From contig NZ_OCPC01000001.1 of assembly GCF_900220985.1 (NCBI RefSeq), positions 536,836 through 600,835 on the forward strand: DNA of 64,000 nucleotides. Reading direction: 5' to 3'. The notes beneath the pieces are model-generated. The model made no database searches and was not told the DNA's origin. It saw only the letters and a program-made list of their open reading frames with translations. The stretch is from Parahoeflea halophila. GTDB lineage: Bacteria > Pseudomonadota > Alphaproteobacteria > Rhizobiales > Rhizobiaceae. The first letter of the stretch is position 1; each line of letters starts with the position of its first letter. This document shows, one piece after another, positions 1 to 64,000 of the stretch. The translations under genes were made by a program, and so were the position numbers.

Positions 1-1339
1 GCTGGCCGCAACTCTGCCATTCGGCGAGGGCAGCCAGATCGAGCGCCAGACCCATCTTGATCTGCGCCAGAGCGCCCAGTCGCGCGCCCTGCGCCGGTTG
101 TTTTTTGCCAGCCGTTCGGTCACAAGGCCGGAGCGGCTGAAAGCCTTCGAGCCCGCTGACATCAGACACGTTGCCATCGTCGGCGGCGGCCTGATGGGTG
201 CAGGCATCGCAGCCGCCTGTCTGGCTGCCGGTCACCGCGTCACGCTGCTCGAACGCGATGCTGAAAGTGCCAATGCCGGACGCAGCCGCGTCGAAGCCAT
301 CATCTCCAAGGATCTTGCCTCCGGCCGCATCACGGAAGCCAGGGCCGAGGCCCGTCGCAGCGCCTTCGCCGCAGGTGTCGATTACGACGCAGCAGCCGAT
401 GCCGACATCGCCATCGAAGCCGTCTTCGAGGATCCGGACGTCAAACGCGCGGTGTTCAAGCAGCTCTCTGATGTCATGTCGGAAACCGCGCTGATCGCCA
501 CCAACACCTCCTATCTCGATCCCAACATGATTTCGGAAGGCATGCCGGGACCAGGCCGTTTCCTCGGCCTGCATTTCTTCTCGCCCGCCAACATCATGAA
601 GCTGGTCGAAGTTATCGGAACATCGGTCACCGCCGACCAGACCATGGCGACGGCCTTCGCCTTCGCCCGCGGTCTCGGCAAGATACCTGTCGAAACCGGC
701 GTCTGCGACGGCTTTATCGGCAACCGGATTCTCTCCGCCTATCGCCGCCAGGCCGACTATATGGTCGCCGATGGCGCCTCGCCCTATGATGTCGACAAGG
801 CCATGCGCAAGCTTGGCATGCCGATGGGTCCCTACGAATTGCAGGATCTGACGGGGTTGCAGATCAGCTGGGCCAACCGCAAGCGCCAGCTTGCGGCCGG
901 CACCTGGCCCGGCCGCTATGTCGATATCGCCGACAGGCTGTGCGCGATGGGCCGGCAGGGCCGCGGCAGCCCGATGAAAAAGGGCTGGTACGATCACACC
1001 GGCGGCACCGGCCAGCCCGATCCCGAAATCGAGGCGATCGTCACGGCCTGGCGCACGGAGCACGGCACCGCGCAAGAGACATTTGCCCCCGACGAAATCA
1101 TCGTCCGCATCATGGCGGCCATCGTCAACGAGGCCAACCTGATCGTCGAAGAAGGCATCGCCACCAGCGACACAGCTGTCGATATTGTCTGGACCGAAGG
1201 CTATGGTTTTCCAAAACATCTCGGCGGACCGATGTTCTGGGCCGACGAGACAGGGATCGAGCGGATGCGCGAAGCCTTCGCGGCCATCGAGACACAGAGC
1301 CCCGGCTCGTGGAAGGCTTCAGATACATTCAAGGGATAG
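1..1339 (+). CDS. 3-hydroxyacyl-CoA dehydrogenase, C-terminal part of a probable enoyl-CoA hydratase fusion (5' truncated)
   Basis: The reading frame is open from base 2, so the gene begins before the window; the TTG at 98 lies inside it. The visible part starts with the linker seen in FadJ-like enoyl-CoA hydratase/dehydrogenase fusions, then an NAD-binding Rossmann motif (GGGLMGAGIA), the catalytic segment GLHFFSPANIMKLVE, and two C-terminal 3HCDH helical domains. The expected reaction is oxidation of 3-hydroxyacyl-CoA to 3-oxoacyl-CoA. It lies 65 bases before paaZ on the same strand, so it probably does the PaaH-type dehydrogenation step in phenylacetate catabolism, although general beta-oxidation cannot be excluded. 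The hydratase half is outside the window, so the fusion is an inference from the linker. Confidence 0.85.
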   Translation, partial: LAATLPFGEGSQIERQTHLDLRQSAQSRALRRLFFASRSVTRPERLKAFEPADIRHVAIVGGGLMGAGIAAACLAAGHRVTLLERDAESANAGRSRVEAIISKDLASGRITEARAEARRSAFAAGVDYDAAADADIAIEAVFEDPDVKRAVFKQLSDVMSETALIATNTSYLDPNMISEGMPGPGRFLGLHFFSPANIMKLVEVIGTSVTADQTMATAFAFARGLGKIPVETGVCDGFIGNRILSAYRRQADYMVADGASPYDVDKAMRKLGMPMGPYELQDLTGLQISWANRKRQLAAGTWPGRYVDIADRLCAMGRQGRGSPMKKGWYDHTGGTGQPDPEIEAIVTAWRTEHGTAQETFAPDEIIVRIMAAIVNEANLIVEEGIATSDTAVDIVWTEGYGFPKHLGGPMFWADETGIERMREAFAAIETQSPGSWKASDTFKG

Positions 1340-1404
1340 CCGCCCTTCCTTTCGCGAACAGGGCATACGGCTGACGGCGGTTTATCGCCAAAAGGGAGAG
1401 AGAC

Positions 1405-3438
1405 ATGGGCCTGATCAACGTACACAGCTATCTCGCCGGCCAGTGGCTGGCTGCCGATGAGGGCGGCCGCCCCATTGCCAGTGCAGTCACCGGAAAGCCG
1501 CTGGCCATTGCCGGCCGGGCGTCGATCGACACGCAAGCCATGATCGATTTCGCCAAAAAGAAGGGCGGCCCGGCATTGCGCGCCATGAGTTTCCACGACC
1601 GTGCCCGGATGCTCAAGGCACTGGCGCTGGAACTCGGCAAGCACAAGGACGAGCTCTATCACCTCTCCTACACCACCGGCGCCACCAAACCGGACGCAAT
1701 GATCGACATAGACGGCGGTATCGGCACCATGCTGGTCTACGCTTCCAAGGGCCGCCGCGAAATGCCCGATGGCCACATCTATATCGATGGCGAACTGGAA
1801 ATGCTCTCGCGCAATGGCAGTTTCGTCGGCCAACATGTCGCCACCTCGCTTCAGGGCGTCGCCGTCCACATCAACGCCTTCAACTTCCCGGTCTGGGGCA
1901 TGCTCGAGAAGCTCGCGCCCACCCTGCTCGCTGGCATGCCGGCGATCGTCAAGCCGGCCACCGCCACCTGTCATGTTACCGAGCAAGCGGTCCGCCGCAT
2001 GATCGAAAGCGGCATTCTGCCCGAGGGCGCGGTTCAGCTGGTCTCGGGCGGCCTGGGCGACCTGCTCGACAGGCTCGACTACCAGGATGTGGTCGGCTTC
2101 ACGGGCTCGGCCAAAACCGCGCTGATGCTGCGCTCGAGCCCACATTTGCTGCAAAACTCCGTCCGTTTCGTTGCCGAACAGGACAGCCTTAACGCTTCCG
2201 TGCTCGGTCCCGACGTGTCCGAAGCCAGTCCCGAATTCGACATCCTGGTCAAGGAAGTTGTGCGCGAGATGACGGCCAAGGCCGGCCAGAAATGCACCGC
2301 CATTCGCCGCATCATCGTTCCACAGACACTCATCGGCCCGGTTGGTGAAGCGATCAAGGAAAAGCTCGAGAACACCCGCATCGGCGACCCGGCGCTCGAA
2401 ACAACCCGCATGGGCGCACTCGCGTCGGCCGCACAAAAGGCCGACGTGCTCGACAACGCCCGGCAGATTGCCGCCGAAAGCCGTCAGCTAGCGGGCGACC
2501 AGGAGACGTTCGAGGTCGATGGCGCTGACAGGGCAAAGGGCGCCTTCGTCGCTCCGATGCTGTTTGCCTGCGACGATCCGGATTCAGCACAGGCCGTGCA
2601 TTCGGTCGAGGCTTTCGGTCCGGTCGCCACCCTGATGCCCTACCGGGATCTCACCCATGCCGGTCAGTTGATGAACCGCGGCAAGGGCAGCCTCGTCGCC
2701 TCCGTCATCACCCATGATCCGGCCGTGGCACGCTCGCTGTTGCTTGACGCCGGCGCTGCCCATGGCCGCATCTATGTCAACAACCGCGACAGCGCAAAGG
2801 AAGCCACCGGTCACGGCTCGCCGCTGCCGCACATGGTCCACGGCGGGCCGGGACGCGCCGGCGGCGGCGAAGAGCTGGGCGGCATCCGCGGCGTCATGCA
2901 CTACATGCAGCGCACGGCCGTCCAGGGCAGCCCAGATATCATCTCCGGAATTACCGGAACCTGGATCAAGGGCGGAGCCAAGCCGAAATCGTCCGCCCAT
3001 CCTTTCACGCGCAGCTTCAATGAACTCCAGATCGGCGAGACCATTGAAGCCGGCCCGCGCACGGTGACGCTGGATGACATCGAGACCTTCGCCTATTTCA
3101 CCGGCGACACCTTCTATGCCCATATGGACGAGGAAGCGGCAAAGGCGAACCCGTTCTTCCCGGGCCGCGTTGCCCACGGCTATCTGCTTCTGTCCTTTGC
3201 TGCCGGTCTCTTCGTCTCCCCCGACCCCGGCCCGGTGCTGGCCAACACCGGCCTCGACGGTCTCAAATTCATGAAGCCGGTCTCGCCCGGCGATGCCATT
3301 TCGGTCCAGCTCACCGTCAAGCGCAAGACCCGCCGCACCGATGAGTACGGCGAAGTCCGCTGGCATGTCGCGGTGCTTAACCAGGATGGCGACGACGTGG
3401 CGGAATACGAGCTGCACACGATGAACCAGTACGGCTGA
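1405..3438 (+). CDS. paaZ: PaaZ, bifunctional oxepin-CoA hydrolase / 3-oxo-5,6-dehydrosuberyl-CoA semialdehyde dehydrogenase
   Basis: This 677-residue protein opens the oxepin-CoA ring in phenylacetate degradation and oxidises the resulting aldehyde. The first ~510 residues are an aldehyde dehydrogenase with the nucleophile in AGQKCTAIRR and the general-base segment FVAEQDSLN. The last ~150 residues are a MaoC-like hydratase with the Asp/His pair in YFTGDTFYAHMDEEA. Full length for the family. The ATG follows GGGAGAGAGAC, a good ribosome-binding site. It is 65 bases after the dehydrogenase gene and probably shares its transcript. The paaABCDE operon lies 8 kb downstream, so the pathway genes are split here. 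Confidence 0.95.
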   Translation: MGLINVHSYLAGQWLAADEGGRPIASAVTGKPLAIAGRASIDTQAMIDFAKKKGGPALRAMSFHDRARMLKALALELGKHKDELYHLSYTTGATKPDAMIDIDGGIGTMLVYASKGRREMPDGHIYIDGELEMLSRNGSFVGQHVATSLQGVAVHINAFNFPVWGMLEKLAPTLLAGMPAIVKPATATCHVTEQAVRRMIESGILPEGAVQLVSGGLGDLLDRLDYQDVVGFTGSAKTALMLRSSPHLLQNSVRFVAEQDSLNASVLGPDVSEASPEFDILVKEVVREMTAKAGQKCTAIRRIIVPQTLIGPVGEAIKEKLENTRIGDPALETTRMGALASAAQKADVLDNARQIAAESRQLAGDQETFEVDGADRAKGAFVAPMLFACDDPDSAQAVHSVEAFGPVATLMPYRDLTHAGQLMNRGKGSLVASVITHDPAVARSLLLDAGAAHGRIYVNNRDSAKEATGHGSPLPHMVHGGPGRAGGGEELGGIRGVMHYMQRTAVQGSPDIISGITGTWIKGGAKPKSSAHPFTRSFNELQIGETIEAGPRTVTLDDIETFAYFTGDTFYAHMDEEAAKANPFFPGRVAHGYLLLSFAAGLFVSPDPGPVLANTGLDGLKFMKPVSPGDAISVQLTVKRKTRRTDEYGEVRWHVAVLNQDGDDVAEYELHTMNQYG

Positions 3439-3540
3439 TGAATCAGGTTCCGGCACGCATCCTGGCGCCCGTCAATCCGGACATGCCCCATTTGCCCGGT
3501 TGATCGGCTGAGCATTCGCGCAAATCCGGCGCCAGCGCGG

Positions 3541-3559
3541 CGGGCAAAACTATTGCCCG
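3541..3559. repeat. Hairpin after paaZ
   Basis: CGGGCAA (3541-3547) and TTGCCCG (3553-3559) form a perfect 7-bp stem with a 5-base loop. After a G-G mismatch the pairing continues outward through GCGC on each side. It lies about 100 bases after the paaZ stop. No T-tract follows, so a role as terminator is only possible. Confidence 0.4.
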
Positions 3560-3606
3560 GCGCGACGTGCCATCCGGTCACATGGCAGTGACAAGGTATG
3601 CCCATT

Positions 3607-3635
3607 GCTAATATGCCCCATTGATGCATATTAGC
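3607..3635. promoter_or_regulatory. Perfect 10-bp inverted repeat before the HWE kinase
   Basis: GCTAATATGC (3607-3616) and GCATATTAGC (3626-3635) are exact reverse complements with a 9-base spacer. The repeat lies 57 bases before the likely start of the sensor kinase. The left arm and spacer hold ATGCCCCATT (3613-3622), with near copies at about 3483 and 3598. AT-rich arms, the position before a gene and the absence of a T-run favour an operator over a terminator. The binding protein is unknown. Confidence 0.5.
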
Positions 3636-3691
3636 AGTATTGCGTGGCGCCTGCGTCGGGGTTGCCGGGCACGCCACGAGGACTGCCGGCC

Positions 3692-5578
3692 ATGTCTCAG
3701 ACGACCGTATCCAGACTTTTCGATCGCGCGGGCCTTGAAACCTCTCGCCCGTTGCTCGATGCCATGACCAAGGCGGTCTACACCACCGACCGCAATGGTA
3801 TCATCACCTATTACAATTCTGCCGCCGCCACGCTGTGGGGCCGTGAACCGGAGATCGGGATCGCACAATGGTGCGGATCCTTTCGAATGCGCAACCTGGA
3901 CGGCTCGCCGCTTGCGCATGAAGACTGTCCGATGGCAATCTGCGTGAAGACCGGCAAAGCTGTCGAAAGCCATGAAATACTGGTTGAGCGCCACGATGGC
4001 CTGCAACGGCGCGTGCGCATCTCCCCCAGCCCCATTCTTGACGACGCCGGCCAGGTCGTCGGTGCGATCAACACCATCGATGACGTCACCGAACAGCGCC
4101 AGAGCGAACGCGAACGCGATACCAGCTATCAGCTCACGCAGTCGATCCTGCGCAACTCCAAGGACTGCATCAAGCTGCTCGACCTCGACGGCACATTACG
4201 CTCTATCAACCCGTGTGGTTGCTCCGCACTGGAACTGGCCTCCGCCGACGAGGCGCTGGGCAAGAACTATTTCGATTTCTGGCAGCCTGCCGACCGTGAA
4301 GCGGCGCTCGCCGCCGCAAATGTGGCACGGCAAGCCGGTTCCGGCCGCTTCACGGCGGAGTTCGCTTCCACCTCCGGCAAGAAGACGACCTGGGACGAGA
4401 TGCTGTCCCTCATCAGTGATGCCGAGGGCACGCCGACCGGATTCCTGGTGATTTCACGCGACGTCACCGCCGAACTCGACGAAGCCCGGGAGAAAACCCG
4501 GCAACTGACCCGGCAAAAGGCGCTTGCCGAGATCGGGGCTCTGGCGCTGGCGGAAGGCACCTTTCAGACCTTTATGGACGAGACAGCCTTGCGCGTGGCA
4601 AAAGCGCTGGAAGCGCCATTGGTGAAGATCCTGCCTTTCGCCGACCAGGCCGACCATCTCTGGCTCGCCGCCGGTGTCGGCTGGAAACCGGGCCTCATCG
4701 GCAAGGCCATCGTCGGCGCAGAACTCGAATCCCAGGCCGGCTACACCCTGTCGGTCAACGGCCCCGTGGTGGTGCCTGACCTTTCCAAGGAGACGCGGTT
4801 CAAGGGCTCAGAGCTGATGCGCGACCACGGTGTGTGCGCCGGCATGAGTGTAGCCATTGCGGGCACCACTTCCCGGCCCTTTGGCGTCATCGGCGTGCAT
4901 GATACCCGACCGCGCGAATATGACGAAGGTGAAGTCGCGTTCCTGCAGACGGTCGCAAATCTGATTGCCAGCTACCACCGCCAGCACGAATCCGCCGAGC
5001 GTCAGACGCTGTTGGTGCGTGAGATTGCGCATCGCTCCGGCAACATGCTCCAGGTCGTCACCTCGATCTTCAGCCAGACCGCGCGCAATTCAGAGAACCT
5101 TGCGGACGCCAAGTCCAAATTCGAGCAGCGGCTCGGGCAAATGTCGAAAGCCAATCTCCTCATTTCCAAGAATGGCTGGAGCAAGTGTGGCGTCAGGGAC
5201 CTTGTGGCGCAGACCCTGGAGCTGTTCATCGACCAGGTAGACATCAGCGGTCGCGATATCGTGCTGTCTGCCGATTTGTGCTTCGATCTCGGCCTGGTCC
5301 TGCACGAACTGGCAACCAACTCCAGCAAATATGGCGCCTTTGCCTCTGACCAAGGCCGGGTGGACCTGCGCTGGACCGTCGAGAATCACGACGGAGGGAA
5401 GGAGTTCGTGCTGACTTGGAGAGACAGCACGCGCCAGGTGGCGGCACCGGTACCGAGCACCGGTTTCGGCGCCAAGCTGATGCGTCAACTGGTTGAATCC
5501 AAATGGCGCGGCAAGGTAACAACCGAACTGGACCCCACCTTCTCCTGCCGTCTGGCGCTGCCGCTGCCGTCCAATTGA
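3692..5578 (+). CDS. HWE-family sensor histidine kinase with two PAS domains and a GAF domain
   Basis: The 628-residue protein has no membrane segment and is probably cytoplasmic. Order: PAS at ~20-140, second PAS at ~150-265, GAF at ~280-440, then an HWE/HisKA_2-type transmitter. The phospho-acceptor region is REIAHRSGNMLQVV and the N box is LVLHELATNSSKYGAF, typical of kinases related to the alphaproteobacterial general stress response and light sensing. The usual HRxKN reads HRSGN here. ATG 3692 is preferred to the upstream in-frame ATG at 3644 because GAGG precedes it and PAS homology begins soon after. No response regulator is adjacent, so it is an orphan. The ligand or cofactor cannot be told from sequence. 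Confidence 0.85.
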   Translation: MSQTTVSRLFDRAGLETSRPLLDAMTKAVYTTDRNGIITYYNSAAATLWGREPEIGIAQWCGSFRMRNLDGSPLAHEDCPMAICVKTGKAVESHEILVERHDGLQRRVRISPSPILDDAGQVVGAINTIDDVTEQRQSERERDTSYQLTQSILRNSKDCIKLLDLDGTLRSINPCGCSALELASADEALGKNYFDFWQPADREAALAAANVARQAGSGRFTAEFASTSGKKTTWDEMLSLISDAEGTPTGFLVISRDVTAELDEAREKTRQLTRQKALAEIGALALAEGTFQTFMDETALRVAKALEAPLVKILPFADQADHLWLAAGVGWKPGLIGKAIVGAELESQAGYTLSVNGPVVVPDLSKETRFKGSELMRDHGVCAGMSVAIAGTTSRPFGVIGVHDTRPREYDEGEVAFLQTVANLIASYHRQHESAERQTLLVREIAHRSGNMLQVVTSIFSQTARNSENLADAKSKFEQRLGQMSKANLLISKNGWSKCGVRDLVAQTLELFIDQVDISGRDIVLSADLCFDLGLVLHELATNSSKYGAFASDQGRVDLRWTVENHDGGKEFVLTWRDSTRQVAAPVPSTGFGAKLMRQLVESKWRGKVTTELDPTFSCRLALPLPSN

Positions 5579-5687
5579 GGCGGTCCTCAATCCGTGGGCA
5601 AAGGATAAGCCCTGGCCTCATGCCGGGTGCTGACAGCACGGTAAAACCTGCTAGGTTCACTCCGCAATTCTTCAGCGGGGACCCATT

Positions 5688-6569
5688 TTGCTGCAGGCAC
5701 CTGTAAAACCACGGACCCAGACCCGCATCGGCATCATCATGATGTGTGTCGGCGTGGCGAGCCTCTGTGTCAATGACGCGCTGGCAAAGGCGCTGACTGA
5801 CATCTACTCTCCCGTTCAGATCCAGTTCCTGCGCAATCTCATCGCCCTGCCCTTCGCGATCCTGATCGCCTGGAAGATGGGCGGCATGGCGGCGCTGCGC
5901 TCGCACAGACCGGTCGCGCATCTCTTGCGCGGCGGTTTGTGGATCGCCGCCACGATCATGTTTTTCACCAGTCTCAAGCATCTGGGGCTCGCCGAAGCCA
6001 CGGCGCTGATCTTTGTCGCTCCGCTGTTCATCACCGCACTCTCCGCGCTGATCTTCCGCGAGCCTGTCGGCTGGCGCCGCTGGCTAGCCGTGATCATCGG
6101 CTTCGCAGGCGTTCTGATTGCCGTTCGCCCGGGCACCTCGGCCTTCCAGACGATTTCGCTGCTGCCGGTCGCCACCGCGTTTGTCTATGCGGTGCTGATG
6201 CTCTCTGCCCGCTGGGTGGACAGCCGCGAGAGCGTTTGGACGCTGCTGCTCTACATGACAGCCACCGGCGCGGCGCTGAGCCTGTTCATTGTCCCCTTCG
6301 TATGGATCCCGATACAGCCCGAGCATCTCTGGCTCTTCGCCGCGGTGGCTGTCTTCGGCACCGCAGGCATGACCCTGATGACCCAGGCTTTCCGCCTTGC
6401 CCCGGCCGTCGTCGTCGCCCCGCTCGACTACACCGCAATTCTCTGGGCCACGCTGCTCGGCTGGATCTTCTGGACCGATATTCCCGACGCGCTCACCTTT
6501 GCCGGTGCCGCGGTGATCATTGCCAGCGGCGTGTTCATCATCTGGCGCGAGCACAGGGCGGAGCTGTAG
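5688..6569 (+). CDS. DMT-superfamily (EamA) permease
   Basis: A 293-residue inner-membrane protein with about ten hydrophobic segments and two EamA repeats, the normal layout for drug/metabolite exporters of the RhaT/RarD group. The start is TTG, with GGGGA seven bases before it; the first in-frame ATG is inside the first helix. The substrate is unknown. It follows the HWE kinase by 109 bases on the same strand, but nothing shows they act together. A second EamA gene, rarD, is at the right edge and belongs to another subgroup. Confidence 0.85.
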   Translation: MLQAPVKPRTQTRIGIIMMCVGVASLCVNDALAKALTDIYSPVQIQFLRNLIALPFAILIAWKMGGMAALRSHRPVAHLLRGGLWIAATIMFFTSLKHLGLAEATALIFVAPLFITALSALIFREPVGWRRWLAVIIGFAGVLIAVRPGTSAFQTISLLPVATAFVYAVLMLSARWVDSRESVWTLLLYMTATGAALSLFIVPFVWIPIQPEHLWLFAAVAVFGTAGMTLMTQAFRLAPAVVVAPLDYTAILWATLLGWIFWTDIPDALTFAGAAVIIASGVFIIWREHRAEL

Positions 6570-6723
6570 CTCTCGGCAGATTGCCAAGGTGTTGTTTCGC
6601 TGACTCTGCAGCCACCTCACTGACCAGCACTGCCGCTGGCTTGCAGTGGCGAGTGATGGCCACGAATGCGCCCGAACCAGCTTCGTCGACAGATTCGCAA
6701 AGCCCGGCCTTCCCAATCTTCAC
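6538..6723 (-). pseudogene. Remnant of a Phd/YefM-type antitoxin
   Basis: On the minus strand this 61-codon frame contains KAGLCESVDEAGSGAFVAIT followed by RHCKPAAVLVS. It matches the usual pattern of prevent-host-death antitoxins (KAxLSxLVDEA...ITRHGKPAAVLV). The usual Gly after ITRH is Cys, the N terminus is degenerate with only a GTG start and no clear ribosome-binding site, and the toxin-binding tail is short. Its 3' end overlaps the end of the permease gene, and no toxin gene is nearby. I read it as a decayed antitoxin. A short functional protein is less likely. Confidence 0.45.
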
Positions 6724-6823
6724 AGAGACACCGGTGAGCTTTCCCTCGCATCGTCAAGTCTCCGCTGCGGAACTAAACCCAGCCGCGTTCGTTGGTCGTG
6801 CAAATCCCCTTAAAGGAGTTGGC

Positions 6824-8200
6824 ATGTCCAAGATCACCACCATCAATCCGGCCACCTACGAAGAACTCGAAACCTACGACCTGATGTCGGAGGCAGAGGC
6901 GTTCGAGCGTGTGGAGGCGAGCCATCAGGCTTTCCTTGAATGGCGCAAGCTTTCGCACAAGGAGCGCGCGCCCTACCTCAACAAGATCGCAGACAAGCTG
7001 CGCGAAAACGCGGATGAGCTCGCTGCCTTGATGACCCGGGAAACCGGCAAACTGTTGAAGGACGGGCATACCGAAGTCGAGATCTGCGCCGCAATTTTCG
7101 AGTACACCGCCAAGATGGGCCCGGAGGCACTGGCCGACGAGGAACGCACCCACGGCGAGAACGGCAAGCGTGGTGTTGTCAGCTACCAGCCGATTGGCGT
7201 GATCTACTCGATCCAGCCCTGGAACTTCCCGATCTACCAGCCCGTCCGCGTGCTGGCCGCCAACCTGATGGCGGGCAACGGGTGCGTGCTCAAGCACGCG
7301 AGCATCTGCACCGGGTCGGGCCTGCGCTTGCGGGAATTGTGCATCGAGGCCGGACTGCCGGAAGACCTGTTCCAGGTTGTGCTGATCGACCACGACACCT
7401 CCGACAAGCTGATCGCCCATCCGAAGGTCCGCGGCGTCACCATGACCGGCAGCGACGGCGCAGGCCGCCACATCGGCGCCGAGGCCTCGAAAGCACTGAA
7501 GAAGACTGTGCTCGAGCTTGGCTCCAACGACGCCTATCTGGTGCTCGAGGATGCCGACATTGAAACCGCGGTTAAATTCTCGGTCATGGGTCGGCTCTAC
7601 AACAATGGCGAAACCTGCGTCTCGGCCAAGCGCTTCATCGTCACCGACAAGGTCTACGACGCGTTTGTCGATGCCTTTGTCGCCGAAATGAAGAAAATCT
7701 CGATGGGCGACCCGACCGACGACAACAACCAGCTAGGCCCGCTGTCGAGCAAGGACCAGTTCGACACCGTCAAAGACCAGGTCGAAGAGAGCGTTTCCAA
7801 GGGTGCGAAGATCCTGTGCGGCGGCGAAGCTCCCGACCGCACCGGCGCCTTTTACCCGGCCACGGTACTTGCCGATCTCAAGCCCGGCATGCCTGCCTAT
7901 GACGACGAGATCTTCGGCCCGGTGGCATCAATCATCCGCGCCAAGGATGACGAAGACGCGATGCGGATTGCCAATGAAAGCCGCTACGGGCTGGGTGGCG
8001 GCATCTTCTCGAAGGACGAGGATCGTGCGCTCAAGCTGGCCCGCGATCACTTCGACACCGGCATGATCCGCATCAACTCCTTTGGTGCAGCCGATCCCAA
8101 CATGCCGTTCGGTGGCGTCAAGGATTCCGGTTACGGCCGCGAACATGGCGGCTTCGGCATGAAGGAGTTCGTCAACACCAAGGCGATCTTCCTGCCATGA
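6824..8200 (+). CDS. NAD(P)-dependent aldehyde dehydrogenase, Sad/YneI-like (probable succinate-semialdehyde dehydrogenase)
   Basis: A 458-residue aldehyde dehydrogenase close in length and pattern to E. coli Sad (YneI). The nucleophile is in NNGETCVSAKR and the general base in VLELGSNDAYLV, where the common ELGG reads ELGS. Cofactor-binding and C-terminal FGGVKDSGYGRE motifs are present. ATG 6824 follows AAAGGAG, an excellent site; the frame is open much further upstream but that part is antisense-like to the permease and not coding. The stop overlaps the start of the next gene by four bases (ATGA), so it is translationally coupled with the glutathione S-transferase. Substrate assignment is by resemblance only. 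Confidence 0.85.
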   Translation: MSKITTINPATYEELETYDLMSEAEAFERVEASHQAFLEWRKLSHKERAPYLNKIADKLRENADELAALMTRETGKLLKDGHTEVEICAAIFEYTAKMGPEALADEERTHGENGKRGVVSYQPIGVIYSIQPWNFPIYQPVRVLAANLMAGNGCVLKHASICTGSGLRLRELCIEAGLPEDLFQVVLIDHDTSDKLIAHPKVRGVTMTGSDGAGRHIGAEASKALKKTVLELGSNDAYLVLEDADIETAVKFSVMGRLYNNGETCVSAKRFIVTDKVYDAFVDAFVAEMKKISMGDPTDDNNQLGPLSSKDQFDTVKDQVEESVSKGAKILCGGEAPDRTGAFYPATVLADLKPGMPAYDDEIFGPVASIIRAKDDEDAMRIANESRYGLGGGIFSKDEDRALKLARDHFDTGMIRINSFGAADPNMPFGGVKDSGYGREHGGFGMKEFVNTKAIFLP

Positions 8201-8811
8201 TCAAGCTGCACGCTCTCAAATACTCCCGCGCCACCCGCGTGCTCTGGCTGCTCGAGGATCTCGGGCAACCCTGCGAGCGGGTGGACTATGACCGTACCGA
8301 GGAATTTCGCGCGCCCGAGGCCCTGTCCAATGTTCATCCGCTGGGCAAATCTCCGGTAATTGAAGACAACGGAGAGATGATTGCGGAATCGGCGACGATT
8401 CTTCGCTATCTGGTGGCCAAATATGATGATCATAGTCATCGTCCGCAGCCCGGGACCTGGGACTACTGGCGTCACGAAGCGCTTTTCGACTATGTCGAAT
8501 CGTCCTTTGCTCCGGTGGCCCTGAAGGCCATCATGTCGGGCTTCCAGGGCCGGGAGATCCCCGAACAGGCCCAGACTGAACTTGACAAGCAGCTCGCCTA
8601 CATCACCCGCGAACTGGGCGATGGACCGATGCTGTTCGGCACCCAACTGACACTGGCGGACATCCAGATCTCCTATCTTCTGGCGCTGCTCGACATGCTC
8701 GGCCTGCTGCAAGACCACCCGGACATTTCCGATTACTGGCAGGAACTGCAGAGCCAGCCCGGCTACATCGCCGCCACCGAAGCAGCAGGCCCGATGGCCC
8801 CGCCCGGTTAG
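8197..8811 (+). CDS. Glutathione S-transferase family protein
   Basis: This 204-residue protein has the N-terminal thioredoxin-like fold (start IKLHALKYSRATRVLWLLED, then KSPVIEDNGEMIAESATILRYL for glutathione binding) and an all-helical C-terminal domain with LTLADIQISYLLALLD. It resembles the single-domain bacterial GSTs often found beside detoxifying dehydrogenases. The start overlaps the aldehyde dehydrogenase stop by four bases. The pair may detoxify reactive aldehydes, which is an inference from the arrangement. Confidence 0.88.
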   Translation: MIKLHALKYSRATRVLWLLEDLGQPCERVDYDRTEEFRAPEALSNVHPLGKSPVIEDNGEMIAESATILRYLVAKYDDHSHRPQPGTWDYWRHEALFDYVESSFAPVALKAIMSGFQGREIPEQAQTELDKQLAYITRELGDGPMLFGTQLTLADIQISYLLALLDMLGLLQDHPDISDYWQELQSQPGYIAATEAAGPMAPPG

Positions 8812-8928
8812 TTGAAGCCGCGACAGCCGGGGAACCGGATGTGTCCGAAAGACAGTAAAAACATAACGTTGGGACGCGTGGCGGATTCTGTTTCTGCAGG
8901 CATGTTCCAGCATCTATGAAAGGAAACG

Positions 8929-9528
8929 ATGATGAACATTCTGATTGCCGGCGCGACCGGCCAGACCGGAACCCTGCTTGTAAAAGATCTCGTCGAGCAG
9001 GGGCACACCGCGACAGCACTGGTGCGCGAGAGCTCCGACACCAGTGACCTGCCCGAGGCCGTCGAGTTGAGACATGGCGACCTGACCGATCTTAAGCCCG
9101 GCGTCTGCGATGGCATCGACGTTGTTGTCTTCGCCGCAGGCTCCGGTGGTTCGACAGGCGCGGACATGACCGAAAAGGTCGACCGCGACGGCGCCAAACG
9201 CCTGGTCGACCTGGCTGCTGAGGCCGGTGTGAGCCGCTTCGTCATGCTCAGCTCCGTCGGCGCGGATCAGTCTAACCCGGAAGGCGATCTGGCTCACTAT
9301 CTCAAGGCCAAGCATGAGGCCGACGAGCACCTCAAGGCCTCGGGCCTCACCTACGCAATCCTGCGCCCGGTAGCTCTTAGCAATGACGGCCGCAGCGAAG
9401 CGGTCGTGCTCGGCGAAGATGTCGACAAGACAGCAAAGGCCTCGCGCGCCGACGTGGCATATCTGCTGGCGGAAGCCGCCACCACCGGCCGCCTCGATGG
9501 TCAAGCCCTGGACATGCAGTCCGCCTGA
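8929..9528 (+). CDS. Atypical short-chain dehydrogenase / NAD(P)-binding protein (YhfK/YwnB-like)
   Basis: A 199-residue Rossmann-fold protein of the NmrA/atypical-SDR group. The dinucleotide motif is GATGQTG at residues ~8-14 and the core segments are VVVFAAGSGG and RFVMLSSVGAD. It lacks the classical YxxxK pair, as expected for this group. AGGAAA precedes the two consecutive ATG codons at 8929. It stands alone between the GST and DUF938 genes and is followed by a strong hairpin. Likely a redox- or stress-related NAD(P)-binding oxidoreductase; no substrate can be named. Confidence 0.82.
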   Translation: MMNILIAGATGQTGTLLVKDLVEQGHTATALVRESSDTSDLPEAVELRHGDLTDLKPGVCDGIDVVVFAAGSGGSTGADMTEKVDRDGAKRLVDLAAEAGVSRFVMLSSVGADQSNPEGDLAHYLKAKHEADEHLKASGLTYAILRPVALSNDGRSEAVVLGEDVDKTAKASRADVAYLLAEAATTGRLDGQALDMQSA

Positions 9529-9540
9529 CCGCGTTCATCA

Positions 9541-9571
9541 CGGGGATGTCGGCGCCTGCGCCGCATCCCCG
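9541..9571 (+). terminator. Strong hairpin after the atypical SDR gene
   Basis: CGGGGATG (9541-9548), one bulged T, then CGGCG pairs with CGCCG and CATCCCCG (9559-9571) around a CCTG loop, giving a 13-bp G+C-rich stem. It begins 12 bases after the stop codon. No U-run follows, so termination efficiency is uncertain. Confidence 0.55.
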
Positions 9572-9754
9572 CGACATGAAGGGCTGGCTCTCAATACGCT
9601 CTCCCGGCGTCGCTCAGCTCTCATTGCGGAATTCCGTACAGACGAGGCAGTTAGGATCACACTTGCGGGTGCGTCTAGGCCGTGCGTGGTATAGATATGG
9701 TGATTGCACAATCGCGCGACGCCCCCGGACCATCGCCGCCTTGCAAGGACAGCC

Positions 9755-10363
9755 ATGCCATCCCAGGACCCGAGATTTTCCAGCCCCTCTGCACTTCGCA
9801 ACCGCGAACCGATCGCAGATCTACTGGCTCACGTTCTGCCTGCGAACGGAACCGTGCTCGAGATCGCCAGCGGTTCCGGCGAGCATGTCATTCATTTCGC
9901 TCGACGGTTCCCCAATCTGAAGTGGCAGCCCTCCGACCCCGCGCCGGACGCCCGCGCTTCCGTTGATGCTTGGGTCACAGCGGAGAAGCTCAGCAATGTT
10001 CTGCGCCCCCTGGATCTGGACGCAACATCGGAGACCTGGCCGATCAGCCAGGCCGATGCAATGATCGCCATCAACATGATCCATATCAGCCCCTGGCCCG
10101 CCACCCGGGGCCTGCTCAGGCATGCGGGTCAATTGCTGCCCGGCGGTGGTTCGCTCGTCCTCTATGGCCCTTACCGGCGCGAGGGCCAGCCGCTTGTTGC
10201 CAGCAACGCCGAGTTCGACGCCAGTCTGCGCGCCCGCAACCCGGAATGGGGCATCCGCCAGCTCGAAGAAATAGCAAGCCTTGCCAACCAGTCAGGACTC
10301 TCCCTCACGTCGGTTACCGAACTGCCGGCAAACAATCTTGGCGTGGTGTTCACACGGCAATGA
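9755..10363 (+). CDS. DUF938 family protein, SAM-dependent methyltransferase-like
   Basis: A 202-residue cytoplasmic protein with a class I methyltransferase fold. Motif I is VLEIASGSGEHVIHFA and the acidic loop follows in LKWQPSDPAPD. The conserved segments INMIHISPW and LVLYGPYRREG are characteristic of DUF938. ATG 9755 follows CAAGGACAGCC, a good site, and replaces an upstream ATG at 9704 that lacks one. The family's methyl acceptor is not known to me. It is convergent with the DUF1194 gene. Confidence 0.82.
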   Translation: MPSQDPRFSSPSALRNREPIADLLAHVLPANGTVLEIASGSGEHVIHFARRFPNLKWQPSDPAPDARASVDAWVTAEKLSNVLRPLDLDATSETWPISQADAMIAINMIHISPWPATRGLLRHAGQLLPGGGSLVLYGPYRREGQPLVASNAEFDASLRARNPEWGIRQLEEIASLANQSGLSLTSVTELPANNLGVVFTRQ

Positions 10364-10413
10364 GGCGGGAGAGGCAGACCGGCTGCATCTTTTCTGCTGG
10401 TCCGTCGGCCACT

Positions 10414-11154
10414 TCAGTTCAGGCTCGCAAGCTCCAGAATGAACTTCTTTCGGATCATCTCTCCGAAGGACGCATAGCCCTTGGCGACCTGAACAAAAGA
10501 TCCGGACCCGCCAACGACGTTGGTCTCGAAGTAGTCAACCAGGCCACCGATCGGCCGCGTGTGCGTGCCATCGGGAAATGGCGCCAGCGAATCTTCGATC
10601 GCCAGCGCATTGATCACCACACCTTGGCTCACCGCCAAATCGCGAACCGCATCGATCCGCGCGCCCACATTGTTGGTGCCGTCCGACGAGATGTCGATAA
10701 CCATCCGCCGAGACGCCACCGGCGCGGACCGAAACTGCCGCATGCAGTAGTGCACCACTTCACTGATCGAGGTGTTTCTGACACTGCGGCCGATCCAGGG
10801 CGGCAAGGGCGAACGCCTGATCTTTGACGCGACCTCCCGCGCTGACGCTATCCCCTCCACCACATGCCAGTCCACCCCGGCATGTTGTTGCTGCTGATCA
10901 GCCCATTCGACATAGGTAACGGCAATCCTTCCATGCAGGCCCGACCGGATCAGATTGACGACCTCCGGATCTTCAATCGCCGATGCGTGGCCCTGCCTTT
11001 GCAACTCATACTCGCCCGGGGTGACACTTTCGGAAACGTCCGCGGCGAGGCAGAGCAACAGATCCACCGTCTCGCTGTGAGCAGCGGTGGCTGTGTGCAG
11101 AAGCAGACCAAGTCCGCCAAGAACGCCAAGTCGCACCACGGATACCTCCCGCAT
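10414..11154 (-). CDS. Exported DUF1194 domain protein (von Willebrand A-like)
   Basis: A 246-residue protein with an N-terminal signal peptide (hydrophobic core VVRLGVLGGLGLLL, small residues before AHSETVDLLL). The mature part begins with a VWA-type sheet and a MIDAS-like motif (CLAADVSESV) and includes VIDISSDGTNNVG, typical of DUF1194. It probably acts in the periplasm; function unknown. ATG 11154 is preferred over TTG 11169 because it puts the basic residue just before the hydrophobic core; neither has a clear ribosome-binding site. It is divergent from paaX with 264 bases between them. Confidence 0.8.
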   Translation of the reverse strand: MREVSVVRLGVLGGLGLLLHTATAAHSETVDLLLCLAADVSESVTPGEYELQRQGHASAIEDPEVVNLIRSGLHGRIAVTYVEWADQQQQHAGVDWHVVEGIASAREVASKIRRSPLPPWIGRSVRNTSISEVVHYCMRQFRSAPVASRRMVIDISSDGTNNVGARIDAVRDLAVSQGVVINALAIEDSLAPFPDGTHTRPIGGLVDYFETNVVGGSGSFVQVAKGYASFGEMIRKKFILELASLN

Positions 11155-11418
11155 GGCCGACAATGCCAAGGCGATCAGTGTGCCACAGATCGAGCTGTTT
11201 TAGAACGGCACACCGAGATCGCTCCGGCGCGATTGCCTGGCAGCGGAATGAACGGGCCTTCACAATCAGATCTGAGCACAGTTTCAAAGCCTGGCGGCTC
11301 TCGTCACCAGACCCCGCAGATCACCGACGGGACTGACCGCAGCGCCGGGTCAGGCCTGTGCGACCGACATCCGCTTCCACTTCCCGTCCGCCTGCAAACC
11401 GGCTATTGCCTCTTTCCG

Positions 11419-12312
11419 ATGTCAAACCCTGATCCAATTGCCGAGATCATCGCCGAGCGCCTGACCGCGCTGCAAGCCGCGCAGCGGCTTTCGGCCTGGT
11501 CGTTGATTGTCAGTTTTTTCGGCGATGCCATCGGCCCGCGCGGCGGCGTGGTCTCTGCCGGAACGGTGCAGAGCGTGATGCAGCGGCTCGGCATTGGCGC
11601 GGGCGCTGTCCGCACCGCCATCTCGCGGCTTTCCGCAGAAGGCTGGATCGAGCGCACGCGCGAAGGCCGCAACAGTTTCTACCGGCTTTCCGGCGACGTC
11701 GAGGAAACCGTTCTCGCTGCCGAACGCCGGATTTATGCCGCCTCGTCGCTGCTTCCGTCCAACAGTCCCAGATCACTGCTCATCGCCCCCGGCCCCTTGC
11801 CTGACACCTCGTTGCAAGCGCTTGAGACATCGGGCGCGCTGCAGATCGCGCCGCAGGTCATATTGTGTTTCGCCCCGGGCTCGGAGCTGCCGGCAGCCCT
11901 GCGCCTGCCCGGCGCGACGCTGGCCGAAACGCAAACGCTTGCCCCCGGCAGAGCCATGCGCGACCAGATCGCGCTGGCACGGCAGGAAAGCGAAATGGAA
12001 GCCTTGCGGCAGGCCTATGCACCGGTCAGCAGGTCGCTTGAAGCCAATGAGCCGCTCTCGCCCGAAGACGCCATGGCGCTCAGATGCCTGATGATCCATG
12101 AATGGCGCCGCGTCGCCTTGCGGGTTCTGGCTGTGCCCGCTGATCTCGTCGACGCGAACGATCCCGAGCCGGAAACACGGTCCCTGATCGCTGCCATCTA
12201 CGCTCGATTGCTCGGGGCCTCCGAAGCCTGGCTTGATGCCAATGCCACCACCCCGTCAGGCCCGCTGCCACCGGCAGATCCACGCCTTGCCTGCCGCTTC
12301 CGCCCGGCCTGA
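11419..12312 (+). CDS. paaX: PaaX, phenylacetyl-CoA-responsive repressor
   Basis: This 297-residue regulator has an N-terminal winged helix (SLIVSFFGDAIGPRGGVVSA... GIGAGAVRTAISRLSAEGW) and the long helical C-terminal region of PaaX proteins, full length for the family. In known systems PaaX represses paa promoters and is released by phenylacetyl-CoA. ATG 11419 follows TCTTTCCG, not a strong ribosome-binding site, but the N-terminal homology begins there. The gene ends 95 bases before paaA, and that gap holds a promoter and inverted repeat likely bound by PaaX. Confidence 0.93.
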   Translation: MSNPDPIAEIIAERLTALQAAQRLSAWSLIVSFFGDAIGPRGGVVSAGTVQSVMQRLGIGAGAVRTAISRLSAEGWIERTREGRNSFYRLSGDVEETVLAAERRIYAASSLLPSNSPRSLLIAPGPLPDTSLQALETSGALQIAPQVILCFAPGSELPAALRLPGATLAETQTLAPGRAMRDQIALARQESEMEALRQAYAPVSRSLEANEPLSPEDAMALRCLMIHEWRRVALRVLAVPADLVDANDPEPETRSLIAAIYARLLGASEAWLDANATTPSGPLPPADPRLACRFRPA

Positions 12313-12337
12313 CGTTGGATGCCGTCCGCAGACAATG

Positions 12338-12376
12338 TGTTACACGTTTATATTGACATCTTTTATGCTTGTAACA
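12338..12376. promoter_or_regulatory. Candidate PaaX operator (inverted repeat around the paaA -35)
   Basis: TGTTACA at 12338-12344 and TGTAACA at 12370-12376 are exact reverse complements whose centres are 32 bases apart, about three helical turns. They flank the -35 box, and the right arm touches the -10 box. A repressor bound here would block RNA polymerase. Assignment to PaaX rests on position, and the sequence does not resemble the enterobacterial PaaX site. Confidence 0.55.
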
Positions 12377-12382
12377 TATAAT
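12353..12382 (+). promoter_or_regulatory. Sigma-70-type promoter of paaABCDE
   Basis: TTGACA (12353-12358) and TATAAT (12377-12382) match the consensus exactly, with an 18-base spacer. The AT-rich patch contrasts with the surrounding G+C-rich DNA. The paaA ATG at 12408 follows GCGGAGGA, so the leader would be about 20 bases. Confidence 0.8.
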
Positions 12383-12407
12383 ATCTTTCACAGCGGAGGA
12401 TGCCGAT

Positions 12408-13403
12408 ATGTACAGCCAGGGCCTGATCGGTGCGGATTCAAGCACCACCGAATCGGAAGAATTTCTCAAAGCCTTCCAGGCGCGGGTCGACCGCGAGGAA
12501 AAGATCGAACCCAACGACCCGATGCCCGAAGGCTATCGCCGAACCCTGGTGCGCCAGATTGGCCAGCACGCGCATTCGGAGATCGTCGGCATGCTGCCCG
12601 AAGGCAACTGGATCACCCGCGCGCCGTCGCTCAGACGCAAGATCGCGCTTCTGGCCAAGGTGCAGGACGAAGGCGGCCATGGGCTCTACCTCTATTCCGC
12701 TGCTGAGACCCTTGGGGTCAGCCGCGAGCAGATGACCGAGGAGCTGCTCTCCGGCAAGGCGAAATATTCCTCGATCTTCAATTACCCGACACCGACATGG
12801 GCCGACATCGGCGCCATCGGATGGCTGGTCGACGGGGCTGCGATCATGAACCAGATCCCGCTCTGCCGCTGTTCCTACGGTCCCTATGCCCGCGCCATGA
12901 TCCGCGTCTGCAAGGAAGAAAGCTTCCACCAGCGCCAGGGCTACGAGATCATGATGACGCTGGCCAAAGGCTCGGAAGAGCAGAAGGAAATGGCCCAGGA
13001 TGCGTTGAACCGCTGGTGGTGGCCGTCGCTGATGATGTTCGGCCCTTCCGACAGCGAAAGCACCAATTCCGACCAGTCGATGATGTGGAAGATCAAGCGC
13101 TTCTCCAATGACGAGCTGAGGCAGAAATTCATCACAGCGACCGTACCGCAAGCAGAATATCTCGGCCTTACCATACCCGATCCGGACCTCAGGTGGAACG
13201 AAAAGACACAGGCCTACGATCATGGCGAGATCGACTGGGCCGAGTTCAAGGCCGTGATCAAGGGCGACGGCCAGATGAACCGCGACCGGTTGCGCGCCCG
13301 CAACAAGGCCTGGGACGAGGGTGCCTGGGTGCGCGAAGCAGCGCTTGCCCATGCAAGGAAGCGCGCTGACATGAAACCGATTGCCCAGGAGGCCGCCGAA
13401 TGA
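12408..13403 (+). CDS. paaA: PaaA, catalytic subunit of phenylacetyl-CoA 1,2-epoxidase
   Basis: A 331-residue soluble di-iron oxygenase subunit. Carboxylate/His ligands are visible in [20 protein letters not shown] and [15 protein letters not shown], the E-x2-H pairs of a bacterial multicomponent monooxygenase. It inserts one oxygen atom into phenylacetyl-CoA to give the ring 1,2-epoxide. Length and motifs are normal for PaaA. The GGAGGA site is eight bases before the ATG. It is the first gene of the operon, under the promoter at 12353-12382, and its stop overlaps the paaB start by four bases. Confidence 0.96.
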
Positions 13404-13693
13404 CCGACAAGCACGACCTCACCCCCCTCTGGGAAGTCTTCATCCGTCCGCGCAACGGGTTGCATCACCGCCATGTCGGTTCGCTGCATGCAGCGGATTC
13501 CGCCCTTGCGCTGCAGTCAGCCCGCGACGTCTACACGCGCCGCGGCGAAGGCAACTCGATCTGGGTGGTCCGCTCGTCGGACATCGCCGCTTCCGATCCA
13601 TCCTTTGCGGAGCCGAATTTCGAACCTGCCGACGACAAGATCTACCGCCATCCGACCTTCTACGACATTCCCGATGAAGTGGGGCACATGTGA
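13400..13693 (+). CDS. paaB: PaaB, epoxidase structural subunit
   Basis: A 97-residue protein with the PaaB signature ([20 protein letters not shown], then [20 protein letters not shown]). In characterised epoxidases PaaB bridges PaaAC units and is needed for activity. The start overlaps paaA (ATGA), and its TGA shares a base with the paaC ATG, so subunit synthesis is likely coupled. Confidence 0.95.
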
Positions 13694-14469
13694 TGGCTGC
13701 CGCGGTTGCAAGCGCTGAAGACGCCGTCCTGCGCGCCATTCTCGAGATCGCCGATGACGGCCTGATCCTCGGCCACCGGCTGTCGGAATGGTGCGGTCAT
13801 GCGCCGATGCTCGAGGAAGAGCTGGCGCTGGCCAACATGGGGCTCGACCTGCTTGGCCAGGCCCGTGCACTCTACGCCCATGCCGGCGCGCTCGAGGGCA
13901 AGGGCCGAACGGAGGATGATTTCGCCTTCCTGCGCCGCGAGCGCGACTATGTGAACTGCCTGCTGGTCGAGCGCGACAACCGCGATTTCGCTCACACCAT
14001 GCTGCGCCAGCTCTATTTCGCTGCCTTCATGCAGCCGTTCTGGCACGCCACTGTCCAGACCTCTTCCGACGAGACCCTGCGCGGCATTGCCGCCAAGGCC
14101 GACAAGGAGATGAGCTATCATTTGCGCCATTCCGGCGAATGGGTGATCCGCATGGGCGACGGCACCGAGGAAAGTGCGGCCCGCATGGCCGACGCCGTCA
14201 ATGAGCTGCACCGCTATACCGGCGAGCTGTTCATGGTCTCGCCCGCGCGGCAACAGGCGATCGCTGCGGGCCTGCTGCCCGATCCCGAGAGTCTGCGCGA
14301 CGAATGGGACGAGACCATCGCCACCGTGTTCCGCGCCGCAAAGCTTGAGCTGCCGGAAATCCGCACCATGCAGAAGGGCGGCCGCGACGGCATTCACGGC
14401 GAGGACATGGGCCATCTGCTGGCCGAACTGCAATTCATGCAGCGCGCCTATCCGGGCCAGACGTGGTAA
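13693..14469 (+). CDS. paaC: PaaC, epoxidase scaffold subunit
   Basis: A 258-residue ferritin-like protein that pairs with PaaA in the epoxidase but has no active di-iron site in known examples. Recognisable segments are EWCGHAPMLEEELALANMGLDLLGQARALY and the C-terminal GEDMGHLLAELQFMQRAYPG. ATG 13693 overlaps the paaB stop (TGATG) and is preferred to GTG 13690. The 3' end overlaps paaD. Confidence 0.95.
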   Translation: MAAAVASAEDAVLRAILEIADDGLILGHRLSEWCGHAPMLEEELALANMGLDLLGQARALYAHAGALEGKGRTEDDFAFLRRERDYVNCLLVERDNRDFAHTMLRQLYFAAFMQPFWHATVQTSSDETLRGIAAKADKEMSYHLRHSGEWVIRMGDGTEESAARMADAVNELHRYTGELFMVSPARQQAIAAGLLPDPESLRDEWDETIATVFRAAKLELPEIRTMQKGGRDGIHGEDMGHLLAELQFMQRAYPGQTW

Positions 14470-15005
14470 TCACGGTGACCACGACGCCGACCAAAAGCCG
14501 GGGCGAAAGCAAGGAAGTTGCCGACTTCGAGCTCGCCCGCGCACTCGAGGTGGCAAGCGCCGTACCCGATCCGGAATTGCCCTGCGTCACCGTTGCCGAT
14601 CTCGGTATTCTGCGCTCGGTGAGCCGCGACAAAACGGGCCGGATCGTGGTCAGGCTGACGCCGACCTATTCCGGCTGCCCTGCGGTGATCGCCATTGAGA
14701 TGGCGGTCGAGACAGCCTTGTTAAGCGCCGGAATCGACTCGACAATCGAACGCGTCATCACGCCGGCTTGGACCACGGACTGGATCACCGACGAGGGCCG
14801 CGAGAAGCTGCGCGCCTATGGCATCGCCCCGCCGGTCGGCGTGTCCGGCGGACGCCGCGCCTTCTTTGCCGAAGACGCTGTCGCCTGCCCGCGCTGCGGC
14901 TCGGCCCGGACCACCAAGGTTTCCGAATTCGGCTCCACCGCCTGCAAGGCGCATTACCGCTGCGACGCCTGCGCCGAACCGTTTGACTATTTCAAGTGCA
15001 TCTGA
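14463..15005 (+). CDS. paaD: PaaD, epoxidase maturation factor (DUF59/MIP18 type)
   Basis: A 180-residue protein with an N-terminal DUF59 (SufT/MIP18-like) domain containing VPDPELPCVTVADLGIL and TPTYSGCPA, and a C-terminal zinc-ribbon-like segment (CPRCGS, later CDAC). PaaD proteins are thought to help assemble the Fe-S centre of PaaE. The start is GTG 14463, overlapping the paaC stop by seven bases; no ATG is available near the homology. Its stop is 11 bases before paaE. Confidence 0.92.
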   Translation: MVITVTTTPTKSRGESKEVADFELARALEVASAVPDPELPCVTVADLGILRSVSRDKTGRIVVRLTPTYSGCPAVIAIEMAVETALLSAGIDSTIERVITPAWTTDWITDEGREKLRAYGIAPPVGVSGGRRAFFAEDAVACPRCGSARTTKVSEFGSTACKAHYRCDACAEPFDYFKCI

Positions 15006-15016
15006 GGACCTGACCG

Positions 15017-16114
15017 ATGGCTGCCCCCCGCTTTCACACGCTCGAAATCGCCGCTGTCCGCAAGGAGACCCCGGACGCCGTCGCCATCAGTTTTGCCATT
15101 CCCGAAGACAGCCGCGACGCCTTTGCCTTCCTGCCCGGCCAGTACCTCACGCTGCGCGCCGACATCGGTGGCGAGGACATGCGCCGTTCCTACTCGATCT
15201 GCTCGGCGCTGAGTGAGAAAGACCGCCGCACCGTCGGCGTCAAGCGGATCGCGGATGGCCGCTTCTCGAGTTTCGCCCAGTCGCTGAAGCAGGGCGACCG
15301 CATCGAGGTGATGCCGCCGCAGGGCCGGTTTACGGCCGAGATCGGTGGCCAGCACGACTACCTGCTGCTTGCTGCCGGCTCCGGCATTACGCCCTGCCTG
15401 TCGATCGCCAAGTCGGTGCTCGCCGGCGAGCCGGATTCGACCGTCACCCTGCTCTACGCCAACCGCAATTCGGCAAGCGTCATGTTCCGCGACGATCTCA
15501 ATGATCTGAAGGACCGTTACACCACGCGCTTCACGCTGCTGCATGTGATGGACGAGGAGACACAGGACGTCGAGATCATGAACGGCAGGCTCGATGCCGA
15601 AAAGCTCGAAACCCTGGCGGAACTGCGCGTCATCGATCCGAAATCGGCCGACGCCATCTATATCTGCGGCCCCGAGCCGATGATCCGCTCGGCCTCGACG
15701 GCGCTCGCCACGCTGGGCGTTGCCGAAGAGCGCATCAAGTTCGAACTCTTCACCCCCGCCCCCGGGGCAAAGCCGGCGCCCGCCAAACCCAACGGCGCGA
15801 TGGTGAATGGCGACGCCAGCGGCGCAAAGCACGGCGCCTCGGTCGAGATCATCCTCGACGGCGCCCGCCGCACCATCGAAGTCGACGCGAGCCAGGACAC
15901 GGTGCTCTCAGCCGCAACCAAGGCCGGCCTCGACCTGCCCTATTCCTGCGCCGGCGGCATGTGTTGCACCTGCCGCTGCAGGATCGTCGAGGGGACGGCC
16001 AAAATGGACGAGAACTTCTCGCTCGAACCCTGGGAAATCGAAGCGGGCTTTACGCTCTCCTGCCAGGCGCGTCCGGAGACCGACAGGCTGGTGCTCGATT
16101 TCGACGCGCAGTAA
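15017..16114 (+). CDS. paaE: PaaE, epoxidase reductase (FAD and 2Fe-2S)
   Basis: A 365-residue electron-transfer subunit. An FNR-type flavin domain comes first (RRSYSICSAL for FAD binding, LLLAAGSGITPCLSIAKSVL and YICGPEPMI for NAD(P)H), then a plant-type ferredoxin domain with cysteines in CAGGMCCTCRC and a fourth in TLSCQARP. It passes electrons from NADPH to PaaA. A low-complexity Ala/Pro/Gly linker at ~250-268 joins the domains. It is the last gene of the operon. No convincing terminator follows; gene-free palindromic DNA begins instead. Confidence 0.95.
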   Translation: MAAPRFHTLEIAAVRKETPDAVAISFAIPEDSRDAFAFLPGQYLTLRADIGGEDMRRSYSICSALSEKDRRTVGVKRIADGRFSSFAQSLKQGDRIEVMPPQGRFTAEIGGQHDYLLLAAGSGITPCLSIAKSVLAGEPDSTVTLLYANRNSASVMFRDDLNDLKDRYTTRFTLLHVMDEETQDVEIMNGRLDAEKLETLAELRVIDPKSADAIYICGPEPMIRSASTALATLGVAEERIKFELFTPAPGAKPAPAKPNGAMVNGDASGAKHGASVEIILDGARRTIEVDASQDTVLSAATKAGLDLPYSCAGGMCCTCRCRIVEGTAKMDENFSLEPWEIEAGFTLSCQARPETDRLVLDFDAQ

Positions 16115-17071
16115 GTTGCGATGTTACGGGGCTGTCGGCCAATGCCTGAAAACAAACAGGTTCCGCCCTTCCGTGCCCTCCCCTCTCCTTCGTCATCCCG
16201 GGCGCTGGCCCGAGGATCTATCCCGTCGAGGCTATCGATAGCGTTGCTCGTGGATGGGCCCGGCATGGATCCTCGTCTCAAGGGCCGAAGATGAGCAAGC
16301 GTGAGCCTTCTCCCTGTCCAGACAACACCAACCCTTGCCGCGCGACAGTGCCGCCGGGGTGTGAGGGGAAAGTCTGGTCCGGAGGGCCGCGCGCGGGCAG
16401 TGCCTCAGGTAAGGTAATTGATGGTGGGGTGACGCTGCTCGCGCGCGCGGCCCGGAATTCGCCGGATGGCGTCCCCATCCGACAGGCGGAAGCCTTGCAA
16501 ACACGCGGAGGTCGGCGTTCCCGCCCGCCCCTCTTCAGGGCCCTCTCACCCGGGTTGCCCCGGCCGCGGCCTGGACGGGCCGCGGGAGCTGCTTTCGGCA
16601 CGGTCCCGGCACGGACCCTGATCACCTTCGCGACCATGTCCGCCACAGGCCCGGACCCTTGGTCCCGCTCCCGCCCGCCTGTCACGGACGTAAGGAGCCG
16701 GAGCCTGGCCCGGTGGCTGGCATGCGGCTTCCCGATGGAAGACGCTGCCAGCGGAACCACACTGGCCACCGCCTCCCCCTGCCCGGCACGCTGACGTTTG
16801 CGCACCGGTTCAGAGGGCATTCCCTCCCACCTGCATCGAAACGTTCGCGATCCATCCGGCAGCGGGAGCAGGCCGAGTCTGGCATGGAAGCGGAAGGCGG
16901 GGATAAAATCGGGTGGATTTTTAAGGAAAGTGCGGGAATGCGGCGATGCTGGAACGGATTTTTCCACCGGTTGCCGGAATTGGGTGGACCCCGGACGTCC
17001 TCTCCGGACAGGTCATTGCAGCTGATCAACGCGATTGCGGCCCGGCGGGTCAGCTGTTTGGGATGCGGGAA
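16115..17071. other. Gene-free, G+C-rich, palindromic region (957 bases)
   Basis: No frame here looks like a real protein; the frames present are rich in Pro, Arg and Ser and resemble no family. The stretch holds several inverted repeats: 16211-16275 (separate entry), a perfect 12-bp pair at 16384-16395 and 16442-16453, and an 8-bp CCGCGGCC hairpin around 16566. It separates paaE from the convergent PIG-L gene. It could be a mosaic of mobile palindromic elements or a decayed insertion; no transposase remnant is visible. Confidence 0.6.
16211..16275. repeat. RIME/REP-like intergenic palindrome
   Basis: CGAGGATCTATCCCG (16211-16225) pairs with CGGCATGGATCCTCG (16261-16275) with 13 of 15 matches, and GCTATCGATAGC (16231-16242) is a perfect 12-base palindrome between them. 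Just upstream, CGTCATCCCGGGC (from 16191) resembles the start of palindromic elements scattered in many alphaproteobacterial genomes. It lies about 100 bases after the paaE stop. Confidence 0.6.
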
Positions 17072-17869
17072 TTAGACGGGCTCGATGTTGAACATGTTGA
17101 GGGGGAATAATTTGCCCTGCGTTTTCGGGTTGGACTGTTCTGTCGGAGCCTGCATGTAAAACTCGTAGTCGAACCATTTCCAGGTGTCCGACCAGGTCCA
17201 GCAGCCGGCATCACGATACACCTGTGCGACCTCCTCACAGAAAGGCTTGTTCACGGGCAGATGCACAGCATCCTTCTCCCGGTCATCGAAATAGGTGGTC
17301 GCCAGGGGCAATGCGCGCTCTGAACAGTAGTTCGAGATCCACAATTTGAAGCCAATCTCCTTGCGCAGAAAATCCACCGCCCGGAAGACCTGGACATGGT
17401 CTTCGTGACCATATTCACCCCAGGGGTTGTGCGTGAAGACATTCGTCTCGGGCGACAGCTGCGGGCGCAGTTCCCTGACCAGTCGTTCAAAGTTATCGCG
17501 GTAGGTGGAGCGAATGCGTTTGCTGGCCGGGCTCCCCTTCCCGACCGCCCGCAGGAGCGTCTGTTTCAAGTCGCGCAATTCGGTCACAGATCGTAGTTCG
17601 ATGCCGTAGGGGCTGAGTTTCGGGTTCTGCCAATCCGCGCAGCCATAGGTCGCGGCTTCCGGAATCTTGAGTGAGGAAACATTCGGCCTGGGAAAATTTG
17701 ACAGCGCTTTTGATCTGACGGCTCCAATGCTCGGGTCCGGCCAAAAATCCTCAAAAACCAGCAAGACCTTGTCCACCTGATGCAAGACAGCGCCAAACCA
17801 CAGCATCTCGTCATCAGGATGCGCAGCGATGATGATCGAATTCTGCAGAAACTCCGGTCTATTCGTCAT
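17072..17869 (-). CDS. PIG-L/LmbE family deacetylase
   Basis: A 265-residue zinc-dependent N-acetyl-sugar deacetylase-like protein. The metal motif AHPDDE is at residues ~16-21, and the second site is in HNPWGEYGHEDHVQVFR (HxxH-type). No signal peptide is seen. It starts three bases after the BioF2-like acyltransferase gene, so the two form an operon. Such pairs occur in surface-glycan and glycolipid loci, suggesting modification of an N-acetylated glycan, but no glycosyltransferase is nearby. The C-terminal ~80 residues, rich in Trp and Tyr, are less typical of the family. Confidence 0.82.
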   Translation of the reverse strand: MTNRPEFLQNSIIIAAHPDDEMLWFGAVLHQVDKVLLVFEDFWPDPSIGAVRSKALSNFPRPNVSSLKIPEAATYGCADWQNPKLSPYGIELRSVTELRDLKQTLLRAVGKGSPASKRIRSTYRDNFERLVRELRPQLSPETNVFTHNPWGEYGHEDHVQVFRAVDFLRKEIGFKLWISNYCSERALPLATTYFDDREKDAVHLPVNKPFCEEVAQVYRDAGCWTWSDTWKWFDYEFYMQAPTEQSNPKTQGKLFPLNMFNIEPV

Positions 17870-17872
17870 GAG

Positions 17873-18913
17873 CTACCTAACCAGCCGATTTCGCAAAAAT
17901 TTCCGCGCCAGTCTGCCCTTCAAGGTCCGCGTATGTGAAAATAGCGACATCTGTTCGGCTCGGGTTCCATATTGCTGCTTGAATGGCTCATCGCCGATGG
18001 TGAAATCGAAATTGGTGCCGCCTCGCTGCATCCAGTCCTCGATCACGCCTTCATACAGTTGCAGCCCCGGGGAGTGTCGTCCGTGCGCCTCATAGTCAGC
18101 GCCAATCAGCAGATACAGGAAGCGGCCATTGTGGGTCAGGCCAAACAGGATGCTGGCAACGCTCCCATCCGAGGTTATCAGCCAGGTCTCAGCTTCACCC
18201 GACCTGGCACCCTGAACGGCAGCCTGAGCATAAAACGATTTTACCTGTTCCTGCTGGATCGGATCGCCGTCGAAACGTCCCTTGCGCAAACGTGACAACT
18301 CGTCGATCGCCCGCACAATTGCATCTGGATCGTCCAGCCGGTCAACTGAGACCTCGTGCTGGTTTCTCCAGCGGCGGCCTTTCCGCGCCACCATGCTTGC
18401 CGTTTTCGGGTCCATTTTCCGAACCCGCCAATCTTCGAACGGGGGCTGCAAGTCGACACTGTGTGCCGAAAAGCCGAGTGGCTGCGGAGATGTGCCGGTC
18501 AGTGATTGCCAGGCGCCAATGTGCTCGCGGCGGCAAGGGCGAATGCGCAGGACATCATAAGCCCCCAATGCCTGTCGAACCGCGTCCTGAAGATCACGGT
18601 CGGCACGCAACTGCTCATCGAGCCCTGGTGACAGGACCGGCGCGGCGTAATCGCTCACCCCAAGATCGGTGGATTCCAGCAATACGATACCGGCTCTCCG
18701 TCGCTTGATCAGCGCAACAAGCCCTTCCAGCCGGCCTTTCTGGCGGAAGGTGACGATCCACGGCTGAACGGGATGGGCAGGAGCCAGGATGGAATAGAAG
18801 CAACTCAGCCACGTCGGAGACTGAAAGCCGGTCGCATCGGAGCAGGCAAACAAATCGCGGTATTCTGAACTCTGGAACTCAAAATCCGTCTCTACAGCGA
18901 GATCAAATGTCAC
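17873..18913 (-). CDS. BioF2/CelD-like GNAT acyltransferase
   Basis: A ~346-residue protein with a double GNAT-like fold of the Acetyltransf_6 (BioF2-like, CelD) group. Typical segments are FQSPTWLSCFY near the N terminus, RKGRRWRNQHEVSV in the middle, and GLQLYEGVIEDWMQRGGTNFDFTIGDEPFKQQYG near the C terminus. Members are linked to exopolysaccharide or cellulose production. GTG 18913 is chosen because GAGG lies six bases before it; TTG codons at 18925 and 18928 have no such site. It is first of a two-gene unit with the PIG-L gene. Confidence 0.78.
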   Translation of the reverse strand: MTFDLAVETDFEFQSSEYRDLFACSDATGFQSPTWLSCFYSILAPAHPVQPWIVTFRQKGRLEGLVALIKRRRAGIVLLESTDLGVSDYAAPVLSPGLDEQLRADRDLQDAVRQALGAYDVLRIRPCRREHIGAWQSLTGTSPQPLGFSAHSVDLQPPFEDWRVRKMDPKTASMVARKGRRWRNQHEVSVDRLDDPDAIVRAIDELSRLRKGRFDGDPIQQEQVKSFYAQAAVQGARSGEAETWLITSDGSVASILFGLTHNGRFLYLLIGADYEAHGRHSPGLQLYEGVIEDWMQRGGTNFDFTIGDEPFKQQYGTRAEQMSLFSHTRTLKGRLARKFLRNRLVR

Positions 18914-19390
18914 TGAACGCCTCAACAAGCCAGCTTAAGTGGCACACAGCATTGTTTTAATTCGCCAGTTTTGACACTCCTGATATTAAAATTTAGTTAA
19001 TCTTACAATTATCATTATTGTACTATTAATGCACTACATCTATTACATAGAGATATAGTAAACTTGATATATACTAGACATTTCTCAGCAAATATAGCGC
19101 GTTACAGAATATTTAATACTCTCAGATGCTTCGGATGCAATCGTTCGATGCGAATGAGGGGGCGCACATTGCGCTGCGGATTTTGGCCTCGGCCGCCCTG
19201 GCTGGCCCAGGATAGTTTCACCACATGCGGAAATGGCGACCAAAGCCAGGAGTTGAGTATTGATGAATTGCGCGGCGATCGGCTTAACCGCAAGGAGCAG
19301 ATATGCATGCGCAGTGCACAAACAGCAGTTTCCTGCCCCAAGAAGACTTGCCCGGTTTTCTGTCCCGGACCATGGCCTGATGGCCTTAAG
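18914..19390. other. AT-rich intergenic region
   Basis: About 480 bases without a supportable gene. The part from 18955 to 19080 is strikingly AT-rich for this genome, with long A/T runs and TTGACA at 18971-18976 on the plus strand but no well-spaced -10. It must contain the promoter of the minus-strand acyltransferase/PIG-L unit. The base composition suggests foreign DNA or a silenced, H-NS-like-protein-binding region. Confidence 0.5.
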
Positions 19391-19738
19391 CTATCCCGGC
19401 AGCCCCGACGTCACGAATTCCGTCTCCACAGCCCCCAGGCGATAATGAAACCCATTGCGCATCTTGTTGTGAGTCAGCCGGCCTGCCTCGACCACGGCAG
19501 CATCAACCGAGGGGAACTCCGCCCAGTTTCTTTGCTGCAGCTGATTGGATCTGTAAGTCTCGCAAACAACCCGGGCGCCGGGCCTGTCACCGGCTTCGAT
19601 GGTGATTGCGTAGACGGTCAGTGCTTTCGGCAGGGCACGCTCCAGCAATATGGTCTGAAAAACTTCCAGAGCACCGGAGTTCTTCTCATCTGCAGGAGAT
19701 GGAATAAGCATATCGTAGAGGTTTGTTGGACACCCCAT
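19391..19738 (-). CDS. Hypothetical protein, 115 residues
   Basis: I do not recognise this small protein. ATG 19738 follows CGGGAGCCTCAG, a good ribosome-binding site, which supports it as real. It has no signal peptide or membrane segment. The middle and C terminus (VYAITIEAGDRPGARVVCET, later FPSVDAAVVEAGRLTHNKMR) vaguely resemble WGR-type domains in spacing, with a strand, a turn and a helix ending in NKMRNGFHY, but the WGR motif is missing. It is alone between two long non-coding stretches. Confidence 0.5.
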   Translation of the reverse strand: MGCPTNLYDMLIPSPADEKNSGALEVFQTILLERALPKALTVYAITIEAGDRPGARVVCETYRSNQLQQRNWAEFPSVDAAVVEAGRLTHNKMRNGFHYRLGAVETEFVTSGLPG

Positions 19739-20030
19739 CTGAGGCTCCCGCCGAATCGGTTGCAAACAACGCACGAGTACATTTACTACTTAAGTTTTCT
19801 CTAAATTCTGGAACAAGGTCAACTTGCCAGAACTGTTCATTGACTTTTCGCAGACAACAGGCACCAGCCGGCATCTTGAAAGGCGCCGATACGGATCTGC
19901 AGCAAGCACAATAATGCCGGGATACTCAGGCCTACGGGCAGTTCGGCGCGTACTGATACCGGTCGCGTCACCGGACGCCCGCGCGCAGACTCACAAAAGA
20001 ACAGAAATACCGCCGGTCAACACGCAGGCG

Positions 20031-20699
20031 TTACCCGATCGCTTCGACGATCTTGCGCAGCTCAGCGGTTCTCGCACCCAGCATCAGCACATTCTTGAGC
20101 GCCGTCTTCGGGTCGGCGGTGCGGAACAGCACACCGTTGTTGCGGATCTCGCGGTTGATCACCTGGCGGCGCTTTTCGCCGTCGAGCTCGCTCTTCATCG
20201 CCACGGCAAAATACATCCGTGAATAGCCGGGCTTGACCCGGTGAAAGAAATGCCCGTCGGCGATGCTGCCCGCCGTTTCCTCCGCGGTGGTGCCGGTGGC
20301 TTGGTCAGGAGCAAAGTCGGGACTGATCTCGGCGGTGAAATTGGCGATGTAGAACCCCCAAGTGATATCCTTGTGATCGGCAAAATCGGACCTTGACGCC
20401 GTGACATGGACGTAGCCGAGATGCGGGGCGGCAGCCAGCGTCTTGTGAAAGATGATCTTGGGGAAGCGGATGTCGGTGTGGAACCTGTTGAGCCGCTGAT
20501 GTGTCTTCTTGCCAGCGTTCTCGAGCCGGGCGCCGGTCCGCGCCGCGACTTCTTCATGGGTCAGAAACCGCCGCTCTTCCTCGAGCCATTCCTCCGACCG
20601 CGCAATCCGTCCGGTCCTGAGAAAATTAGTGTGGAGTGCCTTAGCGGGGACGGAAGCGGGTACCTTTTCGTTGGCTGCGTAATATCTGAACATCGCCAT
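20031..20699 (-). CDS. Conserved-looking hypothetical protein, 222 residues
   Basis: I do not recognise the family with certainty. The protein is soluble, with no signal peptide, and has a regular composition and codon use like the neighbours. Charged N-terminal segments (RIARSEEWLEEERRFLTHEE) precede a mixed region containing FPKIIFHKTLAAAPHLGYVHV and GFYIANFTAEI, which reads like a beta-rich domain. Two start codons are possible (20699 and 20693). A perfect 7-bp inverted repeat lies just upstream. It is not in an operon; the next gene on the same strand starts over 300 bases upstream. Confidence 0.7.
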   Translation of the reverse strand: MAMFRYYAANEKVPASVPAKALHTNFLRTGRIARSEEWLEEERRFLTHEEVAARTGARLENAGKKTHQRLNRFHTDIRFPKIIFHKTLAAAPHLGYVHVTASRSDFADHKDITWGFYIANFTAEISPDFAPDQATGTTAEETAGSIADGHFFHRVKPGYSRMYFAVAMKSELDGEKRRQVINREIRNNGVLFRTADPKTALKNVLMLGARTAELRKIVEAIG

Positions 20700-21024
20700 A
20701 TTGAGACCAAATCCTGGTTTCCATGGCCAAAGATATGGCCATCAATGGTTAACCAAATGCTGTGTTCTCGCCCCCGACAAACGACCGACAAACATTTGAC
20801 CTGGCCCTCTGGTACAATGAGGCGGCTCATCATCCGGCCCGGCGGAAGACTTGCGGGTGCGAGCAGATTGTTTGATAGGAGGCGCAGCTTGCGCGAGTCC
20901 GGTGCCGCGGAGTGTCAAGCCGACACGCCGCGCGTAAATTGGAGGCGCCAAGGCCGCTGTAACGCTTTGAAATGATGCAGGCCCGACCAGCAACCAGCAC
21001 CGCAACACGAGCTGTCCACAGGAC
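20700..21024. other. Intergenic region with an operator-like palindrome
   Basis: No gene is visible in these 325 bases. Near the 20699 start, ATGGCCA (20723-20729) and TGGCCAT (20736-20742) form a perfect inverted repeat with a 6-base spacer, a plausible repressor site. The rest is ordinary non-coding sequence containing the 3' side of the ornithine-cyclodeaminase-family gene and the promoter of the hypothetical gene. Confidence 0.5.
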
Positions 21025-21960
21025 CTAGCGACCCTTCAGCGCCTGATAAACCGCGTGCGCGATCATCACGTCGAGATGAGCGCCACCGCCATTCTTGAAC
21101 ACGGTGATCTCGTCCGGGGTCTGACGGCCCGAGCGCCCCTGCACGAGGTCATGCATGTCGCCCTCGATGTCCTCCCTGGCAATCACGCCTGTTTGCATCG
21201 GGATCATCAATTCACCGATGTGGCCGATGGTGGTGGCAAAGCTGTCAACGAACAGCCGCCCGCGGGTCAGTGCAGCATCGTCGGCCTCGCGCATGGCAGG
21301 CGTGTAGGCCCCGACCAGATCAACATGGGTGCCGGGCTTCAGGGCGGCTCCCCTGATCAGCGGCTCGGTCGACATGGTGGCCGACGAGATCAGATCGGCG
21401 CGCCCGACGGCGGCGTCGAGATCGGTGACGATTTCGGCGGCAATGCCGTCTTCAGCGAGCGACTGCCTCAACGCTTCGGCGCGGGCCTGCCCCCGGTTCC
21501 AGACCAGCACCTGATCCAGCGAAGGCCGCACCGCACGGTGCGCATCGATCAGCGGCCGCGCCATCGATCCGGCGCCGATCATCAGCATGGTCTTCACATC
21601 CGGCCGCGCCAGGCAGGACGCCCCAAGCGCGGAATCGCCGGCCGTCTTCCAGGCAGTCAGATCGACACCCTCGAGCACGGCCACCACATGGCCCTGCGCC
21701 TCGTCAAACAGCAGCACCTGCCCCTGCACCGACGGCCTCGGCGGCGTCAGCGACGGGTTGTCGGGATAGATCGTAACCGCCTTGACGCCCGACGCCAGAC
21801 CGGGGATCCAGGCCGTGCGCACAAGCATCTTGCGCCCGGCATTTTCCACCAGGGAATCCCTCAGATCCGCCGGAGGCATCATATGCCCTGCGCGCAGCGC
21901 CTCCACCGCAAACGGCCAGGAACAGACCCGCCTGATATCGTCTCCGGTCACAATGCGCAT
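21025..21960 (-). CDS. Ornithine cyclodeaminase / mu-crystallin family protein
   Basis: A 311-residue NAD(P)-binding enzyme. The N-terminal dimerisation part has GVKAVTIYPDNPSLTPP and QGQVLLFDEAQGHVVAVLEG, and the Rossmann domain has TMLMIGAGSMARPLIDAHRA. The family includes ornithine cyclodeaminase, alanine dehydrogenase and ketimine reductases, so the exact reaction is open. ATG 21960 is preferred to GTG 21966 because GGGAG is five bases before it. It stands alone, downstream of the phasin gene's terminator region. Confidence 0.87.
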   Translation of the reverse strand: MRIVTGDDIRRVCSWPFAVEALRAGHMMPPADLRDSLVENAGRKMLVRTAWIPGLASGVKAVTIYPDNPSLTPPRPSVQGQVLLFDEAQGHVVAVLEGVDLTAWKTAGDSALGASCLARPDVKTMLMIGAGSMARPLIDAHRAVRPSLDQVLVWNRGQARAEALRQSLAEDGIAAEIVTDLDAAVGRADLISSATMSTEPLIRGAALKPGTHVDLVGAYTPAMREADDAALTRGRLFVDSFATTIGHIGELMIPMQTGVIAREDIEGDMHDLVQGRSGRQTPDEITVFKNGGGAHLDVMIAHAVYQALKGR

Positions 21961-22098
21961 GTTCACTCCCTTATCCTATTCAAAAACTGCCGCACCCTAT
22001 GCGCCCACGCACCCGTCGCGCAAGCCGGGCAGAGCCGTTCGCCCGATCCGGCGGAGCTGTCGCAGAAGACTGATGGCGGTGCGACCCACCGAAACGGC

Positions 22099-22130
22099 AA
22101 CGGGCCGGTGACGCGATGCACCGGCCCGTT
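22099..22130 (-). terminator. Perfect 12-bp hairpin after the phasin gene
   Basis: AACGGGCCGGTG (22099-22110) and CACCGGCCCGTT (22119-22130) form a perfect 12-bp stem with an 8-base loop. On the minus strand it begins 22 bases after the phasin stop. The following sequence has only short T-runs. It separates the phasin gene from the cyclodeaminase-family gene. Confidence 0.65.
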
Positions 22131-22152
22131 CCAATCGCTGATAGCAGAAGCC

Positions 22153-22593
22153 CTATTTCCTGGTCTGGCCCATCATCATCTTGCGGGATTCCTCGAGTGT
22201 CTCCTGCATGTTCTGCTGCAGCACCTTGAAGGCGTCGGTCGAGGATTTCTGCGCCAGCCCGGCGAGCTCGCTGGTATTCCTGATCGCGGTTTCGAAGGAG
22301 CGCTTGGCGAACTCGGTCTGCGCCGTCATCATCGCCTGCGGATCGGTGGCGTTCGTCTTCATGCTTTCCGCCATCGCGGAGATTTCGCTGAGCGCTTCCT
22401 GAACCATCTCGCGCTGGCGGGTGGCGATTTCCGTGGCGCCGGATCCGGCCGTCTTGGCGGCAGTGTCGAGCGCCTGCAGGTTCTTCCTGTGCCGCTCGAC
22501 CAGCACCTCCAGATCCGGCGAGGGAAGCTTCATTTCCTTGCCGAAATTCATGAACATGGAAACCAGGTCCTCGGTGGCTTTTTTGTCGGTCAT
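22153..22593 (-). CDS. Phasin family protein
   Basis: A 146-residue, highly charged, almost all-helical protein with many Ala, Glu, Lys and Met residues, matching phasins that coat polyhydroxyalkanoate granules. Segments such as DPQAMMTAQTEFAKRSFETAIRNTSELAGLAQKSSTDAF are typical of the Phasin_2 type. ATG 22593 has GGAGG six bases upstream; the frame is open further but without a site. No PHA synthase is in the window. It suggests the organism stores PHA, which would fit with acetyl-CoA from phenylacetate. Confidence 0.8.
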   Translation of the reverse strand: MTDKKATEDLVSMFMNFGKEMKLPSPDLEVLVERHRKNLQALDTAAKTAGSGATEIATRQREMVQEALSEISAMAESMKTNATDPQAMMTAQTEFAKRSFETAIRNTSELAGLAQKSSTDAFKVLQQNMQETLEESRKMMMGQTRK

Positions 22594-22772
22594 GGAAGTC
22601 CTCCGGGTTGCGGCAGGGTCGGCCCCGCCGGTTGCGATCCCCTGACTATACAGATCTCGCGCCCCAGCACCAACGCCGCATCGGCCCCACTGCGCAGACT
22701 CGTTTTTCCGCACCAAAACAGGGACTTGAACGCAGAACCGGACTCAAGCTGCGACGCAGTTGAATCACTGCA

Positions 22773-23378
22773 TTATATGAGCGGTGTCGAAACCTGGGGT
22801 GCTTCGGCGACAGGGTATGGCACTGACGCAATGTTGCGGTTTTCGGGTTTGCGGGCGGCAAGCCGCAGCCCTTCGGCGACATTGATGCGGCCGATCGACT
22901 GCTCGCCGGCGAACTGCATCCTGGCACCGAACCTGCGCGCAAGCGCCTTCATGGCATGGTTCTGCGAGCCGGTCTCGACGATGATCGTCGACACCTCGTT
23001 CTCAGATGCGGCCCGCAACAACACCTTTAGCAAGATCGTGCCCAGGCCCTTGTGGCGCCAATCGGAAGCAACGGAGAAGGCCGATTCGCCCTGACCCGGC
23101 GCGATACGCTCACCGGTGTGCAGCTCCGCCACGGCCACCAGCCGTTCATCAGCGAAGGCGCCGATGACGATGGCCTCGTTCAGCGAGCGTTCGATATATC
23201 TGTCGAGCCAGTAATCTGAAACCAGACCGTTGAAGCGGTCGCGGAAATCCTCGAAATGAAGCTCGTGAATGTGGGTGCGAAAAGCATCGGCGTCTGCCGG
23301 GCCGAGATATCTCAGTTTGATATCATCGCCAACGGCAAATTGCGGGTCACTTGGTTTGAACAGAAACTTCAAGAGCAT
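22773..23378 (-). CDS. GNAT family N-acetyltransferase
   Basis: A ~201-residue acetyltransferase. The acetyl-CoA loop is VASDWRHKGLGTILLKVLLRAA (motif A, RxxGxG/A) with conserved strands before it (VIGAFADERLVAVAELH). The substrate is unknown; it resembles the GNAT domain attached to, or found beside, Pat-like enzymes. AGGAGG lies three bases before ATG 23381 and six before ATG 23378, so 23378 is taken. It is divergent from the antiporter, with a CRP-like site between them. Confidence 0.85.
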   Translation of the reverse strand: MLLKFLFKPSDPQFAVGDDIKLRYLGPADADAFRTHIHELHFEDFRDRFNGLVSDYWLDRYIERSLNEAIVIGAFADERLVAVAELHTGERIAPGQGESAFSVASDWRHKGLGTILLKVLLRAASENEVSTIIVETGSQNHAMKALARRFGARMQFAGEQSIGRINVAEGLRLAARKPENRNIASVPYPVAEAPQVSTPLI

Positions 23379-23460
23379 CATCGACCTCCTAAGGTCATTC
23401 CTCCCGAAATATCCTGCCCAAGATCTAATGTTGCACCGCAACAGATTCAAGACACGTTTG

Positions 23461-23476
23461 TGTGACCGAAGTCACA
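23461..23476. promoter_or_regulatory. CRP-type palindrome between the GNAT and antiporter genes
   Basis: TGTGA (23461-23465), six bases, then TCACA (23472-23476): an exact match to the E. coli CRP half-site consensus with correct spacing. It is about 100 bases from the antiporter start and 90 from the GNAT start, a good position for controlling either. Which CRP/FNR-family protein binds is unknown. Confidence 0.55.
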
Positions 23477-23569
23477 TTCGGTGTGTGGGCATTCCGAGGC
23501 CATTGCAACTGTTCGGCCCGGCCTTTTCGTTGTAACACATGGAGTGCCAGACAGGCCGGGGACACGATT

Positions 23570-24814
23570 GTGCAGCACGAACCCTTCTTCGCTTTCAATT
23601 CCTATCACATCGCCCTAGCAGTCATCGGCATGGTCGTCATCCTTGCCCGCTGGCTGCCGCGGCTGGTGTCCCGGCGCGAACCAGCGGCGGCGCCGCTTGT
23701 GATCCTGTTTGGCGCGGCGGCCGCCTTGCTGGTGCCCGGTCTGCCTCCCGTGCCCGATCCGCGCCAAACGCCGCTGGTCTGGGAACTGGTGAGCGAGCTG
23801 ACGGTCATCGTCGCGCTGTTCGGTGCTGGAATGCGTATCGACAGCTTGCGACCGTGGAACCGCTGGAAAGCCACCTTCCGCATGCTGCTTTTCGCCATGC
23901 CGCTGACCATCCTGGCCGTGGCCCTGCTGGGTATCGGTGTGGCCGGGCTGACAGTGGCTGGCGCCATCCTGCTGGGCGCGGTGCTGGCGCCGACGGACCC
24001 GGTGCTGGCGGCGGATGTTCAGGTCGGTCCACCGCATGAGGGGTCGGAACACCCGGTTCGTTTCACCCTGACCACCGAAGCGGGGCTGAATGACGGGCTG
24101 GCCTTTCCCTTCGTTTATCTCGGCCTGATCGTGGCAGCGGAAGGACTCAATCCCGGCGTCTGGGCATTGGACTGGATCCTGCGCGATATCGTCTACCGTA
24201 TCGCGCTCGGCGTCGGCATGGGCTGGCTCGGCGGCCGCGCCCTGGGCTTCATTCTTTTCTCGGTTCCCAGAGGCTCCGTGCTCGCCGACACCGGATCGGG
24301 TGTCATCGCGCTCGCGGGTGTGCTGCTTTGTTACGGCTCGACCGAGCTGATCGAGGGCTATGGCTTCATTGCCGTGGCGGTGCTCGGGCTGACATTGCGG
24401 CGGATCGAGGAAGATCACCCTTTTCACCGAAAGCTGCACGATTTTTCCGAATCCATCGAGCATGCCCTGACCGCGCTGCTTCTTCTCGCCCTGGGCAGCG
24501 TGCTGCCGATGCTGTTCATGGACTTGACGTGGCCGCACCTTGTCGTCGCTGCCGCGCTGATCCTCGTCGTCCGTCCCCTGTCGGGGTGGCTCGCCCTGTC
24601 GGGAACCGGACTGGACAGCCAAAGCAGGATGGTAATTTCGGTCTACGGCGTGCGCGGCATCGGCTCGATCTATTACCTGTGCTACGCGGGCAGCCACATG
24701 GAGTTCATCAACGAGGCACAGCTCTGGTCACTCATTGGCCTCGTCATCCTGATGTCGACGATCCTGCACGGCTTCACCGTCGGCTGGGCCATGGATGGCC
24801 TGACGGAGGACTGA
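23570..24814 (+). CDS. Cation:proton antiporter (CPA1/NhaP type)
   Basis: A ~414-residue inner-membrane protein with about 12 hydrophobic segments. The family motif LAPTDPVLAADVQVGPP is at ~140-156 and TLTTEAGLNDGLAFPFVYLGL at ~164-184, with the Asp typical of ion-binding CPA1 exchangers. The short C terminus lacks a regulatory RCK domain. GTG 23570 is chosen because GGGGA lies before it and the upstream part of the frame is Cys/Arg-rich and unlike a membrane protein. Likely Na+ or K+/H+ exchange for pH and salt control. Confidence 0.87.
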   Translation: MQHEPFFAFNSYHIALAVIGMVVILARWLPRLVSRREPAAAPLVILFGAAAALLVPGLPPVPDPRQTPLVWELVSELTVIVALFGAGMRIDSLRPWNRWKATFRMLLFAMPLTILAVALLGIGVAGLTVAGAILLGAVLAPTDPVLAADVQVGPPHEGSEHPVRFTLTTEAGLNDGLAFPFVYLGLIVAAEGLNPGVWALDWILRDIVYRIALGVGMGWLGGRALGFILFSVPRGSVLADTGSGVIALAGVLLCYGSTELIEGYGFIAVAVLGLTLRRIEEDHPFHRKLHDFSESIEHALTALLLLALGSVLPMLFMDLTWPHLVVAAALILVVRPLSGWLALSGTGLDSQSRMVISVYGVRGIGSIYYLCYAGSHMEFINEAQLWSLIGLVILMSTILHGFTVGWAMDGLTED

Positions 24815-25165
24815 CCCGTATCCGGCTCGACGGCGTCGCAGGATGATACAGCTGACGCGCGCAAGCCCGGCGGTAAAGACGGAACGCCCGCAACAGGCTT
24901 TCTGTCCGAGGTCCACCTCACCGGCGAAACCGCCGTACCCGCAAATTTCTCGACTGCCACGCGAGTGCAGACCTGGGCGCGCGAGCAGACCGGTCAGATG
25001 CAATAACGGCCAGAAAGTAGCCAGCAGCATCTAAATCAAAAGCCGACAACCGGTTGCAGCATATACTTTAAGACAGGAAGACAACCCCATGATTTTTACG
25101 GCTTGATTATTGTTTGCATTTATGTAGCTTCATTTTACGAGTCGCTAATTAATCGCAGAAGTAGA
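24815..25165. other. Intergenic region before the receiver/kinase module
   Basis: About 350 bases without a gene. The first half is G+C-rich; from about 25020 to 25165 it is AT-rich, with TTGATT, TTGTTTGC and several T-runs, as expected for the promoter region of the downstream three-gene module. No -10/-35 pair is convincing, and no FNR or CRP box is visible. Confidence 0.5.
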
Positions 25166-25579
25166 ATGTCAGACAGACATATTTGCATCGTTGACGACGA
25201 CAAGGACGACATCTTCCTTATGTCGACTTCGTTGAAGCGGCTCGAAAGCAAAACGGCGATGCGCTTCAGGGTCAGCGCATTTTACAACGGCCAGGATGCG
25301 TTCGATTACTTCTCCACCGTTGAGAAACACGATACCGATCTGCCGGACTGCATAAGTCTCGACATCAACATGCCCGGCATCGACGGCATGGAGCTGCTTC
25401 GGCGGCTTCGCGAAATGAACCACCTCGCCCGCGTACCGATCTATATCGTCAGCACGACCGCCAACATCAAAACGCGAAGACAGGCATTGTCATACGGCGC
25501 CAATGGTGCATTCGCCAAGCCGGAGACGATTGCAGACATGCAGGCCATGCAAAGGGAATTGCTCGCCATACCAGAGTGA
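25166..25579 (+). CDS. Single-domain response regulator (Rcp1-like receiver)
   Basis: A 137-residue receiver with no output domain. Acidic residues Asp10-12, phospho-acceptor Asp66 (in CISLDINMPGIDG), the Ser/Thr patch STT at 96-98 and Lys118 are all present, so it should be phosphorylated. The extra loop before Asp66 and overall length resemble cyanobacterial Rcp1, which pairs with phytochrome-type kinases. ATG 25166 opens the conserved VDDDKDD region; the frame extends upstream without support. It is first of a three-gene unit; its stop overlaps a GTG of the kinase frame, though the kinase probably starts at 25594. Confidence 0.9.
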   Translation: MSDRHICIVDDDKDDIFLMSTSLKRLESKTAMRFRVSAFYNGQDAFDYFSTVEKHDTDLPDCISLDINMPGIDGMELLRRLREMNHLARVPIYIVSTTANIKTRRQALSYGANGAFAKPETIADMQAMQRELLAIPE

Positions 25580-25593
25580 AACTGAGGTACCGG

Positions 25594-26826
25594 ATGCCGG
25601 AAATGATACTGCAGTATTTCCAGACCAACTCATTCCTTGCGCATGGCTATTGCATGACCTGGCGCGCTGATCTCATAGCCCTTCACGCCATTTCCGATTT
25701 CCTGATTTTTGCCTCCTTTTTCATCATCCCCACAGCCCTCATCTTTCTTCACTACAAGCGGCCAGACCTGGTTCATAGTCGCATCGCGCTGCTGTTTTCC
25801 GCCTTCATCCTGGCTTGCGGCCTCACCCACCTGGTCGGCCTGGTCACGCTGTGGCAACCGATCTACGGCTTCGAAGGCGTACTCAAGGCCGGTACCGCTG
25901 TCGTTTCCGGCCTGACCGCACTCACCGCCTGGATGCTGATGCCCTCGGCTCTGAAGATGCCGAGCGCCTCAACGCTAAAGCTGAAGAATGACGCCCTGGC
26001 ATTGTCAATCAACGGGCAGCGCCAGGCCTATGCCGAACTCGAGCGCGCCAAGTTCGAACTCGATGCGCGCATTCAGGCACGTACGAGGGAATTGCGCGAA
26101 AAGGCCGAAGCCCTTGAGCAGGTCAATACCAGCCTCTCTCAATATGCCCATCTCGCTTCGCACGACCTGCAGGAACCCCTGCGCAAGATGGTGTCCTTCT
26201 CCGAACTCGCCATCGAGGAAGAGGCCTCAGGGGGACCGGAGCTCAAATTCTATCTGACCACGATCAAGCAGTCTGCCAGCCGGGCACGCAATCTCGTCCG
26301 CGATATTCTAAATCATTCAGCGATGGATCAGAGCAAGCCCGACATCCGTCCGCTCTCCTTGAGACAGGAGACCAGGCGCGCGCTTGAAACACACGAACTC
26401 GCGATCCGCGAACGTGACGGCGAAGTTGCCGTCGACATGCCCGATATCGTCGTCATGGCAGATCCGAATTTGGTGTTGCAAATTCTGCAGAACCTGATCG
26501 GCAACGCGATCAAATACACCCCGTCTGATCGCAGGCTCAAGCTGTCAATCGACACGGCAGCCACACATCGGGGCTTTGACTACACAATCGAAGACAACGG
26601 CATCGGGATAGACCCGGCATTCCGGGACAGGATCTTCCAGCCATTCTCTCAGCTTCAACCCGAAAGATACGTGAAGGGTACGGGCATGGGGCTGGCGATT
26701 GTCGACAAGGCGATCCGTCAGCTCGGCTGGAAGATCACGGTCGAGGCCGCGCACCCGCTGGGAACGAGGTTCCGTATCAGTATTCCAGCTTACCAGCTTG
26801 TCCAGGAAGGAGAACTGGTCGAATGA
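25594..26826 (+). CDS. Histidine kinase with an ethylene-receptor (ETR1)-like membrane domain
   Basis: A 410-residue membrane kinase. Three hydrophobic helices come first (residues ~28-110). They match plant ETR1's ethylene- and copper-binding domain: Asp35 in SDFLI, Ile45-Pro46, Ile72, Cys75 and His79 in ACGLTH. The Asp-to-Cys spacing is 40 and the Cys-to-His spacing four, as in ETR1 (Asp25, Cys65, His69). ETR1 Tyr32 is Phe42 here. A coiled coil (~145-185) leads to a HisKA with His190 in SHDLQEPLRKM, phytochrome-like, and a HATPase with DNGIGI and GTGMGLAI. There is no GAF or PAS. ATG 25594 has GAGG six bases before it; GTG 25576 does not. The stop overlaps the next receiver by four bases. 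Ligand inferred, not shown. Confidence 0.85.
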   Translation: MPEMILQYFQTNSFLAHGYCMTWRADLIALHAISDFLIFASFFIIPTALIFLHYKRPDLVHSRIALLFSAFILACGLTHLVGLVTLWQPIYGFEGVLKAGTAVVSGLTALTAWMLMPSALKMPSASTLKLKNDALALSINGQRQAYAELERAKFELDARIQARTRELREKAEALEQVNTSLSQYAHLASHDLQEPLRKMVSFSELAIEEEASGGPELKFYLTTIKQSASRARNLVRDILNHSAMDQSKPDIRPLSLRQETRRALETHELAIRERDGEVAVDMPDIVVMADPNLVLQILQNLIGNAIKYTPSDRRLKLSIDTAATHRGFDYTIEDNGIGIDPAFRDRIFQPFSQLQPERYVKGTGMGLAIVDKAIRQLGWKITVEAAHPLGTRFRISIPAYQLVQEGELVE

Positions 26827-27185
26827 AGAATATCCTGCTGATTGATGACGACGTCATGGAAGAGAAACTGATGCACATATTCCTGACACGCCGTTATGAC
26901 ACCGACTTTGGCCTGACCTATGTCGACAACATCAAGGATGGCATCGACCTGCTTCAAAGCCGAAGTTTCGATGTCGTCTTTGTCGACAGTTATCTGCCTC
27001 CCTACAACGGTGCCCACGAGACCTATCCGATCGTCTCCGCCCATGTCGGTGACGCCAATCTGATCTACATCTCATCCGGGTTCGACACGGCTGGACGAAT
27101 GTCCGCTGTCGATGCCGCCAATTTCCATTTCGTCGACAAACTGGAAATCAAGGACCGGATCATGGAAGGGCTGCTGGAGGCCTGA
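26823..27185 (+). CDS. Second single-domain response regulator
   Basis: A 120-residue receiver without output. Asp8-10, phospho-acceptor Asp55 in FVDSYLPPYNG, Ser84-Ser85 and Lys106 (FVDKLEI) are present, so phosphotransfer is possible. It is distant from the first receiver; its loop after Asp55 is YLPPYNGAHET, not the usual MPxMDG. Its start overlaps the kinase stop by four bases (ATGA), so they are translationally coupled. It may be a phosphate sink or act on another protein. The module ends here, followed by a convergent gcdH. Confidence 0.85.
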   Translation: MKNILLIDDDVMEEKLMHIFLTRRYDTDFGLTYVDNIKDGIDLLQSRSFDVVFVDSYLPPYNGAHETYPIVSAHVGDANLIYISSGFDTAGRMSAVDAANFHFVDKLEIKDRIMEGLLEA

Positions 27186-27306
27186 TCAACCCGGGCTCTG
27201 CGCATCGCCGCACAAAGCGATGGCTTGCGGGAGTGACAGGCACTGCACACGAAAAAGGCGGACCGCCTGGCCCGCCCTGGATTCTTTCGCGACCGGGCTG
27301 GGTCGC

Positions 27307-28521
27307 TCAGAAAAATGCCTGAAGGCCGGTCTGTGCCCGGCCGAGGATCAGCGCGTGCACGTCGTGCGTGCCCTCATAGGTGTTGACGGTTTCAAGGTTC
27401 TGGGCGTGGCGCATGACATGGTACTCGGCCTGGATGCCGTTGCCGCCGTGCATGTCACGGGCCATCCGTGCGATATCGAGCGCCTTGCCGCAATTGTTAC
27501 GCTTGACGATGGAGATCATTTCCGGAGCAAAGCGGCCCTCGTCCATCAACCGTCCGACGCGCAGCGAGCCCTGAAGCCCAAGGGCGATTTCGGTCTGCAT
27601 GTCGGCGAGCTTTTTCTGGAAAAGCTGCATGCCGGCCAGCGGCTTGCCGAACTGGTGCCGGTCCAGGCCATACTGCCTTGCCCGGTGCCAGCAGTCTTCA
27701 GCCGCCCCCATCGCACCCCAGGAAATACCGTAACGGGCCCGGTTGAGGCAGCCGAACGGACCCTTGAGGCCCGACACGTTCGGCAACAGCGCCTCTTCGC
27801 CGACCTCGACATTGTCCATGACGATTTCGCCGGTGATCGAGGCGCGCAGCGAAAGCTTGCCGCCAATCTTCGGCGCTGACAGGCCCTTCATGCCCTTTTC
27901 GAGCACAAAACCGCGGATCTGGTTGTCATGCGCTTCCGACTTGGCCCAGACCACGAAGACGTCGGCGATCGGCGCGTTCGAGATCCACATCTTGGAGCCG
28001 TTGAGCACATAGCCGCCATCGGTCTTCCTGGCGCGGGTTTTCATGCCGCCCGGATCGGAACCGGCATCCGGCTCGGTCAGGCCGAAACAGCCGACCCATT
28101 CGCCGCTTGCCAGCTTTGGCAAATATTTCTGCCGCTGCTCCTCGCTGCCATAGGCCTGGATCGGGTACATCACCAGCGACGACTGTACGCTCATCATCGA
28201 GCGGTAGCCCGAATCGATCCGCTCAACCTCGCGGGCCACCAGCCCGTAGGAGACGTAGCCCGCTTCCGCGCCGCCATACTGTTCCGGCACGGTAACGCCG
28301 AGCAGTCCGGCCTGGCCCATCTCTGAAAAAATCTCGCGGTCAGTGACTTCGTCGAGATAGGCATCCGTCACCCGCGGCATCAGCTTGTCGGCGGCAAAAG
28401 CCTGAGCCGCGTCTGCGATCATCCGCTCTTCCTCTGTCAGCTGATCGTTGATCAGGAACGGATCATCCCACTGAAAGGACGATTTCGGTGATTTGGCCGA
28501 AGCGGCAGGAGATACGGACAT
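27307..28521 (-). CDS. gcdH: Glutaryl-CoA dehydrogenase (acyl-CoA dehydrogenase family)
   Basis: A 404-residue flavoprotein that oxidises and decarboxylates glutaryl-CoA to crotonyl-CoA in lysine and aromatic catabolism. The C-terminal segment [19 protein letters not shown] carries the catalytic Glu and is typical of GcdH. FAD/substrate motifs [14 protein letters not shown] and [20 protein letters not shown] are present. ATG 28521 has GGAG seven bases before it; the frame upstream is not homologous. It stands alone, convergent with the kinase module. Fits a chromosome rich in aromatic degradation. Confidence 0.93.
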
Positions 28522-28832
28522 TGCAAAACTCCAATTTGATCCAGACAGGCAAGCCTCCACCCTTCTCAAGGCGGAACCGGGCCATTTGCTTCTTCATACC
28601 ATGGAACGGGCTAGATACTATAGGCTTAAAATAATTTTCGGGGCCAGCGCCGTTTCCAGGGGGCGGCAATTGCCGCAAGGGAGCAAGGGCGTAGGGGCGA
28701 TACGTTCAGTCCGCTTCATACTGCAGGCGCGCTAGATGTCGTTAATTCACAGGTCATTGCTTCACTGCCCGACGCATCACGACACCCAGGGCAAATGACA
28801 TCACGCCGGTTGCCTTAGCCGAAGCCCCAAGG
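28522..28832. other. Intergenic region with a 14-base palindrome
   Basis: About 310 bases without a gene between the gcdH start and the PAS gene stop. It includes an AT-rich patch near 28610-28640, presumably the gcdH promoter, and a perfect 14-base palindrome GCGGCAATTGCCGC at 28663-28676, about 145 bases upstream of the gcdH start. Confidence 0.5.
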
Positions 28833-29288
28833 CTAAAGAACTTCCCAATAGGCAAGCAGCTCCCGCCCCGACTTTCCACTTACTGGCACGGCTATGCGGG
28901 CCATCGAGACTGTCTGCCCGTCATTGCTCCAGGAAGTGGCCTCGTAATAATCCGGGATACCGCTCGAAAGCGTCTGCTGGAATGCAGCGACGACCCGCTT
29001 GATGCTTGCTACAGGCACCGACTGCAGCACCGGGCGGCCCTTGACCGGTGTCTTGAAGGGCCAGTGCCCGGCATGGGCCACGTCACGCCACATCAGCGTC
29101 TTGCCCGCCGCATCCATGCCGATCCGCGCCAGTAGCGGGTAGGTGGAGCTGAGCAAGGTGAGATTAAACTGCGCAGCTTCCGGCAAGCCGCCGCGGCAAT
29201 TTTCGCGCCAGAGAGCGTAAAAGGCATCGATCCGCGAATGAACTCTTGCAGGAAGCAGGAAATCAGACGGTGCGATATGGGTTGTCAT
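28833..29288 (-). CDS. PAS-domain protein (PAS_5-like), 151 residues
   Basis: A small soluble protein that consists of little more than one PAS-like fold. RIDAFYALWRENCRGGLPEAAQFNL begins the domain as in PAS_5 proteins of Rhizobiales, and ATSWSNDGQTVSMARIAVPVS forms the last strands. No enzymatic output. ATG 29288 is the first Met at the homology start, without a clear ribosome-binding site. It is divergent from the AraC regulator with about 115 bases between, including a pair of 21-base-spaced direct repeats, so the two may be regulated together. Confidence 0.65.
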   Translation of the reverse strand: MTTHIAPSDFLLPARVHSRIDAFYALWRENCRGGLPEAAQFNLTLLSSTYPLLARIGMDAAGKTLMWRDVAHAGHWPFKTPVKGRPVLQSVPVASIKRVVAAFQQTLSSGIPDYYEATSWSNDGQTVSMARIAVPVSGKSGRELLAYWEVL

Positions 29289-29372
29289 CAAAATTATGCC
29301 AAGTTCAACACGGTTATTGAAACCAGCATAGCTTTGAACTCGACAGCGATGCATCTCTGGCGTTTACTTCAA

Positions 29373-29401
29373 GCGCCAATCTCTTCACCCTGGGCGCCAA
29401 T
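29373..29401. promoter_or_regulatory. Direct repeats GCGCCAAT, 21 bases apart (possible AraC-type sites)
   Basis: GCGCCAAT occurs at 29373-29380 and again at 29394-29401, exactly two helical turns apart, the spacing typical of AraC-family half-sites. The second copy ends four bases before the AraC gene start, so binding there would also block expression: a possible autoregulation site. The two copies could be chance at this length. Confidence 0.45.
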
Positions 29402-29404
29402 TTC

Positions 29405-30442
29405 ATGATTAGGACTCTCGCAGATCATTTTGAAGTTGCCGCCGGACTGGCCTCCGGCATCAGTCGCTACGCCGCGGGACTGGGCCTCGATGTCGACCCG
29501 ATCGCCCGCGCGTGCGGTCTCGACCCGCAACGTTTTACCAATTTCAACGAGCGCATCAGCCTGGACAGGTTGTGCCGTTACATGGAAGCGCTCGCCCTGA
29601 TAGCAGGTGATGACACTTTTGGCCTGAAATCGGTCGCGGGTTTCGAAAAGGGCTCATCCGGGCCTTTCGGATACGGTTTGATGAATGCGCCAACCGTGCG
29701 TGACTTCCTGATGTTTTTCGGGCGCAACATGAGCAAGGTCAGCGAGACCCGGATCTGCACCCTGGAAATCGGCGCCCGTGCGGCACATTTTGAATGGACC
29801 TACTCCCCGCTGATTTTACACCGTGACCAGTATGTCGACATGGGGCTGGTCCAGGGCTTCAATCTGTTGCGCGTTTTCCTTGGCGACGACATCAACCGGG
29901 TGAAGCTCGAGCTTGAACGCAAGAAGCCGATTAATACAAATTATCACAAACAGTTACTAACTCAGAATGTCAGCTTCAACGCGCCCGTCAACGCCATGAT
30001 CATTCCGGCGGAATTTCTTGGCCGCAACAATCCCGACGCCGACCCGCGGCTGTTCGAGATCATGTCGATGCAGATGGATGCGATGCAAGCCAGCAGGACC
30101 GACATCGCTGATCCGGTCGTCGCCATCAAGCTCCAAGTGGCGGAAAACCTGGCCGACAACACCCCGACGCTGGCCAGTGAAGCCGAGCGTCTGGGGATGA
30201 GCCCGCGCACCTTGCAGCGACGCCTGACCGACGCCGGCACCAGCATGCAGGCAATCATCGATGAATGCCGCAAGGAGATGGCGGAACGGCTGCTGTCGGA
30301 AACCACGCTCACACTGTCCAGCATTAGCTACAAATTGGGCTTTTCCGCTCCCGCCGCCTTTACCCGGTCCGCAATCCGCTGGTTCGGCATGACTCCGAGC
30401 CAGTATCGCAAGGAAAATTTGCGCGGGCGCGAGGCGCGCTGA
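29405..30442 (+). CDS. AraC family transcriptional regulator (Arabinose_bd-like N-terminal domain)
   Basis: A 345-residue regulator with an N-terminal ~200-residue ligand domain (FGPFGYGLMNAPTVRDFL-type pattern; SGPFGYGLMNAPTV here) and a C-terminal pair of HTH motifs: PTLASEAERLGMSPRTLQRRL and SISYKLGFSAPAAFTRSAIRWFGMTPSQYRK. This is the OruR/ArgR-like Arabinose_bd group. There is no obvious ribosome-binding site before ATG 29405, so a leaderless message or later start is possible. It is divergent from the PAS gene. The inducer is unknown. Confidence 0.85.
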   Translation: MIRTLADHFEVAAGLASGISRYAAGLGLDVDPIARACGLDPQRFTNFNERISLDRLCRYMEALALIAGDDTFGLKSVAGFEKGSSGPFGYGLMNAPTVRDFLMFFGRNMSKVSETRICTLEIGARAAHFEWTYSPLILHRDQYVDMGLVQGFNLLRVFLGDDINRVKLELERKKPINTNYHKQLLTQNVSFNAPVNAMIIPAEFLGRNNPDADPRLFEIMSMQMDAMQASRTDIADPVVAIKLQVAENLADNTPTLASEAERLGMSPRTLQRRLTDAGTSMQAIIDECRKEMAERLLSETTLTLSSISYKLGFSAPAAFTRSAIRWFGMTPSQYRKENLRGREAR

Positions 30443-30463
30443 TAATTCAACTTAGTTTCGAGA

Positions 30464-30485
30464 TTACGTGATCTGATTCACGTAA
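30464..30485. promoter_or_regulatory. CRP/FNR-type palindrome
   Basis: TTACGTGA (30464-30471) and TCACGTAA (30478-30485) are exact reverse complements with a 6-base spacer; the core is GTGA-N6-TCAC as in CRP-family sites. It lies 22 bases after the AraC stop and about 160 before the LuxR-type gene. A short TTTT follows at 30490, so a terminator role for the AraC gene is possible instead. Confidence 0.45.
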
Positions 30486-30566
30486 CACTTTTGGCGTGTG
30501 GCGTGAATGCGTCCCGGTGAAAAACGAGGCATAAGCTTCCCATACCAAATATCAGCTGGTGGTTGT

Positions 30567-30600
30567 CGCGGCGAACTTCACGTTTCGCCGCGATTTTATT
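30567..30600 (+). terminator. Rho-independent-type terminator or attenuator before the LuxR-type gene
   Basis: CGCGGCGAA (30567-30575) pairs perfectly with TTCGCCGCG (30584-30592) around an 8-base loop and is followed by ATTTTATT. It lies 125 bases after the AraC stop and only 42 before the LuxR-type ATG. It either ends the AraC message or attenuates a transcript that begins upstream. Confidence 0.65.
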
Positions 30601-30641
30601 GATCCACACAACCGTTGGCCCGCCCATGGAGGGAAACACGC

Positions 30642-30875
30642 ATGAAATTCGGAAACGACCTTGGGTTTCTGCCCTTGACGGGAACTGAGCTGCATTGTCT
30701 GCGGGGTTGCGCCCAGGGACAGTCCGACCAGGAAATTGGTGCGGAGCTTGAATTGACCGCTGGCGAAGTGGCTTCGGTGCTCAACGTCGTCATGCTGAAG
30801 CTGCGTGTTCCCAACCGCCTCGCCGGACTGGCAAAGGCCGGCCGTCTGGGACTGTTTGACAATATAGACGTGTAA
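30642..30875 (+). CDS. Stand-alone LuxR-type HTH protein, 77 residues
   Basis: Almost the whole protein is a LuxR/GerE HTH: LTGTELHCLRGCAQGQSDQE, then IGAELELTAGEVASVLNVVM and LKLRVPNRLAGLAKAGRLGL. It lacks any signal or receiver domain. In the recognition helix the usual TVKxH reads EVASV, so DNA binding may be weak or altered. GGAGGG lies eight bases before ATG 30642. It could be an antagonist or a co-regulator that dimerises with a full-length LuxR protein. Hairpins flank the gene on both sides, so it is probably monocistronic. Confidence 0.7.
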   Translation: MKFGNDLGFLPLTGTELHCLRGCAQGQSDQEIGAELELTAGEVASVLNVVMLKLRVPNRLAGLAKAGRLGLFDNIDV

Positions 30876-30943
30876 TCCGGACGGAGAACCGCAGCTCATC
30901 CACCCTGGGGCGGGGTCCGGATTGGAAGCGCGGTTTTTCCAGG

Positions 30944-30979
30944 ACGCCAGCCGGTGCCATGCGGGGTACCGGCTGGTGT
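30944..30979 (+). terminator. Hairpin after the LuxR-type gene
   Basis: CCAGCCGGT (30947-30955) and ACCGGCTGG (30968-30976) form a perfect 9-bp stem, extended by a G-T wobble and two more pairs, with a 12-base loop. It lies about 70 bases after the stop and between two convergent genes, so it may work in both directions. There is no T-tract. Confidence 0.55.
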
Positions 30980-31035
30980 CACATATGAAGGGGCTTTAAC
31001 CGGAGATTGCTTGCAAGGCCCCGCCGGCTGTCTCG

Positions 31036-31722
31036 CTAAAGCCAGGTGTCATAGTCCGAAACCAGCAGATGTCTTGGCTTCTCGTCCTCGATGATCGTCG
31101 AGAAACGCCCGATCGGTTCCCGGAACACATTGTCGGTCAGATCGTCATTGACGGTCGAGACCTCCCCGATCAGCACATCGCTGCCCTCTCCCCAGAACGC
31201 GTGCCAGACACCTGGCATCAGTGTCACGCTTTCGCCCGGCTCGAGCTTGAGCAGTCCGCCTGCGGACAACTTGCGCTCGATCCCGTCGGTCAGCACCGAA
31301 ACATCAGCCGAAGGGTCAATGGATCCATCCTCCGTCGAGGCAAACAGCTCCAGCACCAGCTTGCCGCCACCCCGGTTGATGATGTCCTCGGCCTTGATGT
31401 TGTGCCTGTGCATCGGCGACAGCTGGTCTTTTCGCGAAATCATGATCTTTTCGGCATAGAGCATCCCCCTGCCCTCGGCGAGATCGGTCGCGGACCCGTT
31501 GCGGACGGTGAACAGGAACAGGCCGAGGTCATCGAAGCAGCCCTGCCCGTAATCGGTAATATCCCAGCCAAGCCGGTTGTCGCGAATGGCAGGCGCATCT
31601 GATCCGGTGCGGTTCCGCAGCTCATCCGGGCTCCAATAGGCAAAGGGGGGCATGACATAGCCAAGAGAGCGTATGAAGCGGTCGCTTTCCTGCAAAATCT
31701 CGTTGATCTGGCTGCGTTCCAT
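31036..31722 (-). CDS. D-lyxose ketol-isomerase family protein
   Basis: A 228-residue cupin-fold sugar isomerase (former DUF1498). The metal-binding segment is SPMHRHNIKAEDIINRGGG (two His and a Glu), with a further His in MPGVWHAFWG. Members interconvert D-lyxose and D-xylulose or D-mannose and D-fructose. ATG 31722 follows GGGAGAGAAC; the frame is open 213 bases further but without homology. It is divergent from the MarR gene, 169 bases away, which may control it. No sugar transporter is adjacent. Confidence 0.85.
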   Translation of the reverse strand: MERSQINEILQESDRFIRSLGYVMPPFAYWSPDELRNRTGSDAPAIRDNRLGWDITDYGQGCFDDLGLFLFTVRNGSATDLAEGRGMLYAEKIMISRKDQLSPMHRHNIKAEDIINRGGGKLVLELFASTEDGSIDPSADVSVLTDGIERKLSAGGLLKLEPGESVTLMPGVWHAFWGEGSDVLIGEVSTVNDDLTDNVFREPIGRFSTIIEDEKPRHLLVSDYDTWL

Positions 31723-31891
31723 GTTCTCTCCCTGTCGCCTGCTCGGTTGTCGCCGCTGAGACTGCCAACGGTTTGGTTGCCACTGAACTAGACCAAGCGC
31801 ATCCGGGTCGCAATTGCACCCGCGGAACTTTCGGGCTATGCGACGCTTCAGAACAGTTACAAACGCAACCATCGCAGGAGTGATACAGGAT

Positions 31892-32362
31892 ATGAACCCG
31901 CCTGAAAGACAGACTGCACAAACCGGCGACGCCAACCGGCTGGCGCTGGAAGGCTTTCTTCCCTACCGGCTCGCCCGGGCAGCCGAGATCATCAGCCGCC
32001 AGTTCGCCACGCTTTACCGCGAGCGCCACGGGCTGACCCGGCCGGAATGGCGAACCCTGGCGACCATCGGCCAGTTCGACCGGATCACCGCCACCGAGAT
32101 CGGCGCCCATTCCTCAATGCACAAGACCAAGGTCAGCCGCGCCATCCGTGCGCTCGAGGAGCGCAACTGGATCACACGTCAGGTCGATGACATCGACCGC
32201 CGGATCGAGCACATCGAACTCACCCGCGAAGGCCGCACGCACTACCGGGATCTGGTCACCCTCGCCCACAGCTATGAGGCCAAGTTGGTGGAAGCACTGG
32301 GGCAATCCGGCATCGATCAGCTCGAAGCGGGCATCGCCGCGATCGAACGCAAGCACACCTGA
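31892..32362 (+). CDS. MarR family transcriptional regulator
   Basis: A 156-residue winged-helix dimer. The HTH is ITATEIGAHSSMHKTKVSRAIRALEERNWI and the wing contains VDDIDRRIEHIELTREGR (DxRxxxxxLT pattern). MarR proteins usually repress neighbouring genes and respond to small aromatic acids. ATG 31892 is chosen from the protein start PPERQTAQTG; an upstream in-frame ATG at 31814 is less likely. The divergent isomerase is the most likely target. Confidence 0.87.
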   Translation: MNPPERQTAQTGDANRLALEGFLPYRLARAAEIISRQFATLYRERHGLTRPEWRTLATIGQFDRITATEIGAHSSMHKTKVSRAIRALEERNWITRQVDDIDRRIEHIELTREGRTHYRDLVTLAHSYEAKLVEALGQSGIDQLEAGIAAIERKHT

Positions 32363-32433
32363 AACGCGTCAGCCGGACGATAGAACGTTTTGGCGAGAAC
32401 CGAGCGGCCACCATGCGCCATTTCCGTATTGTG

Positions 32434-32484
32434 GCGCAATTCCGGACGCAAAACCGGTTCCCGCTTTTGCCGAGATGGCTCTAG
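32434..32484. repeat. Rhizobial-type intergenic repeat, copy 1
   Basis: GCGCAATTCCGGACGCAAAA (32434-32453) runs on through CCGGTTCCCGCTTTTGCCGA to GGCTCTAG at 32477-32484. The arrangement resembles an intergenic element I recall as common in Rhizobiales. AAACCGGTTCC with GGCTCTAG 26 bases on recurs at 54160-54192. It abuts the gnd stop codon. Confidence 0.5.
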
Positions 32485-33893
32485 CCGCCCCAGGGTCCGT
32501 GATGCTCGCCCTCGGCATCGAGCCGCGCAAATCCGTGTGCTCCGAAGAAATCACGCTGCGCCTGAATGAGGTTGGCGGTGCCGCGTGCACGCCGGTAGGT
32601 GTCGAAATAGCCAAGCGCGCTGGCAAGAGCGGGAACCGGCAGCCCGTTGAGCGCCGCGTCTGCCACCACCCGCCGCAGGCTTTGGTCGGTCTCCTCGATG
32701 ATTTTCGAAAACGCCGGCGTCAGCGCCAGGTTGGGCACATCCGGGTTCTCGTTGAAGGCCGTGGCAATTTCGTCAAGGAAGGTCGACCGGATGATGCAGC
32801 CCGCTCGCCAGATCCGGGCGATGGTCGCCATCGGGAGGTTCCAGCCGAACTCCTGCGAAGCGGCCGCCATCACGGCAAAGCCCTGGGCGTAGGCTGCAAC
32901 CTTGCCGGCGAGCAGCGCCTTTTCGAGATCGCCGATCACCTGTTGCGCATCGCGCCGGTCCTGTGCAGCCGGAATGCCGAAACGCGCCTCGGCCGTTGCT
33001 CTTTGTTCGCGCATCGCCGACAGGCTGCGCGCAGCCACGGCCGCCTCGATCGCCGTTGCCGGAACGCCCATCATCTGGCTTTCGATCACCGACCAGCGGC
33101 CGGTGCCTTTCTGGCCGGCGGCATCGACGATGATATCGACGATCGGCCGTCCGCTTGCCGCATCCTCTACCTTGAGCACCTCCGCGGTGATGTCGATCAG
33201 GTACGAATCGAGCGGACCCTTCGACCAGGCAGAAAACACCGATGCGATCGACGCCGCATCCATGGAAAGATGATCGCGCATGACACCGTAGACTTCCGCG
33301 ATCATCTGCATGTCGGCATACTCGATGCCGTTGTGGATCGTCTTGACGAAATGTCCCGCGCCGTTTTCTCCGAGCCAGGCCGCACAGGGCTCGCCTTGGT
33401 ATTTTGCCGAAATCGCTGTCAGGACCGGCTCGACCCGGCGCCAGGCTTCCTCGGCGCCGCCGACCATGATTGACGGGCCGTGGCGGGCCCCTTCCTCGCC
33501 GCCCGAAACCCCCATGCCGATGAAGGTCAGGCCGGAGCCCTCGAGATCGGTGAAGCGGCGCATGGTGTCGCGGAAATTGGCATTGCCCGCATCGATGATA
33601 ATGTCATTGGCGTCGAGCAGCGGTTTCAGCGCCGCGATCTGCTGGTCGACGGGCTCGCCGGCCTTGACCATGATGATCACCGGGCGCGGCGGACGGATGG
33701 CGGCAACGAAGTCTTCCAGCGTGGCGCAGGCAGTGACGCGGTCGGAAAGCGCACCGGCAGACGCCGCGAACGCATCTGTGCGCGATGCGGTCCGGTTGTA
33801 GACGGCAACATGGTAGCCGTTATCCGCAATGTTGAGCGCCAGATTGGCGCCCATGACAGCCAATCCGATAACGCCGATTTCCGCTTCCGCCAT
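32481..33893 (-). CDS. gnd: 6-phosphogluconate dehydrogenase (decarboxylating)
   Basis: A 470-residue enzyme of the oxidative pentose phosphate pathway that converts 6-phosphogluconate to ribulose 5-phosphate, CO2 and NADPH. The NADP motif is GVIGLAVMGANLALNIADNGY, where GLAVMG is the usual 6PGDH signature, and the catalytic Lys is in GAGHFVKTIHNGIEYADMQMI. Full length. ATG 33893 has GGGAGG five bases before it. Stands alone on the minus strand. Confidence 0.95.
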   Translation of the reverse strand: MAEAEIGVIGLAVMGANLALNIADNGYHVAVYNRTASRTDAFAASAGALSDRVTACATLEDFVAAIRPPRPVIIMVKAGEPVDQQIAALKPLLDANDIIIDAGNANFRDTMRRFTDLEGSGLTFIGMGVSGGEEGARHGPSIMVGGAEEAWRRVEPVLTAISAKYQGEPCAAWLGENGAGHFVKTIHNGIEYADMQMIAEVYGVMRDHLSMDAASIASVFSAWSKGPLDSYLIDITAEVLKVEDAASGRPIVDIIVDAAGQKGTGRWSVIESQMMGVPATAIEAAVAARSLSAMREQRATAEARFGIPAAQDRRDAQQVIGDLEKALLAGKVAAYAQGFAVMAAASQEFGWNLPMATIARIWRAGCIIRSTFLDEIATAFNENPDVPNLALTPAFSKIIEETDQSLRRVVADAALNGLPVPALASALGYFDTYRRARGTANLIQAQRDFFGAHGFARLDAEGEHHGPWGG

Positions 33894-34114
33894 ACAAACC
33901 TCCCAAAAAATCTCATGCCGCCTAGGGGTCTTCTGCCGGGAACCCGGCACCCGAAGCGATCTCAAAAGCGCAATCCGCAAGCAGCACCCGCCGCCGGTGA
34001 GGCAGCATGCGCGCTTTCATTCCCGGCCGAGCTTGGCCCAGCCGGCGGCAACTGCCAAGTGTCTGGCGCGGTTATGGTGTTTAATTGTCACAGATTTGCC
34101 GCACAAGGCAAAAC

Positions 34115-34153
34115 GGCTAGCCCCAGAGCGTCGTTCGATAAATAAGACGCTCT
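34115..34153 (-). terminator. Terminator of the ccoGHIS operon
   Basis: AGAGCGTC (34125-34132) pairs exactly with GACGCTCT (34146-34153), with outer CGGCT/AGCCG pairing beyond a bulge. On the minus strand the hairpin overlaps the ccoS stop codon and is followed by CCGTTTTGCC. It is a plausible rho-independent terminator for the operon. Confidence 0.65.
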
Positions 34154-34325
34154 AGCCGGAGCCTGGGCGGTCCTGCTTCGGCTGGTCGTCACCGTCATCA
34201 AGCACCCGCCACGCCGCCCCGTCGAGGTCTTCGTACTGGCCGTTCTTCATCGACCACAGGAACGCGGCAAGCCCCAGCCCGCCAAGAAAGAGCGCGATCG
34301 GAATCAGGAAGATCAGATTGTTCAT
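34152..34325 (-). CDS. ccoS: CcoS, cbb3 oxidase maturation protein
   Basis: A 57-residue protein with one N-terminal membrane helix (NLIFLIPIALFLGGLGLAAFLW) and a short acidic tail with GQYEDLDGAAWRVL, the FixS/CcoS signature. Needed for insertion of redox centres in the cbb3 oxidase. ATG overlaps the ccoI stop (ATGA). Last gene of ccoGHIS. Confidence 0.92.
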   Translation of the reverse strand: MNNLIFLIPIALFLGGLGLAAFLWSMKNGQYEDLDGAAWRVLDDGDDQPKQDRPGSG

Positions 34326-36640
34326 GCCGACGCCCCGATGGATGCACCCGTCACGTAATCTGCCGGGATCTCCTCGCGCACCGGCCGGGCGAAACCCTCG
34401 ATCCGGGTCTTGCGGCGCAGCCGCAGGGAATTCAGCACCACCAGCACCGACGAGGACGACATGGCCAGCGCCGCAATCAGCGGGGTTGCATGGCCCAGAA
34501 CCGCCGCCGGCACCGCAATGCAATTGTAGAGTATGGCCAGAGCGAAATTCTGCCGGATAAGCTGGCCTGCCTTGCGCGAGGCGGCAATCGCCAGCGGCAC
34601 CGCTTCCAGTGAATCATGCAGGAACACGAAATCCGCCGCCATCCGGCCGACATCGGCAGCACTGGCCGGCGCCATCGACACATGCGCGGCCGACAGCGCC
34701 GGCGCGTCGTTGAGCCCGTCTCCGACCATCAGCGGCTTGCGGCCTGCTTTCGCCAGCGCCTGCACCCGGTCGACCTTGCCGCGCGGACGCATGCCTGAAA
34801 CATAATTCGCCACGCCAAGCTTTTCGGCCAGGCCCTTGACCGGCGCTTCCCGGTCGCCGGAGAGGATTTCGGCGTCGACCTCGAGCTCGGCCAGCCGCGC
34901 CACGGCCTGCGCCGCTCCACCCCGCAACTGATCGGAAAACAGGAACACATCGAGGAACTGGCCATTGCGCGACAGGATGACCTGGCTGGCGTCGAAAGCG
35001 CGTTCATCGCCGTCACGTTGGGCTTCGAGCGCAAAGGCGCTGCGGCCAAGACGATAGATTGTGCCATCAGTCGAAGTCGCCTCGACCCCGTCGCCGGGAA
35101 TCTCGACGATTTCGAAATCCGGCAGGTCCCGGCCTGACGTGTCCGAAACCGCGAGCGCACGGCTCAACGGATGCCGCGACGCACGCGCGATCCTGGCAGC
35201 GATTGCCAGATGTGCCGCCGAGACGGCACTCAGGTTGATCAGTTCCGGCCGGCCCTGGGTCAGCGTTCCCGTCTTGTCGAAAACCACATGGTCGGCCTGC
35301 GCCATGCGCTCCATCGCCGACCCGTCCTTGACCATGATGCCGTTCTCGAACAGCCGTCCCGCGGCAATCACCTGCACCACCGGCACCGCAAGGCCGAGCG
35401 CACAGGGACAGGTGATGATCAACACCGCAACCGCAGTCAGCAACGCCATGCGCCAGTCGCCCGACACCATCATCCAGCCGATGAAGGTGCCGAGCGCAAG
35501 GAGATGAACCACCGGGGCATAGATCGCCGATGCACGGTCGGCGATGCGCCGATAGCCGGCCCGGCCGCTTTCGGCCGCTTCCATCATCAACACCATTTCG
35601 GCCAAGAAGGAGTTTTGCGCACGCCGGGTCGCTTCCAGCACCAGCACGCCGGTCAGATTGAGCGTGCCCGCTGGCGTCAGCGATCCGGCTTCCACCGGCT
35701 GCGGTGCGCTCTCGCCATTAGCGACGGAAAAATCCATGTCCGAACGGCCCGAGACCACCCGGCCATCGACCGGGATCCGGTCACCCGCCGCAATCGCCAG
35801 CCGCATCCCCGGTTCGATCTCGTCAAGCGCGAGATACTCCCGGGCGCCGTCCTGCTTGATCCGCATCGCCCCGCGCGGTGACAGCCGCACCAGGTTGCGG
35901 ACCGCCGAGCGCGCCTTCTCGCGCATCATGTGATCCAGCGTTCGCGCGGCAAGCAGGAAGAAGAGCAGCGTCACCGAGGCGTCGAAATAGGCGTGTTCGC
36001 CATGGGTGATGGTCTCGAACAGCGATATTCCGTAGGCGAGCAGCACACCGAGCGAGATCGGCACATCCATATTTGAACGGCCGTGTTTGAGCGCGACCCA
36101 GGCCGAGACGAAAAACACCCGGCCGGAATAGACAAGCGCGGGTGCTGCAATCAGCGCCGAGATCCAGTGAAACAGATCCCGGGTCGCCGCTTCCGCCCCC
36201 GACCAGACCGAGACCGACAGCAGCATCACGTTCATCGAGGCAAAGCATGCCACCGCCAGCGCTTTCAAAAGTTCCCGGAACACCGGATCGCCGCTTTCGT
36301 CAGCACTCCCGGGTAAATGTGCCGGATAGCCAAGCGCGTTGAATTTCTCGCCCAGCGCTGCAAGCACGCTTTCCGGCTGGTCACTGCCGTCAAACACCAC
36401 CGAAACCCTGCGCGTCGACAGGTTTACCCGGGCGCGATCAACACCCCCGATCCCGGGCAGTTCCTTTTCAAGAAGTGCAATGCAGGCGCCGCAGTGGACA
36501 CCCGGCAAGATCAGGTCGACCTGCCGCAGCCCATTGCCAAGGGCCCGGCTCGAAAGCCACATTTCCTCGGGCGACGGTGTTTGCGAATTCAGCGCCTCGA
36601 GCTCCGCAGCGCCTTCCGTGCCGGCTGCGCAACAGCTCAC
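34322..36640 (-). CDS. ccoI: CcoI, copper-transporting P1B-type ATPase for cbb3 oxidase
   Basis: A 772-residue membrane ATPase. An N-terminal heavy-metal domain has GVHCGACIALLEKEL; eight membrane helices follow; the ion site is TCPCALGLAVP; the phosphorylation motif is FDKTGTLTQG and the hinge GDGLNDAPAL. In known systems CcoI exports copper for the CuB centre. Start is GTG 36640, which overlaps the fixH stop; the N terminus has a CC pair (SCCAAGT). Part of the tightly packed ccoGHIS operon. Confidence 0.94.
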   Translation of the reverse strand: MSCCAAGTEGAAELEALNSQTPSPEEMWLSSRALGNGLRQVDLILPGVHCGACIALLEKELPGIGGVDRARVNLSTRRVSVVFDGSDQPESVLAALGEKFNALGYPAHLPGSADESGDPVFRELLKALAVACFASMNVMLLSVSVWSGAEAATRDLFHWISALIAAPALVYSGRVFFVSAWVALKHGRSNMDVPISLGVLLAYGISLFETITHGEHAYFDASVTLLFFLLAARTLDHMMREKARSAVRNLVRLSPRGAMRIKQDGAREYLALDEIEPGMRLAIAAGDRIPVDGRVVSGRSDMDFSVANGESAPQPVEAGSLTPAGTLNLTGVLVLEATRRAQNSFLAEMVLMMEAAESGRAGYRRIADRASAIYAPVVHLLALGTFIGWMMVSGDWRMALLTAVAVLIITCPCALGLAVPVVQVIAAGRLFENGIMVKDGSAMERMAQADHVVFDKTGTLTQGRPELINLSAVSAAHLAIAARIARASRHPLSRALAVSDTSGRDLPDFEIVEIPGDGVEATSTDGTIYRLGRSAFALEAQRDGDERAFDASQVILSRNGQFLDVFLFSDQLRGGAAQAVARLAELEVDAEILSGDREAPVKGLAEKLGVANYVSGMRPRGKVDRVQALAKAGRKPLMVGDGLNDAPALSAAHVSMAPASAADVGRMAADFVFLHDSLEAVPLAIAASRKAGQLIRQNFALAILYNCIAVPAAVLGHATPLIAALAMSSSSVLVVLNSLRLRRKTRIEGFARPVREEIPADYVTGASIGASA

Positions 36641-37149
36641 CGCCTCAGGCTCCCGTCTGACCTGACATGAAAGCGGTGGCCGCGCTTGTAGATGGTCTGG
36701 TCACCACGCGTGGCGGTCACCGTGGCAATCCACTCGCCTTCGCGCAGCGCGCCGGGCGCGCGGTAGCTGCCGTCCGGATAGCGCGTGAAGATCATGTCGC
36801 GATCCTGATCCTCGCCCACCGGGCGGCGCAGCTGCGCAACCAGGCTGTCGGCAAAGGCGGCGTCGCCATCCGCATCGGTGAACAGGATCGACACCGCGTC
36901 GGCACTCGTTTCCAGATCGACCCGGTAGCCGAGCGCGGCAATGGCACGGGATTCCGCAGCCTTTGAATTGAACTGCTGGCTTGCGATATAGGTGTTGGGC
37001 ACCACCAGCCCGCTCCAGGTGGTGACGGCAAACCGCGCCATGATCAGGTTGACCGTGATGATGACCCCGAAAAACACCACCATGGTGCCGAGCATGTGCT
37101 TGCCGGTAAATTCTTTTGGTTGGATTATCGCGCGGATCATCTGCCTCAC
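36637..37149 (-). CDS. ccoH: CcoH/FixH, cbb3 oxidase accessory protein
   Basis: A ~170-residue protein with one membrane helix (TMVVFFGVIITVNLIMARFAV) and a periplasmic domain ending in KRGHRFHV. Matches FixH in length and in the TWSGLVVPNTYIASQQFN motif. It stabilises oxidase assembly. GTG 37149 overlaps the ccoG stop; an ATG at 37140 would also fit. Overlaps ccoI at the 3' end. Confidence 0.92.
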   Translation of the reverse strand: MRQMIRAIIQPKEFTGKHMLGTMVVFFGVIITVNLIMARFAVTTWSGLVVPNTYIASQQFNSKAAESRAIAALGYRVDLETSADAVSILFTDADGDAAFADSLVAQLRRPVGEDQDRDMIFTRYPDGSYRAPGALREGEWIATVTATRGDQTIYKRGHRFHVRSDGSLRR

Positions 37150-38729
37150 TTGGCCTCCGGCCCGTTGAAGTTGGCGTTGTAGCTGTCGCGCTCGAAGCTC
37201 GATCGGTCTTCGGCGATGATTTGGAACGACACCGTCTCGGAGGCGACAAATTCCTTTGGTTGGGTAACATTGACCCGCAACTCGCGCAGACGGTCGGGCT
37301 CCACCGGAATTGCAAACGAGACCCCTTCCGGCTGGTCGATGCCTGGAATTTTCATGGTGGCGCCGGGCAGCCCTTCGATCGACAGGAAGATCACGCGCGG
37401 TTCGGGGATCATGTTGAGGATCTTGACGGAATAGCCATTACGGATATCGCCGTTGGATTCCAGCACATATTGCGGATTGCGGTCGTGCAGGACGTTTACT
37501 TCGAGCCGGTCCCGCGACAGCAGCGCCACCAGAAGTCCCAGGCCGACAAGCGACCACACGCCCATGTAGAGCAGCGTCCGCAGCCGGAACACGACGCGCC
37601 AGTCGAAATGCTTGACCGTATAGACGAATCCACCATCGGCAGTCCGTGTCCGGCGCGGGTCGAGCGTGCCGGTTTCGGGGTCCTGCGCCAGCGCCATGTT
37701 GTCGGCATAATCGGCCAGGGTGGCATAGGAAATCAGCCCGCGCGGGCGGTCGAGCTTGTCCATGACATTGTCGCAGGCATCGATGCACAGCGCACAGGTG
37801 ATGCATTCGAGCTGCTGCCCGTCGCGGATGTCGATGCCCATCGGGCAGACCGCGACACAGGCATTGCAGTCGACGCAATCGCCTTGCACCAGCCCTTGTG
37901 CCGCAGCCTTCTTGGCATGCCGGCCACGCGGCTCGCCGCGCCAGTCATTATAGGTCACCACCAGCGAATTCTCGTCCAGCATTGCCGCCTGGATGCGCGG
38001 CCAAGGACACATGTAGATGCAGACCTGTTCGCGCATCAGCCCGCCGAACGTGTAGGTGGTGGCCGTCAGGATCGCCACGGTGATATACGCGACCGGGGCG
38101 GCCTGGCCGGTGACAAACTGCATCAGCAAAGTGGGCGCGTCGGCAAAATAGAAGATCCAGGCACCGCCCGTCGCCACCCCGATGAAGACCCAGATTGCAT
38201 GTTTGGACACGCGCTTCAACAGCTTGCCGGCGCTCCAGGGGGCCGCATCAAGCTTCATGCGCTGGTTGCGGTCGCCTTCAATGGCGCGCTCGACAACCAG
38301 GAAAAGATCCACCCAGACCGTTTGCGGACAGGTGTAGCCGCACCAGGCCCGGCCCACCGCCGAGGTGACCAGGAACAGCCCGAACCCGGCCATCACCAGG
38401 AGCCCGGCCACGAAGAAGAACTCCTGTGGCCAGATCTCGATGAAGAAGAAATAGAACCGGCGGTTGGCCACATCGAGCAGCACTGCCTGATCCGGTGCGA
38501 AGGGTCCGCGGTCCCACCTCAGCCATGGCGTGATGTAGTAGATCCCCAGCGTGACCAGCATCACCAGCCACTTGAACCGCCGGTAGCTGCCTTCCGCCCG
38601 CTTCGGAAAGATCTTATTGCGCGCCTCGTAGAGCGGCTTGCGCTTCCAGGCGGCATTGACGGCTTCGGCCTCAAGCCGTTCGATCTCGTCCGGATCGTGC
38701 AAAAAGTCTGACGGGGACTGCGTATTCAT
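37146..38729 (-). CDS. ccoG: CcoG/FixG, cytochrome oxidase accessory iron-sulfur protein
   Basis: A 527-residue membrane protein with about five helices and two ferredoxin-like [4Fe-4S] motifs (CVDCNACVAVCP, CITCALCIDACD), plus CGYTCPQTVW and CIYMCPWPRIQ. CcoG reduces copper for delivery to the oxidase. ATG 38729 is chosen over upstream ATGs (38741, 38759) because the FNR box centred at 38789.5 places the transcription start near 38748, after those codons. First gene of ccoGHIS. Confidence 0.93.
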   Translation of the reverse strand: MNTQSPSDFLHDPDEIERLEAEAVNAAWKRKPLYEARNKIFPKRAEGSYRRFKWLVMLVTLGIYYITPWLRWDRGPFAPDQAVLLDVANRRFYFFFIEIWPQEFFFVAGLLVMAGFGLFLVTSAVGRAWCGYTCPQTVWVDLFLVVERAIEGDRNQRMKLDAAPWSAGKLLKRVSKHAIWVFIGVATGGAWIFYFADAPTLLMQFVTGQAAPVAYITVAILTATTYTFGGLMREQVCIYMCPWPRIQAAMLDENSLVVTYNDWRGEPRGRHAKKAAAQGLVQGDCVDCNACVAVCPMGIDIRDGQQLECITCALCIDACDNVMDKLDRPRGLISYATLADYADNMALAQDPETGTLDPRRTRTADGGFVYTVKHFDWRVVFRLRTLLYMGVWSLVGLGLLVALLSRDRLEVNVLHDRNPQYVLESNGDIRNGYSVKILNMIPEPRVIFLSIEGLPGATMKIPGIDQPEGVSFAIPVEPDRLRELRVNVTQPKEFVASETVSFQIIAEDRSSFERDSYNANFNGPEAK

Positions 38730-38782
38730 CGGGCGCACCATTGATTTGGTCCGCACCATGCATTCGGGATCTTCCCCCCGCC

Positions 38783-38796
38783 TTGATCAAGATCAA
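38783..38796 (-). promoter_or_regulatory. FNR/FixK box before ccoG
   Basis: TTGATCAAGATCAA is an exact TTGAT-N4-ATCAA anaerobox. A class II activator at -41.5 would put the transcription start near 38748, about 19 bases before the ccoG ATG. It predicts low-oxygen induction of the ccoGHIS maturation operon. Confidence 0.82.
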
Positions 38797-38883
38797 TTTG
38801 CGGCGGCCCGCGCCGAGCTGCCGCATCCGGCGACAGGTAGTTTACTGAAGCGGCAGCCCGGTCATGCGGTTCTGCTTTCCGGT

Positions 38884-40035
38884 TTAAGCCACGACCCCGG
38901 TGCGCTCGGCCACCCACCACACGGCGACGAAAGCGATTGCCAGCGACATTGGAATGGTGACGCGGGCGCGATACCAGCTCTTGTCGGAAAACCAGGCGCC
39001 GAACAGCGCATAGCACGCTGCCACCACCGCCAGCTGCCCCACTTCCACTCCGACATTGAAGCCGATCAGGCCGCTGACGAAATGCGTCGGCGACAGGCCG
39101 AACTCGGTCAGCACCCCGGCAAAGCCGAGCCCGTGCAGTAACCCGAAACCGAAGATGACAAATGGCCGCCAAGGGCTGAGCCGGCTGGTCACGAGATTTT
39201 CCACCGCGATGAAGACGATCGAGGCGGCAATCAACGGCTCGACGATACTCGCCGGTGCGGAGATGATCCCGAGCATGGCGAGCGCCAGCGTCACCGAATG
39301 GGCGATGGTGAACGAGGTGATCTGGATAAGCAGCGGCTTGAGACGCGGCGACAGCAGGAACAGGCCGACGACGAACAGGATATGATCGAGCCCTTTGGGC
39401 ACGATATGGGTGAATCCGATGCCGATATAGTCGACGAAGACCTCGCCGGCGCTCATGCTGAGCCCGCCCTCGACAGGTATCGGCTCGCTGGGACCGCCAT
39501 TTTCGAGATAGTTCGAGTAGCTGAACTCGCCATTGCCGTCCGGCACCCGGATGACGCTCGGGCCGAAGGACGGATTGAACGAAAACTCCACGTTTTCGGC
39601 GTTCAGCGGCAGCTGGCCTGACAGCGTCAAGCGGCTCAACCGCGCGAAATCGGTATCGCCGACCGGATCGAGATCGACCTTGTCGATGCTGAGCGGTATC
39701 TTGGTCCCGTCCGCACTCAGTGTGACGCCATTGAGAAACCGGGCTTCGAAGCGTTCGAACTCGATCGCCAGCTCCGCCTCGTCCATGAGCCGCAGCTGAT
39801 CGTATTTCTGCGCATTCGGACTCTCCTCCGTGTCAGCATGATCGGCCCCGATCTCGGCCAGCGCAGCTTCCAGGATCAGAGACATTTCAAGTTGAACCCG
39901 GCCGTCGCCGACAAATTCCAGATCGGCAATCGCCGGGCGGATTTCGTGTGCACGCACAGCTGTGGAGATGCCGGCAACGAACAGCGCGGCTAAAACGAGG
40001 CGCGCAAGCACTTGATTTATCGAACGGGAGAACAT
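38884..40035 (-). CDS. HupE/UreJ family membrane protein
   Basis: A ~383-residue protein with an N-terminal signal or anchor (LARLVLAALFVAGISTAVRA then HEIRPAI), an exported beta-rich region (~35-190), and a C-terminal half with about six membrane helices of the HupE/UreJ_2 type: GLDHILFVVGLFLLS, HSVTLALA, GFGLLHGLGFAGVL. Metal-uptake roles (nickel) are proposed for relatives. It sits just upstream of the ccoGHIS operon and is divergent from a DUF4198 gene, starting only 34 bases away. ATG 40035 is chosen among three possible starts. Confidence 0.82.
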   Translation of the reverse strand: MFSRSINQVLARLVLAALFVAGISTAVRAHEIRPAIADLEFVGDGRVQLEMSLILEAALAEIGADHADTEESPNAQKYDQLRLMDEAELAIEFERFEARFLNGVTLSADGTKIPLSIDKVDLDPVGDTDFARLSRLTLSGQLPLNAENVEFSFNPSFGPSVIRVPDGNGEFSYSNYLENGGPSEPIPVEGGLSMSAGEVFVDYIGIGFTHIVPKGLDHILFVVGLFLLSPRLKPLLIQITSFTIAHSVTLALAMLGIISAPASIVEPLIAASIVFIAVENLVTSRLSPWRPFVIFGFGLLHGLGFAGVLTEFGLSPTHFVSGLIGFNVGVEVGQLAVVAACYALFGAWFSDKSWYRARVTIPMSLAIAFVAVWWVAERTGVVA

Positions 40036-40069
40036 CTTCATCTGCAAAGACCAGTTGGGAGAAAAACTG

Positions 40070-40897
40070 ATGGGACGACAGGCAAGCCAAAGACCGGCCC
40101 TCGGTTACGCATGGGCAATAATTGGCCTGCTGCTGGCCATTAGTCCAGTCTCGGCCCATGAATTCTGGATTGAACCGCAGGATTTTTCCGTTGCTCCGGA
40201 GGCTGAAATCAAGGCTGATCTTCGCGTCGGGCAGGATTTCAAGGGCGACGCCTTTCCCTACATCCCGGCCCGGTTTTCAGCCTTTAAGAGCCACGACAGG
40301 CTCGGCGAATTCGACGTCGGCGGCACGCCGGGAGATCTCCCCGCCTTGCAGCTGACGCCGCGGACCGAGGGCCTGATGATCGTCACCTATGTCTCTGTCG
40401 GCGAGCGCATCCGTTTTCGCGAGTGGGAGAAATTCTCCGACTATCTCGACTACGAAGGCCTGATCGCGATTCCCGCCCGCCACGATGCCCGCGGGCTTGC
40501 GCGCGACGACATAAGCGAACTCTATACGAGATGTGCCAAGACGCTGGTCTCAGTCGGCGATGCGTCCGGTGGTGAGGACCGGGCGACCGGCATGCGGCTC
40601 GAGCTTGTTGCGGGCGAAAACCCGGCAAACATCAAGCCCGGAACGGAGATGAGCTTCACCCTGCTCTGGCAGGGCGAGCCGTTGCCGGACACCCAGGTAG
40701 CGCTGTTCAGCAAGGGCGAATCGCCGGACAGCGGGAAAAGAAGCCTCACCCGTACCGACGCAAACGGCGAGGTGCGCTTCACCCTCCCCGCGGCCGGCGC
40801 CTACATGGCAGCATCCGTGCACATGATCGAAGCGCCGGCAGACCGCGAGGCCGACTGGCAGAGCTACTGGGCGTCGCTGACATTCGCGGTGGAATGA
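40070..40897 (+). CDS. DUF4198 domain protein (exported, probable metal-related)
   Basis: A 275-residue protein with a signal peptide (WAIIGLLLAISPVSAHEFWI; cleavage likely before HEFWIEP). The mature part is two beta-sandwich-like regions with FTLLWQGEPLPDTQVALFSKGE, typical of DUF4198, a group often found with nickel or cobalt uptake genes. ATG 40070 has GGGAG eight bases before it. It is divergent from the HupE-like gene and probably works with it. It may bind a metal in the periplasm. Confidence 0.75.
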   Translation: MGRQASQRPALGYAWAIIGLLLAISPVSAHEFWIEPQDFSVAPEAEIKADLRVGQDFKGDAFPYIPARFSAFKSHDRLGEFDVGGTPGDLPALQLTPRTEGLMIVTYVSVGERIRFREWEKFSDYLDYEGLIAIPARHDARGLARDDISELYTRCAKTLVSVGDASGGEDRATGMRLELVAGENPANIKPGTEMSFTLLWQGEPLPDTQVALFSKGESPDSGKRSLTRTDANGEVRFTLPAAGAYMAASVHMIEAPADREADWQSYWASLTFAVE

Positions 40898-40946
40898 GAG
40901 ACGCGCTGCCAGTACCATAACGTTGCGTCTGCCAGACTCCCTCTCC

Positions 40947-42254
40947 CTACTCCGCCTGCACCTCTTTGAGACCGTAAGCCATGGGGACAGCTGCCGCACA
41001 CATGAGTGCCATAACGATCAGCACCACGGATACGCCGAAAACTCCGGCAATCAGGCTGAAAAGCCCGCCGGCGAACAGCACGATGCCGATGATTGTGTTT
41101 GAGAGTGCGGTATAGGCGGCGCGTGTCTCGGCGGTTGCCATGTCGGTCAGATGGGTGGAGCGGCCGAGCCGGACTCCCTGATAGGCGATCATGATCGAGA
41201 AAAGCAGCACGGGCAGCACCAAGGGTGTCGACAACCACCCGGTGAGCGAGAACCAGAAGCTCAGCGCCAGCACCACCATCGATACCAACGAGGCAAGCAT
41301 AAGATCCTTGCGGCTGGACCGGTCCGCCAGCCGGCCCCAGACATAGGCGCTGACCAGTCCCGCAAGGGCCGATGCCAGGACCAGATAGCCAAGCCCTTCA
41401 AAGCCACCCTCGCCGGCCGCGCTTGCAGCTGCAATCATGAAGGGCGGCGCCAGGGCGGTGGTGGTGAGAAGCCCCCTGACGATGATGAACCGGCGAAGCT
41501 GGGGATCGGATGACAGATACTGCAGATCCGCAAGGGCCGCCTTGAGGGCATTTTTCCCGCCCTCGGTAGCGCCTTCTTCTTCAAACAGCGTGGAGAAAAC
41601 CAGGGCGGCAATCAGCCAGCAGGCCGCGGCGACAAACAGACCGCCAATGACCAGCGTCATTCTCGGCACGAAACCGGTGATCAGCAGGATCGCGTAAATG
41701 ATCGTCACCGTCGCGGCCAGCGATCCCGCCAGGCCCGTGGCGGTGCCGCGGGTGGATTTTGACACGGTTTTGCCGAGCACATCCTTGTAGGACACAGAAC
41801 AGGCGCTGCGCGCGACCGCCAGAACCGCAAGTGACAGGACGATAGCCCAGCCCGCAGCGGCACCTTCCAGTGTCAGCGCGCAGATGGCGATCGTTGCTGC
41901 CGCCAGCCCCTGCACCAGGCTGCCAATCGCCCAGACCCATTTGCGCACCGGAAGCCGCCTGATGCTGCTGGCCGTGAGGATCTGCGGCAACAAGGCGCCG
42001 GCTTCGCGGACCGGCACCAGCAGACCGACAAGGAAGACGGGCGCAGCAAGTTCGGTAAGAAGCCAGCTGAGCACGAGCTTCGGATCGATCAGACCGTCGG
42101 ATGATTTGGTCAGCGCCAGCGAGCCGGCATGGATGAAGAAGTTCCGCGGCTCCTCGCGGCACACGGAGTCCGGGATGTCCCTGCAGGCCCGGCCCTCATC
42201 ATCGATGGCGACCGCTTCAAAGGCATCGCGCATCCGTTCGCTCACGTCAGCCAT
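40947..42254 (-). CDS. MFS transporter
   Basis: A 435-residue inner-membrane permease with about 12 hydrophobic segments and an N-terminal cytoplasmic extension of ~50 residues (CRDIPDSVCREEPRNFFIHAGSLALTK). VWGRLADRSSRKDLMLASL matches the MFS loop signature. Substrate unknown. ATG 42254 has GGGGAGG seven bases before it. It is convergent with the DUF4198 gene and upstream of the ccoNOQP terminator. Confidence 0.82.
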   Translation of the reverse strand: MADVSERMRDAFEAVAIDDEGRACRDIPDSVCREEPRNFFIHAGSLALTKSSDGLIDPKLVLSWLLTELAAPVFLVGLLVPVREAGALLPQILTASSIRRLPVRKWVWAIGSLVQGLAAATIAICALTLEGAAAGWAIVLSLAVLAVARSACSVSYKDVLGKTVSKSTRGTATGLAGSLAATVTIIYAILLITGFVPRMTLVIGGLFVAAACWLIAALVFSTLFEEEGATEGGKNALKAALADLQYLSSDPQLRRFIIVRGLLTTTALAPPFMIAAASAAGEGGFEGLGYLVLASALAGLVSAYVWGRLADRSSRKDLMLASLVSMVVLALSFWFSLTGWLSTPLVLPVLLFSIMIAYQGVRLGRSTHLTDMATAETRAAYTALSNTIIGIVLFAGGLFSLIAGVFGVSVVLIVMALMCAAAVPMAYGLKEVQAE

Positions 42255-42410
42255 CAGTCCGCCTCCCCGCCTCTTCTGCAATGATCCCGAGTAGATTTGA
42301 CCGCTGTGCAAATAGCAAGAGCTTGAGGTGAGATCGCATCGGCGGGAGCAACGTCCGCGAGGGTGAGTGAACACCTGCGCCCGGTGCTAAGCCAGGGTCT
42401 GGGCGCCAAC

Positions 42411-42444
42411 AAAACCCCGCCGGAAGTCTATCCGGCAGGGGTTT
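42411..42444 (-). terminator. Terminator of ccoNOQP
   Basis: AAAACCCCGCCGGA (42411-42424) pairs with TCCGGC, one bulged A, and GGGGTTT (42431-42444) around AGTCTA. On the minus strand it lies about 45 bases after the ccoP stop and ends in GGGGTTTTG, a good rho-independent terminator. Confidence 0.8.
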
Positions 42445-42487
42445 GCTTGCGGTTGAGAGGACGTGCCGCGCAGGACCCGGGCCGGTC

Positions 42488-43351
42488 TTACTGACCACCG
42501 CCCAGCGTGTGGACGTAGACTGCCAGTTGCTTGATCGCCCGTGCGCCGAGGCGACCGACCCAGGCCGGCATCGCGCCATGCTTGGGATTGCGGATCTGGG
42601 CTGCGATCTCGGCTTCGGTCGAGCCCTTGAGCCAGATCCCGTCCGACAGCCTTGGCGCGCCGAAATCGGTGATACCTTCACCATTGTCGCCATGGCAGGC
42701 AGCGCAGTTCTCCGTGTAGATCACCTTGCCGGGTTCGACCATCGCCGGTTCACGCGGCGTATCGCTGAGGCTCACCACATAGGCTGCGACCTCGTTGATC
42801 TGCGATGTCTCGAGCATGTCGCCGAAGGCGGGCATTTCCGAGTAGCGCGTGTCGTCGTCGGCTCCATAGCGGACGCCGTGCGCAATCGTCAGGTAGATGT
42901 CGTCGACGGTGCCGCCCCACAGCCAGTCGTCATCATTGAGATTGGGATAACCGGCAGACCCCGCAGCACCCGAACCATGGCACTGGGCGCAATTGACCTT
43001 GAAGGCCGAGGAGCCGCCGGCAATGGCGAATTGCAGCAGTTCCGGATCGGATGCGATCTCGTCGAGCGGAGTCGCGGCGATCTTTTCAAGCAGCGTGCCT
43101 TGTGCGATCTGTGCCTCGGCCAGCTCGGCAACCACCTCGGCACGGCTGGAATAACCCAGCAGTCCCGGCGTGGCACTGCTGATCAGCGGAATTGCCGGAT
43201 AGGCGATCACATACCCGATGGACCAGACGATGGTGGCGTAAAGCGTCCACAGCCACCAGCGCGGCATCGGATTGTCGAGCTCCCGGATGCCGTCCCACTC
43301 ATGACCGGTGGTGGCGACACCGGAGACTTCGTCAACGTGTTTATCGGACAT
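42488..43351 (-). CDS. ccoP: CcoP, cbb3 oxidase subunit III (di-heme cytochrome c)
   Basis: A 287-residue periplasm-facing subunit with an N-terminal membrane helix (WWLWTLYATIVWSIGYVIAY) and two heme c motifs, CAQCHG and CAACHG. It accepts electrons from cytochrome c and passes them to CcoO/CcoN. ATG 43351 is three bases after the ccoQ stop. Full length for rhizobial FixP. Last gene of ccoNOQP. Confidence 0.95.
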   Translation of the reverse strand: MSDKHVDEVSGVATTGHEWDGIRELDNPMPRWWLWTLYATIVWSIGYVIAYPAIPLISSATPGLLGYSSRAEVVAELAEAQIAQGTLLEKIAATPLDEIASDPELLQFAIAGGSSAFKVNCAQCHGSGAAGSAGYPNLNDDDWLWGGTVDDIYLTIAHGVRYGADDDTRYSEMPAFGDMLETSQINEVAAYVVSLSDTPREPAMVEPGKVIYTENCAACHGDNGEGITDFGAPRLSDGIWLKGSTEAEIAAQIRNPKHGAMPAWVGRLGARAIKQLAVYVHTLGGGQ

Positions 43352-43354
43352 GTC

Positions 43355-43507
43355 TCAGTCTTCCTTCAACGGAATTTGCGCGGCATCCTGCGCCGATTTC
43401 TTTGCCCCGGGACGGAACATGAAAAGCACGACGCCGATGAAGACGACGAACAGGAAGACCAGTCCCCAGCTGTCGGCGAAGTGGCGCATTGCAGTGTAGG
43501 TTTCCAT
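43355..43507 (-). CDS. ccoQ: CcoQ, small cbb3 oxidase subunit
   Basis: A 50-residue protein found by reading the gap between ccoO and ccoP: METYTAMRHFADSWGLVFLF, then VVFIGVVLFMFRPGAKKSAQ and a short acidic tail. One membrane helix and the FRPGAK motif are typical of FixQ. It stabilises the oxidase. It lies 14 bases after the ccoO stop and three before the ccoP start. Confidence 0.92.
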   Translation of the reverse strand: METYTAMRHFADSWGLVFLFVVFIGVVLFMFRPGAKKSAQDAAQIPLKED

Positions 43508-43521
43508 TGCTCAGACCTTTC

Positions 43522-44253
43522 TTACCGGTAGCCCGATGCCTGGTCGTAGGTCGAGAAATCGACCAGCGTGCCAAGCATCTGCAGATAGGACACCAGCGCA
43601 TCCATCTCGGTGACCATGGAAGGATCGCCGTCGAAATCGCCGAGCTTTGCCTTCGGATAGCGCTCTTCGAGACCCGACGCATCCGCTTCCGGATCCGCCT
43701 GCGCCATCAGGTCAGGCCTGGCATTGGCAATCATCTCCTCGCTGTAGGGCACCCCGACGGCGAGGTTGGCCTTGAGGTCAGCCGTGACATTGGCCACCTT
43801 GAGCGGGGTCGTCGCCAGGAACGAATAGCCCGGCATGATCGATTCAGGCACAACCGAGCGCGGCTCCTTGAGGTGCTCGACATGCCATTCGTTCGAGTAG
43901 CGGTCACCGACGCGGGCGAGATCAGGTCCGGTCCGCTTCGATCCCCACTGGAACGGATGGTCGTACATCGATTCCGCGGCCAGGCTGTAATGGCCGTAGC
44001 GCTCGACCTCGTCGCGGAACGGACGGATCATCTGGCTGTGGCAGGTATAGCAGCCTTCGCGGATATAGATGTTGCGGCCGGCAAGCTCGAGCGGCGTATA
44101 GGGACGCATCCCGTCGACTTTCTCGATCGTGTTCTCGAGATAGAACAGCGGTGCGATCTCGACGATGCCGCCGATGGAAACCACCACAAGAGAGCCGACC
44201 AGAAGCAGCGTTGCATTGCGCTCGATGATACCGTGTTTATCTAGCAGTGACAT
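43522..44253 (-). CDS. ccoO: CcoO, cbb3 oxidase subunit II (mono-heme cytochrome c)
   Basis: A 243-residue subunit with an N-terminal membrane anchor ([18 protein letters not shown]), the motif [12 protein letters not shown] for heme c, and a Met ligand in the [11 protein letters not shown] region. ATG 44253 has AAGGAGAG before it. It is 13 bases after ccoN. Confidence 0.95.
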
Positions 44254-44266
44254 TGGGTCTCTCTCC

Positions 44267-45889
44267 TTACTCTGCCGGCTGCATGGCGGGTGCGCTGCCC
44301 GGAATCGGGACCTCGTCGCGCTGATAGCCACGGATGGTCATGTAGACGTTCCAGCCCATGATCATGCCGCCTGCGAAATACATCACGCCGCCAATCGAGC
44401 GCAGCAGGTAATAGGGGAACATCGCTGCCACGGATTCGGCGAAGGAATAGACTAGGAAGCCCTGATCATTGTATTCGCGCCACATCAGCCCCTGCTGGAT
44501 ACCGGCAACCCAGAGAACCGCCGCGTAGACAACGATGCCGAGGGTGGCCAGCCAGAAGTGCCAGTTGACCAGGCGCATCGAGTAGAGCCGCTCGCGGCCC
44601 CAAAGCTTCGGCGTCAGGTAGTAGATCGCGCCGAACGAGATCATGCCGACCCAGCCGAGCGCGCCGGAATGCACGTGACCGATGGTCCAGTCGGTGTAGT
44701 GGCTGAGCGAATTGACCGCCTTGATCGACATCATCGGACCCTCGAAGGTCGACATGCCGTAAAACGCCACCGCGATCACCATCATCCGGATGATCGGATC
44801 GGTGCGGATCTTGTCCCAGGCGCCCGACAGCGTCATCAGGCCGTTGATCATCCCGCCCCAGGACGGCATCCACAGCATGATCGAGAACACCATGCCGAGC
44901 GTCTGCGCCCAGTCGGGCAGAGCCGTGTAATGCAAATGGTGCGGACCGGCCCAGATATAGAGGAAGATCAGCGCCCAGAAGTGGATGATCGACAGCCGGT
45001 AGGAATAGACCGGACGGTTGGCCTGCTTGGGAATGAAGTAGTACATCATGCCCAGGAAGCCTGCGGTGAGGAAGAACCCGACCGCGTTATGGCCGTACCA
45101 CCATTGCGTCAGCGCATCCTGCACCCCGGCGAATGCCGAGTAGCTCTTGACCCCGAGGAATGACACCGGGACCGCCAGATTGTTGACGACATGCAGCATC
45201 GCGATGGTGACGATGAAGGCCAGGTAGAACCAGTTGGCCACATAGATATGCGGCTCCTTGCGCCTGATGATGGTGCCCAGGAAGGTGATCAGGTAAGCCA
45301 CCCAGACGACCGTCAGCCACAGGTCGACATACCATTCCGGCTCGGCGTATTCCCGGCCCTGGGTGATGCCCAGCAGATACCCGGTTGCCGCCATGACGAT
45401 GAACAGCTGATAGCCCCAGAACACGAACCAGCCCAGATCACCGCCAAACAGCCGGGCGCGCGAGGTTCGCTGGACCACGTAGAACGATGTCGCGATCAGC
45501 GCGTTGCCGCCGAACGCGAAAATCACCGCCGAGGTGTGCAGCGGCCGGGTGCGGCCGAAATTGAACCACGGCTCGATGTTGAGATCGGGATAGGCGAGCT
45601 GGAAGGCGACGACGACGCCGACCAGAAAACCGACAATGCCCCAGAAGGTGGTGGCAATGACGCCGTAACGTACCACCTCGTCAAAATAGCCTGATTTGTC
45701 GTCAGCCATCTGGACATGAGCCGCGGTCGAAAAATTGATCCGCCGCATCAGCAGCACGGTGCTCACCAGAAGGACGAAGAACAGGACCGTCATATGGGCC
45801 GCGAACTGGTCGTCCCTGGCGAAAGCCACGCCGAGCAACGCCAGAAAGGCGCTGATGCCCACGGCGATCGTTTCGGTAGTGTATTTCAT
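44267..45889 (-). CDS. ccoN: CcoN, cbb3 oxidase catalytic subunit I
   Basis: A 540-residue membrane protein with 12 predicted helices. Heme and CuB ligands are visible in [50 protein letters not shown] and [13 protein letters not shown]. This is the high-affinity oxygen-reducing subunit. ATG 45889 has AGGGGGA before it; the frame upstream is not membrane-like. First gene of ccoNOQP, under the FNR/FixK box at 46012-46025. Confidence 0.96.
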
Positions 45890-46011
45890 CTTAGGTATCC
45901 CCCTGGGGTATCGAAACAGGTCCGGAAAGGACGCACCGCCTGCCCCCTTGCGACGGGCGGCGCGGCTTCTCCGAACTGCAGCACAATTCGCAGACGCACG
46001 CTCGATCCGCA

Positions 46012-46025
46012 TTGATCCAGGTCAA
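46012..46025. promoter_or_regulatory. FNR/FixK box between ccoN and the hemerythrin gene
   Basis: TTGATCCAGGTCAA fits TTGA-N6-TCAA exactly (TTGAT-N4-ATCAA with one change). It lies 123 bases before the ccoN ATG and 90 before the hemerythrin ATG, so it can serve both divergent promoters. Confidence 0.75.
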
Positions 46026-46114
46026 GGACGCAGCCGGACCGTGGGACTAGTTGTTTAAGCAAGAGGGAAACAGAACGAACACCAGGCTTCGCTCCTTGAC
46101 TGGGATGAGACCTC

Positions 46115-46603
46115 ATGACCGACAACGCGACCAACAAACTGGCGCATGGCGAGGATCCGATTGCCACCTTGCGCAAGGCGCACAGGGATCAGTTGCTCTT
46201 GTGTGACCGGCTTGAAGAAATCGCAGATTCCCTCCCCGACGCCGTCAATCGCCAGAAATGCATGTATGCCGCGCGCGCACTGGGCCCGATGATCCGTGGC
46301 GTTCACCGTTTCGAGGAAGAGGTGGTGTTCCCGCTGATTGCGCAACAGCTGGCGGATGACGAACGGACCGAGCCGACCCTCAGCCGCCTGCGCTTCGAGC
46401 ACTGCGAGGACGAGTGCTTCGCCGAGGAACTGACCGAAACCCTGAACCAGCTGGGCAGCGGGGACGATGACGTCAACATCGAGGCGGCCGGCTACATGCT
46501 GCGCGGTTTTTTCGAAGCTTTGCGGCGTCACGTCGCGTTCGAAAGCGAGATGCTGCTGTCGATGGACGCATCGCCACCCGGGCGAGAGGATGCGGCACAC
46601 TGA
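46115..46603 (+). CDS. Hemerythrin domain protein
   Basis: A 162-residue four-helix protein with di-iron ligands in KAHRDQLLLCD, VHRFEEEVVFP, FEHCEDECF and RRHVAFESEM (His/Glu pattern). It may sense or carry oxygen or nitric oxide. It is divergent from ccoN across one FNR/FixK box, pointing to a micro-oxic function. No ribosome-binding site is obvious beyond GATGAGACCTC. Confidence 0.85.
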   Translation: MTDNATNKLAHGEDPIATLRKAHRDQLLLCDRLEEIADSLPDAVNRQKCMYAARALGPMIRGVHRFEEEVVFPLIAQQLADDERTEPTLSRLRFEHCEDECFAEELTETLNQLGSGDDDVNIEAAGYMLRGFFEALRRHVAFESEMLLSMDASPPGREDAAH

Positions 46604-47000
46604 GCATAGGTTCGACGGATTGTCAGCAACGCCGGCGCCTTTGCCGCCTGCAATGCCGGGACACGGGCATGCGGGATCAGCCAAGCCGCCGCCCTGAACC
46701 GCTGCAGGAGTGTCCGCGCCGGTGATATGCTGCGCTCTGCCAGCAGCGTGGACCGCAAGGCGTCACTGGCCTGAGAGCATGAGCCGACCGATTCGGTTTG
46801 CAACACAAGCCTCCTTTCGCGCATTTGTAGCAAGCGGCCACTTCGACTGAACCAGGCTGTGGACAAGTGTGGACAACGTGCACAACATTGGCGCTGCGGC
46901 GATTCGCTTCGGATTCGGGCCGGCCGTGCGCTGACATGGTCAGCCACATCCGCTATTGCGTGCTAACGCCGCCCGCACCAAGTTCAGGACAGTCCAGACG
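46604..47000. other. Intergenic region before dnaB
   Basis: Nearly 400 bases without a gene between the hemerythrin and dnaB genes. It holds three tandem 10-base DnaA-box-like units (separate entry). The stretch before them is ordinary. Confidence 0.5.
46858..46886. promoter_or_regulatory. Tandem DnaA-box-like repeats upstream of dnaB
   Basis: TGTGGACAA occurs at 46858-46866 and 46868-46876, followed by CGTGCACAA at 46878-46886: three units with a 10-base period, one helical turn. The E. coli DnaA box on this strand is TGTGGATAA, so the first two units have one change each. They lie about 120-140 bases before the dnaB start and may let DnaA control dnaB. Confidence 0.5.
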
Positions 47001-48533
47001 ATGAATGATGCAGCCCGCAAGATAGAGCCGATTCCGGCCCGCGCCGAAAAAAGCCCCTTGTTCCGCGAGGCGCCGTCCAACATCGAGGCCGAACAGGCTC
47101 TGCTGGGCGCGATTCTGGTCAACAATGATGCATTTTACCGGGTTTCGGATTTCCTCAAGCCGGAGCATTTCCAGGAACCCCTGCACCGCAAGATCTACGA
47201 GGTCGGCGGCGACATCATCCGCATGGGCAAGACCGCCAACCCGGTGACCATCAAGACCTTCCTGCCGGCCGACGCCAAGGTCGGCGAGATGACCGTGGCG
47301 CAATACCTTGCGCGGCTTGCCACCGAAGCCGTCACCATCATCAATGCCGAGGACTACGGCCGCGCCATCTATGACCTGGCACTTCGCCGCTCGCTGATCT
47401 CGATCGGCGAGGACATGGTCAATATCGCCTATGACGCGCCGCTCGACATGCCGCCATCGACCCAGATCGAGGACGCCGAGCGCCGCCTGTTCGAGCTGGC
47501 GGAAACCGGCCGCTACGATGGTGGCTTCCAGTCGTTCAACGACGCCGTGTCGCTGGCTATCGACATGGCCGGTGCGGCCTACCAGCGCGATGGCGGCCTG
47601 TCGGGCATATCGACCGGCATTTCCTCGCTCGATGCGCGGATGGGCGGGCTGCAGCATTCCGACTTGATCGTGCTTGCCGGACGCCCGGGCATGGGCAAGA
47701 CCTCACTGGCCACCAACATCGCCTTCAACATCGCCCAGGCCTATGAAGGCGAAGTTCAGGCCGACGGCTCGATGAAGGCCAAGAATGGTGGCGTGGTCGG
47801 CTTCTACTCGCTCGAAATGTCGTCAGAGCAGCTCGCCACCCGTATCATTTCCGAGCAGACCGAAATTTCATCGTCAAAGATCCGCCGCGGCGAGATCACC
47901 GAGGCGGACTTCGAAAAACTCGTCGGCTGCTCGCAGATGATGCAGAAGATCCCGTTCTACATCGACCAGACCGGTGGTATTTCCATCGCCCAGCTCTCGG
48001 CCCGCGCCCGCCGTCTCAAGCGCCAGCGCGGCCTCGACGTTCTGGTCATCGACTACATCCAGCTGATGACCGGCTCGGGCAAGTCGAGCGACAACCGCGT
48101 GCAGGAAATCACCCAGATCACCACCGGGCTGAAAGCGCTCGGCAAGGAGCTCAATGTTCCCATCATCGCGCTGTCCCAGCTCTCGCGCCAGGTCGAGAAC
48201 CGCGAGGACAAGCGTCCGCAGCTTTCCGACCTGCGTGAATCGGGCTCGATCGAGCAGGATGCCGACGTGGTGCTGTTCGTGTACCGCGAGGAATACTACA
48301 CCAAGAACGGCGAGCCGCGCCGCACCCAGGACGAGATTGCCGCCGACATCAAGACGCCGGAATATCTCGCCTGGGAAGAAAAGATGCTCAAGGTCAAGGG
48401 CACCGCGGACGTCATCATTGCCAAGCAGCGTCACGGCCCCACCGGCACGGTACAGCTTGCCTTCCAGGCGGAGTTCACCCGCTTCGAGGATCTGGCCGAC
48501 AACTCCTATGCCCAGTTCATCCACGACGAATAG
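47001..48533 (+). CDS. dnaB: Replicative DNA helicase DnaB
   Basis: A 510-residue helicase. The N-terminal domain (NIEAEQALLGAILVNNDAFY) is followed by a RecA-type core with Walker A AGRPGMGKTSLA, Walker B VLVIDYIQLM and the motif LSQLSRQVENR. It unwinds DNA at the replication fork. No intein is present. ATG 47001 is chosen as the start of the conserved region; no strong ribosome-binding site is visible. It heads a run of genes (alr, radA, cvpA, purF) conserved in this order in rhizobia. Confidence 0.97.
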   Translation: MNDAARKIEPIPARAEKSPLFREAPSNIEAEQALLGAILVNNDAFYRVSDFLKPEHFQEPLHRKIYEVGGDIIRMGKTANPVTIKTFLPADAKVGEMTVAQYLARLATEAVTIINAEDYGRAIYDLALRRSLISIGEDMVNIAYDAPLDMPPSTQIEDAERRLFELAETGRYDGGFQSFNDAVSLAIDMAGAAYQRDGGLSGISTGISSLDARMGGLQHSDLIVLAGRPGMGKTSLATNIAFNIAQAYEGEVQADGSMKAKNGGVVGFYSLEMSSEQLATRIISEQTEISSSKIRRGEITEADFEKLVGCSQMMQKIPFYIDQTGGISIAQLSARARRLKRQRGLDVLVIDYIQLMTGSGKSSDNRVQEITQITTGLKALGKELNVPIIALSQLSRQVENREDKRPQLSDLRESGSIEQDADVVLFVYREEYYTKNGEPRRTQDEIAADIKTPEYLAWEEKMLKVKGTADVIIAKQRHGPTGTVQLAFQAEFTRFEDLADNSYAQFIHDE

Positions 48534-48542
48534 GCGCACGAT

Positions 48543-49664
48543 GTGACGCCGCCCGACGCCACACTCCGCTCCGCCGCCACCACGCGGGTGAGCATTGATC
48601 TCGCGGCACTGGCTGCCAATTGGCTGAAGATGCGCGATCTCTCCGGCAGCGCGCGGTGTGGTGCTGCGGTCAAGGCCGATGCCTATGGCACAGGCGCCGA
48701 TCAGGCGGCGCCAAGGCTGGCGCGCGAGGGCTGCCGCGATTTCTTCGTCGCCGATGCCAATGAAGGTGCCGCACTTCGGCCATTGCTGCCTGAGGCCCGC
48801 ATCTATGTGCTCAACGGTGTGTTCGAAGAGGCTTTTGCACAAACGCTCGCCCATGATCTCATCCCGGTCATCAGCTCGCCCGGTCAGGCCGCGTTCTGGT
48901 GCGGCAACGCCGGTGGCCGCCCTTATGCCCTGCACATCGACACCGGCATGAACCGGATGGGCCTGACGCCCGGCCAGGCGCTCAACCATCAGCAGGGCAG
49001 CGCACCCGCGCCATGTCTGGTGATGAGCCACCTTGCCCGCGCCGACGAGCCGCACCATCCGCTCAATACCACCCAGATCGAGCTTTTCGAGAGCCTCAAG
49101 CCTGCCTTTGCCGGCATTGAAGCCAGCCTCGCCAATTCCGGCGGCATCTTTCTCGGCAGCGCTGTTCATCACGATCTGACCCGTCCCGGGATCGCGCTTT
49201 ATGGCGGCGAACCGGGGGCATACCGGCCCAACCGGTTGCAGACGGTGGTCACCGCGGAAAGCCGCGTGCTTCTGATCCGCCATGCCAGGGCCGGCGAAAC
49301 GGTGAGTTATGGCGCAGCCCACCAGTTAGAACGGGACTGCCGCATCGCCGTGTGTGGCGTGGGCTATGCCGACGGTTTTCACCGCTCGGCCTCGGGTGCG
49401 GGCGTGCCGTTGCGCTCCGCGGTCGCGCGCGGCGCTCAGGCTGCTGTGGGCGGGAAGCGGGTTCCGGTCCTCGGCAAGATCACCATGGATCTGACCATGT
49501 TCGATGTCACCGACCTGCCCGAAGGCTCCGTCAGTGCCGGGGACTGGATCGAGCTGATGGGCCCGACCATCACGCTTGAGGAGGCAGCTGACGCAGCCGG
49601 AACCATCAATTATGAACTGCTGACCAGCCTCGGCCGCAGACACGCACGCAACTATGTCGGCTGA
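48543..49664 (+). CDS. alr: Alanine racemase
   Basis: A 373-residue PLP enzyme that makes D-alanine for peptidoglycan. The PLP Lys is in AAVKADAYGTG and the second catalytic base (Tyr) is in AGETVSYGAAH. Start is GTG 48543, nine bases after dnaB; no ATG is near. Fold and length are normal. Confidence 0.95.
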   Translation: MTPPDATLRSAATTRVSIDLAALAANWLKMRDLSGSARCGAAVKADAYGTGADQAAPRLAREGCRDFFVADANEGAALRPLLPEARIYVLNGVFEEAFAQTLAHDLIPVISSPGQAAFWCGNAGGRPYALHIDTGMNRMGLTPGQALNHQQGSAPAPCLVMSHLARADEPHHPLNTTQIELFESLKPAFAGIEASLANSGGIFLGSAVHHDLTRPGIALYGGEPGAYRPNRLQTVVTAESRVLLIRHARAGETVSYGAAHQLERDCRIAVCGVGYADGFHRSASGAGVPLRSAVARGAQAAVGGKRVPVLGKITMDLTMFDVTDLPEGSVSAGDWIELMGPTITLEEAADAAGTINYELLTSLGRRHARNYVG

Positions 49665-49833
49665 GCGCTGTAGTACTGCACAAGCGAATTGTTGGGAAAG
49701 GGGCTTCCACCATGCTTGGGAGCGCTGCGGGTAACTGCGAACGGATCCGCAAACAACAAGAATATGAGAACAAACAGTGGACAAAAGCCGTTCTTCCTGA
49801 CAAACCGGCATCATCAACAAAGGGATATCGCTC

Positions 49834-51243
49834 TTGGCCAAAGCACGCGTTCAATTCATCTGCCAGTCCTGCGGCACGGTCCACTCCCGCTGGGCCGGTA
49901 AATGTGATGGCTGCGGCGAGTGGAACACGATTGTCGAGGATGATCCGACAGGCGGTGTCGGCGGCGGGCCGGGAACGGCGGCGAAGAAGGGCCGTGCCGT
50001 GGCGCTCGCCAGCCTCTCCGGCGAGATCGAGGAAGCCCCACGCATCCCCACGAAAGTCAGCGAGCTCGACCGCGTCACCGGCGGCGGTTTCGTTCGCGGT
50101 TCCGCTGTACTGGTGGGCGGTGACCCCGGCATCGGCAAATCCACGCTGCTGATGCAGGCCGCGGCAGCGCTCGCCCGCCAGGGCAACCGTGTCATCTATG
50201 TCTCGGGCGAGGAAGCTGTCGCCCAGGTGCGGCTCCGGGCACAGCGTCTGGGTGCCGCCGATTCAGGCGTGCTGCTGGCGGCGGAAACCAATGTCGAGGA
50301 TATCCTCGCCACCCTCGCCGACGGCAAGCGCCCGGATTTCGTCATCATCGATTCGATCCAGACCCTGTGGAGCGATCTCGCCGGATCGGCGCCGGGCACT
50401 GTCACCCAGGTCCGCACCGGCGTGCATGCCATGGTGCGCTATGCCAAGCAGACCGGCGCCGCCATGGTTCTGGTCGGCCATGTCACCAAGGACGGGCAGA
50501 TCGCCGGCCCGCGCGTGGTCGAACACATGGTCGATGCGGTGCTCTATTTCGAAGGCGATCGCGGCCACCACTACCGCATCCTGCGCACGGTGAAGAATCG
50601 CTTTGGCGCCACCGACGAGATCGGTGTCTTCGAAATGTCCGACAAGGGCCTGCGCGAAGTTGCCAACCCGTCCGAACTGTTTCTCGGCGAACGCAACGAC
50701 AAGGCCCCGGGCGCTGCCGTCTTTGCCGGCATCGAAGGCACCCGCCCGGTGCTCGTCGAAGTCCAGGCGCTGGTGGCGCCTTCGAGCCTGGGAACGCCGC
50801 GCAGAGCGGTGATCGGCTGGGATTCCGCCCGGCTTTCGATGATCCTGGCTGTCCTCGAGGCCCATTGCGGCGTCCGCCTTGGCAGCCACGATGTCTACCT
50901 CAACATCGCAGGCGGTTATCGCATTGCCGAACCCGCGGCCGATTTGGCTGTGGCCGCAGCACTGGTTTCCTCCCTCGCCGGGCTTGCCCTTCCCGCCGAT
51001 TGCGTCTATTTCGGCGAAGTCAGCCTGTCCGGGTCCATCCGGCCGGTGGCGCAGACGGGTTTGCGGCTCAAGGAAGCCGAAAAACTCGGCTTCGCCAATG
51101 CGGTGTTGCCATCCGGTTCTGCCGATCTGCCCTCGAAATCGGGCGCGGGTCTGGCCCAGATGGAAACGCTGGCGGATCTGGTGGCACGGATTGCCGGTTC
51201 CAAGGGTGCGCTTGTGACCGGCGGCGACGAGGACGAAAACTGA
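49834..51243 (+). CDS. radA: DNA repair protein RadA
   Basis: A 469-residue protein with an N-terminal zinc finger (CQSCG...CDGCG), a RecA-like core with GGDPGIGKSTLL, the RadA signature KNRFG (VKNRFGATDEIG), and a C-terminal Lon-like domain. It processes recombination intermediates. Start is TTG 49834; the family starts MAKARxxFxCQxCG, exactly here. AAGGGA precedes. Confidence 0.96.
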   Translation: MAKARVQFICQSCGTVHSRWAGKCDGCGEWNTIVEDDPTGGVGGGPGTAAKKGRAVALASLSGEIEEAPRIPTKVSELDRVTGGGFVRGSAVLVGGDPGIGKSTLLMQAAAALARQGNRVIYVSGEEAVAQVRLRAQRLGAADSGVLLAAETNVEDILATLADGKRPDFVIIDSIQTLWSDLAGSAPGTVTQVRTGVHAMVRYAKQTGAAMVLVGHVTKDGQIAGPRVVEHMVDAVLYFEGDRGHHYRILRTVKNRFGATDEIGVFEMSDKGLREVANPSELFLGERNDKAPGAAVFAGIEGTRPVLVEVQALVAPSSLGTPRRAVIGWDSARLSMILAVLEAHCGVRLGSHDVYLNIAGGYRIAEPAADLAVAAALVSSLAGLALPADCVYFGEVSLSGSIRPVAQTGLRLKEAEKLGFANAVLPSGSADLPSKSGAGLAQMETLADLVARIAGSKGALVTGGDEDEN

Positions 51244-51305
51244 ATTCAGCCTATCCGGGCGCCGACAGAGGCAGGGTGGGCAGAGCCTGAACGGAACGCG
51301 ATTTC

Positions 51306-51866
51306 ATGCCCATTACCCTTCTTGACGGCATCCTGCTTGGCATCACGCTGTTTTCGGCGGTGCTGGCCATGGTTCGTGGATTTTCGCGCGAGGTTCTGGC
51401 CGTCGCATCGTGGATCGCAGCCGCAGCCGCCGCCTATTTCCTTTATCCCTTGCTCACCCCGCTGGCGCTGAAATACACGTCATCCGACAAGATCGCCATG
51501 ATCGGCTCGGCTGCGGTCGTTTTCCTGATTGCGCTGATCCTGGTGTCCTACATCACCATGCGGATTGCCGATTTCATCATCGACAGCCGCATCGGTGCGC
51601 TTGACCGGACGCTGGGTTTCGTATTCGGCGCCGCCCGCGGCGTGCTCCTGGTGGTCGTGGCCATGCTGTTCTTCAACTGGCTGGTGGCAACGCCGAAGCA
51701 GCCTGAATGGGTCGTCACCGCGAAATCCAAACCGATGCTGGATTCGCTGGGAGCAAAGCTGGTTAACATGCTGCCCGACAATGCCGACGCAACGATCCTC
51801 GAGCGCCTGCGTGGCAGCAGTGCCGCCGAACCGGGATCCGAGGCGGCACCCGCCACAAGCGGATGA
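51306..51866 (+). CDS. cvpA: CvpA family protein
   Basis: A 186-residue inner-membrane protein with four hydrophobic segments (ITLLDGILLGITLFSAVLAM..., AASWIAAAAAAYFLY..., IGSAAVVFLIALILVSY..., GAARGVLLVVVAMLFF) and a polar C terminus. Named for colicin V production; in many genomes it precedes purF, as here. Function unclear. Confidence 0.9.
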   Translation: MPITLLDGILLGITLFSAVLAMVRGFSREVLAVASWIAAAAAAYFLYPLLTPLALKYTSSDKIAMIGSAAVVFLIALILVSYITMRIADFIIDSRIGALDRTLGFVFGAARGVLLVVVAMLFFNWLVATPKQPEWVVTAKSKPMLDSLGAKLVNMLPDNADATILERLRGSSAAEPGSEAAPATSG

Positions 51867-51918
51867 CAGATTGCCGGCCGGGATCCATCCGGCAGGTCTA
51901 CACGAGGGTTCGACGCCG

Positions 51919-53385
51919 ATGACAGACAGTGGCTTGAAACCGGTCGACAACGAAGCTGATGATTTTCACGACGAATGCGGCGTGTTCGGCATTTTCGGAA
52001 AATCGGAAGCCGCTGCCGTGGTCACGCTTGGCTTGCACGCGCTCCAGCACCGGGGCCAGGAGGCTGCCGGTATCGTCGCCTTCGACGGCAAGCAGTTTTC
52101 TGTCGAGCGCCATGTCGGGCTGATCGGCGACACCTTCACCAAGCGATCGGTCATGGACCGGCTGCCCGGTGACCGCGCCATCGGCCATACCCGCTACTCC
52201 ACCACCGGTGGCGAGGGCCTGCGCAACGTCCAGCCGTTCTTTGCGGAATTTGCCGGCGGCGGCTTTGCCATCGCGCACAATGGCAACATCACCAACGCGC
52301 TCACCGTGCAACGCGAGCTGCAGAAGCGCGGCTCGATCTTCTCGTCGACCTCGGACACCGAAACCATCCTGCATCTCATCGCCGTCAGCGAGAAGGACAG
52401 GATCGTGCCGAAATTCATCGACGCGATCACCCGCCTGGAAGGCGCCTACTCCCTGGTCGGCCTGTCAGAGAAGAAGATGATCGGCGCGCGCGACCCGCTC
52501 GGCATCCGGCCGCTTTGCATCGGCGATCTCGATGGCGCCTATATTCTTGCGTCAGAAACCTGCGCGCTCGACATCATCGGCGCCCGCTTTGTCCGCGAAG
52601 TCGAACCCGGCGAGGTGGTGGTGATTACCCGCAAGGGCATCGAAAGCCATTTCCCCTTCGAAAAGCAGCCCTCCCGGCTCTGCATCTTCGAGTATGTCTA
52701 TTTCGCCCGTCCCGATTCGACGATCCAGAGCCGCAACGTCTATGAATCGCGCAAGAAGATCGGACAGGAACTGGCCAAGGAATGCCCGGTCGATGCCGAT
52801 GTCATCATTCCGGTGCCCGATTCCGGCACGCCCGCGGCAATCGGCTTTGCACAGGAAGCCAACCTGCCTTTCGAACTCGGCATCATTCGAAATCATTATG
52901 TCGGCCGCACCTTCATCGCGCCCTCGTCGGAAATCCGGCACATGGGCGTCAAGCTCAAGCTCAATCCCAACCGGAACATGATCGAGGGCAAGCGCGTCGT
53001 GCTGGTCGATGATTCCATTGTCCGCGGCACGACCAGCCAGAAAATCGTGCAGCTGGTCCGGGAAGCCGGCGCCCGCGAAGTGCACATGCGCATTGCCTCT
53101 CCGCCCACGATGTCGTCGTGCTTCTACGGGGTCGATACGCCGGAGAAGTCCAAGCTGCTCGCCTCGCGCATGTCGGTCGACGCCATGGCGGACTTTATCC
53201 GGGTGGACAGCCTCGGCTTTGTTTCCATCGACGGGCTCTACCGCGCGGTGCGCGAGCCAGGCCGCAATTCCGAATGCCCGCAATTCTGTGACGCCTGTTT
53301 TACCGGCGACTACCCGACGACGCTCACCGATCAGGAAGATCAGGTAAATGTCCGCAGCCTTTCGCTGCTGGCCAACAACGGATAA
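51919..53385 (+). CDS. purF: Amidophosphoribosyltransferase
   Basis: A 488-residue first enzyme of purine synthesis: PRPP + glutamine to phosphoribosylamine. The N-terminal Ntn glutaminase has a short propeptide, then Cys20 in DECGVFGIFG; the PRPP motif is VVLVDDSIVRGTTS. ATG 51919 follows ACGAGGG, 11 bases away. In the usual place after cvpA. Confidence 0.96.
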   Translation: MTDSGLKPVDNEADDFHDECGVFGIFGKSEAAAVVTLGLHALQHRGQEAAGIVAFDGKQFSVERHVGLIGDTFTKRSVMDRLPGDRAIGHTRYSTTGGEGLRNVQPFFAEFAGGGFAIAHNGNITNALTVQRELQKRGSIFSSTSDTETILHLIAVSEKDRIVPKFIDAITRLEGAYSLVGLSEKKMIGARDPLGIRPLCIGDLDGAYILASETCALDIIGARFVREVEPGEVVVITRKGIESHFPFEKQPSRLCIFEYVYFARPDSTIQSRNVYESRKKIGQELAKECPVDADVIIPVPDSGTPAAIGFAQEANLPFELGIIRNHYVGRTFIAPSSEIRHMGVKLKLNPNRNMIEGKRVVLVDDSIVRGTTSQKIVQLVREAGAREVHMRIASPPTMSSCFYGVDTPEKSKLLASRMSVDAMADFIRVDSLGFVSIDGLYRAVREPGRNSECPQFCDACFTGDYPTTLTDQEDQVNVRSLSLLANNG

Positions 53386-53394
53386 TCCAAAGCA

Positions 53395-54132
53395 ATGACT
53401 TCACTTCAAGGACGTATCGCGCTCGTAACCGGCGCTTCCCGTGGCATTGGCTACTGGACCGCATTGGCGCTGGCCAAAGAGGGTGCGCATGTCATCGCTG
53501 TCGCCCGCACCACCGGAGGCCTTGAAGAGCTCGACGACGCCATCCAGGCCGCCGGCGGCACCGCCACGCTGGTGCCGATGGACCTGACCGACATGCAGGC
53601 CGTCGACCGGTTGGGTGCTGCCATCAACGAGCGTTGGGGCAAGCTCGACATTCTTGTCGCCAATGCCGGCGTGCTTGGCACCATCTCGCCGGTGGGCCAT
53701 GTCGAGGCCAAGGTGTTTGACAAGGTCATGGCGGTCAATGTCACCGCAACCTGGCGCGTCATCCGCTCGGTAGAGCCGCTGCTGCTGAAGTCCGATGCCG
53801 GCCGGGCGTTGATCCTGTCTTCGGGCGTTGCCCATTCCGCCCGCGCCTTCTGGGGTCCCTACGCAGCGTCCAAGGCGGCGGTCGAGACCCTCGCCCGTGT
53901 CTGGGCGGCGGAAACCGAGAAGACCGCTCTCAAGGTCAATTCCATTGATCCCGGCGCCACCCGGACGGCAATGCGCGCGCAGGCGATGCCGGGCGAAAAT
54001 CCCGAGACGCTGCCGCATCCCGAGGAGACGGCTGCGAAACTGGTTCCGCTCTGCGCTCCGAGCTGCCTCGAGTCCGGCAAGCTGTTCCGGGTGGCGGAAA
54101 ACCGCTTCTTCGACTACCAGCTGCCTGTCTGA
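53395..54132 (+). CDS. Short-chain dehydrogenase/reductase
   Basis: A 245-residue classical SDR with cofactor motif TGASRGIG, NAG motif ILVANAGVLG, the Ser in LILSSGVAHS, and a catalytic YxxxK (PYAASKAA, Y and K four apart). It follows purF by nine bases and may be cotranscribed. Substrate unknown. A good match to the SDR seen after purF in related genomes. Confidence 0.9.
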   Translation: MTSLQGRIALVTGASRGIGYWTALALAKEGAHVIAVARTTGGLEELDDAIQAAGGTATLVPMDLTDMQAVDRLGAAINERWGKLDILVANAGVLGTISPVGHVEAKVFDKVMAVNVTATWRVIRSVEPLLLKSDAGRALILSSGVAHSARAFWGPYAASKAAVETLARVWAAETEKTALKVNSIDPGATRTAMRAQAMPGENPETLPHPEETAAKLVPLCAPSCLESGKLFRVAENRFFDYQLPV

Positions 54133-54159
54133 GCGCCGAGCCGCGCCGCAAGCGCCCTG

Positions 54160-54192
54160 AAACCGGTTCCAATTGCGCAAGATCGGCTCTAG
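54160..54192. repeat. Rhizobial-type intergenic repeat, copy 2
   Basis: AAACCGGTTCC (54160-54170) and GGCTCTAG (54185-54192), 25 bases apart, match the copy at 32451-32484. The surrounding sequence differs. It is in the gap after the SDR gene. Confidence 0.45.
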
Positions 54193-54267
54193 GCTTGCCA
54201 CGGACGCGGTTGCCGGTTCGACAATTGAACCACCCTCACGGGCCGGCAGGCACGGAGGAGGATGGTC

Positions 54268-56493
54268 ATGGCGGGTTTTGCGGCAGCAATCGTTGCGCTT
54301 CTGGCAGCGGCCGGTCTGTTGGCGGCACTCTACCTCGCACACAAACGCAACTGCAGCCTCCCTCAGGCGATCGCGCTGCTTAAGCTCCGCAGCCTTTTTC
54401 GGCTGCAGCTGCCCGATCGTTCCGCACCGGCTGAGCGGCCCGTCATCCACGTCTATGCGCGCCAGTCGGGCCTCGATGTCGCAGTCCTCTGGTCATTCCT
54501 CGACCGGCGCTGCCTGCACCTGCTGCACGAGAAAGACCAGCGCTCCCTGTTCCTTTTCGGCCTCCGCCTGATCGGCGAGACGGCTTATGCCGGCGACATC
54601 GCGGCGATCGAGGCGGCGCTTGCTGCCGGACAGTCTGTCAGTGTCCCCTGCCCGCCCGAGATCGAGCCCCAACCGCAAACGCTCCGCGGCTACGGCACGC
54701 TCGCAGCCCTCGCACGAAAGCACGGCGCGGGACTGCGGGCGCTGCATGTCCGCGGCTCGCGCTTCTCGCAATGGTCGGTTCACCCGAGATCAAAAGCGCC
54801 CCGCCACCTGCTTCCCCGCATGAGGCTCGGACAGTCCGATCTTCTCGGATTTGACGACACCAGCCCGGCCGACAATGGCGCAACCGATCCGCGCGATGAA
54901 GACCGTGTGCACGACCTCATGGCTCTGGCCCGTTTTCGCAGCAACAATCTCGAACGCGGCCTGTTCCTCGCCTTTCGCGATGCCTGCGACATCTACGGGA
55001 AGGCCGGTCCGGTGCTCGAGGACGCGCTCGGCGGCAAGCTCACCTACAAGCGGACCCTGATCGGCGCCCGCGCGCTTGGCGCGAAACTCGAAGCCATGAG
55101 CCAGCCGGGTGAAGCGCTCGGCATCCTGCTGCCCAATGCCAATGCCGTCATCGTCACCTTTCTTGCGCTCCAGTCGGCGGGTCGGGTCGCTGCCATGCTC
55201 AATTACACGGCAGGACCCGCAGCACTGGTCTCGGCCCTGTCGACGGCAAGAATCCGCACCGTGCTTTCGAGCCGCGCCTTTGTCGACAAGGCGGGCCTCG
55301 AGGCACCGGTTGCAGCGATCGAAAACGCAGGCGTCAAGATCGTCTGGCTGGAGGAACTGCGCGAGAGCATTTCGGTTCTCGAGAAGGCAAATGCATTCGT
55401 CAACTGGCGCAGACCCCTAAGGCCCGTCAGGGCCAGCGATCCGGCGGTGATCCTGTTCACCTCCGGCTCCGAGGGGACACCCAAGGGCGTGGTTCTCTCG
55501 CACACCAATATTCATGCCAATGCGGCACAGGCCGAAGCCCGCATCGACATTTCGGTCGCGGACAGATTGTTCAACGTGCTTCCGGTGTTCCATTGCTTCG
55601 GGTTGACCGGAGGTGCGATCCTGCCATTGTTTTACGGGGTCCGGCTGTTTCTCTATCCCTCTCCGCTGCATTACCGCAACCTTCCGGCGGTGGCGCGCGA
55701 GGTCAGGCCTTCGATCATGTTCGGCACCGACACCTTCCTGGCAGGCTATGCGCGAACCGCCAAGGATACCGACTTTGAAAGCCTGCGGCTGATCGTGGCC
55801 GGTGCGGAAGCCGTTCGCGCCGAAACCAGAAGGATCTACCGGGAGCGCTTCAACGCCACCGTCATCGAGGGCTTCGGCATGACCGAGACGGCGCCGGTTG
55901 CTGCGGTCAATTCCAGCAGCCACAACAAGGATGGAACGGTCGGACGCCTGTTGCCTGCCATGTCGCTGCGGCTCGAACCGGTGGAAGGCATCAATGACGC
56001 TGGCAGATTGTACGTTTCCGGACCCAATATCATGCTCGGCTACATGCTGGCCTCCGAGCCCGGAAAGCTTCAGCCGCTGAGCAGCGGCTGGCATGATTCC
56101 GGCGATATCGTTGCGGTTGACGAGGACGGCTATATCGCGATCCGCGGCCGCGCCAAGCGCTTTGCCAAGATCGCCGGTGAAATGGTGTCGCTCGGCGCCA
56201 TCGAACTGATGGTGCAACAGCTCTGGCCGGAGGATTTCCACGCCGCTGTCGCCGTCAAGGACAGGCGAAAGGGGGAGCGGATCGTGCTGGTCACCACCAG
56301 GATGCCGGCCTTGCGGGACGAATTGCGCGAATTTTCCCGCCGCTTCGGCGCCACCGAGCTGATGGTGCCGGGCGAGATCATCAACGTTTCCGAGATTCCG
56401 CTCCTCGGCTCGGGCAAGACCGATTACGTCACCGCGCAAAAGATCGCCGACGAGTGGATCAGCTCACACCGTACCGACAACAGCAAAGCCTGA
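54268..56493 (+). CDS. Aas-like acyl-ACP synthetase with a degenerate N-terminal domain
   Basis: A ~741-residue protein. The C-terminal ~510 residues are an AMP-binding enzyme (FTSGSEGTPKGVVLSH, GFGMTETAPVAA, SGWHDSGDIVAVDEDGY) close to the acyl-ACP synthetase half of E. coli Aas. The first ~200 residues have an N-terminal membrane segment (AAIVALLAAAGLLAALYLA) and a region where Aas has its PlsC acyltransferase, but the NHxxxxD motif is absent (HVYARQSGLDVAVLW). It may have lost acyltransferase activity while keeping ligase activity. ATG 54268 is preferred to 54262 because of spacing to GGAGG. Alone, convergent with pssA. Confidence 0.8.
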   Translation: MAGFAAAIVALLAAAGLLAALYLAHKRNCSLPQAIALLKLRSLFRLQLPDRSAPAERPVIHVYARQSGLDVAVLWSFLDRRCLHLLHEKDQRSLFLFGLRLIGETAYAGDIAAIEAALAAGQSVSVPCPPEIEPQPQTLRGYGTLAALARKHGAGLRALHVRGSRFSQWSVHPRSKAPRHLLPRMRLGQSDLLGFDDTSPADNGATDPRDEDRVHDLMALARFRSNNLERGLFLAFRDACDIYGKAGPVLEDALGGKLTYKRTLIGARALGAKLEAMSQPGEALGILLPNANAVIVTFLALQSAGRVAAMLNYTAGPAALVSALSTARIRTVLSSRAFVDKAGLEAPVAAIENAGVKIVWLEELRESISVLEKANAFVNWRRPLRPVRASDPAVILFTSGSEGTPKGVVLSHTNIHANAAQAEARIDISVADRLFNVLPVFHCFGLTGGAILPLFYGVRLFLYPSPLHYRNLPAVAREVRPSIMFGTDTFLAGYARTAKDTDFESLRLIVAGAEAVRAETRRIYRERFNATVIEGFGMTETAPVAAVNSSSHNKDGTVGRLLPAMSLRLEPVEGINDAGRLYVSGPNIMLGYMLASEPGKLQPLSSGWHDSGDIVAVDEDGYIAIRGRAKRFAKIAGEMVSLGAIELMVQQLWPEDFHAAVAVKDRRKGERIVLVTTRMPALRDELREFSRRFGATELMVPGEIINVSEIPLLGSGKTDYVTAQKIADEWISSHRTDNSKA

Positions 56494-56563
56494 CCGGAAA
56501 GACACGAATCGGTTTTTAGACGCCTGCAAGCCTGCAGCACGACCAAGCAGGAACGAACTGGCG

Positions 56564-57466
56564 CTACGCATCAGGCTTGTCGCTGTCGTCTGCCTTGCCA
56601 TCCACGGGCGCGCCGGCATCGGCATCAGCATCCCCGTTTTTGCTGCTCGCAAGCCGCGCTTTGGGCCCGTAACGGCGTGCCCACGCACGCGCACCGAACG
56701 GCAGCGACGCCAGATAGGCCAGCGCCGTCAGCGTCAGCGTCTCCCAGGTGAAGCTCATCAACAGCGACACATAGACCACCGCCGCCAGAATGAACGGCAT
56801 CACAAGGTCACGGCGGACACCGCCGCTGATGCCCTTGCCGGAAAACACCGGCACGCGGCTGATCAGCAGGAAACCGATGAACATGGTATAGGCCGCAGCG
56901 GCAAAGCCCGTGGTCCGGTCGATCGGCAAGCCCATGATGCCGAGATAGACCGGCAACAGCACCAGCAGAGCCCCTGCAGGCGCCGGCACGCCGACGAAGT
57001 AGTAGCTTTGCCACTCCGAGCGCGCCGTGCTTTCGGAAATGACGTTGAACCTCGCCAGCCGCAAGCCTGCGGCAATGGCAAAGACGATCGCCGCAATCCA
57101 CCCGAAGGAGCGCGCCTGATCGAGAATGAACACGTAGAGCACCAGCGCCGGCGCGACACCGAAATTGATGATATCGGCCAGTGAATCCATCTGCGCGCCG
57201 AATTTCGACTGCGCCTTCAGCAACCGCGCCACGCGGCCGTCGACACCGTCGAGAAAGGCCGCCACCAGCACCATCGTCACCGCCATCTGGATCTGGTTTT
57301 CAAAGGCCAGCCGGATCCCGGTCATGCCGGCGCAAATCGCCAGCACCGTGATCAGATTGGGAACCAGCAGCCTAAACGGAATCTCACGCAGCCGCGGACC
57401 GCGACCTTCGTGGTAGTCGGATTCATCCAGACCGTGAGGGTCATAGGGTGGAAACGGCGTTGGCAT
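56564..57466 (-). CDS. pssA: CDP-diacylglycerol-serine O-phosphatidyltransferase
   Basis: A ~300-residue membrane enzyme that makes phosphatidylserine. The CDP-alcohol phosphotransferase motif DGVDGRVARLLKAQSKFGAQ continues with MDSLAD (DGxxAR-x8-Gx3Dx3D). Six to eight helices follow. ATG 57466 has GGGAG six bases before it. It lies 29 bases after psd on the same strand, an operon giving phosphatidylethanolamine. Confidence 0.94.
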   Translation of the reverse strand: MPTPFPPYDPHGLDESDYHEGRGPRLREIPFRLLVPNLITVLAICAGMTGIRLAFENQIQMAVTMVLVAAFLDGVDGRVARLLKAQSKFGAQMDSLADIINFGVAPALVLYVFILDQARSFGWIAAIVFAIAAGLRLARFNVISESTARSEWQSYYFVGVPAPAGALLVLLPVYLGIMGLPIDRTTGFAAAAYTMFIGFLLISRVPVFSGKGISGGVRRDLVMPFILAAVVYVSLLMSFTWETLTLTALAYLASLPFGARAWARRYGPKARLASSKNGDADADAGAPVDGKADDSDKPDA

Positions 57467-57495
57467 GCATGTCTCCCTTTTTGACGGGGTGAACC

Positions 57496-58197
57496 TCAGT
57501 CGCGGCGGCTGACCACGGGGCCCTTGTTCGATCCGAACTCGGCCAGCATCGTTTCGCCTGCAATTGCGGTTTGACCGACGCTGACCAGAGAGCGCGCGGT
57601 CGCTGGCAGAAACACATCCAGACGGGAACCGAAGCGGATCAGGCCGAAACGCTCGCCGGCATCGAGATGCTCGTTCTCTCCGGCCCAGCACAGGATACGC
57701 CGCGCCACCAGTCCGGCGATCTGGACCACGCCGATTTCACCATGACGGTTTGTGTCAATGACCAGGCCACTGCGCTCGTTTTCGAGGCTGGCCTTGTCAA
57801 GTTCGGCGTTGAGAAATGCCCCTTGCGAATAGACCTTGCGGACAACGCGGCCTTTTACCGGTGCTCGGTTCACATGGCAGTCGAACACATTCATGAACAC
57901 CGAGATGCGCAGCATTTCCTCGGTTCCCAGGCCCAGTTCGGCCGGTGGAACCATCCGCACCACCGAGGACACCCGGCCATCCGCCGGGCTGACCACCAGA
58001 TCCTCGTCCAGCGGGGTGACGCGCTCCGGGTCGCGAAAGAAATAGGCGCACCAGGCGGTCAGCACCATGCCAATCCAAAACAGCGGGTCGGCGATCCAGC
58101 CAAGCACAAGTGATGCAACAAAGAATGCTGCGATGAATTTGTAACCTTCGCGATGTACCGGAACCAGCGCGTTGCGTACGCTGTCGATAATGGTCAT
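57496..58197 (-). CDS. psd: Phosphatidylserine decarboxylase proenzyme
   Basis: A 233-residue short-form (Psd-A) proenzyme. N-terminal hydrophobic helices, then [12 protein letters not shown] and the C-terminal Gly-Ser cleavage site (EFGSNKG) for self-cleavage to the pyruvoyl form. Converts phosphatidylserine to phosphatidylethanolamine. ATG 58197 has AGGGAAG before it. Upstream partner of pssA. Confidence 0.94.
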
Positions 58198-58287
58198 GTC
58201 GTCTTCCCTGATTTGTTCAATGGCCGTGCCTACAGCAATTCGCCGCAAAGGGGAAACCACTTTGCAGCGCCAATTGCGCACACGCCC

Positions 58288-60180
58288 CTAGGCCTCGTCA
58301 ACTTCCGGTGTCCGCCGCCGCGTGACGATGCCCATCTCATCGTTCTCGCGCATGCGCTTGAGCTGCTCCTCGGCTTCCGTCGCTTCGCGCTGGCGGTCCC
58401 ACATGGAAGCATAAAGTCCTTTCTGGGCAAGAAGTTCCGCATGACGTCCGCGTTCGGCAATCTGACCGTCCTTGAGCACGATAATCTCGTCGGCGCTGAC
58501 CACCGTCGACAGCCGGTGAGCGATGACCAGTGTAGTCCGGCCCTTGGAGACGAAATCAAGCGCTGCCTGGATCTCCTGCTCGGTGGCAGTGTCGAGTGCC
58601 GAGGTCGCCTCGTCGAGAATGAGGATCGGCGGCGCCTTGAGGATGGTGCGGGCAATCGCCACGCGCTGCTTTTCCCCGCCCGAGAGTTTCAATCCGCGTT
58701 CACCGACCATCGACTTGAAGCCGTCCGGCAGCCTGCGGATGAAATCACCGATCTGCGCCAGGTCCGCCGCCCGGCTGACTTCTTCCTCGCTGGCATCGAT
58801 CCGGCCATAGCGGATATTGTAGGCGATGGTGTCGTTGAACAGAACCGTGTCCTGAGGCACCATGCCGATCGCCGCCCTCAGGCTTTGCTGTGTCACGTCG
58901 CGGACGTTCTGACCATCGATCGCGATATTGCCCGACTGGATGTCGTAGAACCGGTACAGAAGCCGTGAAATCGTCGACTTGCCCGCCCCCGACGGCCCGA
59001 CGATGGCCACCGTCTTGCCAGCAGGCACCTCAAACGAGACACCCCTGAGGATCGGACGTGCCGGGTCGTAGCTGAAATTGACATCCTCGAAGCGGATCGC
59101 CCCCTGACCGACCACCAGCGGCTTCGCATGCGGCGCATCGCGAACTTCCGGCTCCACATCGAGAAGCTCGAACATCTGCTCGATGTCGGTGAGACCCTGG
59201 CGGATCTCGCGATAGACGAAACCGATGAAATTGAGCGGGATCGAAAGCTGCATCAGCATCGCGTTGATGAACACGAAGTCGCCGATGGTCTGCTCGCCGG
59301 CCTGCACCGCAAGCGCCGACATCACCATCATCACGGTCATGCCGACACCGAAGATGACGCCCTGGCCCATATTGAGCCAGCCAAGCGAGGTCCAAACCTG
59401 CGTCGCCGATTTCTCGTAGGAGGCCATCGAGACATCGAAGCGCTGCGCCTCCATGGCCTCGTTGCCGAAATATTTCACGGTCTCGAAATTGAGAAGCGAA
59501 TCCACGGACTTTGTGTTGGCGTCCGTGTCCGAGGCGTTCATCGAGCGTCGGATCCCGATCCGCCAGTCCGATGCCCGCACGGTAAACCAGATATAGAGCC
59601 AGACAGTGACAGCCGTCACCAGAACATAGCTCCAGCCATAGGCAACGCCGAAAATGACCGCCGTCAGCGCAAACTCGATCAGCGTCGGCGCAGTGTTGAG
59701 AATGGTAAAGCGGACGATGGTCTCGATGCCCTTGGTGCCGCGCTCGATGACGCGGGACAGGCCGCCGGTGCGCCGCTCGAGGTGAAACCTGAGCGACAGC
59801 TCATGCATGTGCACGAAGGTCTTGTAGGCCAGCTGCCGCACCGCATGCTGGCCAACACGGGCAAACAGAGCATCACGCAGCTGGTTGAAACCCCACTGCA
59901 CGATCCGCACCACATTGTAGGCGACCACCAGCATCACCGGCGTCGCAATCAGCGCCGGCATCCAGGATACCACATCGGGCTTGCCGTTGAGCGCATCGGT
60001 GGCCCATTTGAAGAAATAGGGAACCGAGATCAGCACCAGCTTCGACAGAAGCAGAAACAGCGTCGCCCACAGCACCCGCATCTTGAGGTCCGGCCGGTCC
60101 GACGGCCACATGTAAGGCCACAGGTTTTTCAAGGTGCCGAAGGGATTTCCCTGGTCGGCGGATACGGTTTTCGAAGCCAA
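58288..60180 (-). CDS. Atm1-type ABC exporter (heavy-metal/GSH type)
   Basis: A 630-residue half-transporter, with six N-terminal helices and an ATPase: Walker A GPSGAGKST, signature LSGGEKQRVAIAR, Walker B ILILDEATSALD. Similar to mitochondrial Atm1/ABCB7 and bacterial Atm1, which export glutathione complexes or metals. It starts 21 bases after the ArsR gene on the same strand, so the ArsR protein probably controls it, suggesting metal-stress export. Confidence 0.9.
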   Translation of the reverse strand: MASKTVSADQGNPFGTLKNLWPYMWPSDRPDLKMRVLWATLFLLLSKLVLISVPYFFKWATDALNGKPDVVSWMPALIATPVMLVVAYNVVRIVQWGFNQLRDALFARVGQHAVRQLAYKTFVHMHELSLRFHLERRTGGLSRVIERGTKGIETIVRFTILNTAPTLIEFALTAVIFGVAYGWSYVLVTAVTVWLYIWFTVRASDWRIGIRRSMNASDTDANTKSVDSLLNFETVKYFGNEAMEAQRFDVSMASYEKSATQVWTSLGWLNMGQGVIFGVGMTVMMVMSALAVQAGEQTIGDFVFINAMLMQLSIPLNFIGFVYREIRQGLTDIEQMFELLDVEPEVRDAPHAKPLVVGQGAIRFEDVNFSYDPARPILRGVSFEVPAGKTVAIVGPSGAGKSTISRLLYRFYDIQSGNIAIDGQNVRDVTQQSLRAAIGMVPQDTVLFNDTIAYNIRYGRIDASEEEVSRAADLAQIGDFIRRLPDGFKSMVGERGLKLSGGEKQRVAIARTILKAPPILILDEATSALDTATEQEIQAALDFVSKGRTTLVIAHRLSTVVSADEIIVLKDGQIAERGRHAELLAQKGLYASMWDRQREATEAEEQLKRMRENDEMGIVTRRRTPEVDEA

Positions 60181-60201
60181 GTCAGTTGTCCTTGTTTCCG
60201 C

Positions 60202-60582
60202 TCAGGGCCGCCGCGGCGTTCCCTGCCGGGTGTGGTCTGCCAATTCACCGTCGCCGGAGGGCGAACAACCGCCACTGCAACAATGATCAAGTGTTGTGCC
60301 TATGATGCCCGCCAACTCCCGCAGCGCCGCGGCGTTGACGGTATAACGGGAACTCTGCCGGTCGGCGCGGAAGCTCACGAGCCCGGCCTCCACCAGCACC
60401 TTGAGATGCTGCGAAACCGTCGATTGCGCCAGACCGGTGGGGCCAACCAGATCCTTTACGCAACAGCTGTGTCCTGTACCCAGGCTGCGCAACAGGCGCA
60501 ACCGCACGGGATGCGCCAACGCCGCGAGTTTGCGGGCCACGGCTTCGTCATGACAGGAAGGACCTGAATCAGCAATATTCAT
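60202..60582 (-). CDS. ArsR/SmtB family metalloregulator
   Basis: A 126-residue winged-helix repressor. The HTH is TGLAQSTVSQHLKVLVEAGLV. Cys-rich segments GTGHSCCVKDL and DHCCSGGCSPSG are likely metal or metalloid ligands (two Cys pairs and a single Cys). ATG 60582 overlaps a perfect 12-bp inverted repeat that is likely its own operator. First gene of an operon with the Atm1-type exporter. Which metal is sensed cannot be read from sequence. Confidence 0.88.
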   Translation of the reverse strand: MNIADSGPSCHDEAVARKLAALAHPVRLRLLRSLGTGHSCCVKDLVGPTGLAQSTVSQHLKVLVEAGLVSFRADRQSSRYTVNAAALRELAGIIGTTLDHCCSGGCSPSGDGELADHTRQGTPRRP

Positions 60583-60611
60583 CGTTCATCGGCGATATAC
60601 GATGAACGATG
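60580..60611. promoter_or_regulatory. Perfect 12-bp operator of the ArsR gene
   Basis: CATCGTTCATCG (60580-60591) and CGATGAACGATG (60600-60611) are exact reverse complements with an 8-base spacer. The arms cover the ATG and the -10 region, ideal for autorepression. Confidence 0.75.
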
Positions 60612-60620
60612 TCCGGTCAA
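60594..60620 (-). promoter_or_regulatory. Possible promoter of the arsR-exporter operon
   Basis: On the minus strand, TTGACC (60615-60620) and TATATC (60594-60599) with a 15-base spacer. The -10 lies within the operator. Transcription would begin only a few bases before the ATG, giving a nearly leaderless message, consistent with the lack of a ribosome-binding site. Confidence 0.45.
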
Positions 60621-60625
60621 CCGAT

Positions 60626-62806
60626 CTAGCGTTTTTTGGCTTCGCCGAGGAGCTTTTTGTGCATCTCTTCGGCATTCTCCATCGGTTCTTCAGGCACGGA
60701 GAACACCTGGCCCGGCTGGATCCGGTTCGGATTCTGGATCTGGGACCGATTGGCCAGGTAGATCGTGGTGTAGCGCACGCCTTCGCCATAGGTCCGGCGC
60801 GAGATCTGCCACAACGTGTCACCCCGGCGGATGATGACGGCGCCGGGCGTCGAAGCCAGTGGCGCCTGGAGAATGGTCTTTGGCTCGCCTGGTTCGCCTA
60901 GATCGCCTGGTTCACGGGGACCGGCCGCAACAATCTCTTCTCCGGCAAGCTCCGCATCCGTCATGTCCGCAGGTGCCGCGAGCGCGGTCTCAGCCTGTGA
61001 GAGAGCTTCGGCCATCTTGGACAAGTCGCCGGTGACCAGACGGTCGACCGGCGATGGCTCGTCCCCGGTCCCGGTCGAACCGGCGTCTTCTGCTACGGCA
61101 CCGTCTGCCCCTGGCGCCAGGGCCGCAAGCGCGGACCTGGCCTGCAGGCGCATTGATTTCGCGATCGCCTGGGCTTCAGCACTGCTGCCCGCCGGAAGCT
61201 CGGCAATGGATGCTGCCTTGAGCTTGTCCACGGCATCCTCCATCGCCGCACCCATCTCGGCAGTATCAGGTTGCTGGCCGGATGAAGTCATCTGCTTGAG
61301 CGCCGACAGCGCATCAAACGCGCTTTCGCGCATCTTCGACAGGCCGGCAATATCGTGCTGCACGAGATCTTCCGGAGCGGAAGCTTCACCCGCAGGCTCC
61401 GCGTCAGCCACCTCGACCTCTTCGGCTGGTTCCGCCGGCGCGACCGCGGCCAGCGCCCCGCCTTCGGGGCGATTAAACGGCACGGTCGCCCGCAACAGCA
61501 CGGTCTCCCCCGCCTTATCCATCATGTCGGCGCTGATGAAATGATCGCCGACCGCCAACTCGCCCGTTGCCTCGACGATGAAGCGTCCAGTCTCATCGGC
61601 CGTATCGGTACCGATCAGCTTGCCATCGGCACTGACCCGGACCTGGTGGCCCGCGGTCGCAGACCCGGCAACGAAGATCCGGTCGCCCTCGATTTCCACG
61701 GCGTCGACTCGCACGCTGGCGTCCGCGGGAACCGGTGCAGGCGCTGTTTCAGCGTCCGAAGCCGGCGCCGCCAGGGCGACCTCGGACTCCGCATTTGCGT
61801 TTGCGTCTTCAGCTTCAGTCTCCTGATCCGGCGTTGCGGCGGTCTCCGGTTCATCGACCCCCTCGCTTTCGCCGGATACCTGTGGCGCCGACGTGGTCAG
61901 CACGCTTGATGCCTCCGGCAGCGCTGGTGTCTGGGTGCCGGCCCCGGCATTGCCTGCGCTGGTGTCGGCAGCAGCCAGTTCAGTCCCTGCTTCCGAGCCG
62001 GATTCACTGGCGCCGGCAGCAGCCGTCCCGGCTCGGGCTTCAGCCTCGCCGGCGGCTGGCGCCGCGCCCTCGCTGCCGAGAGTTGCAGCGGCCTGAGAAC
62101 CGTCCGCCCCCTCGCCTGTCCCGGCTGCTTCGGCTGTTTCAGCATTCTGCGGAGGTGCCGATGCTGCAGCAATTTCGACCGCGTCATCGACCGGGGCGGC
62201 TTTGGGCTGCGTGATGATCCGGCTGGCTTTGCCGGGCTTGCTGACCATGGCGAGAAGCTCACCATCGGCGGATTCGGGAACCGACACCGTGGCCACCTCT
62301 TCGGACTGCCGCACCTTCCCGTCCGCATCCGTGACCCGCAATGTCAGCTGGTAGTCGCCCGCCGGCAACGGCGTATCCAGAACGACCGCAAAATCGCCGC
62401 TGGAGCCAACTTCAGTCGTGGCGATCACGGTCTCCCCATTCATGATTTCGAGCGTGGTGCCGGGCTCGGCCTTGCCCGCGATCACGGTTGAACCATCGGG
62501 CTCGACCCGAAGCAGATCGAAGCCTGGCATGGCAAAACTGTCGCCCTCCATTGCCGGCTCTGTTGCCTCGGCTGGCTTCGAACCGGCCTCGGCCTCGGCC
62601 GCGTCCGCGGGCAGACCCTCCTGCACCGGTGCCTCCTGCGGCTGGTCAGCCGGCGCCGTGGCGTCAACCATATTGGTCTTCGGAGCCGGGACGGATGCCA
62701 CTTCGGTTTCAGTCTTGAAAATGCTGGGTGCTAAAAAGAACGCGCCGAGGGCAATCGCCGCTGCGAAGCCGAGAAGAACCAGAAAACCGGCATTGTTTTT
62801 ATTCAT
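60626..62806 (-). CDS. LysM domain protein with Ig-like regions and an Ala/Glu-rich middle
   Basis: A 726-residue protein. N-terminal membrane anchor (FLVLLGFAAAIALGAFFLA), then two Ig-like beta regions (e.g. GKAEPGTTLEIMNGETVIA, GSATAGHQVRVSADGKLIG), a long low-complexity Ala/Glu/Pro region (~215-370), and a C-terminal LysM (IIRRGDTLWQISRRTYGEGV...IQPGQVFSVPE) for peptidoglycan binding. ATG 62806 has GGAG six bases before it. Probably periplasmic and cell-wall associated. The repetitive composition makes it fast-evolving. Confidence 0.82.
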   Translation of the reverse strand: MNKNNAGFLVLLGFAAAIALGAFFLAPSIFKTETEVASVPAPKTNMVDATAPADQPQEAPVQEGLPADAAEAEAGSKPAEATEPAMEGDSFAMPGFDLLRVEPDGSTVIAGKAEPGTTLEIMNGETVIATTEVGSSGDFAVVLDTPLPAGDYQLTLRVTDADGKVRQSEEVATVSVPESADGELLAMVSKPGKASRIITQPKAAPVDDAVEIAAASAPPQNAETAEAAGTGEGADGSQAAATLGSEGAAPAAGEAEARAGTAAAGASESGSEAGTELAAADTSAGNAGAGTQTPALPEASSVLTTSAPQVSGESEGVDEPETAATPDQETEAEDANANAESEVALAAPASDAETAPAPVPADASVRVDAVEIEGDRIFVAGSATAGHQVRVSADGKLIGTDTADETGRFIVEATGELAVGDHFISADMMDKAGETVLLRATVPFNRPEGGALAAVAPAEPAEEVEVADAEPAGEASAPEDLVQHDIAGLSKMRESAFDALSALKQMTSSGQQPDTAEMGAAMEDAVDKLKAASIAELPAGSSAEAQAIAKSMRLQARSALAALAPGADGAVAEDAGSTGTGDEPSPVDRLVTGDLSKMAEALSQAETALAAPADMTDAELAGEEIVAAGPREPGDLGEPGEPKTILQAPLASTPGAVIIRRGDTLWQISRRTYGEGVRYTTIYLANRSQIQNPNRIQPGQVFSVPEEPMENAEEMHKKLLGEAKKR

Positions 62807-62944
62807 TGTCTGCTCCGTGGAGACGGCATAAAATGTGTCATCTGCGCAAAAACCTATATGCTTTGAATACCGGGTACAAGAAAAAGCGATTTGCATCGCC
62901 CGCGCCATCTTGACCATGCGCGACTGGCTGTGCTCATTGCCTGC

Positions 62945-63556
62945 ATGAACACACCGTCAGCGCGCATAAGTTCCATCTGTGTCTATTGCGGATCCCAGCC
63001 TGGTCACGACCCAGCCTTTCGTCAGGCCGCCGAGATTCTGGGGCGCAGCATGGCCGGACAGGGCATCGGCCTGGTCTATGGTGGTGGCACCAGGGGCCTT
63101 ATGGGCGCGGTCGCGGAAGCCGTGTTGTCCCATGGCGGCAAGGTCACCGGCATCATCCCCGAATTCCTGATGGACAAGGAAGCCTCACGCCAGGAACTCG
63201 GCCAGCTGAGCGAACTGCATGTGACGGCAGACATGCACGAGCGCAAGCACATGATGTTCGAACGATCGGACGCCTTCGTCACGCTGCCCGGCGGCATAGG
63301 AACGCTTGAAGAGATTGTCGAAATCATGACCTGGGCGCAGCTCGGCCGCCATGTCAAACCGATGGTGCTGGCCAATATCAATGGCTTCTGGGATCCGCTG
63401 AGTGCCTTGATCGGCCACATGCGCGAGGCCGGTTTCATCCACACCGGCCATCTTGTCCGCCCGCTCGTGATCGAATCCGCCGAACAGATCGTGCCTGCGA
63501 TCCAGGCCGCGGCCACGGGCAACGGCGAAGACGAAACCATCATCTCGAAGATGTAG
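62945..63556 (+). CDS. LOG family protein (cytokinin riboside 5'-monophosphate phosphoribohydrolase)
   Basis: A 203-residue protein with the LOG motifs YGGGTRGLMG and PGGIGTLEE, residues for the nucleotide 5'-monophosphate phosphoribohydrolase reaction. In plants this activates cytokinins; bacterial homologues may act on AMP or cytokinins. ATG 62945 lacks a clear ribosome-binding site. It is divergent from the LysM gene (138 bases apart). Confidence 0.9.
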   Translation: MNTPSARISSICVYCGSQPGHDPAFRQAAEILGRSMAGQGIGLVYGGGTRGLMGAVAEAVLSHGGKVTGIIPEFLMDKEASRQELGQLSELHVTADMHERKHMMFERSDAFVTLPGGIGTLEEIVEIMTWAQLGRHVKPMVLANINGFWDPLSALIGHMREAGFIHTGHLVRPLVIESAEQIVPAIQAAATGNGEDETIISKM

Positions 63557-63651
63557 CTTTTTCCCGACCCGGACACCTCCAGCGGCGTCCGCACGGATTC
63601 GATCTCACCTGCCCCATCGGCACAAGCGGCAGGACTCACCAGCTAGTCATC

Positions 63652-64000
63652 TCATCTGGCTATGCCTGATGCAGCGGCCGCAGCTGCTGCCTGGCGCGCC
63701 CTGCGGCTGCGCAACAGCGAAGAGGTATAGATCGCCAGCGCAATCCAGATCAGCACGAACGCGGCCAGCTTGTAGGTCCCGAACGGCTCCTTGAAGACGA
63801 ACACCGCGATGAAGAAGATCATCGTTGGCGCGATGTACTGCATGATGCCGATTGTCGACAGCCGCAGCAACTTGGCGCCATTGGCGTAGATCATCAGCGG
63901 CACCGCGGTGACCACGCCGCACCCCAACAGCAACAGCACGTCCACCATCCCGGTATCACCGAAATGGCCAACGCCGTTGAATTCCACATAGGCGATGTAG
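63652..64000 (-). CDS. rarD: RarD-like EamA permease (5' truncated by the window edge)
   Basis: The C-terminal ~116 residues of a DMT-superfamily protein close to RarD: VEFNGVGHFGDTGMVDVLLL, then PLMIYANGAKLLRLSTIGIM and a basic tail. The frame continues past 64000. Four hydrophobic segments are visible. RarD is linked to chloramphenicol sensitivity in E. coli; substrate unknown. Convergent with the LOG gene. Confidence 0.82.
   Translation of the reverse strand, partial: YIAYVEFNGVGHFGDTGMVDVLLLLGCGVVTAVPLMIYANGAKLLRLSTIGIMQYIAPTMIFFIAVFVFKEPFGTYKLAAFVLIWIALAIYTSSLLRSRRARQAAAAAAASGIAR

Follow-up and report, generated by a model that had tools for sequence, protein, structure and literature searches.

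An ethylene-receptor-type histidine kinase encoded between two unlike stand-alone receivers in Parahoeflea halophila, and the lineage of the second receiver

Results and discussion

We found that a histidine kinase of Parahoeflea halophila carrying an ethylene-receptor-type sensor is encoded between two distantly related stand-alone receivers, RR1 and RR2, and that this triad recurs within the genus. RR1 was the constant neighbour of the kinase and RR2 a variable one, which belongs to a receiver lineage of its own found beside kinases with quite different sensors.

Organization of the triad

The window, i.e. the whole stretch of 64,000 nucleotides that was analysed, comes from a genome of 4.19 Mb (G000) and contains the three open reading frames intact and all on the + strand (Table 1). 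The kinase ATG at 25594 lies 14 bp downstream of RR1 (ATG 25166, stop 25579), and an in-frame GTG at 25576, an alternative kinase start, would overlap the RR1 stop; at the other end, the kinase stop (26824-26826) overlaps the RR2 ATG at 26823. The initial annotation had described a tightly packed unit with such an overlap and with no DNA-binding output, and both points were borne out, as no Pfam family other than Response_reg, ETR1_N, HisKA and HATPase_c was found above cut-off in the three proteins.

Table 1. Features of the receiver-kinase-receiver locus (positions in the window)
Feature	Position	Strand	Evidence
RR1, stand-alone receiver, 137 aa	25166..25579	+	Pfam Response_reg, solved-structure matches, alignment
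Sensor histidine kinase, 410 aa: ETR1_N, linker helix, HisKA, HATPase_c	25594..26826	+	Pfam, alignment, low-confidence model
ETR1_N ethylene-binding-type three-helix membrane domain, kinase residues 27-122	25672..25959	+	Pfam, alignment, hydropathy
HisKA phosphoacceptor region, H190 within HDLQEPLRK	26140..26328	+	Pfam, alignment
HATPase_c ATP-binding region of the kinase	26461..26790	+	Pfam
ATGA, 4-base overlap between the kinase stop and the start of RR2	26823..26826	+	ORF coordinates; same in G682, G685
RR2, stand-alone receiver, 120 aa, separate receiver lineage	26823..27185	+	Pfam, alignment, tree, residue counts

A Na/H-exchanger-family gene (Pfam) is present upstream of the triad on the same strand, and an acyl-CoA-dehydrogenase-like gene (a name read from its protein) downstream on the opposite strand. 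An AraC-family regulator (29405-30442) follows 2.2 kb downstream of the triad with two opposite-strand genes between, and an 86-aa GerE-domain ORF (30615-30875) lies 3.4 kb downstream, past two opposite-strand genes; both are outside the packed unit, which contains no DNA-binding gene. Neither promoter-like nor terminator-like sites were found on the + strand around the triad, so the case for co-transcription rests on the spacing of RR1, kinase and RR2, which are probably co-expressed. On the - strand there were three terminator-like sites against a shuffled mean of 2.1. A search of the source genome for ACC deaminase, a possible link to ethylene, found none.

The ethylene-receptor-type sensor

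The kinase was matched by ETR1_N (PF25487; 106.9 bits, cut-off 27), HisKA (32.9 bits) and HATPase_c (84.2 bits), i.e. it joins the three-helix ETR1_N sensor to a histidine kinase, as an ETR1-type receptor kinase does. Hydropathy peaks were obtained at residues 27-45, 66-84 and 102-120, and the predicted structure, of low confidence, had helices at 25-55, 57-87 and 91-121, followed by one long helix and preceded by a short first one; the model (mean pLDDT 66.9, pTM 0.42), like that of RR2 (mean pLDDT 60.2), was too weak for fold searches. These peaks and predicted helices fit an ETR1-type membrane domain. Among solved structures, the kinase core was best matched by 8f71, named as a histidine kinase, and then by the bacteriophytochromes 8sgk and 8avv.

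By alignment, the Cu(I) site formed in ETR1 by Asp25, Cys65 and His69 (PMC12643061 and PMC11819568, both in excerpt) is kept as D35, C75 and H79, and K98 is conserved as well. All four residues carry identical numbers in AzoEtr1 of Azospirillum brasilense, which binds ethylene and of which D35A and C75A variants were built in the expectation that this binding would be lost (PMC11819568, excerpt). Identity to the sensors of seven Azospirillum records was 47.6-49.6%, with 94-96% of the query aligned.

ETR1 Tyr32, which we take to be the seventh residue that this receptor needs for ethylene binding, is replaced by F42, and the set of seven is incomplete in the window. The other six are retained as the equivalents of D25, I35, P36, I62, C65 and H69; all of these except D25 are named in the excerpted text of PMC6586836, and D25 in that of PMC11819568. 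When 81 sensor rows were aligned, 64 had the Asp, Cys and His together, and the Tyr32 position was Tyr in 63 of these and Phe solely in the window, an isolation that counts against the mechanism proposed below. Seven further sensors with Phe at this position (L138, L143, L144, L145, L146, L147 and L150) each lacked at least one of Asp, Cys and His; judged from these residues, they perhaps gave up ethylene binding as a group.

Because the site residues are kept but Phe stands at the Tyr32 position, ethylene would be the likeliest ligand of the window sensor, though not a safe one. We regard it as unlikely, though a chance to be reckoned with, that this sensor no longer reads ethylene and has turned to another small ligand, to copper or to light, or is degenerating. 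Such a change would agree with the solitary Phe, with the incomplete sites of the seven other Phe-bearing sensors, with a Trp at the Cu-binding Cys in one copy from Rhizobium sp. 32-5/1 and with the response of SynEtr1 of Synechocystis to light as well (PMC11819568 and PMC6682694, excerpts), whereas the retention of six of the seven binding residues and K98, the intact kinase and receivers, and the mildness of a Tyr to Phe change argue against it.

RR1 as the constant neighbour of the kinase

RR1 (Response_reg, 74.3 bits) contains D10-D11, the acceptor D66, T97 and K118-P119 by alignment. RR2 (33.4 bits, cut-off 30.2) contains D8-D9-D10, the acceptor D55, S84 and K106, followed by Leu where Pro is usual. 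The intact Asp and Lys previously read in each receiver are therefore D66/K118 and D55/K106, respectively. The two receivers are far apart: when RR2 was compared by blastp with 43 stand-alone receivers (E <=10), RR1 was not among the matches and RR1 orthologues appeared only at E 0.24 or worse, in line with the description of two different single-domain receivers bracketing the kinase.

The best two matches of RR1 among solved structures were 6xvu, a response regulator that we presume to be linked to a phytochrome, and 8avv (bacteriophytochrome, response regulator), which also matched the kinase core; RcpB (1k66), RcpA (1k68) and 5brj came next, with PrrA and Spo0A ranking among them. An Rcp1-like partner receiver, as had been suggested, or one of the AgR type is consistent with these relatives. 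In a tree of 51 receivers, RR1 formed its own group (98/98), to which the nearest was a Breoghania receiver (94/95), and a related receiver precedes an ETR1_N kinase in Breoghania.

An ETR1_N kinase was present in six of the 18 genus genomes, the source included, and its absence from the other 12 counts against the mechanism. RR1 directly preceded the kinase at all six loci. RR2 directly followed it at three (those of the window, G682 and G685), always with the ATGA overlap; this unequal conservation agrees with the asymmetry of the receivers in the initial annotation. Absence of the triad elsewhere, which the annotation had named as a refutation, was not borne out, as two of the 17 other genomes of the genus have it. 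A unique oddity was rejected, since the triad is present in these two more genomes. The remaining three loci (G139, G690 and G687) had RR1 and kinase with no RR2 after them, and elsewhere in these genomes RR2 was at best weakly matched (E 7.1e-7 to 5.9e-6). Because it is the constant neighbour, RR1 is likely to be the core, cognate partner of the kinase.

The same dehydrogenase gene neighbours five of the six kinase loci (2.4 kb away in G685), and in G687 it sits at a contig end, hiding adjacency. Regions of 8.5 kb from nine of the 12 kinase-less genomes contained none of the three triad genes at E 1e-10. The dehydrogenase gene and its next neighbour were present in all nine and the AraC gene in eight; in kinase-less G689, the dehydrogenase was 98% identical. 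Because such genomes keep this neighbourhood without the triad genes, the module appears to come and go at a fixed genomic place.

RR2 and its receiver lineage

In the tree of 51 receivers, RR2 fell inside a 19-row group (100/100) and, within it, a 13-row subgroup (97/97), whose members besides the three RR2s come from loci of the same family without ETR1_N. AzoRRetr1 (L172, 5475-5957), the receiver downstream of AzoEtr1, was outside the 19-row clade, and the candidate reading of RR2 as its orthologue was ruled out by these different clades. RR2 is likely to be an accessory receiver because its presence is patchy, its ancestry is its own and its gene overlaps that of the kinase. We consider it rather unlikely that the roles are reversed, with RR2 as the main output, in the position of AzoRRetr1, and RR1 as the modulator. 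The full active site of RR2 could equally be that of a main output, which counts against the accessory role, the ATGA overlap was seen in all three triads, and AzoRRetr1 is likewise downstream of and overlapping its kinase gene (PMC11819568, excerpt); on the other hand, RR2 is missing beside three of the six genus kinases and RR1 beside none, and RR2 and AzoRRetr1 belong to different clades.

An RR2 profile at 60 bits or more, a limit chosen after the pattern map was seen, gave 25 distinct places, the window and 24 others. At 14 of them, as counted by eye on the gene map with members at most 258 bp apart, the RR2-lineage receiver has both a kinase and another stand-alone receiver as neighbours (the window, L099, L100, L107, L108, L109, L209, L210, L212, L214, L216, L233, L235 and L236). 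The other 11, which count against the mechanism, were two places with a kinase only (L208 and L220), one with two receivers and no kinase (L211, the same as L252 and counted once), one ambiguous place where a receiver ORF overlaps the kinase ORF (L234, left out of the 14) and seven without the pattern (L110, L111, L213, L215, L217, L218 and L241). At 50-60 bits, the pattern was found in only one of 16 further places (L237), many of these receivers being of a longer 143-aa type, so that from 50 bits up it holds at 15 of 41 places, a set that is part of the matches at that strength.

At the 14 places other than L233, L235 and L236, the sensors beside this lineage were ETR1_N in the window, an ETR1-type domain by a local profile in L099 and L100, PAS_4 in six places (L107, L108, L109, L209, L210 and L212), PAS_3 in L214 and CheR with PAS in L216. 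A sensor swap within one kinase lineage was rejected, as the kinase cores of the PAS_4 and ETR1_N triads group apart in a quick tree with SH-aLRT support only. Because of this separate grouping, RR2 would either have joined an existing RR1-kinase pair or have been lost from one.

The association was also determined by coordinates in G000, G046 and G082, which were picked as carriers of the RR2 lineage and hence serve as an internal control and not as a survey; here, 98 HATPase_c matches were compared with 37 stand-alone receivers (open frames of up to about 205 aa). A pair of stand-alone receivers lay within 1.5 kb of four kinases, and the RR2 lineage was present at all four. Four of its five receivers were in such two-receiver loci, against solely the four partners among the 32 others. 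G000 and G046 also have chemotaxis-like clusters with a pair of short receivers; these exceed 1.5 kb and, under a looser limit, would count as two-receiver kinases lacking the RR2 lineage. In the source genome, the window kinase was alone among 35 HATPase_c matches in having two stand-alone receivers within this distance; with the recurrence in G682 and G685, the arrangement is more than chance.

D8, D9 and D55 were kept in all 26 rows of the lineage (25 places, window included). Lys 106 was aligned in 22 rows and unaligned in four of the 143-aa type, and the residue after it was never Pro in the 22 (F in 14, L in two, Y in two, and Q, V, S and A in one each). Among 49 other stand-alone receivers, the Lys was aligned in 40 and followed by Pro in 39. 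It is possible, although we hold it only tentatively, that the RR2 lineage is a portable second receiver of Hyphomicrobiales, which has joined kinases whose sensors are unrelated, in most cases where a further stand-alone receiver is present, and re-tunes them by a common mechanism with its Pro-less Lys-loop. If so, the window triad would couple an ethylene-type sensor to a general two-receiver chassis. An inhibitor of the Osp-CckA type, in which a single-domain regulator directly inhibits a kinase (PMC9430884, excerpt), would bind the transmitter and not act as a phosphate sink; for RR2 this seems improbable, since the odd Lys-loop would suit it but the acidic residues, acceptor Asp, Ser and Lys are kept as expected of a phosphorylated receiver.

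Several minor observations were made on RR2 relatives and short receivers. Elsewhere in the source genome, another RR2-lineage receiver lacks a directly adjacent kinase or second receiver (G000:C6:237537-237890; L111:5511-5891), and a distantly related 143-aa receiver precedes a 750-aa multi-PAS kinase (G000:C2:62553-65222; L219). Weak RR2 matches with open frames of 148-153 aa were seen in 12 of the 18 genus genomes. L216 (50-4603) encodes a CheR-PAS kinase of 1217 aa and, after it, two stand-alone receivers, of which the latter is of RR2 lineage. At G000:C10:389665-395090, a kinase-ATPase frame of 765 aa has a short receiver on either side (open frames of 130 and 132 aa), with a 361-aa receiver protein between, presumably a chemotaxis cluster with two CheY genes.

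Proposed mechanism and known systems

We propose, with a confidence that approaches an even chance, that RR1 is the main target of phosphorylation by the kinase and that RR2 competes as a sink or feedback element. Ligand binding at the Cu(I) site of the sensor would change autophosphorylation of H190, and the phosphoryl group would pass mainly to D66 of RR1, which, lacking an output domain, may act through protein-protein contact. RR2, presumably phosphorylated at D55 as the accessory second receiver, would drain the kinase or feed back on it, and the signal would be shortened or damped. Phosphotransfer to both receivers and a role of RR2 as sink or modulator are inferences. The direction of the ligand effect may follow the inverse-agonist rule, by which ethylene lowers receptor signalling; this rule is a prediction for AzoEtr1 and has indirect support in the case of SynEtr1 (PMC11819568, excerpt), and its extension to the window kinase is a guess by analogy.

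Like AzoEtr1 and AzoRRetr1, its nearest published counterpart, the locus combines an ETR1-type sensor with an output-less receiver whose start overlaps the kinase stop. In Azospirillum, the downstream receiver is the presumed output and the path after the receptor is stated as unknown (PMC11819568, excerpt). AzoEtr1 has a PAS domain and one downstream receiver, whereas the window kinase has no PAS and an extra upstream receiver, and its downstream receiver is of another clade. In Synechocystis, slr1213 enhances transcription of CsiR1 and slr1214 (PMC6682694 and PMC11819568, excerpts); an ETR1-type kinase with two response regulators in the pathway is thus shared with SynEtr1, but a transcription-regulating receiver such as slr1213 is not part of the window unit. 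In Rhizobium/Agrobacterium, BphP1-AgR-ExsG-ExsF forms a branched phosphate path in vitro with two stand-alone receivers (PMC3899027, excerpt). That relay also pairs a Rhizobiaceae kinase with stand-alone receivers, and RR1 may resemble phytochrome-partner receivers; the relay differs in its phytochrome sensor and in needing a second kinase, ExsG, between the branches.

The FAT GUY motif marks single-domain receivers such as MrrA and SdrG, and its link to the MrrA-type relay group is our assumption in what follows; the string FAT is absent from the RR1 and RR2 sequences. This absence argues against a further relay, in which both receivers would hand phosphate to a histidine phosphotransferase or an MrrA-like hub and the triad would be a network input node, and no HPt domain was found by Pfam in eight window proteins around the triad, the dehydrogenase gene left out. 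We consider such a relay very improbable, although the MrrA/PhyK/LovK network of Caulobacter (PMC5964349, excerpt) and the presence here of stand-alone receivers with no output fit it. Also in Caulobacter, LovK and LovR act jointly as a phosphate sink (PMC5964349, excerpt), and this kinase-receiver pair is a precedent by analogy for a sink; the single-domain receivers are alike, but the sensor is another one.

The wording "undescribed signalling system" proved too strong. An ethylene-binding kinase of Azospirillum that overlaps the gene of a receiver lacking output has already been published (PMC11819568, excerpt), as have branched relays and phosphate sinks (BphP1-AgR-ExsG-ExsF, PMC3899027; MrrA/LovK/LovR, PMC5964349; excerpts); the RR2 lineage is the part worth following. 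With its sequence, two-receiver kinases can be searched for, and one can ask if the same receiver class serves as sink or brake in all of them. The compact two-receiver, output-less system is also a small protein set for direct measurement of kinase-to-receiver branching, and it bears on the onward signalling of bacterial ethylene receptors. In the open-access literature searched, we found no paper on an ethylene receptor in Hoeflea, and none joining a bacterial ethylene receptor with a single-domain response regulator by those terms; on paired stand-alone receivers, PMC3899027 was the relevant paper. Some named Hoeflea members come from algae.

ETR1_N kinases in other genomes

ETR1_N was found in 64 of 397 genomes of the order (55 above the family cut-off) and in 28 of 385 genomes of the class. 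Seventy-six kinase loci outside the window were drawn from order, class, family, genus and plasmid searches, with the weaker order and class matches left out and with sensor and kinase in one ORF, a rule that excluded L103, L153, L157 and L160. Within 600 bp, 37 had no stand-alone receiver, among them L121, scored so owing to an over-long receiver ORF call; 18 had a fused receiver and 18 one stand-alone receiver (one of these besides a fused one). Two stand-alone receivers were found at three loci, namely G682, G685 and a Blastomonas plasmid.

The last is a separate two-receiver case. On this plasmid of Blastomonas sp. RAC04, which comes from an algal phycosphere, the ETR1_N kinase (L175:2113-4095) is of the HWE type and faces two stand-alone receiver genes that overlap each other on the opposite strand, and in the 51-receiver tree the pair fell in other branches than RR1 and RR2. 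Rhizobium sp. 32-5/1 has two ETR1_N kinase copies with no RR1 or RR2 match beside either; the copy with Trp at the Cu-binding Cys is chromosomal (L010:5001-6227), the plasmid copy (L009) keeps the Cys, and transposase-like ORFs, as read from their proteins, are near both. On a conjugative plasmid of Novosphingobium sp. ES2-1 (L176:13-5462), an ETR1_N-type kinase with an overlapping receiver is located one small gene from a type II Cas9.
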